From Microlunatus capsulatus (GTDB taxonomy: Bacteria; Actinomycetota; Actinomycetes; Propionibacteriales; Propionibacteriaceae): a DNA stretch of 64,000 bases. Where the stretch lies: NCBI RefSeq assembly GCF_017876495.1, contig NZ_JAGIOB010000001.1:496001-560000 (forward strand), given 5' to 3'. The position numbers were made by a program, and so were the translations under genes. A model generated the notes under the pieces. The model saw only the letters and a program-made list of their open reading frames with translations. It was not told the origin of the DNA and made no database searches. Each line of letters starts with the position of its first letter. Positions within the stretch are counted from its first letter, which is position 1. Shown here piece after piece: positions 1-64,000 of this stretch.

Positions 1-1
1 C

Positions 2-295
2 TGGGTCGACCCGGGCGACGGCCGCGACACCCACGCCCCGCTCGACGCGCTCGACTGGCAGGTGCACGTCCACGGCGACGTCCGGCCGGCCTTGGCCGCC
101 GCCTGCGCCGCGCGGGGGCTGGCCGTCCACCGCTGGCCCTGGTCCGGGGCGGCCCGGGCGGTCGGCCTGCGCCGCCACGCCGCCTACCTCGTCCGTCCCG
201 ACGGCTACGTCGCCCTCGCCGACCCGGCGCAGGACCCCGCCCGGCTGCTCCGCCACCTCGACCGGCGGGGGCTGCGCCCGCGTCCATCCGCCTGA
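2..295 (+). CDS. FAD-dependent aromatic-ring monooxygenase, C-terminal fragment
   Basis: Only the last 97 codons are in the window; the gene enters from the left edge in frame 2. The tail carries an LVRPDGYVALADP stretch, which is the typical end of the thioredoxin-like C-terminal domain of class A flavoprotein hydroxylases (PheA/TfdB family). These enzymes use FAD and NAD(P)H to hydroxylate aromatic rings. The FAD and NADPH motifs lie outside the window, so the substrate cannot be inferred. A GTG exists inside this piece but the reading frame is open to the edge and continues the same fold, so it is treated as partial. The family assignment rests on one short motif and is therefore moderate. 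Confidence 0.6.
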   Translation, partial: WVDPGDGRDTHAPLDALDWQVHVHGDVRPALAAACAARGLAVHRWPWSGAARAVGLRRHAAYLVRPDGYVALADPAQDPARLLRHLDRRGLRPRPSA

Positions 296-338
296 GGAGC
301 CGGGCCGCCCGCGACGCGCCACCCGTCGTCGTACCCGG

Positions 339-629
339 TCAGCCTGCGGGTGCCCGATCGCGCCGCCAGACCCGGTAGGCCTCCGGCAGGCAGACGGCGC
401 AGAGCCGGTAGCCGGCCGCGCGCGCGGTCTCCTCGCGGGCGAAGAACACCCGGGAGGCCGCGTAGCCGCCGGCCGCCAGCGCACGGGCCGCCGCCCGGCA
501 GTCGAGCCGCCCGTAGACCCGGCTGCGGCGGTGCCCGCCGAGGCGTCCCGGGACCGTGCTGAGCACGGGCCGGCCGTCGGCGCCCAGCAGCCGGTAGCGG
601 GCCGGCCCCGACGGGTCGTCGGGGCTCAT
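339..629 (-). CDS. Ada metal-binding-domain small protein
   Basis: A 96-residue protein made almost entirely of one domain. The middle and end read like the Ada zinc-binding module: a DC pair near residue 44, then RVFFAREE, AAGYRLCAVC with a CxxC at residues 77-80. Ada's N-terminal domain binds zinc and, in Ada itself, accepts methyl groups from DNA phosphotriesters; stand-alone versions in actinobacteria have no proven role. Only three cysteines are visible, and the position where many relatives have a His (xHxxxC) holds Gly, so zinc binding may be altered. The ATG at 629 overlaps the stop of the upstream PolA-like gene by four bases, so the two are co-transcribed, which fits a DNA-repair role. 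Confidence 0.6.
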   Translation of the reverse strand: MSPDDPSGPARYRLLGADGRPVLSTVPGRLGGHRRSRVYGRLDCRAAARALAAGGYAASRVFFAREETARAAGYRLCAVCLPEAYRVWRRDRAPAG

Positions 630-2281
630 CCCGCCTCCGCGTAGCTCTGCACGCACTGCACGTCCAGGGCGAACTCGACGGGGAACCGGCCGAAGAGCAG
701 CTCGCCCGCGCGTCGGGCCGCCGCCCGGACCGCCTCCTCCACGGCTCCGGCCAGCGCCTCCGGGGTCTCGACGATCACCTCGTCGTGCAGGAAGTAGACG
801 AGCGCCGGCCGGACGCCGTCGACGGGCTCCAGCGCCCGCAGCCGGCGGCGGAGGTCGGCCAGCCAGCACAGCGCCCACTCCGCCGCCGTGCCCTGCACGA
901 CGAAGTTCCGGGTGAAGCGGCCCTGGTCGCGGGCCTGGCTGCGGGCGCGGCGCTGGTCGGCCGGCGTCGCCTCCGGCAGGCTCGCCCGCTGCTGCACCCG
1001 GTGCCAGGACTCCGGGGGCGGCGGGGAGCTCCGGCCCAGCCAGGTGGTGACGACCTCGCCGCGCTCCCCCGCCCGGGCGGCTTCCTCGACGTGGCCGGTG
1101 GCGCGCGGGTAGCTGCGCAGCAGCCGCGGCATCAGCTGGCCGGCCTCGCCCGAGGTCGCGCCGTAGAGGGCGCCCAGCATGGCCACCTTGGCGTGCGCGC
1201 GGGTGTCCACCACGTGCTCGTCGACCAGCGCCTGGTACAGGTCGCCGGCCCGGCTGGCCCGCGCCATCGCCTCGTCCCGGGCCATGGCCGCCAGCACCCG
1301 CGGCTCCAGCTGGGCCGCGTCGGCGACGACGAGCCGTCGGCCGGGAGCGGCCACGACGGCGGCCCGGACCTGCTTGGGCAGCTGCAGCGCACCGCCGCCC
1401 CGGGCGGCCCAGCGGCCGGTGACGACGCCGGCGGGCAGGTACTCGGGGCGGAACCGGCCGTCGCGGACCCAGGCCGCCAGCCAGCTCCAGCCGTTGGCGC
1501 TGAGCAGCCGGGCCAGCTTCTTGTACTCCAGCAGCGGGGCGACGACGGGGTGGTCGAGGCGTTCCAGCTCCCACTGCCGGGTGCTGTCGACGGTCAGCCC
1601 CTGGGTGTGCAGCGCCCGCAGCAGGTCCGGGCCCGAGTCGGGGTTGAGGCCCGGGGCCCGCAGCAGCGTCCGGACCTCCCCCGCCAGCGCCTCCAGGCGG
1701 GCCGGCCGCCCGCCGGGCAGCGGCCGCGGGCCCAGCACCCGGGTGAGCAGGGCATCGTGCTCGGCCTCGTCGAAGGGCAGCCCGACGGCGGTCAGCTCGG
1801 CGGCGACGAGGGCGCCGGCCGACTCGGCGGCCAGCAGCAGCCGCAGCCGGTCCCGCCGGGCCGAGGCCTCCACGGCCTCCTGCTGGCGGGCGTGCTCGGC
1901 GACCACCTCGGCCAGGTCCGGGGCGCCATCGGCCGCCGTAAGGTCGAGCAGGCTGGGCTCCCCGCCGGTGCTGACCGGGTCGACGGGACGCCAGCGCTCG
2001 TCGTCCGCGCCCGCGAGGGGGACGTCGAGGTACCGCGAGCGCGCCAGCACCGCGTGGCCCAGCCGCAGGTCCTGCGCCCGGCCGACGGCGACCCCGGCCG
2101 CGAGCAGCGGCGGGTGCAGGGCGGTGGTGTCGGCCCAGACCCAGCGCGGCCCCAGCCGCTCCAGCTCGGCCACCCGGGCGGGCGCCGCCGGCCCGCGCAG
2201 CCGCTCCACCGGTCCCGGGCGGCCGCCCTCCAGCACGGCGAGGGCGAGCGCGTCGTCGTCGGCGGCGAGGGCGATGTCCAC
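626..2281 (-). CDS. PolA-like bifunctional 3'-5' exonuclease/DNA polymerase
   Basis: 551 residues, about the size of the short actinobacterial PolA paralogue that lacks the 5'-3' nuclease domain. The C-terminal two thirds carry the family A palm and fingers motifs: motif A as VADAAQLEPR, motif B as AKVAMLGALYG, and motif C as FLHDEVIVE with the HDE needed for metal binding. The Tyr commonly found in motif A (DYSQIELR) is Ala here. The first ~180 residues correspond to the 3'-5' exonuclease fold but I cannot see a clear set of catalytic acids, so proofreading may be lost. The GTG start sits 7 bases after a TAGGGT hexamer, consistent with leaderless transcription. It is probably a DNA repair polymerase rather than the essential PolA. 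Confidence 0.85.
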   Translation of the reverse strand: MDIALAADDDALALAVLEGGRPGPVERLRGPAAPARVAELERLGPRWVWADTTALHPPLLAAGVAVGRAQDLRLGHAVLARSRYLDVPLAGADDERWRPVDPVSTGGEPSLLDLTAADGAPDLAEVVAEHARQQEAVEASARRDRLRLLLAAESAGALVAAELTAVGLPFDEAEHDALLTRVLGPRPLPGGRPARLEALAGEVRTLLRAPGLNPDSGPDLLRALHTQGLTVDSTRQWELERLDHPVVAPLLEYKKLARLLSANGWSWLAAWVRDGRFRPEYLPAGVVTGRWAARGGGALQLPKQVRAAVVAAPGRRLVVADAAQLEPRVLAAMARDEAMARASRAGDLYQALVDEHVVDTRAHAKVAMLGALYGATSGEAGQLMPRLLRSYPRATGHVEEAARAGERGEVVTTWLGRSSPPPPESWHRVQQRASLPEATPADQRRARSQARDQGRFTRNFVVQGTAAEWALCWLADLRRRLRALEPVDGVRPALVYFLHDEVIVETPEALAGAVEEAVRAAARRAGELLFGRFPVEFALDVQCVQSYAEAG

Positions 2282-2288
2282 CCGCGGA

Positions 2289-2294
2289 ACCCTA
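2289..2294 (-). promoter_or_regulatory. -10 hexamer (TAGGGT) of the PolA-like gene
   Basis: TAGGGT on the minus strand ends 7 bases before the GTG start at 2281. The same spacing recurs before many genes in this window, indicating a leaderless promoter. Confidence 0.5.
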
Positions 2295-2301
2295 GGGCCG
2301 A

Positions 2302-2348
2302 CCGCTGACAGCGGGGGCCGCCGGTGCGCCGCGCGGAACTGTCAGCGG
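2302..2348. repeat. 10-bp inverted repeat in divergent promoter region
   Basis: CCGCTGACAG at 2302-2311 is the exact reverse complement of CTGTCAGCGG at 2339-2348, with a 27-base spacer. It lies between the divergent PolA-like gene and the ABC exporter operon, upstream of both, so it could be an operator or a hairpin. No regulator is identified. Confidence 0.45.
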
Positions 2349-2450
2349 GGCGCGCCATGATGTCCCGGCCGGTCGCCGCGCGGCCAACCCGCTCGCGCGC
2401 TCCCCGGTCGTCGGGCAGGATCGGGGCCGGCAGAAGGAGGGACGCCCGCG

Positions 2451-3464
2451 ATGGCGGACATCGAGGTCCAGGACCTGGGCAAGACCTACGTCGTGCCCGA
2501 GCGCGAGGGCGGGGTGAAGGCGGCGCTGACGTCGCTGGTGCACCGGCGCACGCGGCAGGTCCGCGCCGTGGCCGGGGTGAGCTTCACCGTCGACCGGGGC
2601 GAGGTGGTCGGCTTCCTCGGCCCGAACGGCGCGGGCAAGACGACGACGCTGAAGATGCTCGCCGGGCTGCTGCACCCCACCACCGGGACCGCCTCGGTGC
2701 TGGGCCACACGCCCTGGCTGCGCGACCGGGCCTACCTGGGCCGGATGGCGCTGGTCATGGGCAACCGCAACCAGCTGCAGTGGGACATCCCCGTGCTCGA
2801 CTCCTACCGGCTGTACCAGGCGATCTTCCGCATCGGGCCCGCCGACTTCACCCGCCGGCTGGCCGAGCTCACCGAGCTGCTCGAGCTGGGCGACCTGCTG
2901 CGCAAGCCGGTCCGCAACCTCAGCCTGGGCGAGCGGATGAAGTGCGAGATCGCCGGGTCGCTGCTGCACTACCCGGCCGTGCTGTTCCTCGACGAGCCGA
3001 CCATCGGCCTGGACGTCGCCATGCAGCGCCGCATCCGCTCCTTCGTCGCCGAGTACAACCAGCGCACCGGCGCCTGCGTGATGCTGACCTCCCACTACAT
3101 GGCCGACGTCGAGGCGCTCTGCCGCCGGGTCGTGGTGATCCACCGCGGCAGCCTGCTGTTCGACGGCGAGCTGTCCGCCCTGGTCGACCGGTTCGCGGCG
3201 CACAAGGTGATCACCGTCGCCCTCGAGGAGGGCAGCACCGTCTCCGACGCCGAGCTCGCCGACCTGGTCGGGGGGACGGTGACCGGCCGGACGCCCACCA
3301 GCGTCACGGTGCAGGTCCCGCGGGCGCACACCCCGACCGCGGCCGGCCAGCTGCTGGCCCGGCTGCCGGTGGTCGACCTGACCATCGAGGACCCGCCCAT
3401 CGAGGGCGTCATCGAGGACGTGTTCGCCTCGCCCGCGGAGGAGGCCGGCCGTGAGGGCCGCTGA
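2451..3464 (+). CDS. ABC-2 exporter ATP-binding protein
   Basis: 337-residue ATPase of an ABC-2 exporter. Walker A is GPNGAGKTT, the signature is LSLGERMK, Walker B runs into LFLDEPTIGLD and the H-loop is LTSHYM. It energises export by the two permeases that follow. A strong Shine-Dalgarno (AAGGAGG) stands about 10 bases before the ATG, so this transcript has a leader. The stop overlaps the GTG of the first permease by 14 bases. Family members with this permease type (DUF990-like) are listed by some databases as viologen-exporter-like systems, but the substrate cannot be read from the sequence. Confidence 0.92.
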   Translation: MADIEVQDLGKTYVVPEREGGVKAALTSLVHRRTRQVRAVAGVSFTVDRGEVVGFLGPNGAGKTTTLKMLAGLLHPTTGTASVLGHTPWLRDRAYLGRMALVMGNRNQLQWDIPVLDSYRLYQAIFRIGPADFTRRLAELTELLELGDLLRKPVRNLSLGERMKCEIAGSLLHYPAVLFLDEPTIGLDVAMQRRIRSFVAEYNQRTGACVMLTSHYMADVEALCRRVVVIHRGSLLFDGELSALVDRFAAHKVITVALEEGSTVSDAELADLVGGTVTGRTPTSVTVQVPRAHTPTAAGQLLARLPVVDLTIEDPPIEGVIEDVFASPAEEAGREGR

Positions 3465-4335
3465 GCCGGGTCCGCTCCGGCAGCGCGACGAGCCGGGCGA
3501 CGCGGCGCCCCGGCCGTCGTTCGGGGCGTTCTCCCCGGCGGCGCTGGCGCTCTACTACCGCCGCCAGTTCGGCTCGGCGCTCGCGAACAACCTGGCCTAC
3601 CGCGGGGCGGTGGCCATCTGGGTGGTCACCAGCGTCATCCAGCCGCTGGTCTTCATCGTCGTCTGGCGGACGGTGGCGGGCTCCGGCAGCACCGGGGGCT
3701 ACACGGCCGCCCAGTTCGTCGCCTACTTCCTCGTGATGATGGTGGTCGACCACCTGACCTTCATCTGGCACATGTGGGAGTTCGAGTACCGGATCCGCAC
3801 CGGGGCGTTCTCCCCGCTGCTGCTCCGGCCGGTGCACCCCATCCACAACGACGTCTGCGAGAACCTCAGCTACAAGCTGGTCGGGCTGGTGGGGATCCTG
3901 CCCGCCGCCGTCCTGCTGGCCGTCGTCTTCGGCGCCGACCTGTCGGCGACGACGCCGGCGACGGTGCTGGCCTTCCTGCCCGCGGTCCTGCTGGCGATGG
4001 TGCTGCGCTTCGTCGTCGAGTGGTGCGTGGCCCTCTCGGCCTTCTGGCTCACCAAGGTCTCGGCCATGAACGCCGTCTTCTTCTCCCTCTTCACCTTCCT
4101 CGGCGGCCAGTTCGCCCCGCTCTCGGTGCTGCCGGGCTGGATGCAGACCGTCGCGGCCTGGACGCCCTTCCCGTGGACGCTCGCCTTCCCCGTCGAGGTG
4201 CTGCTGGGCCGGCGCACCGGGACCGAGCTGCTGGTCGGCTACGGGGCGCAGGTGGTCTGGGTCGTCGTCGCGCTCGTGGTCCTGCGCCTGCTGTGGAGCC
4301 GTGCCACCCGCCGCTACAGCGCGGTCGGGGCCTGA
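3451..4335 (+). CDS. ABC-2 family permease, first subunit
   Basis: 294-residue membrane protein with about six hydrophobic segments between residues 45 and 285 and a charged N-terminal 30-residue tail. It pairs with the ATPase upstream, whose coding region it overlaps by 14 bases, and with the second permease downstream. The pattern (an early YYRRQF stretch, PLLLRPVHP loop, PGWMQ near the fifth segment) is shared with the second permease, which points to an ancient duplication forming a heterodimeric pore. GTG start; no better start is visible because the coupling to the ATPase gene fixes it. Confidence 0.88.
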   Translation: MRAAEPGPLRQRDEPGDAAPRPSFGAFSPAALALYYRRQFGSALANNLAYRGAVAIWVVTSVIQPLVFIVVWRTVAGSGSTGGYTAAQFVAYFLVMMVVDHLTFIWHMWEFEYRIRTGAFSPLLLRPVHPIHNDVCENLSYKLVGLVGILPAAVLLAVVFGADLSATTPATVLAFLPAVLLAMVLRFVVEWCVALSAFWLTKVSAMNAVFFSLFTFLGGQFAPLSVLPGWMQTVAAWTPFPWTLAFPVEVLLGRRTGTELLVGYGAQVVWVVVALVVLRLLWSRATRRYSAVGA

Positions 4336-4336
4336 G

Positions 4337-5125
4337 GTGCACTCGCTGCGGGTGCTGCGCGCCTTCTTGACCGTCGGCGTGCTAAACATCGTGCAGTACC
4401 GCTCGGACTTCGTCATCGCCCTGGTCAACGCCGCCATCAGCCTGGTCACGCAGGTGCTCGGGCTGTCGGTGATCTTCACCAACACCGCCGACCTGCGGGG
4501 CTGGACGGCCGACGACCTGCTGGTGCTGATCGGCGTCCACTTCTTCATCAGCGGCCTCGTCGGCCTGGTCATCCGGCCCTCGATGGAGGCGCTGATGGAG
4601 GGCATCCGGCTGGGCACGTTCGACTTCCTGCTGACCAAGCCGGCCGACTCCCAGCTGCTCGCCAGCTCCCAGGTGGTGGCGCCGCAGGCCGCGACCGACC
4701 TCGTCGTCGGGGTCGGCGTCGTGGCCTACGGGGTGTCGCGGACCGGGCTGTCCCTGGACGCCGGATCCCTGGCCCTGTTCCTCGTCACCCTGGCCGCCGG
4801 CTTCGCGACCGTCTACTGCTTCCTGCTGCTGCTCTCGACGCTGGCGTTCTGGTTCGTCAAGCTCGACAACATCCTGGTGATCTTCCAGGCCCTCTTCGGC
4901 AACGCCGGGCGCTGGCCGGTGACCATCTTCCCGGGCTGGATGCGGCCGGTGCTCACCTTCGTCGTGCCGATCGCGTTCGCGGTGACCGTGCCCGCCCAGG
5001 CCCTCACCGGGCAGCTCACCGGCGGCGCCGCCCTGCTCTCGGTCGCCGTCGCCGTCGGCTTCGTCGTCGCCTCGCGGGCCTTCTGGCTGGTGGCCCTGCG
5101 CCGCTACACCGGCGCCTCCGCTTGA
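4337..5125 (+). CDS. ABC-2 family permease, second subunit
   Basis: 262-residue membrane protein with six predicted hydrophobic segments and the same landmarks as its partner (LLTKPADSQLL loop, FPGWMRPVL before the last pair of helices). The GTG at 4337 follows the TGA of the first permease after one base and gives the best N-terminus; an in-frame GTG at 4301 would add twelve residues overlapping the upstream gene and is less likely. With the two preceding genes it forms a complete exporter: one ATPase and two different permeases. The operon ends here; the next gene is 484 bases away. Confidence 0.88.
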   Translation: MHSLRVLRAFLTVGVLNIVQYRSDFVIALVNAAISLVTQVLGLSVIFTNTADLRGWTADDLLVLIGVHFFISGLVGLVIRPSMEALMEGIRLGTFDFLLTKPADSQLLASSQVVAPQAATDLVVGVGVVAYGVSRTGLSLDAGSLALFLVTLAAGFATVYCFLLLLSTLAFWFVKLDNILVIFQALFGNAGRWPVTIFPGWMRPVLTFVVPIAFAVTVPAQALTGQLTGGAALLSVAVAVGFVVASRAFWLVALRRYTGASA

Positions 5126-5215
5126 GGCCCGGCCTCCCGAGCCGGTCGCCGTGCGACCCGGGTCCTCCCGTACCCGGGCCGGTCCGCCCGCGCCCGCGCT
5201 GACGCGGCCGGGGGG

Positions 5216-5290
5216 CCCGGGACCATCGACCCGCCAGGGCCCGGTCGACCCGGGACCATCGACCGGCGGAGGGCCCGCCCGACCCGGGAC
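5216..5290. repeat. 33-bp direct repeats containing GGGACCATCGACC
   Basis: CCCGGGACCATCGACC starts at 5216 and again at 5249, and CCCGGGACC starts once more at 5283. The intervening bases are also similar (AGGGCCC in both units). A 33-34-base period is close to three helical turns, so a bound protein would sit on one face of the DNA. The core resembles half-sites of DevR/DosR-type response regulators (GGGAC), which is a suggestion only. Confidence 0.5.
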
Positions 5291-5292
5291 CT

Positions 5293-5334
5293 AAGGCTGC
5301 GGGGACGGGTGCTTTCTCCCCTGCCCGCGGCCTT
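5293..5334 (+). promoter_or_regulatory. Imperfect hairpin in leader of secreted nuclease
   Basis: AAGGCTGCGGG at 5293-5303 pairs with CCCGCGGCCTT at 5324-5334 with one mismatch, and GGGG/CCCC inside extends the stem. It could be a terminator for the ABC operon, although no T run follows, or a structured leader of the downstream gene. I do not recognise a known riboswitch. Confidence 0.35.
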
Positions 5335-5609
5335 GCCGGGACAGCAGGATGGAGGTCATCAGGTGCTGCTCGGGGGCAGGCCACGACCTCTCCAGGAGTC
5401 TCCATGTCCCCCACGGGCCCCCGCCGCCGTCCCTCCCGGGCGACCGTCGTGACCCGGGACGACCCGCCGCCCGACCCCGCCCGCTGACCCGGCGGGCCCC
5501 GGCCCGCCGCGACGTCCCTCCCCGCTGCACCCCTCCCCCGCCCTCCCGCGCTGACGCACGCCCGCGTCGCGCTGTCCGGTGCCTCGACGGCCCGCCAGGA
5601 GAACCCCCG

Positions 5610-8195
5610 ATGATCCGCAAGCCCGCCGGAACCCTCACCGCCCTCGTCCTCGCGCTCGGCCTCGGCACCGTCGCCGCGCCGCTGACGGCCACCACGGCCG
5701 TCGCCGCGGTGGCCCGCCCCGCCTCCTTCACCTCCGTCTCCTCCACCCCGGGACCGCAGCCCGGCGAGGTGACCATCCGCTGGACCCACGACGGGAAGAA
5801 CACGACCCGCTACGAGGTGGAGACCGGACTGACGAGCTTCAGCCGCACCGACTCCTCGATGCCGCTGCACGCGCGCGGCTGGAAGGTCTTCACCGCCCCG
5901 GCGGGCGCCCGCAGCCTCACCCTGACCGCCGAGCAGACGGCCGCCGCCGGCGCCCCGCTGGGCTCGGCCAACCACCTCTACTTCCGCCTGCGGGCGGTCA
6001 ACACGACCTCGGCGGGCGAGACCTTCCGCGACCACCCGAACCTGCAGACCGTCGGGGTCGCCCCCCCGACCCCGGCCGCCGCGGGCACGCCGCTGCGGGT
6101 CGGGCAGTTCAACGTCCGCACCGCCCGGGCCACCACCGACCCGCAGACCTGGCTGCAGCGCGTGCCCGCCGTCGCCCGGCAGATCATCGACCACCGGCTC
6201 GGTCTCGTCGCGCTCCAGGAGCTCGGCCCGGGCCGGGCCGACGGCGTCAGCGGCAGCACCGGCGGCCGCCCGCGGCAGACCGAGAGCCTGCTCACCGAGC
6301 TGGCGAAGCAGGACGCGGGCCGCTACAAGCTGATCCAGACGACCCCCTACGTCAAGGCCGGCACCGAGGCCAGCACCCAGGGCATGCGGATCCTCTACGA
6401 CAGCGCGAAGTACACGATGCTCAGCCCGTGCGCCGACAAGACCGGCTCCAGCGCCTGGAACGACGTCTGCACCGTCGCCCTCCCGATCCGGCCCAGCGGC
6501 GACAGCGACTCCGACCGGCGCAAGGCCGTCTACTCGCTCTTCGCCGACAAGGCCACCGGCGAGCGCTTCTACTTCGTCTCGGTCCACCTCGACGCCCGGC
6601 ACTCCACCGACGCCGCCGTCGAGCGCACCTACGACCAGCTCCGCGCCTCCCAGGTGGCGGCGGCCGTCGACGGGGTCGCCCGCCAGAACAGCCAGGGCCT
6701 GCCGGTCGTCCTCGGCGGGGACATCAACACCTGGCAGAACAACAAGGTCGGCTACACCGCCCACGACGTGCTGGTCGACAAGGGCTTCCACGACACGGCC
6801 GCCGCGGAGCAGACCACCAACCTGCGCTTCACCACCATGAACGACTTCAAGACCACGCTGGCCGACCCGGGCACGGGCTTCGGCTCGCGGCTCGACGTGC
6901 TGATGACCAAGGGGTTCGAGGGCCCGGTGGCCTGGGAGAACGTCATGAAGGTGACCGACAGCGCCCGGCCGTCGGACCACAACATGGTGACGGCCGAGCT
7001 CCGGCTGCCCGGCGACGGCGCGGGCTCCGGCTCCGGCGGGACGGGGACGGGCTCCGGCGGGACCGGGACCGGCTCCGGGGGCACCACCGCTCCCGACACC
7101 GACGGCTACCGGCCCGTGACGCCCACCCGGGTCGTCGACACCCGGGCCGGCACCGGGGCGGCCGCCCCGCTCGCCGCCCAGGGCACCCTCGCGATCCCGG
7201 TCGCCGGCCGCGCCGGCGTCCCCGCCACCGGCGTGGGCGCCGTCGTCCTCAACCTCACCTCCGTCGGCGCCAGGTCCGGCGGCTACCTCACCGCCTACCC
7301 GTCCGGCCAGCCCCGCACGACGGCCTCGACCCTCAACTTCACCACCGGCACGTCGATGGCCAACAGCGTCGTGGTCGGGGTCGGCGCCGACGGCGCCGTC
7401 CAGCTCTACGGCTCCGCCGCCACCGACGTCCTCGTCGACGTGCAGGGCTGGTTCCCGACCGGCTCGGACTACACCGCGCTGAGCCCGGCCCGGCTGCTCG
7501 ACACCCGCAACGGGACCGGCGCCGCGAAGGCGCCGGTCGCGGGGACGCAGAAGATCGACCTGCAGGTCACCGGCCGCGGCGGGGTCCCGGCCAGCGGCGT
7601 CGGCTCGGTCGTGCTGAACCTCACCGCCACCGGAGCCAGCGGCACCGGCTACCTGACGGCCTACCCGGCGGGCGCCTCCCGGCCCGGCGCCTCGACCCTG
7701 AACTACGTGCGGGGCGCGACGACGGCGAACGGCACCGTGCTCAAGGTCGGCAGCGGCGGCAAGGTCAGCCTCTACGTCTCGGCCGGCACCCACCTCGTCG
7801 CCGACGTCCAGGGCTGGTTCCCGACCAGCTCGGACCTCACCGGCCTCACCCCGGCCCGCCTGCTGGACACCCGGGACGGGACCGGCGCCCGCGCGGCGGC
7901 CGTGCCCGCCGGTGGCAGGGTCGACCTCCAGGTGACCGGACGCGAGGGCGTCCCCACCGCGGGCGTGCGGGCCGTCGTCCTCAACGTCACCGCCGCGCAG
8001 GCGGCCACGACGGGCTTCGTCTCGGTCCGCCCCACGGGTGCAGCGACCACCAGCGCCACCGACCTCGCCCTCGTCCCCGGCCGGGCGATCGCCAACCGGG
8101 TGATCGTGCCCGTCAGCGCCGACGGCCGGGTGAGCCTGAGCTCGACCGCGCAGACCGAGCTGGTCGCCGACGTCGTCGGCTACCTGGCCGGCTGA
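5610..8195 (+). CDS. Secreted endonuclease/exonuclease/phosphatase-fold protein with three C-terminal repeats
   Basis: 861 residues. A signal peptide (MIRKPAGTL then a hydrophobic stretch ending AVAAVA) shows export. Residues ~40-150 look like a fibronectin-III-type module. Residues ~160-466 form an EEP-fold catalytic domain with QFNVRTA, LQELG, GGDINTW and SDHNM, the expected Asn, Glu, Asp-x-Asn and Asp-His residues, so a nuclease or phosphodiesterase is likely. A Gly-Ser-Thr linker follows, then three ~121-residue repeats (500-620, 621-742, 743-861), each starting with a (V/L)DTR-G-TGA motif and closing with DVxG(W/Y). Such repeats are common in secreted actinobacterial proteins and probably bind the surface or a polymer. 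No sortase motif is seen. ATG at 5610 is chosen for its AGGAGA ribosome site and signal peptide. Confidence 0.85.
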   Translation: MIRKPAGTLTALVLALGLGTVAAPLTATTAVAAVARPASFTSVSSTPGPQPGEVTIRWTHDGKNTTRYEVETGLTSFSRTDSSMPLHARGWKVFTAPAGARSLTLTAEQTAAAGAPLGSANHLYFRLRAVNTTSAGETFRDHPNLQTVGVAPPTPAAAGTPLRVGQFNVRTARATTDPQTWLQRVPAVARQIIDHRLGLVALQELGPGRADGVSGSTGGRPRQTESLLTELAKQDAGRYKLIQTTPYVKAGTEASTQGMRILYDSAKYTMLSPCADKTGSSAWNDVCTVALPIRPSGDSDSDRRKAVYSLFADKATGERFYFVSVHLDARHSTDAAVERTYDQLRASQVAAAVDGVARQNSQGLPVVLGGDINTWQNNKVGYTAHDVLVDKGFHDTAAAEQTTNLRFTTMNDFKTTLADPGTGFGSRLDVLMTKGFEGPVAWENVMKVTDSARPSDHNMVTAELRLPGDGAGSGSGGTGTGSGGTGTGSGGTTAPDTDGYRPVTPTRVVDTRAGTGAAAPLAAQGTLAIPVAGRAGVPATGVGAVVLNLTSVGARSGGYLTAYPSGQPRTTASTLNFTTGTSMANSVVVGVGADGAVQLYGSAATDVLVDVQGWFPTGSDYTALSPARLLDTRNGTGAAKAPVAGTQKIDLQVTGRGGVPASGVGSVVLNLTATGASGTGYLTAYPAGASRPGASTLNYVRGATTANGTVLKVGSGGKVSLYVSAGTHLVADVQGWFPTSSDLTGLTPARLLDTRDGTGARAAAVPAGGRVDLQVTGREGVPTAGVRAVVLNVTAAQAATTGFVSVRPTGAATTSATDLALVPGRAIANRVIVPVSADGRVSLSSTAQTELVADVVGYLAG

Positions 8196-8217
8196 CCCCT
8201 CGACCCGCACGCCCGGC

Positions 8218-8243
8218 CCCCCCGACCCCCGCGGGTCGGGGGG
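8218..8243 (+). terminator. GC-rich terminator hairpin after secreted nuclease
   Basis: CCCCCCGACCC pairs perfectly over 11 bases with GGGTCGGGGGG around a 4-base loop, 23 bases after the stop codon. No T run follows, as is usual in such GC-rich genomes. Confidence 0.7.
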
Positions 8244-8268
8244 TCTGGCGCCGCCGGGCCGACCGGTC

Positions 8269-8274
8269 TACCGT
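8269..8274 (+). promoter_or_regulatory. -10 hexamer (TACCGT) of TetR gene
   Basis: TACCGT ends 7 bases before the GTG start of the TetR-family regulator, the spacing seen before other apparently leaderless genes here. Confidence 0.5.
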
Positions 8275-8292
8275 CTTACTCGTGCAGGTAAG
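8275..8292 (+). promoter_or_regulatory. Putative TetR operator spanning the start codon
   Basis: CTTAC at 8275-8279 and GTAAG at 8288-8292 form a palindrome centred on the GTG start, directly after the -10 hexamer. TTAC...GTAA is a frequent core of TetR-family operators, so autoregulation is likely. Confidence 0.5.
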
Positions 8293-8884
8293 TCCCGCTC
8301 CTCCCCGCTCTCCCGCCGCCGAGGCCCGGCGCGCGCAGGTCGTGGCCGCGACGCTCGCGGTGGTGGCCGACGGCGGCTACCGGGACGCGACCTTCGCCCG
8401 CATCGCCGCGCACGCCGGGCTCTCCAGCACCCGGCTCATCTCCTACCACTTCGCCTCCAAGGAGGCGCTGGTCGCCGCCTGCGTCGAGAGCGTCGTCAGC
8501 GCGCTGGGCGCCGAGGTCGGCGCCCGGGTGCGCGCGGCGACGACGGCGCCGGAGCGGCTGGCCGCCTACATCACCGCGGTCGTGGGGTTCAGCGACGTGC
8601 ACCGCCGGGAGATGAGCGCGCTGCTGCAGATCCTGCTGGCGGGCGCCTGGTCGGCCGACGTCGGGACCCCGGCGGCGACCGCCCCGCTGGAGGCCCTGCT
8701 GCGGGAGGGCCAGCGCACCGGCGAGCTGCGCGCCTTCGACCCCGCCGTCGTCGCCTCCGCGGTGCAGCGGGCGGTCGAGGCGCTGCCGTTCCGGCTGGCC
8801 GCGGAGCCCGAGCTGGACTGCGACGCCTGGGCCCGCGAGCTGGTCGAGCTGTTCGACCGCGGCACCCGCCGGGACCCGGGGTGA
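8282..8884 (+). CDS. TetR/AcrR-family transcriptional regulator
   Basis: 200-residue regulator. Residues ~14-60 give the TetR helix-turn-helix: ARRAQVVAATLAVVADGG, then FARIAAHAGLS, then LISYHFASKEALV, where YHFxSKEAL is the classic end of the domain. The C-terminal ~130 residues are the ligand-binding part and are not informative about the ligand. The GTG start overlaps a candidate operator, and the TGA overlaps the GTG of the next gene (a VC0807-like membrane protein), so the regulator probably controls itself and that membrane protein. Confidence 0.9.
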   Translation: MQVSPAPPRSPAAEARRAQVVAATLAVVADGGYRDATFARIAAHAGLSSTRLISYHFASKEALVAACVESVVSALGAEVGARVRAATTAPERLAAYITAVVGFSDVHRREMSALLQILLAGAWSADVGTPAATAPLEALLREGQRTGELRAFDPAVVASAVQRAVEALPFRLAAEPELDCDAWARELVELFDRGTRRDPG

Positions 8885-9546
8885 GCACGACGACCGCGAG
8901 CCGGCGGTGGTGGCGGGTCGCCTCCCTGGCCGTCGGCCTGGTCGGCTCCACGCTGCTGTTCTACGGCCTCCGGGCGTCCGGCCTGAGCCTGCGGACGGCG
9001 CTGCTGACCGCGACCGTCGTCGGGGCGGTGCCCACGCTCGTCCGGCTCGCGCGGGGCTACCGGCCGCGGGGGCTGGAGGCGTTCTTCACCGTCATGCTGC
9101 TGGCGGCGGTGGCGGTCGCCCTGCTGCCCGGCGGCGGCCGGCTGGTGCTGGCCAAGGAGTCCCTGCTGACCGCTGCGACCGGGGTCTGGTTCCTGCTCAG
9201 CACCCGGTCCGCCCGGCCGCTGGCCTACCAGTTCGCCCGGCCGATGACCGAGGGGCGGCTGGGCTGGCCGTCCGGCTGGGAGTCGCTGTGGGCGACCTCG
9301 CCCGCCTTCCGGCGGATGTGGCGGCGGTCCAGCCTCGCCTGGGGGGTGGGCACGCTCGCCGACGCCGTCGGCCGGGTGGTGCTGGTCGCGACGTCCCCGG
9401 CCGACGCCGTCCCGGCGCTGAGCCTCGGCCTCTTCGTGGCCACCGCCGTGCTGCTCAACGTCGCCACCACGGTCTTCTACGCGCGGTGCGGCGCCTTCGA
9501 CCGGCGGGGGCCGTTCCACCGGCCGGGCGCCGTCGCCGCCGGGTAG
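8881..9546 (+). CDS. VC0807-like polytopic membrane protein
   Basis: 221 residues with about six hydrophobic segments and a layout (GSTLLFYGLRASGLSL, then TVVGAVPTL, long central RPLAYQFARPM stretch) like the VC0807 family of predicted membrane proteins, which are distantly related to septation protein A. No activity is established for the family. It starts on a GTG that overlaps the stop of the TetR regulator by four bases, so it is the likely target of that regulator. A function in transport or membrane stress is possible but unproven. Confidence 0.75.
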   Translation: MSTTTASRRWWRVASLAVGLVGSTLLFYGLRASGLSLRTALLTATVVGAVPTLVRLARGYRPRGLEAFFTVMLLAAVAVALLPGGGRLVLAKESLLTAATGVWFLLSTRSARPLAYQFARPMTEGRLGWPSGWESLWATSPAFRRMWRRSSLAWGVGTLADAVGRVVLVATSPADAVPALSLGLFVATAVLLNVATTVFYARCGAFDRRGPFHRPGAVAAG

Positions 9547-9566
9547 CCCCGGTCCCGGACGCGCGA

Positions 9567-9606
9567 CGCCCCGGCAGCACCAGGGGCGGACCTGGTGGCC
9601 GGGGCG
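9567..9606. terminator. Bidirectional terminator between convergent genes
   Basis: CGCCCCGGCAGCACCAGG (9567-9584) pairs with CCTGGTGGCCGGGGCG (9591-9606) with a 2-base bulge and 6-base loop. It stands between the convergent VC0807-like and 5'-nucleotidase genes and can serve both strands. Confidence 0.75.
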
Positions 9607-9630
9607 CGCGCGTCGAGCGGCGGGCCGGGG

Positions 9631-11337
9631 TCAGCCGACGACGGTGATCCGGTCAGCCGGCGGGGCCGACAGGCCCGGGTTGTCCTCGAGGTACTCGACG
9701 AAGGCGTCGAGGTCGATCGGCCCGCCCTGCAGGTCGGTGCCGTCGGCGAAGACCGAGAACCCGTCCCCGCCGGCGGCGAGGAAGTTGTTCACCGTCACCC
9801 GGTAGGTGGCGGTCGGCTCGACGGCCTTGCCGTCGACGGTGATCCCCGAGACCTTGGCGCCGGGCGCGGCCCCGCTGGTCCAGGTGTAGCCCAGCGTCGA
9901 GGACACCTGCAGCCAGGTCGGGGAGTCCCCGGCGGCCTGCTGCTGCTGCTCGAGCACGGCGTCGAGCTGCGCACCGGTCAGCGTGATGGTCTGCAGGATG
10001 TTGGCGAAGGGCTGCACCGAGAACGCCTCGCCGTAGGTCACCGGTCCCGCGTCGAGGTCGGCGCGGATGCCCCCCGGGTTGGTGATGGCGACCTGGGCGC
10101 CGTTCCCGGTGGTGGCGGCGAGCTGGGCGTCGGCGATGACGTCGCCGAGGGGCTTCTCCGGGTCGCTGCTGCCCCGGCCCAGCAGGGCCTCGGTGGTGCT
10201 GCCGATCGAGCGGTTCGCCAGCGGGGCCGCCTTCGCGACGGCGCGGTCGACGATGGCCTGCACCTTCGCGTCGGGCCGGACGTCCCGGGTCACGATGATG
10301 TTCGTGGCCTTGGTGCGGCTGCGGACGACGTCCTTGGTCTTCGTGCTCACGGTGAGGTCGACGACCGAGATCAGCCGGCCGAAGGACAGCCCCTGGATCA
10401 GCGGCCGCGGGTTCCCCGCCGGGTCGGTGACGGTGCAGTTCTCGGCCTGGTGGGTGTGGCCGGCGAAGAACGCGTCGACCCGGGCGCTGGCCCGGCTGGC
10501 GATCCGGTGGGCGAGCTGCTCCTCGCCGAGGTCGCAGGAGTTGGGGCTGCCGGCCCCGCTGGTCTCGTCGCCCTGGTGCATGAGCACGACCTGGGCCTTG
10601 ACGCCCATCTTCTGCAGCAGCTTGGAGGTGCGGTTGATGGCGGCGACCTCGTCGGTGAACTCCAGACCGGCGACGGCGGCGGGGGTCACGACGTCCGGCA
10701 GGTCGCGGAGGGTGACGCCGATGACGCCGATCTTCACCCCGCCCTGCTTCTGGATGCTGAAGGGCGAGAAGGCGGGCTTGCCGCTCTCGAAGGTGACGTT
10801 CGCGCCGAGGAAGGGGAAGTCGGTGCCCTCGTAGGAGGTGCGGAACGCGCAGCCGTCGGTCGGGTGGCACCCGCCGTGCTCGATCCGGCGCAGCTCGGCC
10901 AGGCCCTCGTCGAACTCGTGGTTGCCGACGACGGAGGCCTTGACGCCCATGGCGTTGAGGACCTCGACGGTCGGCTCGTCGTGGAACAGGGCCGAGGCCA
11001 GCGGCGAGGCGCCGATGCTGTCCCCGCTGTTGAGCAGCAGCGAGTTCGGGTGGCCGTAGCGCAGCATCTCGACGTGGCGGGCGAGGTAGGCGGCACCGCC
11101 GTTGTTCTCGAGCGTCTTGCCGCCGCCGATCTGGACGCGGGCGGACGAGCCGGTCGGGTTCTCGAGGTTGCCGTGCAGGTCGTTGAAGCTCATCACCCGG
11201 ACGGCGACGGTCTTCGGCTTCTTGGAGGTGGTGGGGCGCGGGGCGGCGTCGGCGGCGGGGACCGAGATCGACAGCGCCACGGCGGCGGCGATCGACAGGG
11301 CACCGATCCGGCGCGCGGCGCGGGCGGCGAGGGGCAT
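9631..11337 (-). CDS. Secreted 5'-nucleotidase/2',3'-cyclic phosphodiesterase (UshA-type)
   Basis: 568 residues. A signal peptide (basic MPLAARAARR then a hydrophobic run ending ADAA) marks export. The N-terminal metallophosphatase domain shows SFNDLHGN, the GNHEFDEG metal site and GHTHQ. The C-terminal 5'-nucleotidase domain (~residue 360 on) shows NPGGIRADL and AAGGDGF-type substrate residues. The enzyme should release phosphate and nucleosides from extracellular nucleotides. The ATG at 11337 is chosen because AGAAGGG lies 8 bases before it and the signal peptide begins there; an ATG 13 codons upstream would break the signal. It is divergent from the APH-like gene. Confidence 0.92.
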   Translation of the reverse strand: MPLAARAARRIGALSIAAAVALSISVPAADAAPRPTTSKKPKTVAVRVMSFNDLHGNLENPTGSSARVQIGGGKTLENNGGAAYLARHVEMLRYGHPNSLLLNSGDSIGASPLASALFHDEPTVEVLNAMGVKASVVGNHEFDEGLAELRRIEHGGCHPTDGCAFRTSYEGTDFPFLGANVTFESGKPAFSPFSIQKQGGVKIGVIGVTLRDLPDVVTPAAVAGLEFTDEVAAINRTSKLLQKMGVKAQVVLMHQGDETSGAGSPNSCDLGEEQLAHRIASRASARVDAFFAGHTHQAENCTVTDPAGNPRPLIQGLSFGRLISVVDLTVSTKTKDVVRSRTKATNIIVTRDVRPDAKVQAIVDRAVAKAAPLANRSIGSTTEALLGRGSSDPEKPLGDVIADAQLAATTGNGAQVAITNPGGIRADLDAGPVTYGEAFSVQPFANILQTITLTGAQLDAVLEQQQQAAGDSPTWLQVSSTLGYTWTSGAAPGAKVSGITVDGKAVEPTATYRVTVNNFLAAGGDGFSVFADGTDLQGGPIDLDAFVEYLEDNPGLSAPPADRITVVG

Positions 11338-11481
11338 GACGAACCCTTCTGGGGGCTGGAGGGGTGGATTTCGCACTCAGTGTGCCCCGCGAGCGGCGCC
11401 GGGGTCCAGGCCGGCCGGGTGACGACCGGGCGACGGGCCGGGGCCGTCGGGAACGCGCTTGCCGTCCCGGGCCGCAGGCGT

Positions 11482-11487
11482 CAGGGT
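11482..11487 (+). promoter_or_regulatory. -10-like hexamer (CAGGGT) of APH-like gene
   Basis: CAGGGT ends exactly 6 bases before the GTG at 11494. The first base deviates from the TAnnnT pattern, so support is weaker than for the other sites. Confidence 0.3.
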
Positions 11488-11493
11488 CGGAGG

Positions 11494-12246
11494 GTGGACC
11501 CGGCCGCGAGCGCTGAGCCGACCCGCCACGTGCAGGTCGGGCTCGACGGGGTGCACCGGCCGGTGCACGCGTGGACGCCGACGGTGCACGCGGCGCTGGA
11601 GCGGCTGCGCGCGGCCGGCGTGGTCGAGGTGCCGGCACCGCTGGCCCTGGGCGCGCACGAGGAGGTGCTGGGCTTCCTGCCGGGCGACGCCGGTGCCGCG
11701 TGCTGGCCGCACCAGGTGCCCGAGGCGGGCCTGGTGTCGGCCGCCCGGCTGCTCCGCCGGGTGCACGACGCGAGCGCGGGCTGGTCCTGGCCGCCCGACG
11801 CCGCCTGGTCCCAGCCGGTGCGGGAGCCGGCCGAGGTGCTCTGCCACGGCGACCCCGGACCCTGGAACATGACCTGGGCCGACGGCCGCGCGACCGGGCT
11901 GTTCGACTGGGACTTCTGCCACCCCGGGCCGCGCCGGCACGACGTCGCGTACGCCCTGGACTGGCTCGCCCCGTTCCGCCCCGACGACGAGGCGCTCCGC
12001 TGGCACGGCTTCGCCGCGCCGCCGGACCGGGGGTCGCGGATCCGGGCCTTCTGCGCGGCCTACGGCACGGAGCCCGACCGGGTGGTCGACCTCGTCCTGG
12101 AGGTCCGGCTGCGCACGCTCGACGTCGTCCGCGCCCTGGCGGCGGACGGCGTCGAGCCGCAGGCCGGGTGGCTGGCGGGCGGTCACGCCGCCGAGGTCGA
12201 GGCCGGCGTCCGCTGGGTCGAGCGGCACCGGCGGCTGTTCACCTGA
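11494..12246 (+). CDS. Aminoglycoside phosphotransferase-family kinase
   Basis: 250 residues of APH/choline kinase fold. The catalytic loop is CHGDPGPWNM (HxDxxxxN) and the metal-binding Asp follows in LFDWDFCHPG, both intact. The N-terminal ATP-binding lobe is short. Proteins of this type phosphorylate small molecules such as antibiotics, sugars or thiamine, and the true substrate cannot be told from sequence. GTG 11494 is chosen because a CAGGGT hexamer precedes it by six bases; a later GTG near 11530 would remove part of the first strand. It is monocistronic, followed by palindromic repeats. Confidence 0.75.
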   Translation: MDPAASAEPTRHVQVGLDGVHRPVHAWTPTVHAALERLRAAGVVEVPAPLALGAHEEVLGFLPGDAGAACWPHQVPEAGLVSAARLLRRVHDASAGWSWPPDAAWSQPVREPAEVLCHGDPGPWNMTWADGRATGLFDWDFCHPGPRRHDVAYALDWLAPFRPDDEALRWHGFAAPPDRGSRIRAFCAAYGTEPDRVVDLVLEVRLRTLDVVRALAADGVEPQAGWLAGGHAAEVEAGVRWVERHRRLFT

Positions 12247-12260
12247 GGCGTCCCCGGATG

Positions 12261-12320
12261 GTCAGCGCTCGATGCGCGCTGAGGCCCCCAGGAGGCCCGC
12301 TGCCGCCGTCGAGCGCTGAC
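12261..12320. repeat. Nested palindromes downstream of APH-like gene
   Basis: GTCAGCGCTCGA (12261-12272) is the exact reverse complement of TCGAGCGCTGAC (12309-12320). A shorter alternative hairpin uses TCAGCGC (12262-12268) with GCGCTGA (12276-12282). It begins about 15 bases after the stop and may act as a terminator. Confidence 0.5.
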
Positions 12321-12390
12321 TTCCCAGGGCGACGACCACCTGACCCCTTGGGGATCAGCCGCTCTCGCGCACCCGAGCTGGCCCCCGCCG

Positions 12391-12433
12391 CCTGAGCTCG
12401 TCGAAGGCCCTTCGACGAGCTCAGGGAGCGGGA
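12391..12433. repeat. Perfect 17-bp palindrome, REP-like
   Basis: CCTGAGCTCGTCGAAGG (12391-12407) and CCTTCGACGAGCTCAGG (12409-12425) are exact reverse complements with a one-base loop. The right arm plus flank (12408-12433) matches two further copies between gltD and gltB, so it is a dispersed element. It is also placed to end transcription of gltD. Confidence 0.7.
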
Positions 12434-12493
12434 GGTATCAGCTGAGCGAGCGGTGTGCTGTCGGCTCGCTAGCGGCGGTGGGCTCGTCGGGCG

Positions 12494-13957
<1,464 letters not shown>

Positions 13958-13994
13958 GGTGATCGTCCTTCGTCAGGTGCTGGAAGAGGAGGCG

Positions 13995-14056
13995 CCCGTC
14001 GACGGGCTCAGGGAGCGGGGCACGGCGGGGCCCTTCGACAGGCTCAGGGCGCGGGG
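13995..14056 (+). repeat. Two direct copies of a 26-bp REP-like element
   Basis: Copies at 13995-14020 and 14031-14056 share the pattern CCCKTCGACRGGCTCAGGG then GCGGGG. They match the right arm of the palindrome at 12408-12433. They sit in the gltB-gltD spacer. Confidence 0.65.
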
Positions 14057-14060
14057 TGAC

Positions 14061-14190
14061 GTGCGCAGGAGCGGCGCGGAGGACGCCCCCGAGCCGGGGC
14101 GTGGATGGGCCTGGCGGGAGCCCGGAGCCTGCGGAGGGCGGATGGTTGCCCCGGCTCGGGGGCGTCCGCAGCGCCGCGCACCCAACCCCG
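14061..14190. repeat. Long inverted repeat in the gltB-gltD spacer
   Basis: GGACGCCCCCGAGCCGGGG (14081-14099) is an exact 19-base match to the reverse complement of 14149-14167. Outer arms also resemble each other (GTGCGC near 14061, GCGCAC near 14180). The 49-base interior has its own short pairing. It could be a miniature mobile element or an RNA structure separating gltB from gltD expression. Confidence 0.6.
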
Positions 14191-14223
14191 GCAGACAACC
14201 GCGGACTGAGCCACGCCACGAGC

Positions 14224-18777
<4,554 letters not shown>

Positions 18778-18916
18778 CTCGGACTCCCGTCGTCGAAGCC
18801 GGTGAGAGAGACGGGCTCTGTCACAGGGTCTGGTTGAGCGGCATCGGCGCGCCCCCGGGTGCCGGGAGGGGCCTGTTCACAAGGACTTCTGGGGACGACA
18901 CTGGCCCAGCGCGGAA

Positions 18917-18922
18917 AGGCTA
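18917..18922 (-). promoter_or_regulatory. Candidate -10 (TAGCCT) of gltB
   Basis: TAGCCT on the minus strand lies in the least GC-rich part of the gltB upstream region. It fits the TAnnnT form of other -10 sites here. A matching -35 is not clear. Confidence 0.35.
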
Positions 18923-18995
18923 ACGCACTCTGTTCGCCCCCAGCGGCCCGAAGAGTTGCGCCGGGCGACCCCCGGGACGAGGGCGCGCGGCACGA

Positions 18996-19016
18996 CCGGT
19001 CGGATCTCCCGACCGG
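18996..19016 (-). terminator. Hairpin downstream of lgt
   Basis: CCGGTCGG (18996-19003) pairs exactly with CCGACCGG (19009-19016) around ATCTC. It is 190 bases beyond the lgt stop and upstream of gltB, so it could end the long hisI-to-lgt transcript. No T run. Confidence 0.4.
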
Positions 19017-19205
19017 CGGGGCGGTTCCCGCACGGAGCCGCTGTGATCGGCTGCTGGACGACGCATCTTCGCGTCGCGGGCGGTGGTGTGGTGCTGAGCA
19101 CACCAGGGGCGACGGGCGGGACGCGGTGGCGTCGACCGTCGGCCCCAGGGTAGTCAGACGCGGCGGCCGGACGCGAACCCGCGCGCGCCCGTGGACACCG
19201 CCGGC

Positions 19206-20204
19206 TCAGCTGCTGCTGTCGCGCCCCGTCGTACCGGGGCCGGGGCCCGCGTCGGCCCGGTCGGCGTCGGCAGGATCCGCGGGGTCCGCACGGCCGGCGT
19301 CGTCGGTGCCGACAGGGTTGCCGGGGTCGCCGGGCACCGTCGCCCCGTCGGCCGGGGCGGGGTCCGCCTCGTCGGCCGACGCGGGCGGGGCCTCGACGAC
19401 GGCCTCGCGGCCCGGCCGGGTGCGGACCAGCCAGAGGAACAGCCCGGCGGCCACGACGAAGGCGACCAGCGCGGTGTAGTTGTTGAGCCGGAATCCGGCG
19501 ATCTCGTTGACGTTGTCGATCCGCAGCGCCTCGATCCAGAACCGGCCGGCGGAGTACAGCGCCACGTAGAGCGCGAACACCTTGCCGTGGCCCAGCCGGA
19601 AGCGGCGGTCCACCACCACCAGGACCAGCGCGACGGCGAGGTTCCACAGCAGCTCGTAGAGGAACGTCGGGTGGAAGGTGGCGAAGGATGCGTAGCTGGC
19701 CGGCCGGTGCTGCAGGTCGATCTCCAGCGCCCAGGGCAGCGTGGTGGGCCGGCCGAACAGCTCCTGGTTGAACCAGTTGCCCAGCCGGCCGATCGCCTGC
19801 GCGACGAGGACGGCGGGCGCCAGGGCGTCCAGCAGGGCCGGGAAGCGGATGCCCCGACGGCGGGCGACCAGGTAGGCCCCGAGCGCGCCACCGGCGACCG
19901 CGCCCCAGATGCCCAGCCCGCCGTTCCAGATCTTCAGGGCGTCGACGGGGTGGCGGCCGGGCCCGAAGTACAGCTCGTAGTCGGTGATGACGTGGTAGAC
20001 GCGGGCGCCGACGATGCCGCTGGGGATGGCGGCGACGAGCACCGTCTCCAGCGCCTCGGCCGTGCCGCCGCGGGCCCGCCAGCGCCGGTTGGCGATGACC
20101 ATCGCCACGACGATGCCGGCGATGATGCACAGCGCGTAGGCCCGGAGCGGGAACGGCCCGAGGTACCAGACGCCGGTGCCGGGGCTGGGGATGGAGAGCA
20201 GCAC
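19206..20204 (-). CDS. lgt: Prolipoprotein diacylglyceryl transferase
   Basis: 332 residues, membrane-embedded with about seven hydrophobic segments. The Lgt signature is present as GRLGNWFNQELFG, with the essential Arg, Asn and Glu. The enzyme attaches diacylglycerol from phosphatidylglycerol to the lipobox Cys of prolipoproteins. The last ~70 residues form a cytoplasmic-type tail rich in Ala, Asp and Pro, a common addition in actinobacterial Lgt. It starts one base after the stop of the DsbA-like gene and is the last gene of the trp-lgt cluster. Confidence 0.96.
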   Translation of the reverse strand: MLLSIPSPGTGVWYLGPFPLRAYALCIIAGIVVAMVIANRRWRARGGTAEALETVLVAAIPSGIVGARVYHVITDYELYFGPGRHPVDALKIWNGGLGIWGAVAGGALGAYLVARRRGIRFPALLDALAPAVLVAQAIGRLGNWFNQELFGRPTTLPWALEIDLQHRPASYASFATFHPTFLYELLWNLAVALVLVVVDRRFRLGHGKVFALYVALYSAGRFWIEALRIDNVNEIAGFRLNNYTALVAFVVAAGLFLWLVRTRPGREAVVEAPPASADEADPAPADGATVPGDPGNPVGTDDAGRADPADPADADRADAGPGPGTTGRDSSS

Positions 20205-20205
20205 G

Positions 20206-20955
20206 TCAGCCCTTCGCCTCGATCATGTCCTGCAGGCTCTCAGCCGTCAGGCCCTCCAGCGGCAGCGGCGCGCCGTCCAGGAACAGCGTGGGCGTGCCGG
20301 TGACGCCGGCGGCGTCGGCCGCGGTGTCCACCGCGTCGGCCCAGGCCACCCGCTCCCCGCCCTGCACGCAGGTGGCGAAGGAGGCCGGCACGGAGTCGGT
20401 GCTGAGCGCGCCGAGCTCCAGCAGCTGGGTCTGGCTCCACTGCAGCCGGGCGTTGGCGAACAGGCCCCGGTAGTAGCGCTCGCCGAAGCCCGCCTCGGCG
20501 GCGCAGCCCATCGCCGCGGCCGCGCGGCCCGAGCCCTCGTCGATGAACGACATCGGCCAGACGGCCAGCTTCAGCGTCCCGGCGTCGCGGGCGGCGTCGA
20601 GGGTGGGCCCGAACGCCTCCTCGAAGTCGGCGCAGTGCGGGCAGTGGAAGTCCTCGTAGACCGTCAGCTCGACCGGCGCCGCGGGATCGCCGAAGCGGAG
20701 CGGCTGGCCGTCGGCCAGCGGCTGCGGGGCGTCGGCATAGCTGCCGGCGGGCACCGCCGACGGGCTGCGGCCCGTGCGCCAGGCCTGCAGGCCGAGCCCG
20801 CCGCCGACCAGGGCGACGACGAGCACCGCCACGAGCAGCACCAGCCGGTTGCGGTCGCGACGCCGCTGCGCCGCCTGCTCCGCGGCGCGGCGGGAGGCCT
20901 CCTGGGAGGACCGCGAGGCCCGTGCCCCCGGTCGTCCGGGTGTTCGGCTGCTCAC
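20206..20955 (-). CDS. Membrane-anchored DsbA-like thioredoxin-fold protein
   Basis: 249 residues. A basic cytoplasmic head, one transmembrane segment (LVLLVAVLVVALVGGGLG, residues ~60-80) and an extracytoplasmic thioredoxin-like domain with the active site FHCPHCADF and a cis-Pro loop GTPTLFLDG. It belongs to the DSBA-like thioredoxin_4 group and should oxidise or isomerise thiols of secreted proteins. The GTG at 20955 overlaps the stop of the upstream MauE-like gene by four bases; an ATG 26 codons earlier lies inside that gene and is rejected. The pairing with a MauE-like redox membrane protein fits a shared thiol pathway. Confidence 0.9.
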   Translation of the reverse strand: MSSRTPGRPGARASRSSQEASRRAAEQAAQRRRDRNRLVLLVAVLVVALVGGGLGLQAWRTGRSPSAVPAGSYADAPQPLADGQPLRFGDPAAPVELTVYEDFHCPHCADFEEAFGPTLDAARDAGTLKLAVWPMSFIDEGSGRAAAAMGCAAEAGFGERYYRGLFANARLQWSQTQLLELGALSTDSVPASFATCVQGGERVAWADAVDTAADAAGVTGTPTLFLDGAPLPLEGLTAESLQDMIEAKG

Positions 20956-21464
20956 CGGTGGTCCTCCAGGTCTCGACGTCGGTCCGGGCCCGGTTCCAGG
21001 GCGAGCCGGCTGCGGGGCTGCCACACCAGCCACAGGGCCAGCACGAGAAGCAGCGAGTCGCGCAGGATCTCGCCGCCGTAGTCGGTCTGGCCGGCGGCCA
21101 CGGTACCGCCGCCGCCGAAGCAGCCGCAGTCGATGCTCAGCCCGCGCACAGCGGCGGAGACCACCGCCAGCACGAAGACGCCGATGAGCACGGCGCTCGC
21201 GACCCCGGCCAGCCGGGTCAGCGCGCCGGCGGCGAGCAGCAGCCCGAGGGCGATCTCGACGAAGGGCAGGCCCCAGCCGACGAGGGTCTCCAGGCCCGCG
21301 GGGAGCACCTCGTAGGCGCGGACCGCGGCGACCGAGCCCTGCGGGTCGACGGCCTTGAGCCCGCCCGCGGCCAGGAAGACCCCGGCCAGCACCAGCCGGA
21401 CCAGCGTCGACACCCAGGGGGCGACGCGCTGGAACGGGGTGCGGACGGGCGCGCGGGCGATCAC
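20952..21464 (-). CDS. MauE/DoxX-family redox-associated membrane protein
   Basis: 170 residues with four hydrophobic segments. The sequence LSIDCGCFGGGG between segments three and four is typical of the MauE branch, in which cysteines are thought to exchange electrons with thioredoxin-like partners. The gene lies 7 bases after trpA and overlaps the DsbA-like gene, so it is transcribed with both. It is a plausible membrane electron carrier that keeps the DsbA-like protein in the right redox state; that partnership is inference from gene order. Confidence 0.85.
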   Translation of the reverse strand: MIARAPVRTPFQRVAPWVSTLVRLVLAGVFLAAGGLKAVDPQGSVAAVRAYEVLPAGLETLVGWGLPFVEIALGLLLAAGALTRLAGVASAVLIGVFVLAVVSAAVRGLSIDCGCFGGGGTVAAGQTDYGGEILRDSLLLVLALWLVWQPRSRLALEPGPDRRRDLEDHR

Positions 21465-21471
21465 CCGGTGG

Positions 21472-22365
21472 TCAACGGGCGAGCGGCGCGGAGGTTCCCG
21501 ACCGGACGCCCTCGACCAGGTCGGCGACGACGGCGCGCAGCCGGGACAGGTCGTCCGGCCGGCCCGCGTCCTCGGCCTCCAGCAGCGCCCGGACCAGGGC
21601 GGAGCCGACGATGACGGCGTCGGCGAAGCCGAGCACCTCGCGGGCCTGCGCGCCGTCGGAGACCCCGAGCCCGACGCCGACGGCGGCGTCCGGCGCGACG
21701 GCGCGGATCCGCTCGACCAGCGCCGGCGCGGCCGAGGAAGTCTGCGTCCGGGCGCCCGTGACGCCCATCACCGAGGTGGCGTAGACCCAGCCGCGGCAGG
21801 CGGCGACGGTGGCGGCCAGCCGCTCGTCGGTGGAGGACGGCGAGACCAGGAAGATGCGGTCGAGGCCGTGCGCGTCGGAGACCGACAGCCACTCCTCCGC
21901 CTCGTCCGGGGTGAGGTCGGGGGTGATGGCGCCCGCGCCGCCGGCGGCGGCGAGGTCGCGGGCGAACCGGTCGGGGCCGTAGCGCTCGATGAGGTTCCAG
22001 TAGGTCATGACGACCGCGGGCGTCCCGGTCGAGGCGACGGCCTCCACGGCGGCGAAGGCGTCGGCGGTGCGGACACCGCGCTCCAGGGCCCGGGTGCCGG
22101 CCCGCTGGATGGTGACGCCGTCCATCATCGGGTCGGAGTAGGGCATGCCGACCTCGACGAGGTCGACGCCGGTGCCCTCGCCGTCGCCGGCCAGCGCCCG
22201 CAGCGCCGCCAGCGAGCGGGGGACGTCGGGGTAGCCGACGTGCAGGAAGCCGACGAGCGCCCCGCGGCCCTGCGCGCGGCAGTCGGCGAACGTCCGCCCG
22301 GTCCGCCCGAGGTCGAAGGCGGCGCCCGGCGCCGCTCCCGGGCCGGTCGCGGTGGGCGCGCTCAC
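21472..22365 (-). CDS. trpA: Tryptophan synthase alpha chain
   Basis: 297 residues. The active-site Glu and Asp are seen in [15 protein letters not shown], and the phosphate-binding loop in [13 protein letters not shown]. The subunit cleaves indole-3-glycerol phosphate and channels indole to TrpB. The GTG at 22365 is fixed by the four-base overlap with the trpB stop. A ~20-residue Ala/Gly-rich N-terminus precedes the barrel. Confidence 0.97.
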
Positions 22366-23768
22366 AGCTGCACCCCGGTGGTGCTGGCCGGGCCGTCCTC
22401 CTGCAGGCCGAGGTCGATCTCCTCCTCGGCGCTCAGGTCGGTGCCCACGGGCTGGCCGGACTCCGAGCCGGTGCCGCGGGTGTCGATGCCGAACCACTGG
22501 ATGGCGGTGTCGACGTCCTTGTCACCGCGGCCGGAGAGGTTGACCAGGATCAGCGCGGGCTCGCCGTCGGGGCGGGCGGGCAGCCGGCGGGCGAGCCGCA
22601 TGGCTCCGGCCAGGCCGTGCGCGGACTCGATGGCGGGCAGGATGCCCTCGGTCTTGGACAGCAGCGCGAAGGCCTCCATGGCCTCGGCGTCGGTGACGGG
22701 CTCGTAGTGCGCCCGACCGGTCGCGGCCAGGTAGGAGTGCTCGGGGCCGACGCCCGGGTAGTCCAGGCCGGCGGAGATCGAGTGCGACTCCTTGGTCTGG
22801 CCGTCGGCGTCCTGCAGCACGAAGGTGCGCATGCCGTGCAGCACGCCGACCTCGCCGGCGGAGATGGTCGCGGCGTGCCGGCCGGTCTCCAGGCCGTCGC
22901 CGCCGGCCTCGAAGCCGTGCAGGGCCACCTCGGCGTCGGGGATGAAGTCGGCGAAGATGCCGAGGGCGTTCGAGCCGCCGCCGACGCAGGCCGCGACGGC
23001 GTCCGGCAGCCGGCCGTAGCGCTCCAGCACCTGGCCGCGGGCCTCGGTGCTGATCACCCGCTGGAACTCCCGGACCAGCATCGGGAACGGGTGCGGGCCC
23101 GCGACGGTGCCGATGAGGTAGTGGGTGTCGTCGACGGAGGCGACCCAGTCGCGCATCGCGTCGTTCATCGCGTCCTTGAGCGTCTGGGTGCCCGACTCGA
23201 CGGCGATCACCTCGGCGCCGAGCAGCCGCATCCGGGCGACGTTCAGCGCCTGCCGCTCGGTGTCGACCTTGCCCATGTAGACGGTGCAGCGGAGCCCGAA
23301 GAGGGCCGCGGCGGTCGCGGTGGCCACGCCGTGCTGGCCGGCGCCGGTCTCGGCGATCACGCGGGTCTTGCCCATCCGCCGGGTCAGCAGCGCCTGGCCC
23401 AGGACGTTGTTGATCTTGTGCGAGCCGGTGTGGTTGAGGTCCTCGCGCTTGAGCAGGATCCGCGGGGCCGGGCCGTGCTCGGGCGCGCAGGCGGCCGAGA
23501 AGCGGTGCGCCTCGGTCAGCGGCGTCGGGCGACCCGTGTAGTCCTTCAGCAGCGCGTCGAGCTCGGCGTGGAAGTCCGGGTCGACCATCGCGTCCCGGAA
23601 CTCCTGCTCCAGCTGGCCCAGCGCGGCGTAGAGCGCCTCGGGGACGAACTTGCCGCCGAACTGCTCGAAGTGGCCGCCGGCGTCGGGGTGCCGGAGCGCC
23701 TCCTCCAGCCAGCCCGGCGCGCGGTCGGCGGGGTCGCTGGCGGTGGACGGGGCGGCTGAGGTGGTCAC
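22362..23768 (-). CDS. trpB: Tryptophan synthase beta chain
   Basis: 468 residues, longer than the usual ~400. The PLP lysine is in [13 protein letters not shown] and the phosphate loop is [10 protein letters not shown], so activity is expected: indole plus serine to tryptophan. The extra length is an N-terminal 17 residues and a ~45-residue acidic C-terminal tail (ending STTGVQL) after the normal end. The GTG at 23768 follows an AGAAGGAAG ribosome site; earlier in-frame starts lack one. It is separated from trpC by 88 bases containing a hairpin. Confidence 0.97.
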
Positions 23769-23828
23769 GGTGCTTCCTTCTGCTGCAGGGGGCCGGACGG
23801 ACGCCGTTCGGGGCGACCGCCGGCCCGC

Positions 23829-23849
23829 GCTCCCGGTCGGGCCGGGAGC
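23829..23849 (-). terminator. Hairpin in the trpC-trpB spacer
   Basis: GCTCCCGG (23829-23836) pairs exactly with CCGGGAGC (23842-23849) around a 5-base loop, directly after the trpC stop. It may reduce read-through from trpC into trpB or protect the 3' end of the upstream message. Confidence 0.4.
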
Positions 23850-23856
23850 GGGGAGG

Positions 23857-24660
23857 TCAGGACTTGTGCAGGGCCGGGTGGGCACCCGCGGCGACCAGGT
23901 CGGCGACGCCGCTGCGCGGGTCGCGACCGGTCACCAGGGCCTCGCCGACGAGGACGACGTCGGCGCCGGAGCGGGCCAGCTCGATGACGTCGTGCGGGCC
24001 CCGGACGCCGGACTCCGCCACCCGGACGATGCCGTCGGGGATGAGCGGGGCGGTCCGGGCGAACGTCTTCGGGTCGACCTCCAGGGTCTGCAGGTTGCGG
24101 GCGTTGACCCCGATGATGCGGGCGCCCGCGTCGACGGCGCGCGGCACCTCCTCGGGACCGTGCACCTCGACCAGCGGCGTGAGGCCGATGGACTCGGCGC
24201 GCTCGACCAGGCAGACCAGCTCGTCGTCGGTCAGGGCCGCGACGATCAGCAGCACGAGGTCGGCGCCGGCGGCGCGGGCCTCGAACAGCTGGTAGGCGGT
24301 GACGATGAAGTCCTTGCGGAGCACCGGGACGTCGACGGCGAGCCGGACGCGGACGAGGTCGTCGAGGGAGCCGGAGAACCGGCGGGCCTCGGTGAGCACG
24401 GAGATGGCCGCGGCGCCGCCGGCGGCGTACTCCCCCGCCAGCCAGGCCGGGTCGCCGATCTCGGCGAGCGCACCCTTGCTGGGGCTGGCCCGCTTGACCT
24501 CGGCGATGACGGAGACGCCGGGGCCGCGCAGCACGGGCATGGGGTCGAGGGCGGGGTCGATGTGCTGCACCCGCTCCTTGAGCCGGTGCAGGGGCACCTG
24601 CTGCTGGCGCAGCTCCAGGTCCTCGCGGACACCGGCCAGGATGTCGTCCAGGGCTCCCAC
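23857..24660 (-). CDS. trpC: Indole-3-glycerol phosphate synthase
   Basis: 267 residues, normal size. Barrel landmarks are [13 protein letters not shown] with the catalytic Lys and Glu, LRKDFIV with the second Lys, and VAESGVRG near the end. It closes the indole ring from 1-(2-carboxyphenylamino)-1-deoxyribulose 5-phosphate. The GTG at 24660 begins the conserved helix ([14 protein letters not shown]). A gene for a HGxxPAAW-type membrane protein ends 13 bases upstream. No trpD or trpF is in this cluster. Confidence 0.96.
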
Positions 24661-24673
24661 GGCGATCAGCCCG

Positions 24674-24904
24674 TCACAGCGCGCCGTGCCCGCGCACCTG
24701 GAGGACCTTGGTGACGACGAGCGCGACGACGATGACGACCACGGCGACCCCGAACAGCACCCAGTTCTGCATGACCACGGCGATCCCGCCGAGGACGAAC
24801 GCGAGCATGGCCAGCATGCTGCCCGCCCACGCGGCGGCGGTGCGCCCGTGGTGGACGTGCTTGCCGGCTTCGGCGCGGGACCCGGTCTCGGTCTTCTCAG
24901 CCAT
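24674..24904 (-). CDS. HGxxPAAW-family small membrane protein (variant motif)
   Basis: 76 residues with two transmembrane segments. The family-defining HGxxPAAW motif appears as HGRTAAAW, where Pro is replaced by Ala. The family occurs almost always inside actinobacterial trp clusters between trpE and trpC and has no known activity. Here it lies between the Trp-associated membrane protein and trpC, with gaps of 6 and 13 bases, so it is part of the operon. Confidence 0.85.
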
Positions 24905-24910
24905 GCGTCC

Positions 24911-25621
24911 TCATTCCGGGGGAGGTGGTGGGAGGGGCCGTTCAGCACCGCCCATTGTGTCCCCCGGGCGCCCAGAACGCACATCGGGGGCGGGACCGGC
25001 GGCCGGTCGCGGCGCGGTCGTCGGGTCGAGCCCGGCGTCCTGGGCCCGCCAGACCGCCGCGGGGTCGTCCTCGGCGGCGGTGGCCGCGGCGACCGCCGCC
25101 GTGCGGGTGAAGCGGTCGGCGCGCTGCGGCCAGCGCGGCGCGGTCACCGCGACGAGCAGCCCGCCCGCCAGCACGAGGACGCCGGCGGCGGCGTAGCCCC
25201 AGGACCAGCCGGTGGCCACGAGCCCGTAGGACTCGACGAGGCTGACCTGGCGGACCGAGGTCCGCACCGCCGCGTCGCTCGGCCGCAGGCCCAGGGAGCC
25301 GGCGACGACGACGCCGGCGCCGGTCAGCGCCAGCAGCACGCCGACGACCTGGCGGCCGCGGGTGCGCAGGACGAGCACCAGCAGCCAGCCGGCCAGCGCG
25401 ACGACGCCGAGCGCCGAGGCCAGGCCCGCGGTGGTCTCGGTGCCGGAGAAGGCGACGTCCACGCCCTCGGCGCTGGCCCGCCACCAGGGCTGCGCGCCCG
25501 TCACCAGGGCGAGCGCGCCGCCGACCAGGCCCGGCAGGAGGGCCCGGCCGCGGAGCCGGCCACCCGAGGGGGAGGCGCCGCGGAGCCGGCCGCCCGGCGG
25601 GCGCGCGGGGGCGTCGCTCAT
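24911..25621 (-). CDS. Trp biosynthesis-associated membrane protein (TIGR02234-type)
   Basis: 236 residues with about four transmembrane helices and a ~60-residue Pro/Asp-rich cytoplasmic tail. The position directly behind trpE and landmarks such as TGAQPWWRA and [19 protein letters not shown] match the Trp-region conserved membrane protein of actinobacteria. Its function is unknown; a role in aromatic amino acid transport has been suggested only by context. The ATG at 25621 overlaps the trpE stop by four bases. An 11-base run CGGAGCCGGCC is repeated near the 5' end, giving two similar GGRLRG peptides. Confidence 0.85.
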
Positions 25622-27153
25622 CCGCCGGTGCCGCGGCCGAGCGGGGTGAACGACTGGGCCACGGAGACGGCGCGGATGACGGCCGCCGCCTTGTTCTGGG
25701 ACTCCTGGTCCTCGGTGGGCGGGTCGGAGTCGGCGACGATGCCGCCGCCCGCCTGCACGTAGGCGGTGCCGTCCTTGAGCAGGGCCGTCCGGATGGCGAT
25801 GGCGGCGTCCGCGTCGCCGGCGAAGTCGAGGTAGCCCACGACGCCGCCGTAGAGCGCCCGGCGGGACACCTCGAGCTCGTCGATGATCTCCATCGCCCGC
25901 ACCTTGGGCGCCCCGGACAGCGTGCCGGCCGGGAAGGCGGCGAGCACGACGTCGAGGGCCGTGCGGCCGGGCGCGACCGTCCCGGTCACCGTCGACTCCA
26001 GGTGCATGATGTGGCTGTACCGGCGGACCTCCATGAACTCCACCACCTCCACCGAGCCCGGCTCGCAGACCCGGCCGAGGTCGTTGCGGCCGAGGTCGAC
26101 GAGCATCACGTGCTCGGCGCGCTCCTTGGGGTCGGCCAGCAGCTCGGCCTCCAGCGCGGCGTCCTCGGCCGGGGTGGCGCCCCGGGGCTTGGAGCCGGCG
26201 ATCGGGTGGGTGACGGCCCGGCGACCCTTCACCGTGACCAGCGCCTCCGGGCTGGAGCCGACGATGTCGAAGGGCCGGCCGTCGGCGTCCTCCAGCCGGA
26301 CCAGGTACATGTACGGGCTGGGGTTGGTGAGCCGCAGCACCCGGTAGACCTCGAGCGCGTCGGCGGTGGTGTCGACCTCGAAGCGCTGGCTGACCACGAC
26401 CTGGAAGGCCTCGCCGGCCCGGATCTCCTCGACGGCGGCCCGGACGGCGGCCTGGAACTCCTCGGGGCTGCGCTGGCGTCGGACCGGCAGCGGCGCGTCC
26501 CTGCGGACGGTGACGGCCGAGGACGGCGTGGGCTCGGCCAGCCGGGCGGCCATCGCCTCGACCCGGGCGACCGCGTCGGCGTGCGCCTCGTCGACCCGCT
26601 CGTCGCTGCCGTCGAAGTTGATGGCGTTGGCCACCAGCCACACCTCGCCGGTGTGGTGGTCCAGCACGGCGAGGTCGGCGACGAGGAGGAAACCCAGCTC
26701 GGGGATGGCGAGATCGCGCGGGTTGCTGTCCGGCAGGTGCTCGACGCGGCGGACGGCGTCGTAGGAGAGGTAGCCGACCAGGCCGGAGCTGAACGGCGGC
26801 AGCCCGTCGTCGGCGTCGTCCTCGGCCGGGGTGTGCAGCAGGGCCAGGGTCTCGCGCAGCGCGGCGAGCGGGTCGCCGCCGCTGGGCAGCCCGACCGGGG
26901 TGTGCCCGGTCCAGACGGCCTCGCCGTCACGCTCGGTCAGGGTGGCCACCGAGCGGACGCCGATGAAGGAGTAGCGCGACCAGACGCCCTGCTCGGCCGA
27001 CTCCAGCAGGTAGGTGCCGGCCCGGTCGCCGGCCAGCTTGGCGTAGAGGCCGACGGCGGTCTCGGCGTCGGCCAGCACCCGGGTGTGCACCGGCACGACG
27101 CGGCGCTCGGCGGCCCGGGCGCGGAAGCCCTCGAGGTCGGGGGTGACGATCAC
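25618..27153 (-). CDS. trpE: Anthranilate synthase component I
   Basis: 511 residues. Chorismate-binding landmarks are present: [42 protein letters not shown] and [16 protein letters not shown]. The enzyme makes anthranilate with glutamine supplied by TrpG, which is not in this window. The GTG at 27153 overlaps the hisI stop by four bases, which sets the start. Being second in the operon, it is likely driven from the hisI promoter. I see no Trp-codon leader peptide, so attenuation of the classic type is not supported. Confidence 0.97.
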
Positions 27154-27635
27154 GCGCCGACCCCCATCCCGGCGCAGGACACAGCCAGCGGCGGCTCGCC
27201 GGCGCTGTCGGCGGCGGTGGTGTCGACGGCGGGCTCGCCGACGACAGCCGGCAGCACCCGGGCGTCGAAGCAGGTGGTGTCGCCGGTGTGGCAGGCCGGG
27301 CCCTCCTGGACGACGGTGACGAGCAGGGTGTCGCCGTCGCAGTCGAGGCGGACCTCGCGCACCCACTGGCGGTGCCCGCTGGACTCCCCCTTGACCCAGT
27401 ACTCCTCGCGGCTGCGCGACCAGAACGTCGAGCGGCCGGTGGTCAGGGTCCGGTGCAGCGCCTCGTCGTCCATCCAGCCCACCATCAGCACGGCACGGGT
27501 CCGCTCGTCCTGGACGACGGCGGGGACGAGGCCGGCGGCGTCGCGGCGCAGCAGGGCGGCGACGGCGGGGTCGAGCGCCGAGCGGGTCTGGGGGCGCGCG
27601 GGCGCGGGGCGGGCGGGGTCGGGCGGGGTGGGCAC
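27150..27635 (-). CDS. hisI: Phosphoribosyl-AMP cyclohydrolase
   Basis: 161 residues, single-function HisI. Zinc and substrate residues are seen in [11 protein letters not shown] and [12 protein letters not shown]. It opens the adenine ring of PR-AMP in histidine synthesis. The first ~25 residues are a Pro/Ala-rich extension. The GTG at 27635 lies six bases after GACAAT, which fits a leaderless promoter; an in-frame GTG at 27650 would overlap that hexamer. It heads the trp cluster, a placement usual in actinobacteria. Confidence 0.95.
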
Positions 27636-27641
27636 GCGCCC

Positions 27642-27647
27642 ATTGTC
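27642..27647 (-). promoter_or_regulatory. -10 hexamer (GACAAT) of hisI-trp operon
   Basis: GACAAT on the minus strand ends 6 bases before the hisI GTG. It is one mismatch from TANAAT and has the leaderless spacing seen elsewhere in the window. Confidence 0.5.
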
Positions 27648-27719
27648 CACAGCCCCGCGGCGGGGCGCGAACGCGTTCGGCCACCCCGCAGGGCCGGGGG
27701 CGGCCCCGGCGGGCAGGTC

Positions 27720-27725
27720 TAGCAT
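27720..27725 (+). promoter_or_regulatory. -10 hexamer (TAGCAT) of TIGR03085 gene
   Basis: TAGCAT ends 8 bases before the GTG at 27734, consistent with a leaderless transcript. Confidence 0.45.
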
Positions 27726-27733
27726 GGTCGCTC

Positions 27734-28390
27734 GTGACCTTCGCCAAGGACGAGCGCTCGGCGCTGTGCGACCTGCTCGACCAGGTCGGACCCGACGCCC
27801 CCACGCTCTGCGAGGGCTGGGACGCCCACGCCCTGACGGTCCACCTGTGGGTCCGCGAGACCGACCCCGTCGGCGTCGGCGGGATGGTCGCCAAGCCGCT
27901 GTCGGGCCTGCTGGAGCGCCGGATGGCCGAGGTGCGCCAACGCTGGCCCTACCCCGAGCTGGTCGACCGGATCCGCCGCGGCCCCGCCCGGCTGTCGGTC
28001 TTCGCCATCCCCGGGGTCGACGAGGGCGCCAACACCACCGAGTACTTCGTGCACCACGAGGACGTCCGCCGCGCCGGGGACGCCCCCCAGCCCACCCGGG
28101 TGCTCGCGCCCGAGGTCGAGGAGTGGATGTGGCGCCGGCTCAAGCTGCTGGCCCGCGCCTGGTTCCGCCGCGCCCCCGTCGGCGTCGTGCTGGAGCGCTT
28201 CGGCAGCGCCGACGCCGAGGGCGAGCCCGAGACCATCCGGGCGACCGGGGGCACCCGCACGGTCACCCTGGTCGGCCAGCCGAGCGAGCTGATGCTCTAC
28301 GCCCACGGGCGGACGGCCGTCGCCGACGTGAAGCTGGTCGGCGAGGCCGACGCCGTCGAGGAGCTCGGCGCCGCCGACTTCCGCGTCTGA
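27734..28390 (+). CDS. TIGR03085-family metal-binding protein
   Basis: 218 residues related to the mycothiol maleylpyruvate isomerase N-terminal/DinB-like helical bundle. [17 protein letters not shown] and [12 protein letters not shown] supply the His residues expected for the metal site. The TIGR03085 group is actinobacterial, mostly next to hisI/trp genes, and has no proven reaction; mycothiol-dependent transferase chemistry is a family-level guess. It is divergent from hisI with 98 bases between. Confidence 0.88.
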
Positions 28391-28419
28391 ACGTCCCCGC
28401 CCGCGGCGGGAGCGCCGCC

Positions 28420-28425
28420 TAGGCT
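28420..28425 (+). promoter_or_regulatory. -10 hexamer (TAGGCT) of small membrane protein gene
   Basis: TAGGCT lies ~51 bases before the GTG at 28477, leaving a leader of about 44 bases that carries a GAGGAG ribosome site. Confidence 0.4.
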
Positions 28426-28476
28426 GGCGCCGTCACGTCGGGCCCGTCCGCGCGTGCGTCGAGCACGAGGAGCACC

Positions 28477-28686
28477 GTGAAGTCACGTACGGCCCGGATG
28501 AGCAGCGTCGTCGTCGGCGCGCTGGCCCTGCTGGTGGGTCTGCTGTGGATCGGCCAGGGGCTGGGCTACGTGCCGGGCAGCTTCATGACCGGGGCCATGC
28601 GGTGGTTCTGGATCGGCCTGGTCGTTGCCGTCGTCGGCCTCGTGCTGGTCCTCGCCGGCCTGCGCCGGCCGCCCCGCACCCGCTGA
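28477..28686 (+). CDS. Small two-helix membrane protein
   Basis: 69 residues, two hydrophobic segments (residues ~10-28 and ~43-63) joined by a short loop with GYVPGSFM, and a basic C-terminus ending RRPPRTR. A GAGGAG ribosome site stands 8 bases before the GTG start and a TAGGCT hexamer precedes it, so I believe it is expressed. I do not recognise a family with known function. Confidence 0.7.
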   Translation: MKSRTARMSSVVVGALALLVGLLWIGQGLGYVPGSFMTGAMRWFWIGLVVAVVGLVLVLAGLRRPPRTR

Positions 28687-28761
28687 GCCGGCGGTCCGGG
28701 CCGCCCTCGGGAGGCCGCGGACCCGCGCCCCGGCGGTCACCCGGACGTAACACGGCGTCGC

Positions 28762-28767
28762 TAGGTT
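28762..28767 (+). promoter_or_regulatory. -10 hexamer (TAGGTT) of ligase fusion gene
   Basis: TAGGTT ends 8 bases before the ATG at 28776; no Shine-Dalgarno is visible, so the message is probably leaderless. Confidence 0.5.
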
Positions 28768-28775
28768 GACGACGG

Positions 28776-31313
28776 ATGAGCGCTGAACTGACGCTGGGTG
28801 CCGAGGAAGAGCTGCACCTGATCGACCTGGAGAGCTGGAAGCTGTCGGCACGGGCTCCCCAGCTGCTCAGCCGTCTGCCCCGCGAGCACTACTCGGCGGA
28901 GATCCAGCGCACCACGGTGGAGACCAACACCGCCGTCGTGGACACCCTCGGCGGGCTGCGCGACGAGCTCGTCCGGCTGCGCCGCGGGCTGGTCGAGGTC
29001 GCCGCCGAGGACGGCATCGGGATCGCCGCCGTCGGCACCGCGCCCACCGCCGCCTTCGCCGACTTCGAGCTCACCGCCACCGGCCGCTACGGGCGCATGC
29101 AGGAGCAGTACCGGCTGCTGGTCGACGAGCAGCTGATCTGCGGGCTGCAGGTCCACGTCGGGGTGAGCAACCGCGACCTCGCCGTGCAGATCATGCAGCG
29201 GATCGCCCCCGACCTGCCGGTGCTGCTGGCCCTGTCGGCCAGCTCGCCCTACTGGAACGAGCAGGACACCGGCTACTCCTCCATCCGCTCGATCATCTGG
29301 CAGCGCTGGCCGAGCGCGGGCTCCACCGGCTACCTGGCCTCGGCCGCGGAGTACGGCGACCTCGTCGACGACCTCATCAGCACCGGCGTCATCGCCGACG
29401 CCAAGATGGCCTACTTCGACGTCCGGCCCTCCTCGCACGCGCCGACGCTGGAGCTGCGGGTCTGCGACGCCACCCCGATCGTCGACGACGCCATCCTCAT
29501 CGCCGGGCTGTTCCGGGCCGCGGTCCGGGCTGCCGAGGTCGACATCGCCGCCTGCCGCCCGTTCGCGCCGGTGCCCGCGCCGCTGCACCGGGCGTCGGTG
29601 TGGCGGGCGGCGCGCGGCGGCCTGAGCGGTGAGCTGCTGGACCACCTGCGCCACCCCCGCCCGCACCCGGCCCGGGAGGTCGTCCGCTCGCTGGTGCACC
29701 GGCTGCGCCCGCAGCTGGAGGAGCTGGGCGACTGGGACGAGGTGCAGGAGCTGTCCGAGACGGCCCTGGCCCGCGGCAACAGCGCCGACCGGCAGCGGGC
29801 CGCCTTCGCCGAGCGCGGACGGCTGAGCGACGTCGTCGAGCTGGTCGTCGCCGAGACCCACGGGCCCGCCTCGGGCCCGGCCCCCGCGGTGCCGGCGCTG
29901 CGCCGCTACCGGGCCCGGGCGGGCGACGAGGCCGTCGGGCCCGGCCTGCAGCCGCGGGCCGCCTACCGCGACCTCGTCGACCACTTCCGGAAGCAGCCGC
30001 CGGAGCAGCTCGCCGAGCGGGTGGCCGCCCGGGACGCCTGGGTCGACGCCCGCGGGCTGACCTTCGGCGTGGAGGGCGAGCAGCAGCGCTTCCACGTCGA
30101 CCTGGTCCCCCGGCTGATCAGCCCGCACGAGTGGGCGGCGCTCGCCGAGGGCCTGGGCCAGCGGGCGCGCGCCGTCGAGGCCTTCCTCCAGGACGTCTAC
30201 GGCGAGCAGCGGCTGCTCGCGGACGGCGTGCTGGACCGCGACCTCGTGGAGGGCTCCCCCGGCTGGCGGGCCGAGGCGCGCCGGCTCCCCGCCGGGGTGG
30301 TCCGGGCGCCGGTGATGGGCTTCGACCTGGTCCGCAACGAGTTCGGCGGCTGGCGGGTGCTGGAGGACAACCTCCGCAACCCCAGCGGGGCCGCGTACGC
30401 CCTCGCCGTCCGCGAGCTGCTGGACGCGGTGGTGCCCGAGCTCCCCCGGCCCGACGGGCTGGTTGACCCGCGGACGGCGCTGGCCGCGCTGGCCGCCACC
30501 CTGCGGGCCGGCAGCCCCGACGGCGCCGTCGCCCTGCTGTCCAGCGGCCCGGGCAGCTCCGCGTGGTTCGAGCACCGCGTGCTGGCCGAGCAGGCCGGGC
30601 TGCTGCTGTGCGGGGCCGACGACCTGGAGGTCGTCGACGGGCGGGTGCGGCACCGCGGCTCGGGTGGTGCGGTGGGGTGCCTCTACCTGCGGCTGGACGT
30701 CGAGCTGGTCGACCTCGTCGACGCCGACGGCCGGCCCGTCGGGGCCCAGCTCTTCGAGACCGCGGTCGCCGGCGGCGTCCGGCTGGCCAACGCCCCGGGC
30801 AACGGGGTGGCCGACGACAAGGCCATGTACTGCCACGTCCCCGAGCTGATCGCCTACTACCTCGGCGAGCACCCGACCCTGGAGTCGGTCCCCACCTACC
30901 GCACCAGCGACGAGGCCGAGTACCGGATCGTGCTGGACCGGGTGGGCGAGCTGGTGACCAAGCCCGTCGACGGCCACGGCGGCCTCGGCGTCCTCATCGG
31001 GCCGGACGCCGCCGCCTCGGCGGTGGCCGAGCGCCGCGCCCAGATCGTCGCCGACCCGGCCGGCTGGGTGGCCCAGGAGGTCGTCATGCTCTCCTCCCAC
31101 CCGACGCTGGACGACGGCTCGCTGGAGCCCCGGCACGTCGACCTCCGCGCCTTCGTCTACCTCACCGGCACCGGCCCCGGCGAGCAGACCCTCGCCGGCC
31201 TGGCCCTCACCCGGATGGCGCCCGAGGGCAGCCTCGTCGTCAACAGCTCCCGCGGCGGCGGGGCCAAGGACACCTGGATCGTGGCGCCGGGAGCCGGGGC
31301 GTCGGACGGATGA
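28776..31313 (+). CDS. GCS2-type carboxylate-amine ligase fused to circularly permuted ATP-grasp
   Basis: 845 residues, two enzymes in one chain. Residues ~5-365 are a glutamate-cysteine ligase type 2 (YbdK-like) domain: GAEEELHLID, LICGLQVHVGVSNRD, SSPYWNEQDTGYSS and DVRPSSHAPTLELRVCD. Residues ~375-840 are a permuted type 2 ATP-grasp domain: WRVLEDNLRNPSG, YLRLDVELVD, GNGVADDKAMY, LVTKPVDGHGGLGVLIGP and VNSSRGGGAKDTW. Both join a carboxylate to an amine using ATP, so the fusion may make a short peptide in two steps. Downstream lie an N-acetylglutaminylglutamine-type amidotransferase and an S9 peptidase, which suggests synthesis of an amidated dipeptide-like metabolite. The substrates are not readable. 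Automatic labels as glutamate-cysteine ligase would be misleading. Confidence 0.88.
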   Translation: MSAELTLGAEEELHLIDLESWKLSARAPQLLSRLPREHYSAEIQRTTVETNTAVVDTLGGLRDELVRLRRGLVEVAAEDGIGIAAVGTAPTAAFADFELTATGRYGRMQEQYRLLVDEQLICGLQVHVGVSNRDLAVQIMQRIAPDLPVLLALSASSPYWNEQDTGYSSIRSIIWQRWPSAGSTGYLASAAEYGDLVDDLISTGVIADAKMAYFDVRPSSHAPTLELRVCDATPIVDDAILIAGLFRAAVRAAEVDIAACRPFAPVPAPLHRASVWRAARGGLSGELLDHLRHPRPHPAREVVRSLVHRLRPQLEELGDWDEVQELSETALARGNSADRQRAAFAERGRLSDVVELVVAETHGPASGPAPAVPALRRYRARAGDEAVGPGLQPRAAYRDLVDHFRKQPPEQLAERVAARDAWVDARGLTFGVEGEQQRFHVDLVPRLISPHEWAALAEGLGQRARAVEAFLQDVYGEQRLLADGVLDRDLVEGSPGWRAEARRLPAGVVRAPVMGFDLVRNEFGGWRVLEDNLRNPSGAAYALAVRELLDAVVPELPRPDGLVDPRTALAALAATLRAGSPDGAVALLSSGPGSSAWFEHRVLAEQAGLLLCGADDLEVVDGRVRHRGSGGAVGCLYLRLDVELVDLVDADGRPVGAQLFETAVAGGVRLANAPGNGVADDKAMYCHVPELIAYYLGEHPTLESVPTYRTSDEAEYRIVLDRVGELVTKPVDGHGGLGVLIGPDAAASAVAERRAQIVADPAGWVAQEVVMLSSHPTLDDGSLEPRHVDLRAFVYLTGTGPGEQTLAGLALTRMAPEGSLVVNSSRGGGAKDTWIVAPGAGASDG

Positions 31314-31404
31314 CCGGGCGTCAGAGGACCACGCGACCCGGTGCGGGGCCGACCCCTCCCGAGCGTCGGGGAGGTCGGGCCCGGGTGCTCTCTGGACGAC
31401 GAGG

Positions 31405-31433
31405 CCGTGACGACACGCTTTTCGTCGTCACGG
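31405..31433 (+). promoter_or_regulatory. 10-bp hairpin between ligase fusion and amidotransferase genes
   Basis: CCGTGACGAC (31405-31414) pairs exactly with GTCGTCACGG (31424-31433) around a 9-base loop containing TTTT. It lies mid-way in the 177-base spacer, after a second imperfect hairpin near 31350-31377. It may be a terminator, an attenuator or an operator for the downstream pair. Confidence 0.5.
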
Positions 31434-31490
31434 GCGAGGAGGAAGAGGGCACCATGAGGGCCCGACCGAGCGCGAGGGAGAGGACACAGC

Positions 31491-33275
31491 ATGTGCGGAC
31501 TGGCCGGTGAGCTCCGCTTCGACGGGCGCAGCGCCGACGTGGGCGCCTGCGCCCGGATGGGCACGTGCCTGGAGCACCGCGGCCCGGACGGCGACGGGAT
31601 CTGGGCGCACGGCCCGGTCGCGCTGGCGCACCGGCGGCTGTCGATCATCGACCTCTCGGTCGCGGGCTCGCAGCCGATGGTCGACACAGCACTGGGCCTG
31701 ACCCTGGTCTTCAACGGCTGCATCTACAACTACCGCCAGCTGCGCGCCGAGCTGGAGGGGCACGGGCACCGCTTCTTCTCCACCTCCGACACCGAGGTGA
31801 TCGGCAAGGCCTACGCTCAGTGGGGGCTGGACTGCGTCGACCACTTCCTCGGGATGTTCGCGTTCGGGATCTACGAGCACCTGTCCGGCCGGCTGGTGCT
31901 GGGCCGCGACCGGCTGGGCATCAAGCCCCTCTACCTCGACCAGACGTCCGAGCGGCTCCGGTTCGCCTCGACGCTGCCCGCGCTGCTGGCCGGCGGTGGC
32001 ACCGACACCTCGCTCGACCGCGAGGCGCTGGCCCACTACCTGACCTTCCACAGCGTCGTGCCGGCCCCCCGCACCATCCTCTCCGGGGTGAAGAAGCTGC
32101 CGCCGGCGACGGTCCGCGTCGTCGAGCCGGACGGCACCTGGACCGACCGGCTCTACTGGGAGCCCACCTTCGGCCGCGACCCCGACAAGGCCGGCTGGTC
32201 CGACCGGGACTGGGAGGAGGCCCTGCTGGAGAGCCTCCGGGTGGCCGTCGACCGGCGGATGGTGTCCGACGTGCCCGTCGGCGTGCTGCTGTCGGGCGGC
32301 ATCGACTCCTCCCTCGTCGTGGCGCTGCTGGCCGAGATGGGCCAGACCGACCTCAAGACCTTCAGCATCGGCTTCGACTCCGCCGGCGGGGAGTCCGGCG
32401 ACGAGTTCGAGTACTCGACGCTGGTGGCCGAGCGCTTCGGGACCGACCACCACCGGATCTCGATCGACAGCGCCCGGCTGCTGCCCGGGATCGACGCCAC
32501 CGTCGAGGCGATGAGCGAGCCGATGGTCAGCCACGACTGCGTGGCCTTCCACCTGCTCAGCGAGGACGTCAGCCGGAGCGTCAAGGTCGTCCAGTCCGGC
32601 CAGGGCGCCGACGAGGTGCTGGGCGGCTACGACTGGTACCCGCCGCTCTCCGACGTGCCGCGCGCGGACGCCGTCGAGGCCTACTCCCGGGTGTTCTTCG
32701 ACCGCCGCTGGGACGCGATGGCCGGGGTGCTGAGCCGCGACTGGCTGCTGGACCACGACGCCCCGACAGCGTTCATCACCGAGCGCTTCGGCCGGCCGGG
32801 CGCGGACACCGCTGTCGACGCGGCGCTCCGCAACGACACCACGGTGATGCTCGTCGACGACCCGGTGAAGCGGGTCGACAACATGACGATGGCCTGGGGG
32901 CTGGAGGCCCGGGTGCCGTTCCTGGACCACGAGCTGGTCGAGCTGGCCGGCGCGATCCCGCCCGAGCTCAAGCTGGCCGACGGCGGCAAGGGCGTGCTCA
33001 AGCGGGCCAGCCGCGGTGTCGTCCCCGACGAGGTCATCGACCGGACCAAGGGCTACTTCCCGGTGCCGGCGATCCGCCAGCTGGAGGGCCCCTACCTCGA
33101 GCGGGTGCGGGACGCGCTGACCGACCCGCGGGCCCGGGAGCGCGGGCTGTTCGACCCGGCCCTGGTGCAGCGGCTGCTGGCCGACCCCAACAGCACCCGC
33201 ACGACGCTGGGCTCCAACGCCCTGTGGCAGCTGGCGCTGCTCGAGATGTGGCTGCAGAAGCACGATGTCGGCTGA
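31491..33275 (+). CDS. N-acetylglutaminylglutamine-type amidotransferase (asparagine synthase fold)
   Basis: 594 residues. The N-terminal class II glutaminase starts MCGLAGE with catalytic Cys2 and continues HRGPDGDG and FNGCIYNYRQLRAELEG. The synthetase half has the PP-loop LLSGGIDSS and QGADEVLGGY. Length, FSTSDTEVI and VPFLDHELVEL match the amidotransferase of the NAGGN osmolyte trio (TIGR03104) better than AsnB. The enzyme would amidate a C-terminal carboxylate with glutamine nitrogen. GGAGAGGA precedes the ATG. The usual partner synthetase (GNAT plus ATP-grasp) is absent; the ligase fusion upstream may take its place. The stop overlaps the S9 peptidase start. Confidence 0.88.
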   Translation: MCGLAGELRFDGRSADVGACARMGTCLEHRGPDGDGIWAHGPVALAHRRLSIIDLSVAGSQPMVDTALGLTLVFNGCIYNYRQLRAELEGHGHRFFSTSDTEVIGKAYAQWGLDCVDHFLGMFAFGIYEHLSGRLVLGRDRLGIKPLYLDQTSERLRFASTLPALLAGGGTDTSLDREALAHYLTFHSVVPAPRTILSGVKKLPPATVRVVEPDGTWTDRLYWEPTFGRDPDKAGWSDRDWEEALLESLRVAVDRRMVSDVPVGVLLSGGIDSSLVVALLAEMGQTDLKTFSIGFDSAGGESGDEFEYSTLVAERFGTDHHRISIDSARLLPGIDATVEAMSEPMVSHDCVAFHLLSEDVSRSVKVVQSGQGADEVLGGYDWYPPLSDVPRADAVEAYSRVFFDRRWDAMAGVLSRDWLLDHDAPTAFITERFGRPGADTAVDAALRNDTTVMLVDDPVKRVDNMTMAWGLEARVPFLDHELVELAGAIPPELKLADGGKGVLKRASRGVVPDEVIDRTKGYFPVPAIRQLEGPYLERVRDALTDPRARERGLFDPALVQRLLADPNSTRTTLGSNALWQLALLEMWLQKHDVG

Positions 33276-35124
33276 GGCGGGGACGGCGCCCGCCGGCCCG
33301 GTCGCGCTGGCGCACGCCCTCGTCGACGCCTGGGGCAGCTGGGGCCCGACCCTGGACCCGGACTGCCGCCGGATCGCCTTCGTCAGCGACCGCAGCGGGA
33401 CCCCCTGCGTCTGGGTGGACGACCTGCCGGTCGACGGCGCGGAGCCGGCCCCGGTGCGGCTCGCGCTGTCGGAGGACCCCGTCGTCGCCGTCAGCTGGTC
33501 GGCCGACGGCGGCTGGCTCGCCGTCTGCGTGGCCACCGACGGCGGCGTCCGTACCCAGGTGTGGGTGGTCCGGCCCGACGGCAGCCAGGCCCGTCGGCTG
33601 GCGGGCTCCCGGGAGACGCACGCCGAGCTGGGCCCCTGGACGCGCAGCGGGCACCGCGTCGTCGTCACGGTGCCGGGCGAGGCGGCGGGCGAGCCGACCA
33701 CCTGCTACCTGGCCGACCCGGCGACCGGGGTGCTCACCGCTCTCGCCGTCGGCGAGCTGATCAGCGTCCTCGACCTCAGCGTCGACCAGGAGCACGTGAT
33801 CCTCAAGGACGGGCAGCGCGGGAAGCAGTTCTGCGTCGTCGTCGACCGCGACGCCGACGAGGACCACCCGCTGCTGCCCTACCCGGCGACCGGCTCGACC
33901 GACCGCGCGATCATCCGGCCCGCGCCCCCCGGCGACGCGTCCGCGCTGGTCGCCTACGTCGCCACCGACGCCGGGCTCCCCCGCCGCCAGGTGGTGGCCG
34001 TGCCGCTGGGCCCCGAGGGCTGGCGCGGGCAGACCGGCGTGCTCGCCCCGCGCGAGGACGCCGAGCTGGAGGGCCTCGACGCCGACGACGCCGGCCGGCT
34101 GCTGCTGCTGGTCTGGAACGTGGCGGGGACCAGCGAGCTGCAGCTCTACGACACCGCGACCGGCGCCCTGCGGGCGGTGCCTGGGATGCCGGGCGCGGTG
34201 GTCAGCGGCGCCCTGCTCAGCCGCGACGGCTCGCTGGTGCTGATGGCCGTCGAGGGTCCGGAGCGACCGCGCGAGCTGTGGACCGTCGCCGTCGCCACCC
34301 TGGCCTGGCGGCGCGTCACCGACGTGCCCGCCCTGCCGGACGTGCCGCTGGTGGTGCCGACGCTGGAGCACCTGGTGGGCCGCGACGGCCTGCCGCTGAC
34401 GGGCTGGCTGTACCGGGTGCCCGGGTCGACCGGACCCGGGCCGGCGCTGGTGAGCCTGCACGGCGGGCCGGAGGCGCAGGAGCGGCCGACCTTCAACCCG
34501 CAGCACCAGGCCGTGGTGGCCGCCGGGATCACCGTCTTCGCCCCGAACATCCGCGGCTCGTCGGGTTTCGGCCGCGCCTTCGTGCACGCCGACGACGTCC
34601 GCGGCCGGCGCGACGCGTTCGACGACGTCCTCGCCTGCCGCGACCACCTGCTGGCGACCGACGTCGCCGACCCCCGGCGGATCGCCGTCGGCGGCCGGTC
34701 CTACGGGGGCTACCTGACGCTGGCGATGCTGGCCTTCTCCCCCGGCATCTTCGCCGCCGGCGTCGACATCTGCGGCATGTCGGACCTGCACACCTTCTAC
34801 CGCGACACCGAGCCCTGGATCGCCGCGGCGGCGGTCAGCAAGTACGGCCACCCCGAGCACGACTACGCGCTCCTCCGGGCGCTGTCCCCGCTGCACTTCG
34901 CCACCAACATCGCGGTCCCGCTGCTGGTGGTGCACGGCGAGCTCGACACCAACGTGCCGCTCGGCGAGGCCACCCAGGTGGTCGCCGCCCTGCGCGCGCT
35001 CGGCCGCCCGGTGGAGTACCTGGAGCTGGCCGGCGAGGGCCACGAGTACCGCCGGGCCGACTCGCGGCGGCAGCTGGACGAGCGGCTGCTGCAGTTCCTC
35101 ACCCGCGTGCTCGCCGGCGGCTGA
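33265..35124 (+). CDS. S9-family prolyl oligopeptidase-like hydrolase
   Basis: 619 residues, no signal peptide. The first ~370 residues form repeated beta-propeller strands, and the last 250 are an alpha/beta hydrolase with nucleophile Ser in GGRSYGGYL, Asp in GELDTNVPL and His in GEGHEYRR. It should cleave short peptides or acyl-amino acids in the cytoplasm. Its ATG overlaps the end of the amidotransferase by 11 bases, so both are translated together. In the canonical NAGGN trio the third gene is an M42-type hydrolase, so this protein may play the analogous recycling or processing role. Confidence 0.9.
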   Translation: MSAEAGTAPAGPVALAHALVDAWGSWGPTLDPDCRRIAFVSDRSGTPCVWVDDLPVDGAEPAPVRLALSEDPVVAVSWSADGGWLAVCVATDGGVRTQVWVVRPDGSQARRLAGSRETHAELGPWTRSGHRVVVTVPGEAAGEPTTCYLADPATGVLTALAVGELISVLDLSVDQEHVILKDGQRGKQFCVVVDRDADEDHPLLPYPATGSTDRAIIRPAPPGDASALVAYVATDAGLPRRQVVAVPLGPEGWRGQTGVLAPREDAELEGLDADDAGRLLLLVWNVAGTSELQLYDTATGALRAVPGMPGAVVSGALLSRDGSLVLMAVEGPERPRELWTVAVATLAWRRVTDVPALPDVPLVVPTLEHLVGRDGLPLTGWLYRVPGSTGPGPALVSLHGGPEAQERPTFNPQHQAVVAAGITVFAPNIRGSSGFGRAFVHADDVRGRRDAFDDVLACRDHLLATDVADPRRIAVGGRSYGGYLTLAMLAFSPGIFAAGVDICGMSDLHTFYRDTEPWIAAAAVSKYGHPEHDYALLRALSPLHFATNIAVPLLVVHGELDTNVPLGEATQVVAALRALGRPVEYLELAGEGHEYRRADSRRQLDERLLQFLTRVLAGG

Positions 35125-35137
35125 GGCCGGCGTCCGG

Positions 35138-35143
35138 CAGACT
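35138..35143 (+). promoter_or_regulatory. -10-like hexamer (CAGACT) of membrane protein gene
   Basis: CAGACT ends exactly 6 bases before the GTG at 35150, the leaderless spacing used by neighbouring genes, though the first base deviates from TAnnnT. Confidence 0.35.
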
Positions 35144-35149
35144 GGCGCG

Positions 35150-36610
35150 GTGCCCGAGCCGACCGCCCCGCGCCGACCCCGCCCGTCGGCGTCGGCGGAG
35201 GCCGCCGCGGCGCTGCTGGAGCTCTGGTCGCTGGTCCGGACGACGGGCCGGTTGTGGCGTCGCACGTGGTGGCAGACCGGCGCCTGGTTCTGCCTCGGCT
35301 GGGCGGTGCACACGCTGGGCCTGCTGGCCTCGGCCCGGCTGGGCGCCGCGCACGGCGGGCTGGCGCTCGTGGCCTTCGTCATCGGGGTGGTCGCCACGCT
35401 GGTCGCGCTGGTGCTGATGATCCACGCTGTCGAGCCGCACCTGCGCACGGCGTCAGGGCCGCCGGCGGACCCCGTCGCGCTGACCAGCGCCCGGGTGCCC
35501 GCGCAGGTCTTCGCGCGGGAGCGCGCGGTGGACGTCGTCGCCGCCGCCGTGGGCCCCTTCCTGGCCGTGTACGCCGTCTGGGGCTTCGTCGACGACCAGG
35601 TGCGGGAGCTGTTCGCCGCCAACTACGCCGTCCAGGGGCTGGGCGGGGTGCTGAACTTCTCCATCAACCTGAGCCCGGACCGGTGGCGCTTCTTCGCGGC
35701 CGCCGCCGCCGTGGCCTGGGTCGCGAAGCAGGGGCTGGGCCTGCTGACGGCCGGCGGACGCCGGAGGGGGCTCGCCCTGCTCGGGGTCCTCGCGGAGGCG
35801 CTCTGGGTGTTCGGCCTGTTCGCGGTGGCGATCATCGCCACCCGCGCCGGGCTGGTGTGGCTGCGGACGCGGGCGGCCTGGGTGGGGTTGCAGGACGGCT
35901 GGCAGGGCCTGCTCGGGCTGCTGCCGGACTGGCACCTGCCGTTCGGGCTGACCGTGCCGCAGGCGCTGGACCGGGCCGTCGAGCTGCTCGTGGGCACCGT
36001 GGTGCCGGGGGCCTGGACGGCGGTGGCGCTGCCGCTGGTCTGGCTGGCGCTGACGGCGACGGTGCTCGGCTGGCGCGAGTTCGGCGGCGCCGACGCGCTC
36101 GCGGGCACCCGGCTCGAGCGGCCCGCCGCCCGTCTGGTCCTCGGGCGCCGGACCCGGGTGCTGGCGGCCCTGGCCACCGACGACCTGCGCACGAAGTACC
36201 TGCCGGTGCTGCAGGCGCTGCGGCTGGTCGCCCGGGCCGGACCGCGCTTCGTCGGCGTCTACCTGGTGCTCGCCACCGTGCTGACGGCCGCCCAGGCCGG
36301 GTTCGACATCGCCGTCACGGTCCTGGTGGGCCCGCGCGGCGCGGACACGGCCCTGCTCGTCGACCCCTTCGCGGTGCTGGTGTCGGGGCTGTTGTTCACC
36401 CCGGTGGCGATCGCCCTCTACGCCGCCGCGTTCGACGAGGCCCTGACGGCGGCCCTGCGGCGGAGTCCCCCGGAACCCAGTGACGGTGCGGTGGACCTGG
36501 AACGGCGCCCCGGGACGGCCGGCGCTGTCACGGTCTCACCTCCAGCCGGGTCCGGTCGTCCTCCAGCGACAGCCGCCAGCGGACCTGGTCGGCGTAGCGG
36601 GCGGGGATGA
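35150..36610 (+). CDS. Polytopic membrane protein of unknown function
   Basis: 486 residues with about seven to eight hydrophobic segments from residue ~45 to ~430 and short basic loops (WLRTRAAW, AGGRRRGLAL). The N-terminal 25 residues and the last ~45 are Pro/Ala/Gly-rich and probably disordered. No catalytic motif or known family is recognised. The 3' end runs 83 bases into the convergent gene at 36528-37079, so the last ~28 codons are antisense to it. It follows the S9 peptidase by 25 bases but seems to have its own -10 site. Confidence 0.7.
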   Translation: MPEPTAPRRPRPSASAEAAAALLELWSLVRTTGRLWRRTWWQTGAWFCLGWAVHTLGLLASARLGAAHGGLALVAFVIGVVATLVALVLMIHAVEPHLRTASGPPADPVALTSARVPAQVFARERAVDVVAAAVGPFLAVYAVWGFVDDQVRELFAANYAVQGLGGVLNFSINLSPDRWRFFAAAAAVAWVAKQGLGLLTAGGRRRGLALLGVLAEALWVFGLFAVAIIATRAGLVWLRTRAAWVGLQDGWQGLLGLLPDWHLPFGLTVPQALDRAVELLVGTVVPGAWTAVALPLVWLALTATVLGWREFGGADALAGTRLERPAARLVLGRRTRVLAALATDDLRTKYLPVLQALRLVARAGPRFVGVYLVLATVLTAAQAGFDIAVTVLVGPRGADTALLVDPFAVLVSGLLFTPVAIALYAAAFDEALTAALRRSPPEPSDGAVDLERRPGTAGAVTVSPPAGSGRPPATAASGPGRRSGRG

Positions 36611-37079
36611 GGAAGCTCGCCCCGATCTGGCGGGGCTCGCCGGGCCGGATCGGGTCCGACGCGTCGTCCCCGCAGGTCGACGCCTCGGGCCGGCGCAGCC
36701 GGTAGCCCAGCTCGTCGTCGGTGTCCCAGACCGAGCCGTCGTCGGCGACCAGTGTGCTGGTGCAGAAGTGGCGCTCCAGGTCGACGGTGGCGTCCACCCG
36801 CTGGGTGAAGACGACGAGCACGAGGACCGAGCCGGCCGGTCCGGCGACGTCGGGGTCGCCCGCCTCGGCCGCCGGCAGCGCGGCGGCGGTCGTGACGGCG
36901 TCGACGACCACCGTGGTGCCGCCCAGGACGGCCGTCTCCCCCACACGGGCGGTCGACGTCACCGGCGGGGTCGCGTCCCGGGTGGACAGCACGCCCTGCG
37001 CGCCGGCCGCGACCAGGGCCAGCACCAGGGCGGCGGCGAAGCCGGCGCGCGGGGAGCGCCACCGGGCGGCCGGCGTCAC
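36528..37079 (-). CDS. Membrane-anchored extracytoplasmic protein, unknown (third of trio)
   Basis: 183 residues: a basic start, one hydrophobic segment (FAAALVLALVAAGAQGVL) and an outer beta-rich domain with LVLVVFTQRVDATVD and two cysteines (FCTSTL, ASTCGD) that could pair. The layout resembles DUF4352-like immunoglobulin-fold exported proteins, which is a weak match by eye. The GTG at 37079 overlaps the stop of the gene before it. It is last in a three-gene chain of similar design. Confidence 0.65.
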   Translation of the reverse strand: MTPAARWRSPRAGFAAALVLALVAAGAQGVLSTRDATPPVTSTARVGETAVLGGTTVVVDAVTTAAALPAAEAGDPDVAGPAGSVLVLVVFTQRVDATVDLERHFCTSTLVADDGSVWDTDDELGYRLRRPEASTCGDDASDPIRPGEPRQIGASFLIPARYADQVRWRLSLEDDRTRLEVRP

Positions 37080-37639
37080 GGGGTGACCTCGAGCAGCGGC
37101 TCGGTGACGGAGACGGGGCCGGGCTCGGGCGGGCCGTCGGTGCGCAGGGCGAGGTCGACGCGGACCGCCCGGCTGTAGACGTCGTAGGCGCCCTGCTCGG
37201 AGTCGACGACCAGGCGGGCGCCCGCCACCCGCGCGTCGGGCACCTCGAAGACCAGCGTGCCGACCCGGGTGAAGCCGGGCTGGGTCGTGGTCAGCGCGGG
37301 GACCTCGGGGCGCGCCTCGTAGCGGTGGCCGTCGCGGGTCTCCAGCCGCACCGAGCGGAAGGCGACGGACTCTCCCCTGACGGCGGCGCGGACGTCGACG
37401 AGGACGAGGGTGGCTCCGCTGTCGAGCTGGCGCTCGGTCGCCGTGGTCACCGACCGGCTGCGCCGCACCCGCTCGACCAGGACCTCGACGTGGTCCAGCC
37501 GGCCGACCTGCCCGACGGCGACGTCGGCGTGGGCGCGGCGGACGTCGGCGGCCGGGTCGGGTGCGGTGGCGCTGACGAGGACGACGACCAGCAGGCAGAC
37601 GAGCAGCGTCGCCCAGCCGGCGCGGACCCGGCGGGTCAC
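37076..37639 (-). CDS. Membrane-anchored extracytoplasmic protein, unknown (second of trio)
   Basis: 187 residues: N-terminal helix (WATLLVCLLVVVLVSATA) and an outer domain whose strands read LVLVDVRAAVRGESVAFRS and TRDGHRYEA, again DUF4352-like in general appearance. GTG at 37639 and the stop at 37076 both overlap neighbours by four bases. It probably works in one membrane complex with the other two products; no function is known. Confidence 0.65.
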   Translation of the reverse strand: MTRRVRAGWATLLVCLLVVVLVSATAPDPAADVRRAHADVAVGQVGRLDHVEVLVERVRRSRSVTTATERQLDSGATLVLVDVRAAVRGESVAFRSVRLETRDGHRYEARPEVPALTTTQPGFTRVGTLVFEVPDARVAGARLVVDSEQGAYDVYSRAVRVDLALRTDGPPEPGPVSVTEPLLEVTP

Positions 37640-38214
37640 CGGACCGTCCGCTGGTCGGGCAGGGCCAGGTCGACGTGCCGGGACGGCGACGGCCGGACCT
37701 CCCACGCGTCACCGGTCAGGTAGTTGTCCCGCTCCTCCTCGTCGCGGACCAGCACGCGGACGGTGCCCGGCGCCCGCGCGGGCGCGTCGGGCCAGGCGAG
37801 CTCGAGGGTGAGCTCCTGGCCGACGCCGGGGTCGAGGTTGCCGTCCCGGTCGCCGTCGGTGAGCGGCGTGGCGTCCAGCGGCGGCAGGCCGGGCGGGAGC
37901 TGGACGGTGACCATCGACGTCGGGAGCCCGTAGGCGGTCTCCTCGCCGTCGAAGGTGGCCCGCAGGTGCAGGCGCACCCGGGGCGGCTCCGAGGCGGGGT
38001 CGTAGTCGTTGCCGTCGACCAGCGCGGCGTCGCGGACCACGAGCACCCAGCGGGACAGGGCGAGCTCCTCCCCGGGCTCCGCCGCCCGGCCCTGCGCCCC
38101 GGTGACCTTGTCGAGGCCGCCGCTCACCGCTAGCACGACGACGGCCAGCACCAGCACGGCCGCCGGCACCAGCCAGAGCCGCACGGCCGTCCAGGTCTGC
38201 GTGATGCCTCTCAT
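37636..38214 (-). CDS. Membrane-anchored extracytoplasmic protein, unknown (first of trio)
   Basis: 192 residues with a single helix (LVPAAVLVLAVVVLAVSGG) and an outer domain rich in Asp (NDYDPASEPP, TDGDRDGNLDPGVG), the latter looking like a possible calcium-binding loop. It heads the three-gene chain; TAGGGT lies 8 bases before its ATG. Together the three genes look like paralogues or partners that scaffold something at the outer membrane face. No recognised family. Confidence 0.65.
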   Translation of the reverse strand: MRGITQTWTAVRLWLVPAAVLVLAVVVLAVSGGLDKVTGAQGRAAEPGEELALSRWVLVVRDAALVDGNDYDPASEPPRVRLHLRATFDGEETAYGLPTSMVTVQLPPGLPPLDATPLTDGDRDGNLDPGVGQELTLELAWPDAPARAPGTVRVLVRDEEERDNYLTGDAWEVRPSPSRHVDLALPDQRTVR

Positions 38215-38222
38215 CGCCGGTC

Positions 38223-38228
38223 ACCCTA
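38223..38228 (-). promoter_or_regulatory. -10 hexamer (TAGGGT) of membrane-anchored trio
   Basis: TAGGGT on the minus strand ends 8 bases before the ATG at 38214, fitting a leaderless start of the three-gene transcript. Confidence 0.5.
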
Positions 38229-39179
38229 ACCGGGGGAACGGCCGTCCACTGCGCACTCCAGCAGGTCGAAGGCGTGCGCCAGCCTGCTGCGGCGCGCACT
38301 CGACGAGAACAGCTGCGACCACTCGGACGACAGGACGGGGTCGGGACCGGTGTAGCCGGCGCTCCGCAGCGCGCGCAGGACGCGACCGATCAGCGCGCGG
38401 GGGTGCGTCATCGCCTCCGACGTCACCCGGAGCAGGGCCCAGCCCTCCGCCGCGAGCGCCTCCTGGCGGGCGATGTCGCGGTTCCACTGGCTCCGGTCGC
38501 GGCGGTGCTGGTCGCCCTCGTACTCCAGGACGAGGCGGTGGCGCCGGAGCACGAGGTCGACCCGCGCCAGGGGCTCGACGGCCGAGCCGACCGTGATGTT
38601 CGGCTCGGGCTCGGGCAGCCCGGCGAGCACGAGGCAGAGCCGCAGCTCGGTCTCCTGGGCGGACTCCACCCGGGGCCGGACGAGGTGGGCGGCCCTCCTG
38701 GCCGCGCGGGCACCACGACCCCGCCACGCCGTCGTGGCCTCGACCAGCCCGTCGGCGGTCACGAGACCGCGCCGCACGAGCTGGTCCCCGACGGCGACGA
38801 GCTCGACGAGGTCGACCAGCGGTGCGGCGGACAGGAAGGCGTCGAGGACGGGGACGACGCCCTCGCACCCGCTCGGCAGCCGCGCCGTCCGGCTGACGAA
38901 CAGTCCGGGACGGCGGACCTGGTGCGGGTGAGCGGTGATGAAGCGCAGCGGCCGCAGCGGTCCCGCGGGCACTCCGACCAGGCGCAGCGCTGTCACGCTG
39001 GTGGCCAAGGCGTCGGGCGGCAGGAGCGCACGGGCGCCGTCGACGAGCACGGGCAGGGTCAGGTCCGTCGTCGCCGGTAGGTGCACCCCCGGGAACAGGC
39101 GCCGCGACGAGGGGCCGGCCAGCCGACCGCGCGTCCAGCCCGCCGCCAGTGCCTCGGCGGTGGTCAGCGGGCGCGGCAC
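38226..39179 (-). CDS. DUF559/Vsr-like nuclease-fold protein with AbiEi-like N-terminus
   Basis: 317 residues. The N-terminus (LTTAEALAAGWTRGRLAG then FPGVHLP) recalls the winged-helix start of AbiEi-type proteins. The C-terminus is a very-short-patch-repair-like endonuclease fold: RVDLVL, then LEYEGDQHRRD and GWALLRV, supplying the D...E-x-E residues. Such proteins are common and variable in actinobacteria and no biological role is settled. The last codons overlap the promoter hexamer of the membrane-anchored trio and contain an 18-base sequence nearly identical to an arm of the palindrome at 39247-39303. Confidence 0.75.
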   Translation of the reverse strand: MPRPLTTAEALAAGWTRGRLAGPSSRRLFPGVHLPATTDLTLPVLVDGARALLPPDALATSVTALRLVGVPAGPLRPLRFITAHPHQVRRPGLFVSRTARLPSGCEGVVPVLDAFLSAAPLVDLVELVAVGDQLVRRGLVTADGLVEATTAWRGRGARAARRAAHLVRPRVESAQETELRLCLVLAGLPEPEPNITVGSAVEPLARVDLVLRRHRLVLEYEGDQHRRDRSQWNRDIARQEALAAEGWALLRVTSEAMTHPRALIGRVLRALRSAGYTGPDPVLSSEWSQLFSSSARRSRLAHAFDLLECAVDGRSPG

Positions 39180-39246
39180 CCCACCAGCGTCACCGGTCCC
39201 GACGTCGGGCGCGCGATCCGGTCAGCGATCTGTGGACGACGGCGAG

Positions 39247-39303
39247 CGACTGCGCGCTCCAGCAGGCGTCGGGGTCTCCCGAACCTGCTGGAGCGCGCAG
39301 TCG
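39247..39303. terminator. 20-bp perfect palindrome, terminator of gatCAB
   Basis: Arms 39247-39266 and 39284-39303 are exact reverse complements (core ACTGCGCGCTCCAGCAGG) with a 17-base loop. It begins 2 bases from the gatB stop, so it should end that operon. The same arm, with one change, is inside the DUF559 gene at 38248-38265. Confidence 0.75.
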
Positions 39304-39304
39304 G

Positions 39305-40798
39305 TCAGGCCAGCCGCTCCAGGATGAGCTCGCGGACCCGGCCGGCGTCGGCCTGCCCGCGCATCTCCTTCATCACGGCGCCGATCAGCGCGCCGGCGGC
39401 CTGCACCTTGCCGGACCGCACCTTGTCGGCGACGCCCGGGTTGGCGGCGATGGCCGCGTCGACGGCAGCGCCCAGCGCCCCCTCGTCGGAGACGACAGCC
39501 AGGCCACGCCGCTCGACGACCTCGGCCGGGGTGCCCTCACCGGCGATGACGCCGTCGAAGACCTGCCGGGCGAGCTTGTCGTTGATGGTGCCCGCCTCGA
39601 CCAGCGCCTGGATCTCCGCCACCTGGGCGGGGGTCACGCCGGTCTCCTCCAGCTCGACGCCCTGCTCGTTGGCGCGCCGGGCCAGCTCGGTCAGCCACCA
39701 CTTGCGCGCCGACTGCGGCGAGGCCCCGGCCGCGACCGTCGCCTCGATGGCGTCCAGCGCACCCGCGTTGACGACGTCGCGCAGCTCGAGGTCGGAGAAG
39801 CCCCACTCGGCGCTCATCCGCTTCAGCCGCTCGGCCGGCGGCTCGGGCAGCGTGCCGCGCAGCTCCTCGACCCACGCCCGCGACGGCGCCACCGGCACCA
39901 GGTCGGGGTCGGGGAAGTAGCGGTACTCCTCCGCCTGCTCCTTGGAGCGGCCCGGCGAGGTCGTCCCCGAGCCCTCCTGCCAGTGCCGGGTCTCCTGCTT
40001 CACCCGGCCACCGGACGCCAGCAGCGCGGCCTGACGGGTGAGCTCGTAGCGGACGGCCCGCTCGACGCTGCGCAGCGAGTTGACGTTCTTGGTCTCGGTC
40101 CGGGTGCCCAGCGGGGACTCCGGGGTCGGCCGCAGCGAGACGTTGGCGTCGCAGCGCAGCGAGCCCTGCTCCATCCGGACGTCGGAGACGCCGAGCGCGC
40201 GCAGCAGGTCGCGGAGCATGGCGACGTAGGCCCGCGCCACCTCCGGCGCCTTGTCCCCCGCGCCCTCGATCGGCTTGGTGACGATCTCGATCAGCGGCAC
40301 GCCGGAGCGGTTGTAGTCGAGCAGCGAGTGGTCGGCGCCGTGGATGCGGCCGGTGGCGCCGCCGACGTGCAGCGACTTCCCCGTGTCCTCCTCCATGTGC
40401 GCGCGCTCGATCTCGATGCGGTACGTCTGGCCGTCCACCTCGACCTCGGCCCAGCCGTCGTAGGCGATGGGCTCGTCGTACTGGGAGATCTGGTAGTTCT
40501 TCGGCTGGTCGGGGTAGAAGTAGTTCTTCCGCGCGAACCGGCACCACTCCGCGATGGAGCAGTTCAGCGCCAGCCCGATCCGGATCGCCGACTCGATCGC
40601 CTTCGCGTTCACCACCGGCAGCGCACCGGGCAGGCCGAGGCAGACCGGGCAGACCTGGGTGTTCGGCTCGGCGCCGAACTCCGTCGAGCAGCCGCAGAAC
40701 ATCTTCGACGCCGTGTTGAGCTCGACGTGCACCTCCAGCCCCAGCACGGGGTCGAAGGTCGCCATCGCCTCGTCGTAGGCCATCACCGCGTCGCTCAT
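39305..40798 (-). CDS. gatB: Asp-tRNA(Asn)/Glu-tRNA(Gln) amidotransferase subunit B
   Basis: 497 residues, full length. The kinase/cradle domain shows [19 protein letters not shown] and [13 protein letters not shown] with zinc-binding cysteines, [19 protein letters not shown] and a C-terminal YqeY-like tail ([15 protein letters not shown]). It binds mischarged Glu-tRNA(Gln)/Asp-tRNA(Asn) and activates the acyl group for amidation with ammonia from GatA. ATG 40798 overlaps the gatA stop by four bases. Confidence 0.98.
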
Positions 40799-42306
40799 GC
40801 GGACACCGCCTCGGGGAGCGGCGGGATGCGGTCCAGCAGGGCGCCGCCCCACTGCGCGGTGAGCGCGCGCTCCAGCGCGGCGCCGACCCGGTAGAGCCGG
40901 TCGTCGGCCAGCGGCGGGGCCATCACCTGCAGCCCGACGGGCAGGCCGTCCTCGGGGGCCAGGCCCACGGGGAACGACGCGCTCGCGTTGCCGGCGAGGT
41001 TGGACGGGATGGTGCAGAGGTCGTTCATGTACATGGCCAGCGGGTCGTCGACCTTCTCGCCCAGCTTGAAGGCGGTCGTCGGGGTGGAGGGGGAGATCAG
41101 CACGTCGGCGGCGCTGAACGCGGCCTCGAAGTCGCGGCTGATCAGCGTCCGGACCTTCTGCGCCTGCCCGTAGTAGGCGTCGTAGTAGCCGCTGGACAGC
41201 GCGTAGGTGCCGATGATGATGCGGCGCTTCACCTCGGCGCCGAAGCCGGCCTCGCGGGTCGCGGCCATCACCTGCTCGGCGCTCAGGGTGCCGTCGTCGC
41301 CGACCCGCAGGCCGAACCGCATCGCGTCGAACTTGGCGAGGTTGGACGAGGCCTCGCTGGGCAGGATGAGGTAGTAGGCGGGCATGGCGTAGACGAAGTG
41401 CGGGCAGGAGACCTCGACGATCTCGGCGCCCAGCGAGGACAGCAGCGCCACCGACTCGGCGAAGCGCTGCTCGACCCCGGGCGCGTAGCCCTCGCCGCTC
41501 AGCTCCTTCACGACGCCGATCCGCATGCCGGCGACGTCGCCCGAGCGGGCGGCGCCGACGACGTCGGGGACGGGCGCGTCGATGGAGGTGGAGTCGCGGG
41601 GGTCGTGGCCGGCGATGACCTGGTGCAGCAGCGCCGCGTCCAGGACGGTCCGGGCGCAGGGCCCGGGCTGGTCGAGGCTGGAGGCCAGCGCGACCAGGCC
41701 GTAACGGGAGGTGCCGCCGTAGGTCGGCTTCACCCCGACCGTGCCGGTGACCGACGCCGGCTGGCGGATCGAGCCGCCGGTGTCGGTGCCGATGGAGAGC
41801 GGGGCCTCGAAGGCTGCCAGCGCTGCGGCCGAGCCGCCGCCGGAGCCGCCGGGGATCCGGTCGAGGTCCCAGGGGTTGTGGGTGGGCCCGTAGGCGGAGT
41901 TCTCCGTGGAGGAGCCCATGGCGAACTCGTCGAGGTTCGTCTTGCCCAGCACGACGAGGTCGGCGTCCAGCAGCCGCTGGGTGACCGTCGCGTTGTAGGG
42001 CGGGTACCAGCCCTCGAGCACCCGTGACCCGCAGGTCGTCGGCGCCCCGGTCATGGTCAGCACGTCCTTGAGGGCCAGCGGCACGCCGGCCAGCGGGCCG
42101 AGGGCCTCGCCGCGGCCGCGCTTGGCGTCGACGGCGGCCGCGGCCGCGAGGGCGCGCTCGCCGTCCACGTGCAGGAAGGCGTGCACGGCCGGCTCGACGG
42201 CCTCGATCCGGTCCAGGTGCGCGCGGGTGACCTCGACGGCGCTCTGCTCGCCGGAGGCGATCCGGCCGGCCAGCTCCGCGGCGGTGGCACGCAGGGTGTC
42301 GCTCAC
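40795..42306 (-). CDS. gatA: Asp-tRNA(Asn)/Glu-tRNA(Gln) amidotransferase subunit A
   Basis: 503 residues of the amidase signature family. The catalytic Ser-cisSer-Lys triad lies in [18 protein letters not shown] and [13 protein letters not shown]. It frees ammonia from glutamine and channels it to GatB. The GTG at 42306 overlaps the gatC stop by four bases, which sets the start. Confidence 0.98.
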
Positions 42307-42599
42307 GCGTCCTCCCCCAGGATCCGGGGCACGCGGAAGCGGTCCTGCTCGGCGGCCGGGGCCCCGGCGAGGACCTGCTCCCGGGGCAGCGACGGCTGCA
42401 CGACGTCGGCGCGGAACACGTTCGTCAGCGGCAGCGCGTGCGACGTCGGCGGGATGTCCTCGGCCGCCACGTCGGCGACGTGGGCCACCGACTCCAGGAT
42501 CACGTCCAGCTGCGGCGCGAGCAGCTCCAGCTCGTCGTCGGTCAGCTCGATCCGGGCCAGCCGGGCCAGGTCGGCCACGTCGTTCGGTGTGAGTGCCAC
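42303..42599 (-). CDS. gatC: Asp-tRNA(Asn)/Glu-tRNA(Gln) amidotransferase subunit C
   Basis: 98 residues, standard GatC size. [20 protein letters not shown] is the family's opening and [16 protein letters not shown] its second landmark. GatC ties GatA to GatB. The GTG at 42599 is preferred: an upstream ATG at 42644 lies inside the TAGGAT promoter hexamer, so it would not be transcribed, and GAGGGAGA stands before the GTG. Confidence 0.95.
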
Positions 42600-42642
42600 C
42601 TCGGTCAGTTCTCCCTCGTGCCATCGGGTGCAGTGCCCGCTC

Positions 42643-42648
42643 ATCCTA
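42643..42648 (-). promoter_or_regulatory. -10 hexamer (TAGGAT) of gatCAB
   Basis: TAGGAT on the minus strand lies 43 bases before the gatC GTG, leaving a leader of about 37 bases with a purine-rich ribosome site. It decides between the two candidate gatC starts. Confidence 0.45.
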
Positions 42649-42692
42649 GGTGCGTCGGGCCCGCGCTCCCCCGCCCGCTCACCGGCGCCAGG

Positions 42693-42698
42693 TACGGT
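42693..42698 (+). promoter_or_regulatory. -10 hexamer (TACGGT) of YdcF-type gene
   Basis: TACGGT ends exactly 6 bases before the ATG at 42705; leaderless spacing. Confidence 0.5.
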
Positions 42699-42704
42699 CC
42701 GCCC

Positions 42705-43724
42705 ATGACGAGCATCGTCCTGGCCGCGGTGTTCGCCGTCCTCTACGTCGTCTTCCGGCGCCGCGACCGCCGGCTGCTGCGCAACGGCTTCTTCCTCGTC
42801 GCCGCCCTGTTCTTCGGCCTGGTCGGGGTGCTGACGCTGCTGGTGGAGCAGGTGCCGGTGCTGGGACTGGCCGTGGTCGCCCTGCTCGCCCTGCTGCCGG
42901 CCGCCGTCCTCGTGCTGGCGGGCTTCCTCATCGCCAACGGGCTGACGATGGTGCGCAAGGAGGGCCGGAGCCTCGCCAACCTGCTGTCCCTGGTGGCAGG
43001 CCTGGCCGTGCTGGCCGTGCCCGTGGTGGCCGTCCTGCTGCTGAGCAGCGGCCTGCGCGTCGGCGTGCTGCTCTCGGCCGCGCTGGTCTTCGTGTCCAGC
43101 TACCTCGGCGTCGTCTTCGTCGCCTTCCTCGTCTACTCCCTGGTCTACGGGCGGACGGCGATCGAGAGCCCGCCCGAGGCCGTGGTCGTGCTGGGGTCCA
43201 AGATCATCGACGGCCGGGTGCCGCCGCTGCTGCGCAGCCGGCTCGACAAGGCCCTGCAGGTCTACCGGCGGACCGCGGCGACCACCGGTCGGGCACCGCT
43301 GCTGATCCCCTCCGGCGGCCAGGGCGCCGACGAGACCCGGGCCGAGGCGACGGCCATGGCGGAGTACCTCCTGGCCCAGGGCGCGGACCCGGCCGACGTC
43401 CTCCCCGAGGACCGGGCCACCACCACCCGGGAGAACCTCGTGCTGGCGGCCGCGGTGCAGGCCGGTGCGGGCCGGCCCGGTCCGGCGCTCGCGGTGACGA
43501 ACAGCTACCACACGCTGCGGGCGGCGATGATCGCCCGCGACCTCGGCCTGGACACCCAGGTCGTGGGCTCCCCGACCGCCCGCTACTACGTGCCCAGCGC
43601 CTTCCTGCGCGAGTTCGCCGCCGTGCTCGTCGAGCAGCGGCTGGTGCACGCCGTCGTCCTGGGCGTGCCGTTCCTGCTGGGCGCGGTGCTGCTGGTCCTC
43701 GACCTCAGCGGCCTGCTGGCCTGA
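42705..43724 (+). CDS. YdcF/DUF218-family membrane protein
   Basis: 339 residues. Five or six helices fill the first ~150 residues, then a soluble DUF218 domain with AVVVLGSKIIDG, PSGGQGADETRAEA, TTTRENLV and VTNSYHTLRA, and a final helix pair. Family members include SanA and ElyC, linked to envelope integrity and lipid carrier recycling; the catalytic reaction is unsettled. The gene is divergent from gatC and ends 5 bases from the convergent DUF1015 gene. Confidence 0.88.
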   Translation: MTSIVLAAVFAVLYVVFRRRDRRLLRNGFFLVAALFFGLVGVLTLLVEQVPVLGLAVVALLALLPAAVLVLAGFLIANGLTMVRKEGRSLANLLSLVAGLAVLAVPVVAVLLLSSGLRVGVLLSAALVFVSSYLGVVFVAFLVYSLVYGRTAIESPPEAVVVLGSKIIDGRVPPLLRSRLDKALQVYRRTAATTGRAPLLIPSGGQGADETRAEATAMAEYLLAQGADPADVLPEDRATTTRENLVLAAAVQAGAGRPGPALAVTNSYHTLRAAMIARDLGLDTQVVGSPTARYYVPSAFLREFAAVLVEQRLVHAVVLGVPFLLGAVLLVLDLSGLLA

Positions 43725-43729
43725 GGCCT

Positions 43730-44917
43730 TCAGCCCTCCAGGGGCCGCAGCACGAAGCCGGTCCGCAGCTTCGGGGTGAAGAACGTCGACTTGGGCGGCA
43801 TCAGCAGGCCCTCGCGGGCAGTCCGCTCGATCTCGGCGATGCCGACCGGGCGGATGAGCACGGCGGCGGCAGCCTGCCCGTCCTGCACCGCGGCCAGCAC
43901 GGGGTCCAGGCCGTGCTGGTAGCTGACGGTGTGCGCCACGTCGGCCAGCGCCGTCTCCAGCCAGCCGCCGTCGAGGGCCCGGACGCCGTCGAAGGCGCCG
44001 GGCCGCGGGGTCAGGGCCCAGGTGGCGCCGGGCTCGACGAGGGTGAGGAAGCCCTCCTCGGCCATGGCGGCCAGGGTGCCCGGCCCGGGCGGGTCGACCG
44101 GGGCGAGGTCGAAGCGGCGGGCCAGCGCCTCCCGCAGCACCGCGGGGTCGACGTCGGCGTAGAGCCGGTGGATCGCGGCCACGCTGAGCTGCTCGGGCAC
44201 CAGCTCGCCGACGAAGGCCAGCGTCTCCTCCGCGGGACCGGCGTCGCCACCGGTGACGGCCCGGACCTCGTCGCGGTAGGTGCGGCTGACGGCGTAGCGG
44301 TGGTGCCCGTCGGCGACCAGCACGTCGTCGACGGCGACGGCGGCGGCGATGGCGGCCACCCGCGCCGGGTCGTCGACCCGCTCGACGACGTGCTCGACGC
44401 CGTCCTCGACGACGCGGCCCAGCACCTCGCCCGGCTCGCGGAGCAGCGCGGTGAGCCCGGTGGCCAGCGAGAGCCCCCAGACCGGGGACAGGTTCGCCCG
44501 GGTGGCCCGCGTCAGGTCCAGCCGGTCGGTCGACGCCTTGGGGGTGGTCCGCTCGTGCGGCAGCACCCCGCCGGCCCCCTCGTCGACGACCTCCAGCCCG
44601 CCGAGCACGCCGACCAGGTCGCGCGCGGCGCCCGCCGCGTCGGTGAACCGCAGCCGGTAGAGCGTGAACGACGGCGCCGGGTCCTCGACCAGCACGCCGT
44701 CGGCCCGCCAGGCCCGCAGCCGCTCGGCCGCCCGCTCGTAGCGGTCGTCGCCGTCCAGCGGGACGTCGACGTGCACCACGGCGTGCGGTGAGCGGTCCCC
44801 GCGCTCGCGGACCTCGGCCTCGGCCATCACGTCGTAGGGCGGCGCGGTCACCAGGGCCAGGTCGTCGACGGCGTAGCGGAGCGCGCGGAACGGGCGGAAG
44901 CGGGGCACGGCGACCAT
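43730..44917 (-). CDS. DUF1015-family protein
   Basis: 395 residues. Family landmarks are FRPFRALRYAV, TAPPYDVM, VADGHHRYAVSRTYRDE and, at the end, MPPKSTFFTPKLRTGFVLRPL. DUF1015 proteins are related to SerK-type kinases, which phosphorylate serine in archaea; whether this member does so is unknown. The HGHHR-like motif is intact. The ATG at 44917 is chosen as the start of the conserved VPRFRPFRA segment. Confidence 0.85.
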   Translation of the reverse strand: MVAVPRFRPFRALRYAVDDLALVTAPPYDVMAEAEVRERGDRSPHAVVHVDVPLDGDDRYERAAERLRAWRADGVLVEDPAPSFTLYRLRFTDAAGAARDLVGVLGGLEVVDEGAGGVLPHERTTPKASTDRLDLTRATRANLSPVWGLSLATGLTALLREPGEVLGRVVEDGVEHVVERVDDPARVAAIAAAVAVDDVLVADGHHRYAVSRTYRDEVRAVTGGDAGPAEETLAFVGELVPEQLSVAAIHRLYADVDPAVLREALARRFDLAPVDPPGPGTLAAMAEEGFLTLVEPGATWALTPRPGAFDGVRALDGGWLETALADVAHTVSYQHGLDPVLAAVQDGQAAAAVLIRPVGIAEIERTAREGLLMPPKSTFFTPKLRTGFVLRPLEG

Positions 44918-44994
44918 GGTGGCACCGCCCGCGCTGTCCACGGGCCGGGACGGGTCCCGTGTCGGAACGCCTGCGTCACCCACCGGTAACGCCG

Positions 44995-45636
44995 ATGGAC
45001 GAGGATGTCGGCGTGTTCCTCATGCGCGTGCGCCTGCCCGACCGCCCCGGCTCCCTGGGTGCGGTCGCCACCGCCATGGGCGGGGTGGGCGGCGACATCA
45101 ACGCCGTCGAGATCGTCGAGAAGGGTGACGGGGTGGTCGTCGACGACTTCATCGTCGACCTGCCGCCGGGCGCGCTGCCCGAGAACATCGTCACCGCCTG
45201 CCAGACCCTGGAGGGCGTCAAGGTCGAGTGGATCTCCCGCTACCCCGAGGGCGGCGGCCTGCAGTCCGACCTCGAGGCGCTGGAGCGGATGACCGCCGAC
45301 CCGGTGCACGCCGCCGAGACGCTGGTCTCGCTCTGCCCGGTCGTCTTCCGCTCGCACTGGGCGACGCTGCTGCAGCTGGGCGACGGCACCCGGGTGGTCT
45401 ACTCGACGACGCTGGCCCCCGACCTGACGCCGGAGGTGGCGGCCACCTTCGGGCCTTTCGAGGCCACCCACCGCGTCGACCTGCCCTCGGGCTGGAGCCC
45501 GGGCTGGGGCGACACGACCCTCGTGGTCACCCCGCTGACCGGGGACCGGGTGATCGCCATCGGCCGGCTGGGCGGGCCCGCGTTCCTCGACTCCGAGATC
45601 GCCCGGCTGCACCACCTCGCCGCCCTGGTGAAGTAG
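44995..45636 (+). CDS. ACT-domain regulatory protein
   Basis: 213 residues. The first ~75 are an ACT domain (FLMRVRLPDRPGSLGAVATAMG, then GDINAVEIVEKGDG), a fold that binds amino acids. The second half (SLCPVVFRSHWATLLQLG, RLGGPAFLDSEIARLHHLA) is GAF-like in appearance, without an obvious catalytic site. It may sense an amino acid and regulate a partner; none is visible nearby. ATG 44995 is the only start that retains the whole ACT domain. Confidence 0.8.
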   Translation: MDEDVGVFLMRVRLPDRPGSLGAVATAMGGVGGDINAVEIVEKGDGVVVDDFIVDLPPGALPENIVTACQTLEGVKVEWISRYPEGGGLQSDLEALERMTADPVHAAETLVSLCPVVFRSHWATLLQLGDGTRVVYSTTLAPDLTPEVAATFGPFEATHRVDLPSGWSPGWGDTTLVVTPLTGDRVIAIGRLGGPAFLDSEIARLHHLAALVK

Positions 45637-45672
45637 CCCGGCCGAGCCCTCCCGGCCGGGGGCCGGGTCCGG

Positions 45673-45678
45673 TACGGT
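45673..45678 (+). promoter_or_regulatory. -10 hexamer (TACGGT) of VTT-like gene
   Basis: TACGGT ends exactly 6 bases before the ATG at 45685; leaderless spacing. Confidence 0.5.
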
Positions 45679-45684
45679 CGCACG

Positions 45685-46203
45685 ATGACCGCGATGGGGT
45701 GGGCCGACGTGCTCACCCTGCTCGGGACCATCGGTTTCGGGGTGCTGTCGGCCATCATCCCGCTGGCCAACGCCGAGGCCTACGTCTTCACCACCCAGCT
45801 CTCGCGGACCGTCGACCCGGTCGAGGTCGCCCTGGGCATCGCCGTCGGCCAGACCATCGGCAAGGTGCTGCTGTTCTACGGGGTGCGCCGCGGCAAGAAC
45901 CTGCCGGGCATCCGGCACAAGCGTGCGGCCCTGCGGAGCCGGCCCGCGGGCCCGGCCCGGGCCCGCGTCCGGGCCGTCCTGCAGGCCCTGCTCGCCCTCG
46001 TCGGGCAGAAGCGCTGGGGGCTGCCGATCACCTTCGTCGCCGCCGTCGTCGGCGTCCCGCCGCTGTACGCCGTCGCGCTGCTGGCCGGGGCGACGCGGAT
46101 GCGGCTGGTCTGGTTCGCCGCCGTCGTGCTCGCCGGCCGGGCGCTGCGCTTCGGGCTGGTGGCCTACGGCGTCGACGGGATGGGCTGGTGGTCGGAGCCC
46201 TGA
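45685..46203 (+). CDS. VTT/DedA-like membrane protein
   Basis: 172 residues with about four helices. FGVLSAIIPLANAEAYV, GQTIGKVLLFYGVRRGK and GLPITFVAAVVGVPPLYAVALLAG with a final GRALRF resemble the VTT (SNARE-associated/DedA) fold, which includes lipid scramblases and small-molecule carriers. The protein is shorter than typical DedA members. The assignment is by motif shape only. Confidence 0.65.
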   Translation: MTAMGWADVLTLLGTIGFGVLSAIIPLANAEAYVFTTQLSRTVDPVEVALGIAVGQTIGKVLLFYGVRRGKNLPGIRHKRAALRSRPAGPARARVRAVLQALLALVGQKRWGLPITFVAAVVGVPPLYAVALLAGATRMRLVWFAAVVLAGRALRFGLVAYGVDGMGWWSEP

Positions 46204-46252
46204 GCCCCGGCCGACGCCCCCGCGGGGCCGGTCCCCGGCCCGGCCGCCCGAC

Positions 46253-46258
46253 TAGAGT
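46253..46258 (+). promoter_or_regulatory. -10 hexamer (TAGAGT) of small membrane protein/deacetylase operon
   Basis: TAGAGT ends exactly 6 bases before the GTG at 46265; leaderless spacing. Confidence 0.5.
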
Positions 46259-46264
46259 GGACGC

Positions 46265-46492
46265 GTGCCCAAGATCTTCAGCGACCTCAACCTGAACGGG
46301 GCGACGCCCCCGCGGGTCCGGCCGACGCTCGGTGAGTGGGGCCCGCTGCAGGTGCCGACCACCCGGCAGAAGCGGCGGATGCGGATCTGGGTCGGGCTCG
46401 CCCTGCTGGGCACGATGCTCGCGGTCTTCCTGCTCGGCTGGTACGTCTACCACGCCATGACCGGCAGCTGGGGCTTCGGCATCGGCTCGTGA
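46265..46492 (+). CDS. Small single-helix membrane protein
   Basis: 75 residues: a ~35-residue soluble head with PKIFSDLNLNGATPPRVRPTLGEWGP, a basic stretch RQKRRMR and one helix (IWVGLALLGTMLAVFLLGWYVY). The head is Pro-rich and well composed, not repeat-like. It overlaps the deacetylase gene by four bases, so it may anchor or assist that enzyme. No family known to me. Confidence 0.7.
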   Translation: MPKIFSDLNLNGATPPRVRPTLGEWGPLQVPTTRQKRRMRIWVGLALLGTMLAVFLLGWYVYHAMTGSWGFGIGS

Positions 46493-47223
46493 GCCGCCCC
46501 CACCCCGCCCTCGGCGCCGCCTCGGCGCTCGCCTCGATGGCCGGGCTCGCCGCGCTCTACCGGGCCGGGTTCGGCTCCGCCAGCCAGGTCTTCGGGCCCT
46601 TCCCCCACCGCGGCCCGGACCACGAGCCGGTGGTCGCCCTGACCTTCGACGACGGCCCGAACGAGCCGTGGACCAGCCGGCTGCTGGACACCCTCGGCGA
46701 GCGCGAGGTGCCCGGCACCTTCTTCCAGGTGGGCCGCTGCGCCGAGCGGCACCCCGACGTCACCCGGCGCGTCGTCGCCGAGGGCCACGTGCTCGGCAAC
46801 CACAGCCTCAGCCACGCCTTCGGCCGCTACCTCACCGAGCCGCGCCAGGACGCCGAGATCCTCGGCGGCCAGCGGGTGCTGCGGGAGGTGGCCGGGGTGA
46901 CCCCGCTGCTGTACCGGCCGCCGTGGCTGTGCCACTGGCCCTGGGTGCTCCGCGGCATCGCCCGGTCGGGCTCGTCGGTGGTCTCGGGCACCTTCGGCAG
47001 CCTGCTGGAGGTGGCGCAGCCCGCGCCCGCTCGGATCGCCGCGGCGGCCGCCGGGCGGACGGTCCCCGGGTCGGTCCTGATCCTGCACGACGGCCGCGAG
47101 GCCCGCGGCGGTGACCGGGCGTCGTCGGTCGCCGCCGTCGGCCCGCTCGTCGACCGGCTGCGCGCCCGCGGCTACCGCTTCACCACCGTCGACCGGCTGC
47201 TCGGGCTGCCGGCGTACGGCTGA
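46489..47223 (+). CDS. Polysaccharide deacetylase-family protein
   Basis: 244 residues of the NodB fold. Motif 1 is ALTFDDGPNE with the catalytic and metal Asp, motif 2 is NHSLSHAF with two metal His, and motif 3 is RPPWL. The His of the last motif appears in LILHDGR. The first ~25 residues are hydrophobic enough to act as an uncleaved anchor. It probably removes N-acetyl groups from peptidoglycan or another surface glycan. GTG 46489 overlaps the stop of the preceding small gene. Confidence 0.9.
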   Translation: MSRPHPALGAASALASMAGLAALYRAGFGSASQVFGPFPHRGPDHEPVVALTFDDGPNEPWTSRLLDTLGEREVPGTFFQVGRCAERHPDVTRRVVAEGHVLGNHSLSHAFGRYLTEPRQDAEILGGQRVLREVAGVTPLLYRPPWLCHWPWVLRGIARSGSSVVSGTFGSLLEVAQPAPARIAAAAAGRTVPGSVLILHDGREARGGDRASSVAAVGPLVDRLRARGYRFTTVDRLLGLPAYG

Positions 47224-47240
47224 GCCGCCGGCGCCGCACG

Positions 47241-47246
47241 TACGGT
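47241..47246 (+). promoter_or_regulatory. -10 hexamer (TACGGT) of DHA2 exporter gene
   Basis: TACGGT ends exactly 6 bases before the GTG at 47253; leaderless spacing. Confidence 0.5.
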
Positions 47247-47252
47247 GGCCGG

Positions 47253-48833
47253 GTGAGCGCGGAGACCGGTGAGCGGGTGGAGCCCGGCCCCGGTCCCGGT
47301 CCCGGCCCCGACGCAGGCGCTGGGTCCGACGGCGACGCAGCGGCCCCGTCGCGCTCGCGGCTCTGGCTGCTGCTCACCGGCCTCGCCCTCGCGCTGCTGC
47401 TCTCCGAGCTGGACCAGACCGTCTTCGCCACGGCCCTGCCGACGGTGGTGGGCGAGCTGTCCGGCGTCCAGGACATGCTCTGGGTGAACACCGCCTACAT
47501 GCTGACCGGCACCGCCGCGCTGCCCGTCTACGGCAAGCTCAGCGACCTGCTGGGCCGCAAGCCCGTGCTGCTGGCCGGGATGCTCGTCTTCGTCGCCGGC
47601 TCGGTGCTGGGCGGGCTGAGCACCGACATGGGCACGCTCATCGCCGCCCGCGCGGTGCAGGGGCTCGGCGGCGGCGGGCTCATCGTGCTCGTCCAGTCCG
47701 TCGTCGCCGACACCGTCCCGGCCCGGGACCGTGCGCCCTACCTCAGCGCCATCGGCGCCGTCTTCGCCCTCAGCGCGATCGCCGGTCCGGTGGTCGGCGG
47801 CTGGCTCACCGAGGGCGTCGGCTGGCGGTGGGCGTTCTGGGTCAACCTGCCGCTGGGCGGCCTGGCCGTGCTGGCGGTGGCCCTGCTGCTGCGGGAGCCG
47901 CCGCGCCGGACGGAGCGGGTGCGGCTCGACGTCGCCGGCACCGCGACCCTCGCCGTCGCCGTCACCGCCCTGGTGCTGCTGGTCTCCTGGGGCGGCACCC
48001 GGCTGCCGTGGACCTCGCCGGGCGCCCTGGCGCTGGCCGCCCTCGTCGTGGCGGCCGCCGTCGTCCTCGTGCTGGTGGAGCGCCGGGCCGCCGAGCCCGT
48101 GATCCCGCTGACGCTGTTCCGCGACCGGACCTTCACCGCCGCGGTGGTCGCCGGCCTGGTGATGGGCGCGGCCATGTTCGGCACCCTGGGCTACCTGCCG
48201 ACCTACCTCCAGATGGCGGTCGGGCTGGGTCCCACCGCCGCCGGGATGGCGATGCTGACGCTGGTCGCCGGCCTGGCCCTGTCCACCGTCGGCTCGGCGC
48301 AGCTGGTCCGGCGCACCGGGCGCACCAAGCTGCTGCCGCTGGTGGGCACCGCCCTCGTCGCCACCGCGCTGGCGCTGCTGGCCACCCTGACGCCGACCAC
48401 CCCGCTGCCGCTGGCCGGGCTCTACCTGCTGGTGCTGGGCCTGGGCATCGGCTGCGCCTGGGAGGTGCTCGTCGTCGTCGTGCAGAACACCGCGCCCGAC
48501 GGCGCGGTCGGCGCCGCCACGGCCACCAACAGCTTCTTCCGTGAGATCGGGGTGACCACGGGCTCGGCGCTCGTCGGCGCGCTGTTCACCGCCCGGCTCG
48601 GCGCGCTGCTCGCCGACCGGGTCCCCGCCGTGGGCGGGGTGGACGTCGGGAGCCTGACCCCCGCCCTGGCCGCGGGCCTGCCGTCGGCGGTGCGGGAGGC
48701 GGTCGCGGCGGCCTACAACGACGCGCTCACCCCGGTCTTCGCGCTGCTGGTGCCGGTGGTGCTGGCCAGCACGCTGCTCCTGCTGCTGGTCCGCGAGCGG
48801 CCGCTCGCGACGGCGGACGCCGGGCGGCCCTAG
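47253..48833 (+). CDS. MFS multidrug exporter, DHA2 (14-helix) family
   Basis: 526 residues with 14 helices. The DHA2 motif is seen as LDQTVFATALPTVV and motif A as GKLSDLLGRKPV; AGPVVGGWL matches motif C, typical of antiporters. It should export drugs or other toxic cations in exchange for protons. The N-terminal ~30 residues are a (PG)n-rich low-complexity tail. No regulator is adjacent. It is convergent with the fucosidase gene, 23 bases apart. Confidence 0.93.
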   Translation: MSAETGERVEPGPGPGPGPDAGAGSDGDAAAPSRSRLWLLLTGLALALLLSELDQTVFATALPTVVGELSGVQDMLWVNTAYMLTGTAALPVYGKLSDLLGRKPVLLAGMLVFVAGSVLGGLSTDMGTLIAARAVQGLGGGGLIVLVQSVVADTVPARDRAPYLSAIGAVFALSAIAGPVVGGWLTEGVGWRWAFWVNLPLGGLAVLAVALLLREPPRRTERVRLDVAGTATLAVAVTALVLLVSWGGTRLPWTSPGALALAALVVAAAVVLVLVERRAAEPVIPLTLFRDRTFTAAVVAGLVMGAAMFGTLGYLPTYLQMAVGLGPTAAGMAMLTLVAGLALSTVGSAQLVRRTGRTKLLPLVGTALVATALALLATLTPTTPLPLAGLYLLVLGLGIGCAWEVLVVVVQNTAPDGAVGAATATNSFFREIGVTTGSALVGALFTARLGALLADRVPAVGGVDVGSLTPALAAGLPSAVREAVAAAYNDALTPVFALLVPVVLASTLLLLLVRERPLATADAGRP

Positions 48834-48856
48834 GCCGGAGCCCGCGGGTCAGCGGA

Positions 48857-50119
48857 TCAGGTCGGCTCGTCGGTGCTGGCGACGTAGCCCGGCTCCGGGA
48901 CCGCGGCGCCACCGGTGTCGAAGACCTCGAGCGACACCAGCCGCGCGCCGGCGCCGACCGTCTCCACCTCCAGCGTCGCCGTGGTGAGCGGCGCGCACGC
49001 GTGCACCCGCTGGTGGCCGATCGTCAGCCCCGAGGCCAGCTCGGTCGTCCCGGCCCGGACGACGTGGCCCTCGACGCGCTGCCCCTCCCGGTAGTCCTCG
49101 CGGAGCCGCAGGTGGTCCAGCCGCACCTCACGGGGCAGCCGGGCGGCCCAGGTGCGGCGGTCGCCGTCCTCGGCGACCAGCTCCAGGGCCGCGGCCACGG
49201 GACGGCCGAAGCAGCGGTCGAGCTCGGCGCGCCAGGCCCGCAGCCGGGCCACGTCGGCGTCGGGGACCAGGCCCCGGTCGTCGGGCGGCACGTTCAGCAG
49301 CAGGTTGGCCCCGCGGCCGACCGAGCGGTAGTGGATGGCCAGCAGGTGGTCGAGGGACTTGGGCTCGTCCTCGGCCGCCCAGAACCACCCGCGGCGCAGG
49401 GACACGTCGCACTCGGGCGGCAGGTAGCGGGGCCGGCCGAGATGGGTGACGTCGTCGTCGTAGCTGTTGAGGTCGGTCCGGTCGGTGACGTAGTGCACCG
49501 GGTCGCCGGCCAGGCCGTCCTCGTTGCCCACCCAGCGGATCGTCGGCCGGCCCATGGTGAAGACCATCGCGTCGGGCTGGGTCTCCTCGACGACGGCCAT
49601 GATCGCGTCCCAGTCGTAGACGCGACCCGCCGAGCCGGCGCCGTCGAACCAGATCTCGCCCAGCGGCCCATAGCGCGTGCAGAGCTCGCGCAGCTGGGCG
49701 GTGTAGAAGGCGTCGTAGGCGGGCGGGTCGGCGTAGCGGGGCTCGTGCCGGTCCCACGGGGACAGGTAGACGCCGAAGACCAGCCCCGCCGCGCGGCAGG
49801 CCTCGGCGACCTCGGCCACCAGGTCGCCCCGGCCGTCCCGCCAGGGCGAGGAGGCGACCGAGTAGTCGGTGGTGGCGGTCGGCCACAGGCAGAAGCCGTC
49901 GTGGTGCTTCGCCGTCAGCACCAGGTAGCGCGCGCCCATCGCCTGCGCGGCGGCCACCCACTGGCCGGCGTCCAGCGCCGTCGGGTCGAAGCTCGCGGCG
50001 GGCAGGGTCCCGTCCGACCACTCCCGCCCGGCGAAGGTGTTGACGCCCACGTGGACGAACATGCCCAGCTCGAGCTGCTGCCAGGCCAGCTGGGCCGCGG
50101 TCGGCCGGAGGTCGCTCAC
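48857..50119 (-). CDS. Alpha-L-fucosidase, GH29 family (cytoplasmic)
   Basis: 420 residues without signal peptide. GH29 landmarks are LGMFVHVGVNTFAGREW, YLVLTAKHHDGFCLWPT, FGVYLSPWDRHEP and EIWFDGAG, whose Asp is the expected nucleophile. The last ~90 residues form a beta-sandwich. It would cut fucose from oligosaccharides inside the cell. TAGCGT lies 6 bases before the GTG start, so the message is probably leaderless. The gene is divergent from a phytanoyl-CoA dioxygenase-family gene. Confidence 0.9.
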   Translation of the reverse strand: MSDLRPTAAQLAWQQLELGMFVHVGVNTFAGREWSDGTLPAASFDPTALDAGQWVAAAQAMGARYLVLTAKHHDGFCLWPTATTDYSVASSPWRDGRGDLVAEVAEACRAAGLVFGVYLSPWDRHEPRYADPPAYDAFYTAQLRELCTRYGPLGEIWFDGAGSAGRVYDWDAIMAVVEETQPDAMVFTMGRPTIRWVGNEDGLAGDPVHYVTDRTDLNSYDDDVTHLGRPRYLPPECDVSLRRGWFWAAEDEPKSLDHLLAIHYRSVGRGANLLLNVPPDDRGLVPDADVARLRAWRAELDRCFGRPVAAALELVAEDGDRRTWAARLPREVRLDHLRLREDYREGQRVEGHVVRAGTTELASGLTIGHQRVHACAPLTTATLEVETVGAGARLVSLEVFDTGGAAVPEPGYVASTDEPT

Positions 50120-50125
50120 GACCTC

Positions 50126-50131
50126 ACGCTA
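50126..50131 (-). promoter_or_regulatory. -10 hexamer (TAGCGT) of fucosidase gene
   Basis: TAGCGT on the minus strand ends 6 bases before the GTG at 50119; leaderless spacing. Confidence 0.5.
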
Positions 50132-50150
50132 GCGGCCGGCCCCGCCGGTC

Positions 50151-50156
50151 TAGGTT
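50151..50156 (+). promoter_or_regulatory. -10 hexamer (TAGGTT) of PhyH-family gene
   Basis: TAGGTT lies 35 bases before the ATG at 50192, giving a leader of about 29 bases with an AGGAGGGG ribosome site. Confidence 0.45.
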
Positions 50157-50191
50157 GGTCGCCACCAGGTCGACGACGACAGGAGGGGACG

Positions 50192-51055
50192 ATGCCGATC
50201 ACCGAGAGGCGCCCGAGCGGCGCTCCGCCGGTGCCGCCGGGGACGGACGCGGAGACCGCGGCCGTGGTCGAGGCGCTCTACACCGACGGGATCGCGGCCA
50301 AGAAGGGCGCGTTCGCCCCGGAGTGGGCCGACCGGATGGGCGAGGACATCGAGACGGCCTTCGCCGAGGCGCGCAGCCGGGAGGGCGGCGCGGTGGGCCG
50401 CGGGCCGAACCGCTACTACGTCGAGATCCACCCCGAGCAGCTGCGCGGCTTCGTCGACCTCGTCGACCACCCCTGGGTGCGCGCCGTCGCCGGGGCGGTG
50501 CTGGGCCCGGAGTACCAGATCGTCGAGGTCGGCTTCGACATCCCCTTCGCCGGCGCGATGAACCAGCCGTGGCACCGGGACTTCCCCATGCCCGAGGAGA
50601 CGCGGGAGCACGGACGGCTGACCTCGCTGGCCTTCAACCTCACCGCCGTGGACACCACCGACGAGATGGGCCCGTTCGAGATCGCGCCCGGGACCCAGTG
50701 GGACTGGTCCGAGGAGTTCGACCACGGGATGTTCCCGCCGAAGTCGGCCTACCCGCGCTACGCCGAGCGCGCCGTCCGCAAGTACCCGCAGCGCGGCGAC
50801 ATCTCGGTGCGCTCGGCCCTGACCATCCACCGGGGGACGCAGAACCGCTCGTCGCTGTCCCGGCCCGTGCTGGTGCTGGGCCTCGACGCGCCCGGCGCGG
50901 GCAACGCCGAGCACCACGACCTGGCCGTCACCCACGGCTACCACGCGGCCTTGCCGCAGCGGGTCCGCGACCACCTCGCCTGCCCGGTCGTCGACACGCT
51001 GACCCCCATCACCCAGAAGCACACCATCGAGGGGCTGGTGATGGGCGAGGCCTGA
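50192..51055 (+). CDS. Phytanoyl-CoA dioxygenase-family protein
   Basis: 287 residues of the Fe(II)/2-oxoglutarate oxygenase fold. The iron-binding facial triad is likely His and Asp of WHRDFPM and His of TIHRGTQNRS, with the Arg nearby for 2-oxoglutarate. Substrates in this family vary widely (ectoine, halogenated metabolites, lipids), so none is proposed. An AGGAGGGG site precedes the ATG. It shares a divergent promoter region with the fucosidase, so a sugar- or osmolyte-related role is possible but unproven. Confidence 0.85.
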   Translation: MPITERRPSGAPPVPPGTDAETAAVVEALYTDGIAAKKGAFAPEWADRMGEDIETAFAEARSREGGAVGRGPNRYYVEIHPEQLRGFVDLVDHPWVRAVAGAVLGPEYQIVEVGFDIPFAGAMNQPWHRDFPMPEETREHGRLTSLAFNLTAVDTTDEMGPFEIAPGTQWDWSEEFDHGMFPPKSAYPRYAERAVRKYPQRGDISVRSALTIHRGTQNRSSLSRPVLVLGLDAPGAGNAEHHDLAVTHGYHAALPQRVRDHLACPVVDTLTPITQKHTIEGLVMGEA

Positions 51056-51084
51056 GTAGTCCCGGCGCCGCCGGGCGCTGCCCG

Positions 51085-53436
<2,352 letters not shown>

Positions 53437-53481
53437 ACGTCCGGCTCCGACAGTTCCCGGGCCCTCGGACGGCAGCCGGTC

Positions 53482-53877
53482 TCAGGCGGCCGAGGAGCCC
53501 CGCGCAGGCCCGGGGACCGGCAGCAGCCGCCAGGTGTAGGAGCAGTAGGTGGTGACCCCGCAGAGGAAGAGCACGCCGAGGAAGACGTGCCCGCCGCGGA
53601 CGCCGGCGAAGCCGAGGCTCAGCTGGACCAGCGAGACCACGGCCAGCGCCGCCGGCAGCAGGAAGACCCAGCCCGGGCCGCCCGCGCGCCGCGCCGACAG
53701 CCCGAACACCGCCGCCAGCACCGACAGCACGACGACGGCGAAGGCGTTGGTCAGGTGGGCGATGAGCAGCCCCCGCGCGCTCGCGTCGAGGTAGCCCGAG
53801 CCCAGGCCGGCCTGGCCCACGGCGAAGGAGAGCAGGACGGTGGAGAGGATGCGGAGCTGCTTGGTCTGCACGGCCAC
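53482..53877 (-). CDS. Four-helix membrane protein of unknown function
   Basis: 131 residues with four hydrophobic segments and a Pro/Ala/Ser tail. The start TKQLRILSTVLLSFAVGQAGLGSGYL and the HLTNAFAV stretch suggest a small heme- or lipid-associated membrane protein, but I cannot name a family. It lies between the MetE-like gene (44 bases away) and ligA, all in one direction, so it may be read from the etf transcript. GTG start. Confidence 0.65.
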   Translation of the reverse strand: MAVQTKQLRILSTVLLSFAVGQAGLGSGYLDASARGLLIAHLTNAFAVVVLSVLAAVFGLSARRAGGPGWVFLLPAALAVVSLVQLSLGFAGVRGGHVFLGVLFLCGVTTYCSYTWRLLPVPGPARGSSAA

Positions 53878-53921
53878 ATCATGCCGCAGCCCCGCCGGCG
53901 GCCCGGGCGGGCGCGCGCGGC

Positions 53922-54920
53922 CTAGTCGGCGAGCTGGTCGGTGACGATCCCCGCGGCCGTCCGGACGGTGCGCAGCGCCTGCACCGCGCCGCGCACGGTG
54001 GCCCCGGCCAGCCCGCAGGCGGGCGTCAGCACGAGGTGCTCGCTCAGCGGCCCGGGCTCCAGGCCCAGGGCGCGGAGCGGGGCCAGGGTCCGGCGGGCCA
54101 CCTCGTCGGCGCCCGCCGCGCGGTCGGTGGGCAGCGCGCCGAGCCAGAGGTCCAGGCCCTGCTCGACGCCGGTGCCGAGGGCGTCCCAGTCGGCGGGCAC
54201 GAGCTGGTCGAGGTCGAGGGAGACCGCGGCCACGCCGGCCCGCCGCAGCAGGTCCACCGGGGCACCGGCGGCGCAGCAGTGCACGACGACGGGGGTCCCC
54301 GCCAGCCGCTCGACGACGTGCTCGACGGCGCCGCTCAGCGCGGGCAGGTCGACGACGCGGTGCCGGGAGAAGCCGCTGGCCGTGGGCACCTCGCCGCGCA
54401 TCACCGCGGGCAGCAGCGGCTCGTCCAGCTGCACCCGGAGGTCGAGGCCGGGCAGCCGCCGGGCGAGCTCGGTGACCAGGTCGGACAGCCCCTCGGCGAG
54501 GGACTGCACCACCTCGCGGCGGGCGCCGGAGTCGGCCAGCACGCGGTCGCCGCGCGGGCGCTCCAGCGTCGCGGCCAGCGTCCAGGGGCCGGCGACGGAG
54601 ATCTTGTAGGGGCCCGCGTAGTCCTGGGCCTGCTCCTCCAGCACGTCGAGATCGCTGCGCAGGGTGGACCGGGCGGCGCGGTGGTCGCGGCTGGAGGCGT
54701 CGGTGAGCCGCCAGCCGGCGGGCTGCAGGTCGAAGGCGAGCCCCGCCAGCAGCGCCGTGCTGCGGCCGACGAGACCGGCGTGCGGACCGCGGGCCGGGAG
54801 CTCGGGCAGGTAGGGCAGGTCGGGGGCCTCGGCGAAGGCGATCTTCACCGCGTCCTCGACGTCGGCGCCCGGCCAGGAGCCGATGCCGGTGCTGAGGACC
54901 GGCACGACCTCGGCGCTCAC
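53922..54920 (-). CDS. MetE C-terminal-like (B12-independent methionine synthase fold) protein
   Basis: 332 residues covering only the catalytic-type barrel of cobalamin-independent methionine synthase. TGIGSWPG opens it; the zinc ligands appear as VHCCAAG and PACGLAG. Lacking the N-terminal half of MetE, it may use a non-folate methyl donor. The GTG at 54920 overlaps the mnmA stop by four bases, a pairing common in actinobacteria. Confidence 0.82.
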
Positions 54921-55990
54921 GCGCTGGTCCCCTCGATGGTGGCGCCGCCGACGACCCGGGTGCCCTCGTAGAGCACGACGGCCTGGCCGGGGGGGACCCC
55001 GGTCGCGGGCTCGTCCAGGGTGACCTCGACCCGGTCGGCCTGCAGCAGCGCCGACGCCGGCAGCGCCGCCCCGTGGGCGCGGACCTGGACGTGCCCGCGC
55101 CAGGGCCCCAGCCGGACCGGCCCCGCCCAGCTGGGTCGCCGGGCGTCGATCCCGCGGACGGCGAGCGCCTCCTGCGGGCCGACGGTGACGGTGCCCGTGA
55201 CCGGGGAGATGTCGAGGACGTAGCGCGGCTTGCCGTCCGCGGCGGGCACGCCGAGCCGCAGCCCGCGGCGCTGGCCGATGGTGAAGTGGTGGGTGCCCTC
55301 GTGCTCGCCGACCGTCGTGCCGGTCTCGTCGACGACGGAGCCGGCCCGGCGGCCCAGCCGCGCGTCGAGGAACCCGGCGGTGTCGCCGTCGGGGATGAAG
55401 CAGATGTCGTGGCTGTCCGGCTTGGCGGCCACGGAGAGCCCGCGCCGCTCGGCCTCGCGGCGGACCTCCGGCTTGGGGGTGCCGCCGAGCGGGAACAGCG
55501 ACCGGGCGACCTGGTCGGCGCGCAGCACGCCGAGCACGTAGGACTGGTCCTTGCCGTCGTCGACGGCGCGGTGCAGCTCGACCCCGTCGGGACCGTCGAC
55601 CAGCCGGGCGTAGTGGCCGGTGCAGACGGCGTCGAAGCCGAGGGCGACCCCGCGGTCGAGGACGGCCTCGAACTTGATCTTCTCGTTGCAGCGCAGGCAC
55701 GGGTTGGGCGTCCGGCCGGCCGCGTACTCGGCGACGAAGTCGTCGACGACGTCGGCGGCGAAGCGGTCGGAGAGGTCCCAGACGTAGAACGGGATGCCCA
55801 GCCGGTCGGCGGCGCGGCGGGCGTCGTGGGCGTCCTCGCGGGAGCAGCAGCCGCGGGCGCCGGAGCGGAACGACTGCGGGTTCTTCGACAGCGCCAGGTG
55901 CACCCCGGTCACGTCGTGGCCGGCGTCGACGGCGCGCGCGGCGGCCACGGCGGAGTCGACCCCGCCGGACATCGCGGCCAGCACCCTCAT
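54917..55990 (-). CDS. mnmA: tRNA-specific 2-thiouridylase
   Basis: 357 residues. The PP-loop is [11 protein letters not shown], and the two catalytic Cys are in [14 protein letters not shown] and [10 protein letters not shown]. It thiolates U34 of Lys, Glu and Gln tRNAs with sulfur delivered from a cysteine desulfurase, whose gene lies directly upstream. GGAGGGGACGTG before the ATG at 55990 gives a strong ribosome site and rules out the start eight codons earlier. Confidence 0.97.
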
Positions 55991-56063
55991 CACGTCCCCT
56001 CCCCCGCCCGGCACGGACCGGGCGGCGTCCAGTCTGTCAGGTCGCGCGGGAGGACCCGGACGC

Positions 56064-57227
56064 TCAGCCGACGGCGGTCGCGGCCCGGGCCCGGGCGACT
56101 GCGTCCGGCAGCACGGCCAGCAGCGCGGCCACGTCGGCCCCGGTGCTGCCCCGGCCGAGGGAGAAGCGGACCGAGGACCGGGCGTCGTCGTCGGCCAGGC
56201 CCATGGCGGTGAGCACGTGGCTGGGCCGCGGCACCCCGGCCGAGCAGGCCGAGCCGGCCGAGCAGTCGAGGCCGGCGGCGTCGAGGACCATCAGCACCGC
56301 GTCGGCGGCGCAGCCGGGGAAGCCGAGGTTGGTCACCCCGGGCAGCGAGCGCTCGGGGTCGAGGGTGCCGCGCAGCACGGCTCCCGGCACGGCGGCCAGC
56401 GCGCCGGCGACCAGCTCGGCCCGGAGCGCCCGCAGCCGGACCTCCTCGGCCTCGAGGTCGCGCACCGCCACCTCGACGGCCGCGGCGAAGCCGGCCACGG
56501 CGGCGACGTCGAAGGTGCCGGAGCGGATCTCGCGCTCCTGGCCGCCGCCGTGCTGGACGGCGGCCAGCGCGGTCTCGCGGCGGGCCAGCAGGGCGCCGAC
56601 GCCGACCGGGCCGCCGAGCTTGTGGGCGGTGAAGGTCAGCAGGTCCAGACCGCTGGCGGCGAAGTCGACGGGCACGTGGCCGACGGCCTGGACGGCGTCG
56701 CTGTGCGACACCGCGCCCACCTCGGCGGCCCGCCGGGCGACCGCCGCCAGCGGCTGGCGGGTGCCGACCTCGTTGTTCGCGGCCATCACCGAGACGACGG
56801 CGGTCCGCTCGTCGACGGCCGCGTCCACCGCGGCCTCGGGCACCCGGCCGGTGCCGTCGACCGGCAGCAGCACGGTCGTGGCGCCCTCGGCGGCGCCCAG
56901 CCAGGCGGCGGAGTCCAGGACGGCGTGGTGCTCCACCGCCGACGTCACCACCCGGTCGCGGCGGCGGTCCCGGCGGGCGAACCAGGCGCCCTTGACGGCG
57001 AGGTTGTCGCTCTCGGTGCCGCCGGAGGTGAGCACGACCTCGGCCGGGTCGGCGCCCACCCGGGCGGCGATCAGCTCCCGGGCGTCCTCGAGCACCCGGC
57101 GGGCGGCCCGGCCCGAGCCGTGCGCGGCCGAGGGGTTCCCGACGCGGGTCAGCTCCGCCGTCATCGCGGCGACGGCCTCGGGCACCATCGGCGTGGTGGC
57201 CGCGTGGTCGAGGTAGGTCCGGCTCAC
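56064..57227 (-). CDS. Cysteine desulfurase (IscS/NifS family)
   Basis: 387 residues of a class V aminotransferase. The PLP lysine is in [10 protein letters not shown] and the sulfur-accepting Cys in [17 protein letters not shown] opens the protein. It supplies persulfide sulfur, here most likely to MnmA encoded next door. The gene begins 9 bases after etfA, so it belongs to the etfBA transcript. Confidence 0.95.
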
Positions 57228-57236
57228 CGCACGTCC

Positions 57237-58184
57237 TCAGCCCTGGCGGGCCGCCACCTGGGCGGCGACGGCGGGCAGCACCTGGTGCAGGTCGCCGACC
57301 ACGCCGAGGTCGGCCAGGGCGAAGATCGGCGCCTCGGCGTCCTTGTTCACCGCGACGACGGCCTTGGAGGTCTGCATGCCGGCCCGGTGCTGGATGGCCC
57401 CGGAGATGCCGGCGGCGACGTAGAGCTGCGGCGAGACGGTCTTGCCGGTCTGGCCCACCTGGTAGGCGTGCGGGTACCAGCCCGAGTCGACCGCGGCCCG
57501 GGAGGCACCGACGGCCCCGCCGAGGCTGTCGGCGAGCTGCTCGACCGGCCCGAAGTCGCCGCCGGTGCCGCGACCGCCCGAGACGACGACGGCGGCCTCG
57601 GTGAGGCCCGGTCGGCCGCTGGCGGCGCGCGGCTCGACGGCGACGATCCGGGCGCCGCGGGCGGAGTCGGAGATGGTGACGTCGACCGGCTCGACGGCCG
57701 GGGTGGCCGGGGCGGGCTCCGGGGTGACGGCGTTGGGCTTGACGGTGATCACGGGCACGCCGTGGGTGACCGCGGCGTGCACGCTGTAGGCGCCGGCGAA
57801 GACGGCCTGGGTGGTCGAGCCGTCGGCGGCGACGTCGACGGCGTCGGTGATCAGCCCGGAGCCGAGCTTGACGGCCAGCCGGGCGGCGACCTCCTTGCCC
57901 TGGGCGCCGGTGCCCAGCAGCACGGCCGCGGGCTGCTCGGCGGCCACGAGCTGGGCCAGCGCCTCGGCCTGCGGGGCCACCAGGAACTCCGCCAGCGCCG
58001 GGTCGGTGACCGACAGCACGCGGGTGGCGCCGTACTCGCCCAGCCGGGCGGCGGCGTCCTCGGCGCCCGGGCCCAGCACGACGGCGACCGGGTCGCCGAT
58101 CCGGCGGGCCAGGGTCAGCAGCTCGAGCGTGGGCTTGGCGACGGCGCCGTCGGTGACGTCGGCGACGACCAGGACCTGGGGCAT
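57237..58184 (-). CDS. etfA: Electron transfer flavoprotein subunit alpha
   Basis: 315 residues. The FAD-binding domain shows [53 protein letters not shown] residues in segments ([25 protein letters not shown]), and NKDAEAPIF. With EtfB it takes electrons from acyl-CoA dehydrogenases to the quinone pool. ATG start 60 bases after etfB. Confidence 0.97.
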
Positions 58185-58244
58185 CGGGGTTCCTCTCGGG
58201 TGCGCGGGCGGTGCGCGGTCAGCAGGGCGGGGGCGGCAGGGCGG

Positions 58245-59027
58245 TCAGACGTACCGGCCGGCGACGAGGAACTCCACCAGCGCACCGGCGCCGGCGCCGT
58301 CCTCGTCGGGCACGACCCGGCCCGCCTGCCGGGGCGGTCGCGGGGTGGCCTCGAGGACCGTCGTCCAGGCGGCGGCCAGGCCCACCTGCGCGGGGTCGAC
58401 GCCGAGGTCGGCCAGCGACCAGGTCTCGACCGGCTTCTTCTTGGCGGCCAGGATGCCCTTCATCGAGGGGTAGCGGGCCTCGCCGGACTGGTCGGTGACG
58501 CTGACCACGGCGGGCAGGTCGGCCTCGACGGTCAGGCTGGCGGTGTCGTCGTCGCGGCGGATCCGCACCGTGGAGCCGGTCAGCTCCAGGGTGGCGCCGA
58601 AGGTGGCGGCCGGCCAGCCCAGCCGCTCGGCGACCATGGCCGGCACGACGCCGCCGCTGCCGTCGGTGGAGGCCATCCCGCAGAGCACGAGGTCGGGGGC
58701 GGCCTTGGTGACGGCCGCGGCCAGGACGGTGCTCGTGCCCAGGTAGTCGGCGCCGTGCACGGCGTCGTCGCTGACGTGGATGCCGGCCGACGCGCCCATC
58801 TGCAGCGCGCGCTTGAGGGCCGCCGCCGCGTCGTCGGGGCCCAGCGTCAGGGCGACCACCTCGACGTCGTCGCGCTCGTCGGCGATCCGCAGGGCCTGCT
58901 CGAGGGCGTACTCGTCCAGCTCGGAGAGCAGGCCGTCGCCGGCCTCGCGGTCCACGGTGCCGTCCGCGGCGAAGGTGCGCTCACCGGTCGCGTCGGGCAC
59001 GTGCTTGACCAGGACGAGGATCTTCAT
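58245..59027 (-). CDS. etfB: Electron transfer flavoprotein subunit beta
   Basis: 260 residues. MKILVLVKHVPD opens the adenine-nucleotide-binding fold and LDEYALEQALRIAD and ARYPSMKGILAAKKKP are family landmarks. It is the AMP-binding partner of EtfA. It heads the operon etfB-etfA-cysteine desulfurase-mnmA-MetE-like. GGAG stands 8 bases before the ATG, and a palindrome overlaps the predicted -10 site upstream. Confidence 0.97.
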   Translation of the reverse strand: MKILVLVKHVPDATGERTFAADGTVDREAGDGLLSELDEYALEQALRIADERDDVEVVALTLGPDDAAAALKRALQMGASAGIHVSDDAVHGADYLGTSTVLAAAVTKAAPDLVLCGMASTDGSGGVVPAMVAERLGWPAATFGATLELTGSTVRIRRDDDTASLTVEADLPAVVSVTDQSGEARYPSMKGILAAKKKPVETWSLADLGVDPAQVGLAAAWTTVLEATPRPPRQAGRVVPDEDGAGAGALVEFLVAGRYV

Positions 59028-59080
59028 CTGCTGCTCCGCTCAGGACGGGCGCAGGCACCTGCGCCGGGTCGGACGCCCTC

Positions 59081-59097
59081 ACATTACCCGCGGGTAA
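59081..59097 (-). promoter_or_regulatory. Palindromic operator over the etfB promoter
   Basis: TTACCCGCGGGTAA at 59084-59097 is a perfect 14-base palindrome. On the minus strand a TAATGT -10 hexamer (59081-59086) overlaps its end, and the etfB ATG lies about 55 bases further. TTAC...GTAA cores are typical of TetR-family repressors of fatty acid oxidation genes. Confidence 0.6.
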
Positions 59098-59209
59098 CCC
59101 GGGAACGGCTCCTCCGGAAGGCTCCCACAGGCCGGCACCGGCGGGCGCGACCCGGTCCCGGCACCCGTCGCGCGCCGCGGCCCGCGGGTTGTCGGCGGTG
59201 CAGGCGTCC

Positions 59210-60007
59210 TCAGCGGCCGGCGAAGCGGGCCTGGCCCGGCCCCTGCTCGACGAAGGACCGCATCCCGGTGGCCCGGTCCTCGGTGGCGAACAGGGCGGCG
59301 AACTGGGCGCGCTCGATCTCCAGGCCGGTGTCGAGGTCGACCTCGACACCGCGGTCGACGCACTCCTTGGCCGCCCGCAGCGCCAGGGCCGGCCCGCCGA
59401 CGAACTGCCGCGCCCAGGCCAGCGCCGTCGGGAGGACGTCGGCCGCGGGGACGACCCGGTCCACCAGGCCCAGGGCGAGCGCCTCCGCGGCCCCGACGAA
59501 GCGGCCGGTCAGCACGATCTCCTTGGCCCGGCTGGGTCCGACGAGCCGGGCGAGCCGCTGGGTGCCGCCGGCTCCCGGGATGACGCCCAGCTTGATCTCG
59601 GGCTGGCCGAAGGTGGCGTCGTCGGCCGCGATCCGGACGTCGGCGCACAGGGCCAGCTCGCAGCCGCCGCCGAGGGCGTAGCCGTTGACGGCGGCGACCA
59701 CCGGCTTGGGGATCCGGGCGACGGCGGTGAAGGCCGCCTGCAGGACGCCGGAGTGGGCGACCATGTCGGCGTGGCTCAGCGCCTGCATCTCCTTGATGTC
59801 GGCGCCGGCGGCGAAGACCCGCTCGCCCCCGGTGAGGACCACCGCGGCGACGTCGTCCCGGGTCCCGCACTCCAGCGCCAGCGCGCCGATCCGGCGCTGC
59901 ATGGCGGCGTCCAGCGCGTTGAGCTTCGGCCGGTCCAGCCGCAGGACGGCCACCCCGTCCTCGACCTCGAGCCGGACGTGCTCTGCCCCGGGTGCGACCT
60001 CGCTCAT
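59210..60007 (-). CDS. Enoyl-CoA hydratase/isomerase
   Basis: 265 residues of the crotonase fold. The oxyanion hole is in AAGADIKEMQ, and NGYALGGGCELAL and LGVIPGAGGTQRL carry the usual active-site positions, so hydration of enoyl-CoA is likely. It would act with acyl-CoA dehydrogenases that feed EtfAB, encoded just downstream. TAGGGT lies 6 bases before the ATG. It seems to be transcribed separately from etfB, with 182 bases between. Confidence 0.92.
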   Translation of the reverse strand: MSEVAPGAEHVRLEVEDGVAVLRLDRPKLNALDAAMQRRIGALALECGTRDDVAAVVLTGGERVFAAGADIKEMQALSHADMVAHSGVLQAAFTAVARIPKPVVAAVNGYALGGGCELALCADVRIAADDATFGQPEIKLGVIPGAGGTQRLARLVGPSRAKEIVLTGRFVGAAEALALGLVDRVVPAADVLPTALAWARQFVGGPALALRAAKECVDRGVEVDLDTGLEIERAQFAALFATEDRATGMRSFVEQGPGQARFAGR

Positions 60008-60013
60008 CTCGCG

Positions 60014-60019
60014 ACCCTA
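60014..60019 (-). promoter_or_regulatory. -10 hexamer (TAGGGT) of enoyl-CoA hydratase gene
   Basis: TAGGGT on the minus strand ends 6 bases before the ATG at 60007; leaderless spacing. Confidence 0.55.
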
Positions 60020-60129
60020 ACCCCGCCGCCGCCGGGCTCGACCGCCGCGCCCGGCCGGGTCTTGTCGGCCGATCTGCAGACCAGACCCCGGCCCGGGGTA
60101 TCTAATAGGTCCGGATTTAGGTCGCCCGC

Positions 60130-60135
60130 TACTCT
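60130..60135 (+). promoter_or_regulatory. Candidate -10 (TACTCT) of glgX
   Basis: TACTCT lies 80 bases before the glgX ATG in a locally AT-richer patch that also holds TCTAATAGG and GGATTTAGG. No clear -35 is seen, so either hexamer could be the real site. Confidence 0.35.
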
Positions 60136-60214
60136 TCTCTCGCGCCGACAACGGTGTCAGAACGGGCGACCACCGCTGCACCCGCTCCATCGCCGTCCGA
60201 GCCGAAGGCCCGTC

Positions 60215-62317
60215 ATGACCACCTCCACCGCGCTGCCCGTCCCGGCGGACACGTCCCTGCTCGGCGCCCACGTGCGCGACGGCGGGACCACCTTCGGCCT
60301 CTGGGCCCCGCGGGCGACCCGCGTCGAGCTGGCCCTGGTCGACGAGGACCGCCGGCAGACCAACGTCGACCTCGCGCTGGGCGCGGACGGCGTCTGGAGC
60401 GCGCACGTGCCCGGGATCGGCGCCGAGCAGCGCTACGGCTACCGGGTGCACGGGCCGTGGGACCCCGCCTCGGGCGCCCGGTTCAACCCCGCCAAGCTGC
60501 TGCTGGACCCCTACGCCCGCGCCGTGACCGGCGGCGTCGACTACTCCGGCCCGATCCTGGACCACCTCCCCGACGCCAACTTCGTCCCCGACGCCACGGA
60601 CTCCTTCGCCTCGGTGCCGCTCTCGGTCGTGGTGGCCGACTCGCCGCCCCCGACGCCGATCGCCGAGCCCGTGCCGCTGGAGCGCTCGGTCATCTACGAG
60701 CTGCACGTCAAGGGCTTCACCCGGCTGCACCCGGCCGTCCCCGAGCACCTGCGCGGCAGCTACGCCGGGCTGGCCTACCCGGCCGTCGTGCAGCACCTCG
60801 CCGACCTCGGCGTCACCGCCGTCGAGCTGCTGCCGGTGCACCAGTTCGTCTCCGAGCCGTTCCTCATCAGCCGCGGGCTCTCCAACTACTGGGGCTACAA
60901 CACCCTCGGCTACTTCGCCCCGCACTCCGCCTTCGGCTCCGTGGGCACGCTGGGCCAGCAGGTCCGCGAGTTCAAGGAGATGGTCTCGGCCCTGCACGAG
61001 GCGGGCATCGAGGTCATCCTCGACGTCGTCTACAACCACACCGGCGAGGGCGGCCACGAGGGCCCGACGCTGGCCTTCCGCGGCCTGGACCACCTCGGCT
61101 ACTACCGGCTGACCGACGACCAGCGCGACGACTACGACGTCACCGGCTGCGGCAACTCCGTCGACACCTCCGAGCCGGGCGTGCTGCGGCTGGTGCTGGA
61201 CTCGCTGCGCTACTGGGTGACCGAGATGGGCGTCGACGGCTTCCGCTTCGACCTCGTCACCACCTTGCTGCGCGACGAGCAGCACCACGTCGACCAGGAG
61301 CACCCCTTCAAGGTGGCCTTGCGCGAGGACCCGGTGCTCAGCCGGGTGAAGCTCATCGCCGAGCCCTGGGACATGGGGCCCTACGGCTACCAGGTCGGCG
61401 CGTTCGGCGAGGGCTGGAGCGAGTGGAACGACCGGTTCCGCAACTACGTGCGCGACTTCTGGCGCGGGGCGACCCACGGCGTCGCCGAGCTGGCCCAGCG
61501 CCTCGTCGGGTCCCCCGACATCTTCGCCGAGCGGGCGCCCGAGGCGAGCGTCAACTTCGTCACCGCGCACGACGGCTTCACCCTGCGCGACCTCGTCACC
61601 TACGACGTCAAGCACAACGGCGCCAACGGCGAGTCCAACCGCGACGGCACCGACGACAACCGCTCGTGGAACTGCGGCGTGGAGGGCGAGACCGAGGACG
61701 GGCACGTCGTCACGCTGCGGCACCGGCAGGCCCAGAACCTCATGGCCACGCTGCTGCTGTCCAACGGCGTCCCGATGATCACCGCGGGCGACGAGCTGGG
61801 CCGGACCCAGCAGGGCAACAACAACGCCTACTGCCAGGACTCCCCCATCTCGTGGCTGCACTGGGACACCGCCCAGCAGTGGGGCGACCTCACCGACCTC
61901 ACCCGCCGGCTGCTGCAGCTGCGGGCCGAGCACCCCGTCTTCCGTCGCACCGCCTACCGGCACGGCGAGCCGCTGCTGGACCCGACCGGCCGCTCGACCG
62001 GGCGCAAGAACCTCGCCTGGTTCGGCGGCGCCCCGCACGAGATGACCGCCGACGACTGGCACGACGGCAGCCGGCGGACGCTCGGCATCTACCTCGCCGA
62101 GGACGCCCCGGACCGCGAGCAGGACGCCGCCTTCCTCATCTGGCTGCACGCCGGCGCTGAGGCGACGCGGGTGGCGCTGCCCGACGGCCCCTGGGCCCAC
62201 ACCTACACCGTCGTCGCCAGCTCGGCGCAGGAGCACGAGCTGCCAGGCGACAAGCTGGCCGCCGGCTCGACGCTGGAGCTGCCCGGCCGCTGCGTGGTCG
62301 TCCTCCAGGTCGACTGA
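60215..62317 (+). CDS. glgX: Glycogen debranching enzyme (GlgX/TreX)
   Basis: 700 residues: CBM48 N-terminal module (TTFGLWAPRATRVELALV), GH13 barrel and C-terminal sheet. Catalytic Asp is in GFRFDLVTTL, Glu in IAEPWDMGPYG, and the third Asp in TAHDGFTLRDL. The enzyme cuts alpha-1,6 branches of glycogen or its limit dextrins. ATG 60215 begins directly before the CBM48 domain; earlier in-frame sequence is the promoter. The leader is about 70 bases. The esterase gene follows 12 bases after the stop. Confidence 0.96.
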   Translation: MTTSTALPVPADTSLLGAHVRDGGTTFGLWAPRATRVELALVDEDRRQTNVDLALGADGVWSAHVPGIGAEQRYGYRVHGPWDPASGARFNPAKLLLDPYARAVTGGVDYSGPILDHLPDANFVPDATDSFASVPLSVVVADSPPPTPIAEPVPLERSVIYELHVKGFTRLHPAVPEHLRGSYAGLAYPAVVQHLADLGVTAVELLPVHQFVSEPFLISRGLSNYWGYNTLGYFAPHSAFGSVGTLGQQVREFKEMVSALHEAGIEVILDVVYNHTGEGGHEGPTLAFRGLDHLGYYRLTDDQRDDYDVTGCGNSVDTSEPGVLRLVLDSLRYWVTEMGVDGFRFDLVTTLLRDEQHHVDQEHPFKVALREDPVLSRVKLIAEPWDMGPYGYQVGAFGEGWSEWNDRFRNYVRDFWRGATHGVAELAQRLVGSPDIFAERAPEASVNFVTAHDGFTLRDLVTYDVKHNGANGESNRDGTDDNRSWNCGVEGETEDGHVVTLRHRQAQNLMATLLLSNGVPMITAGDELGRTQQGNNNAYCQDSPISWLHWDTAQQWGDLTDLTRRLLQLRAEHPVFRRTAYRHGEPLLDPTGRSTGRKNLAWFGGAPHEMTADDWHDGSRRTLGIYLAEDAPDREQDAAFLIWLHAGAEATRVALPDGPWAHTYTVVASSAQEHELPGDKLAAGSTLELPGRCVVVLQVD

Positions 62318-62329
62318 GGCGCGGCCGCG

Positions 62330-63283
62330 GTGAACCTGCGCACCCGGGTGCTGGTCGGCGCGCTGCGCCGGCTGCCCAAGCCCGACCCGCCCACCGCGGC
62401 CTACCTGGCCGGCGTCCGGCGGGAGCTGCCCCGCCCGCTGGCCCGTGCCGTCCTGGGTCCGGTGGGCCGCGACGTCGTCCTGGACGACCTGTCCGTGCCG
62501 GTCCCCGGCGCCCGGCTCCGCGTGCGCCTCTACCGGCGCCACGGCGTCGGGGGTCCGACGCCGCTGGTGGTGAACTTCCACGGTGGCGGCTTCGTCTACG
62601 GCAACCTCACCGCCGCCGACTGGCTCTGCGGGAACCTGGCCGCCCGGCTGCCGGTCACCGTCGCGTCCGTGGACTACCGGCTGGCCCCGGAGCACCCCGC
62701 GCCCGGGCCCTTCACCGACTGCTGGCAGGCGACCCGCTGGCTGGTGGGGCACGCGGACCGGCTGGGCTGCGACCCGGAGCAGGTGTCGGTGATGGGCGAG
62801 AGCGCCGGCGGCAACCTGGCCGCGCTGGTGGCCCTGGCCGCGCGCGACGCGCACCGCGAGGACCCCGCGTGGCCGGCCCTGGTGCACCAGCTGCTGCTGT
62901 ACCCGATCACCGACCTGACGCTGGCCTCGCCCTCGATCGACGAGCTGCCCGACGCGCCGATGCTGCAGCGCCGCTCGCTCGACTGGTTCGGCGCCCGCTA
63001 CGTCCCCCAGGGCCGTCCGGACAGCCTCGACCCGGCCGACCCGTGGGTCAGCCCGCTGCACGCGCCTTACAAGTCCGACCTGCCCCCCACCCTGCTGGTG
63101 GCCGCCGGCCAGGACCCGCTGCGCGACGACGCGCTGCGCTACGCCGACGCCCTGGAGGCCGACGGCGTCGCCGTCCGCCGGGTGCTCTACCCCGACGCGA
63201 TCCACGGCTTCGCCTCGATCCCGCTCTTCGAGCCCGCAGCCCGGGCCGCGCTCGGCGAGGTCGTCGACGCCCTGGCGGGCTGA
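62330..63283 (+). CDS. HSL-type alpha/beta hydrolase (esterase)
   Basis: 317 residues, no signal peptide. The oxyanion HGGG is in NFHGGGFVYG, nucleophile Ser in MGESAGGNL, Asp in AAGQDPLRDD and His in DAIHGFASI, giving an intact GDSAG-type esterase. It should hydrolyse short- to medium-chain esters. GTG start 12 bases after glgX, so it is probably read from the glgX promoter, though the link to glycogen is not obvious. Confidence 0.9.
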   Translation: MNLRTRVLVGALRRLPKPDPPTAAYLAGVRRELPRPLARAVLGPVGRDVVLDDLSVPVPGARLRVRLYRRHGVGGPTPLVVNFHGGGFVYGNLTAADWLCGNLAARLPVTVASVDYRLAPEHPAPGPFTDCWQATRWLVGHADRLGCDPEQVSVMGESAGGNLAALVALAARDAHREDPAWPALVHQLLLYPITDLTLASPSIDELPDAPMLQRRSLDWFGARYVPQGRPDSLDPADPWVSPLHAPYKSDLPPTLLVAAGQDPLRDDALRYADALEADGVAVRRVLYPDAIHGFASIPLFEPAARAALGEVVDALAG

Positions 63284-63331
63284 GCGGGCGGCGCCGGCCC
63301 GACCCCGCGGCCGGCTGTCGGAGCCACCCGC

Positions 63332-63337
63332 TACGGT
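63332..63337 (+). promoter_or_regulatory. -10 hexamer (TACGGT) upstream of GH43 gene
   Basis: TACGGT lies about 120 bases before the ATG at 63457, giving a leadered transcript with a GAAGGAG ribosome site. Confidence 0.35.
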
Positions 63338-63456
63338 GAGCCGCGCTGCACCCCGGACGAGGTCGTCCCGGCCCTGACCGGGTCCGCCGCCCTCGTGGGG
63401 GCGCCGGCGCACCGCCCCGCCCAGCACCACCGCCCAGCACCGACGAAGGAGTCGAG

Positions 63457-64000
63457 ATGGCCGTTCAGGACCCCCAGGTCCGATCCCGTCCAGGCGCGCG
63501 AGGCGCGTCCCGATCGCCACGGCGCCGGGTCCGCGGAGCGGCCCTGCTGGTCGCCGCGGTGACGGGTCTCGGCCTGGTCGGCGCCCCGGTCGCGGCCACC
63601 GCCGCCCCCGCGCGGGCCACCTACGAGAACCCGGTGAGCGCGTCCTTCGCCGACACCTTCGCCGACCCGTCGATCATCGAGGCCAAGGACGGCTGGTGGT
63701 ACGCGTACTCGACGGCCGACCCGCTGCGCGCCGGTGACGAGCCGGGCGTCATGCACATCGCCCGCACCCGGGACTTCGTCAGCTGGCAGTACCAGGGCAC
63801 CGTCTTCGACGAGACCAACCGGCCCACCTGGGCGACGCCGACGTCCGGGCTCTGGGCCCCCGACGTCCGCTACGTCGACGGCCGGTACGTCCTCTACTAC
63901 ACCGTCACCGACACCACGCTCGACCCGGGCGACGCCGACTCGGCGATCGGCGTGGCGACCTCCCCGTCGCCGACCGGTCCCTGGACGCCGTCGGACGCCC
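63457..64000 (+). CDS. Secreted GH43-family glycosidase, N-terminal part
   Basis: 181 codons are visible before the window ends. A long basic head with two RRR/RSP clusters, then a hydrophobic run (ALLVAAVTGLGLVGAPVAATAAPA) form a signal peptide. The five-blade propeller begins with TFADPSIIEAKDGWWYAYSTAD, whose first Asp is the expected general base (shown here split: FADPSII, WWYAYST), and SGLWAPDVRYVDGRYVLYY, typical of GH43 arabinanases and xylosidases. It likely degrades plant arabinan or xylan outside the cell. GAAGGAG stands 6 bases before the ATG. Confidence 0.88.
   Translation, partial: MAVQDPQVRSRPGARGASRSPRRRVRGAALLVAAVTGLGLVGAPVAATAAPARATYENPVSASFADTFADPSIIEAKDGWWYAYSTADPLRAGDEPGVMHIARTRDFVSWQYQGTVFDETNRPTWATPTSGLWAPDVRYVDGRYVLYYTVTDTTLDPGDADSAIGVATSPSPTGPWTPSDA

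Follow-up and report, generated by a model that had tools for sequence, protein, structure and literature searches.

In the synthesis of N-acetylglutaminylglutamine amide (NAGGN), one glutamine is acetylated and linked to another by Ngg, and AsnO amidates the C-terminus (PMC8070244). The genes of this trio (asnO-ngg, PA3459-PA3461) encode a TIGR03104 glutamine amidotransferase (AMT), a TIGR03103 GNAT/ATP-grasp synthetase and a TIGR03106 M42 peptidase. In this study, we analysed a three-gene cluster in the window, a 64,000-nucleotide stretch of the Microlunatus capsulatus genome. The cluster shares with the NAGGN trio the AMT family and an adjoining ATP-dependent peptide ligase and peptidase (compare the Azospirillum record). 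However, its ligase is a GCS2/circularly permuted (CP) ATP-grasp fusion, which has no GNAT domain and lies upstream of the AMT, whereas the ligase of the trio lies downstream. Its peptidase is a serine peptidase of family S9 instead of an M42 enzyme. The cluster is a genuine variant on the NAGGN theme that recurs across genomes and in which both the ligase and the peptidase are different. With moderate confidence, we interpret the three genes as an operon that makes a small amidated peptide by a pathway sister to that of NAGGN.

Other described systems resemble parts of the cluster. Bifunctional glutathione synthetases (GshF/GshAB) carry a gamma-glutamyl-type and an ATP-grasp-type ligase on one chain, as the fusion does. 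The fusion differs from them in its ligase families (YbdK-type GCS2 and circularly permuted ATP-grasp) and in the AMT and S9 genes that follow it, and the GshF families TIGR01435 and NF002688 were absent from its 10 NCBIfam matches at E <= 0.001. The nearest solved structure to its second domain is 3n6x, a 'putative glutathionylspermidine synthase' (CP ATP-grasp type 2), which is a stand-alone protein, unlike the domain fused in gene 1, and whose entry title names no substrate. CP ATP-grasp proteins are also known from a system with alpha-E, transglutaminase and NTN-hydrolase proteins, and gene-family clustering at 81 fusion loci (the window and the best 80 of at least 459 relatives) showed wide sharing of the fusion, AMT and S9 families only, with no sign of a conserved partner gene from that system. 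A cluster of Streptomyces fungicidicus (NZ_CP023408) is annotated as glutamate--cysteine ligase, 'N-acetylglutaminylglutamine amidotransferase' and alpha/beta fold hydrolase. It has the order GCS2, AMT and S9-type hydrolase in common with the window, and its AMT groups with the fusion-linked AMTs, but its GCS2 is alone, with no CP ATP-grasp alongside.

The original prediction of a ligase fusion, a TIGR03104-like AMT and an S9 peptidase gene overlapping it by 11 bases was confirmed by the open reading frames and the profile scores. The features are listed in Table 1. Genes 1 and 2 are separated by 177 bases, and the overlap of genes 2 and 3 spans 33265-33275. Gene 2 scored 946.6 bits against TIGR03104 (cut-off 570.1), with aa 1-591 aligned to profile positions 1-589, and gene 3 scored 153.2 bits against PF00326 Peptidase_S9 (Pfam). 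To the left of the cluster lie trpE and hisI on the opposite strand and a gene for a TIGR03085 protein on the same strand; to the right lies a 486-aa frame without a Pfam or NCBIfam match, with gatB and gatA beyond. A scan for promoters and terminators and an Rfam search at E <= 0.1 gave no result.

Table 1. Positions of the three genes and of the two ligase domains in the window
Feature	Position	Strand	Remarks
Gene 1, GCS2 (YbdK-type)/CP ATP-grasp type 2 fusion	28776..31313	+	845 aa, ATG
GCS2 domain of gene 1	28776..29870	+	aa 1-365 (about aa 5-362); PF04107, kept residues
CP ATP-grasp domain of gene 1	30081..31310	+	aa 436-845 (about aa 445-836); PF14403, kept residues
Gene 2, TIGR03104-type glutamine amidotransferase (AMT)	31491..33275	+	594 aa, ATG, MCG... 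N-terminus
Gene 3, S9 (prolyl oligopeptidase family) peptidase	33265..35124	+	619 aa, ATG

Both ligase domains of the fusion are well defined. PF04107 GCS2 matched aa 7-280 with 165.5 bits (cut-off 21), TIGR02050 matched the same domain with 256.3 bits (cut-off 176.4), and PF14403 CP_ATPgrasp_2 matched aa 445-815 with 346.7 bits (cut-off 32). The fusion was aligned in 82 rows, comprising the 81 loci (the window and the best 80 of at least 459 relatives) and L062. All 82 rows kept G8, E10-E12, H14, E49, H127, R217, E226 and R228 in the GCS2 domain and D531, D680-D681-K682, K729, E768, R791 and R813 in the CP ATP-grasp domain; E530 and K831 of the latter were kept in 81. Altogether, 193 residues of the window's fusion were conserved in at least 81 rows. 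A loss of catalytic residues, named in advance as evidence against the cassette, was not seen on alignment, since the motif residues are retained in the GCS2 and the CP ATP-grasp domain alike. The individual motif residues presumably have the roles usual in the two families. The conserved motif blocks can also be aligned to 3n6x and YbdK-type structures. We modelled gene 1 with AlphaFold from 40 of the 82 aligned rows and obtained a mean pLDDT of 87.0 and a pTM of 0.76. In a Foldseek search with this model, the PDB matches ranked 3n6x first, then 1tt4/1r8g (YbdK) and then eukaryotic glutathione synthetases, with a plant glutamate-cysteine ligase lower in the list. 3n6x also matched the second domain by phmmer (287 bits, aa 397-836) and had a Foldseek value of 1.7e-33, and the glutathione synthetase matches of the model probably fall on this domain as well.

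The catalytic features of the other two enzymes are also conserved. The AMT has a class II glutaminase domain with Cys2 and an asparagine-synthase domain with the PP-loop SGGIDSS at aa 268. Cys2 was found in 132 of 133 non-outgroup AMT rows, and the remaining row has a gap there. The S9 triad S479/D561/H593 was kept in 94/94 relatives in which those positions were aligned.

We examined whether the genome of M. capsulatus encodes canonical NAGGN enzymes. The best match to the TIGR03103 synthetase reached 182 bits against a cut-off of 569, with 16/16 candidates scored. With 1161.4 bits against TIGR02068, this protein proved to be a cyanophycin synthetase and was rejected as a NAGGN synthetase; a cyanophycinase-like frame, recognized by eye, adjoins it. 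The TIGR03106 M42 peptidase had no match at E <= 0.001, a weak criterion given that an M42 relative was present at only 6/24 NAGGN-linked loci, several of which are cut by contig ends. The genome thus lacks a TIGR03103 match over the cut-off and a TIGR03106 match, which agrees with the proposal of a NAGGN-like cassette with a different ligase pair and an S9 enzyme in place of M42. Neither of the two other findings named in advance as counting against it, a canonical synthetase elsewhere or a lack of joint conservation of the genes, applies to the window's genome. As the cluster lacks defining features of the NAGGN trio, it should not be classified under NAGGN synthesis.

The gene order was then compared at 81 loci, the window and the best 80 of at least 459 fusion relatives found by scanning genome contigs, a set biased to near relatives and Microbacteriaceae. 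The order recurs in other genomes: an AMT was present at 63/81 loci and an S9 at 62/81, with L126 holding only a 54-bit S9 fragment. Neither gene was found at 15 loci, S9 without AMT at 3 and AMT without S9 at 4. In a hand count of the 78 uncut loci (L084, L113 and L127, cut by contig ends, were dropped and L126 was scored as lacking S9), 58 had both genes, 14 neither, 3 the AMT only and 3 the S9 only. This joint presence and absence gave a Fisher p of 3.9e-10, relatedness being ignored. A quick tree built from the fusions of these 78 loci showed 10 changes in AMT presence, at least 8 of them forced by well-supported branches. The order fusion-AMT-S9 was found in at least 7 named actinobacterial families with differing flanking genes, and therefore the arrangement is not due to chance. 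Because S9 presence tracks the AMT rather than the fusion, the S9 peptidase probably acts on the amidated product.

Gene-family clustering of the same 81 loci, counting whole-gene matches, placed the fusion at 81 and the next two families at 62 and 58. A fourth widely conserved gene was not found among frames of at least 50 aa, a limit that could have hidden a substrate gene of very small size; the next family occurred at 13 loci. Where the AMT is absent, nothing common beyond near relatives was found as an alternative partner of the fusion. Of the 17 uncut loci without an AMT, 15 are in genomes without TIGR03104 (E <= 1e-100), and in the other two the genome's TIGR03104 is only at the canonical locus, so that the fusion must be of use even where it has no AMT of its own.

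We next surveyed which ligases accompany TIGR03104 amidotransferases. In a phylum sample of 198 genomes, 24 had TIGR03104 over the cut-off and two had the fusion at E <= 1e-100 (the window's genome and one other). Four ligase types lay beside TIGR03104 in the 23 phylum genomes other than the window's. In an evenly drawn sample of 296 genomes of the window's class, 85 had TIGR03104 (E <= 1e-180), 45 had TIGR03103 (E <= 1e-120) and 44 had both, with 4 candidates scored per genome, so that further copies may be missed. The TIGR03103 synthetase directly followed the AMT in 44/44 genomes with both, by coordinates read by eye. When up to 26 candidates were scored in each of the other 41 TIGR03104 genomes, none gave a TIGR03103 match at E <= 1e-60 (this search's own control gave no match; the same family search was positive in 45/296 and 7/38 genomes).

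Upstream of the AMT, these 41 genomes had GCS2 with CP ATP-grasp in 27, a lone GCS2 in 11 and neither in full in 3 (L170, L176 and L178). An S9 lay downstream of the AMT in 34/41, and none was found at 7 of the 27 GCS2 plus CP ATP-grasp loci, some of which are cut by contig ends. Leaving out the window's own locus, the two domains formed one open frame in 24/26 and were split by one stop in L162 and L171. L183, among these 26, is cut at its start. In two further loci, L053 and L056, a lone CP ATP-grasp occupies the ligase position beside the AMT. At the divergent locus L194, genes for a GCS2 protein and a type I glutamine synthetase lie upstream of the AMT on the other strand, which is consistent with glutamine as a donor or substrate.

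The prediction had also described two ligase domains on one chain plus an amidase as a complete small pathway, and the data do not support such a pathway as obligatory. A lone GCS2 occupies the ligase position in 11 of the 41 non-canonical genomes, and in 9 of them a search at E <= 1e-30 found no CP ATP-grasp. In addition, TIGR03104 is missing from the genomes of 15 of the 17 uncut AMT-less fusion loci (from the best 80 of at least 459). Both observations argue against a rigid three-gene pathway. A lone CP ATP-grasp can likewise take the place of the fusion. Because GCS2 alone suffices in some lineages, the core of the product is likely a (gamma-)glutamyl compound made by GCS2.

The amidotransferases were compared on a quick tree of 59 thinned rows, including 4 outgroup rows whose long branches leave the root unsure. 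One clade of 38 rows (SH-aLRT 98) contained the window's AMT and none of the 14 NAGGN-linked rows, so that the GCS2/S9-linked AMTs are separate from those of NAGGN synthesis. It held 29/29 fusion-linked rows, 3/4 lone-GCS2 rows, L178 with a CP fragment, and 5 rows for which no same-strand ligase was found, two of which (L153 and L194) were also without S9. Outside the clade were the lone-GCS2 row L065, whose GCS2 is only 31% identical, and the CP-only rows L053 and L056, both with DUF1028.

We also searched 38 of the 80 fusion genomes (best 80 of at least 459), namely all 17 with an uncut AMT-less locus and 21 with an AMT, a chosen set whose shares are no frequencies. TIGR03104 was present in 23 and absent from 15 (E <= 1e-100). 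The NAGGN synthetase is missing from the window's own genome, but 7 of these 38 others have TIGR03103, in each case next to a TIGR03104 copy that is not at the fusion locus. Five of the 7 carry a second TIGR03104 at the fusion and so retain both ligase-AMT pairs, with an S9 at the fusion in 3 of the 5; Geodermatophilaceae bacterium URHB0062 (L081 and L149) is an example with both pairs. In the other two (G207 and G210), the fusion has an S9 and no AMT of its own. Separate, partner-specific AMTs in one cell argue for two products.

The cluster probably works in the same way as NAGGN synthesis. By analogy with the enzyme families, the GCS2 domain would join a glutamate-like acid to an amine via an acyl phosphate, and the CP ATP-grasp domain, which has a eukaryotic glutathione synthetase-like fold, would add a further residue at the free carboxylate. 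The fusion would thereby supply a peptide that gene 2 caps as an amide, the TIGR03104-type enzyme, like its canonical homologues, using glutamine-derived ammonia to turn the carboxylate at the C-terminus into a primary amide. The S9 peptidase, standing in the place of M42, may hydrolyse or recycle the product. A gamma-glutamyl dipeptide or tripeptide amide serving as a compatible solute would be the likely product. The cluster most likely represents a pathway that runs in parallel with NAGGN synthesis and yields an amidated peptide, probably of gamma-glutamyl type. It looks like a second, separately evolved route to a small peptide amide akin to a known protectant against salt stress.

Alternatively, the cluster could make NAGGN itself or an N-acylated close analogue, with GCS2/CP ATP-grasp as a non-homologous replacement of the synthetase and the acetyl group added in trans. 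The amidotransferases give this explanation some weight. The window's AMT shares 60-66% identity with the 24 NAGGN-linked AMTs, and only 2 near-fixed differences, at 85%, separate the NAGGN-linked from the GCS2/S9-linked group. These two positions indicate no substrate, but their small number suggests that the substrate of this AMT may closely resemble that of the canonical enzyme. In addition, within one family (f71), a relative of one GNAT gene (identified as GNAT by a Pfam test on the L165 copy only) lies downstream of the cluster in 18/25 loci, and it directly follows the AMT in 4 loci for which a search gave no S9. However, its distance in f71 varies and its strand is once inverted, so that it may reflect mere synteny. 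A profile of this GNAT found no relative near the window's cluster and, outside f71, one weak and distant match (L088). The five genomes with both ligase-AMT pairs also speak against NAGGN as the product, and acetylation is not known for GCS2 enzymes. We regard this explanation as unlikely.

A thiol product is less probable still. Here, the fusion would be a GshF-like gamma-glutamylcysteine/glutathione synthetase assembled from other family members, and the AMT would yield a redox buffer resembling glutathione amide, which occurs in Chromatium (PMC7278568). With 353.6 bits, the GCS2 domain did score above the 332-bit cut-off of NF010041 'glutamate--cysteine ligase', and glutathione synthetases are among the Foldseek matches of the fusion model. 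Nevertheless, the matched equivalog models for glutamate--cysteine ligase were all below their cut-offs, and the cluster has no additional neighbour that is conserved widely among the window and the best 80 of at least 459 loci. Moreover, actinobacteria use mostly mycothiol.

It is very improbable that the ligases act on proteins or peptides in tagging, as proposed for other CP ATP-grasp/carboxylate-amine ligase neighbourhoods. Iyer et al. 2009 reportedly placed CP ATP-grasp proteins in predicted tagging systems, but only three families are widely common at the loci (the window and the best 80 of at least 459), and the AMT is a member of a small-molecule family. That the three genes are neighbours without a common pathway is scarcely credible: the fusion stands without the other two in 14/78 uncut loci (from the best 80 of at least 459), but the order is conserved amid changing flanks, the AMT and S9 are jointly absent, and the AMT presence changes on the fusion tree are repeated.

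Among the matches listed in our literature search, the titles and abstract openings do not describe this cluster, and Sagot et al. 2010 and Iyer et al. 2009 may list such neighbourhoods. ABAGG of Micromonospora was considered as a related compound and rejected as chemically unrelated.

More broadly, TIGR03104-type AMTs may be a swappable capping module that gives rise to a family of amidated small-peptide solutes including NAGGN, with 41/85 sampled genomes making another compound; we put this wider proposal at slightly less than an even chance. If it is true, the ligases joined to the module by lineage would be GNAT/ATP-grasp, GCS2, CP ATP-grasp and the GCS2-CP ATP-grasp fusion, the hydrolases would be M42, S9, DUF1028 and C26, and the other compound of these class genomes would perhaps be undescribed. 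Clusters that lack the NAGGN synthetase also fall under the 'equivalog' name N-acetylglutaminylglutamine amidotransferase, namely in 41 of the 85 class genomes with TIGR03104 and, by annotation, in the Streptomyces fungicidicus record, and this standard gene name confuses the cluster's AMT with the NAGGN enzyme. Genomes that hold both ligase-AMT pairs allow a clean test. The cluster points to a further, perhaps undescribed, class of actinobacterial metabolites.

Two clusters combining the TIGR03104-type amidotransferase with other partners were found in family f16, which differs from that of the window. In both genomes, a lone circularly permuted (CP) ATP-grasp gene was accompanied by the amidotransferase and DUF1028. 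At another locus (L064), the amidotransferase precedes a frame of the C26 peptidase family and another resembling ATP-grasp, at which point the contig stops.

Additional or divergent copies of TIGR03104 were also observed. Genome G415 carries the canonical NAGGN genes and a second copy (L194); upstream of this copy, the opposite strand holds genes for GlnA (661.1 bits) and a GCS2 protein. The divergent copy in a Naasia genome (L153) shares 57% identity with the window's amidotransferase and adjoins genes that by eye look permease-like and nucleoside-hydrolase-like (one gene in the latter case). Its surroundings contained none of the ligases used as queries.

Outside the window, the M. capsulatus genome encodes a cyanophycin synthetase (1161.4 bits), which adjoins a frame judged by eye to be cyanophycinase-like. 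Two more CP ATP-grasp regions of this genome (L010 and L011) showed 45% and 35% identity to the second part of the fusion. Within the window, ARAGORN called a tRNA-SeC antisense within gatA, to the right of the cluster. This call is probably false, because Rfam gave no match there at E <= 0.1.

Coordinates of loci and of the tRNA-SeC call
Feature	Location	Remark
Lone CP ATP-grasp/TIGR03104/DUF1028 cluster, f16	L053:6505-10550	Pfam test on the L053 copy
Lone CP ATP-grasp/TIGR03104/DUF1028 cluster, f16	L056:7174-11159	
Cyanophycin synthetase locus (L001), own genome	C1:3708657-3712628	
ARAGORN tRNA-SeC call	window 41694-41786	probably false

In family f71, a GNAT acetyltransferase gene was located downstream of the fusion cluster at 18 of the 25 loci, as exemplified by L165 and L185.
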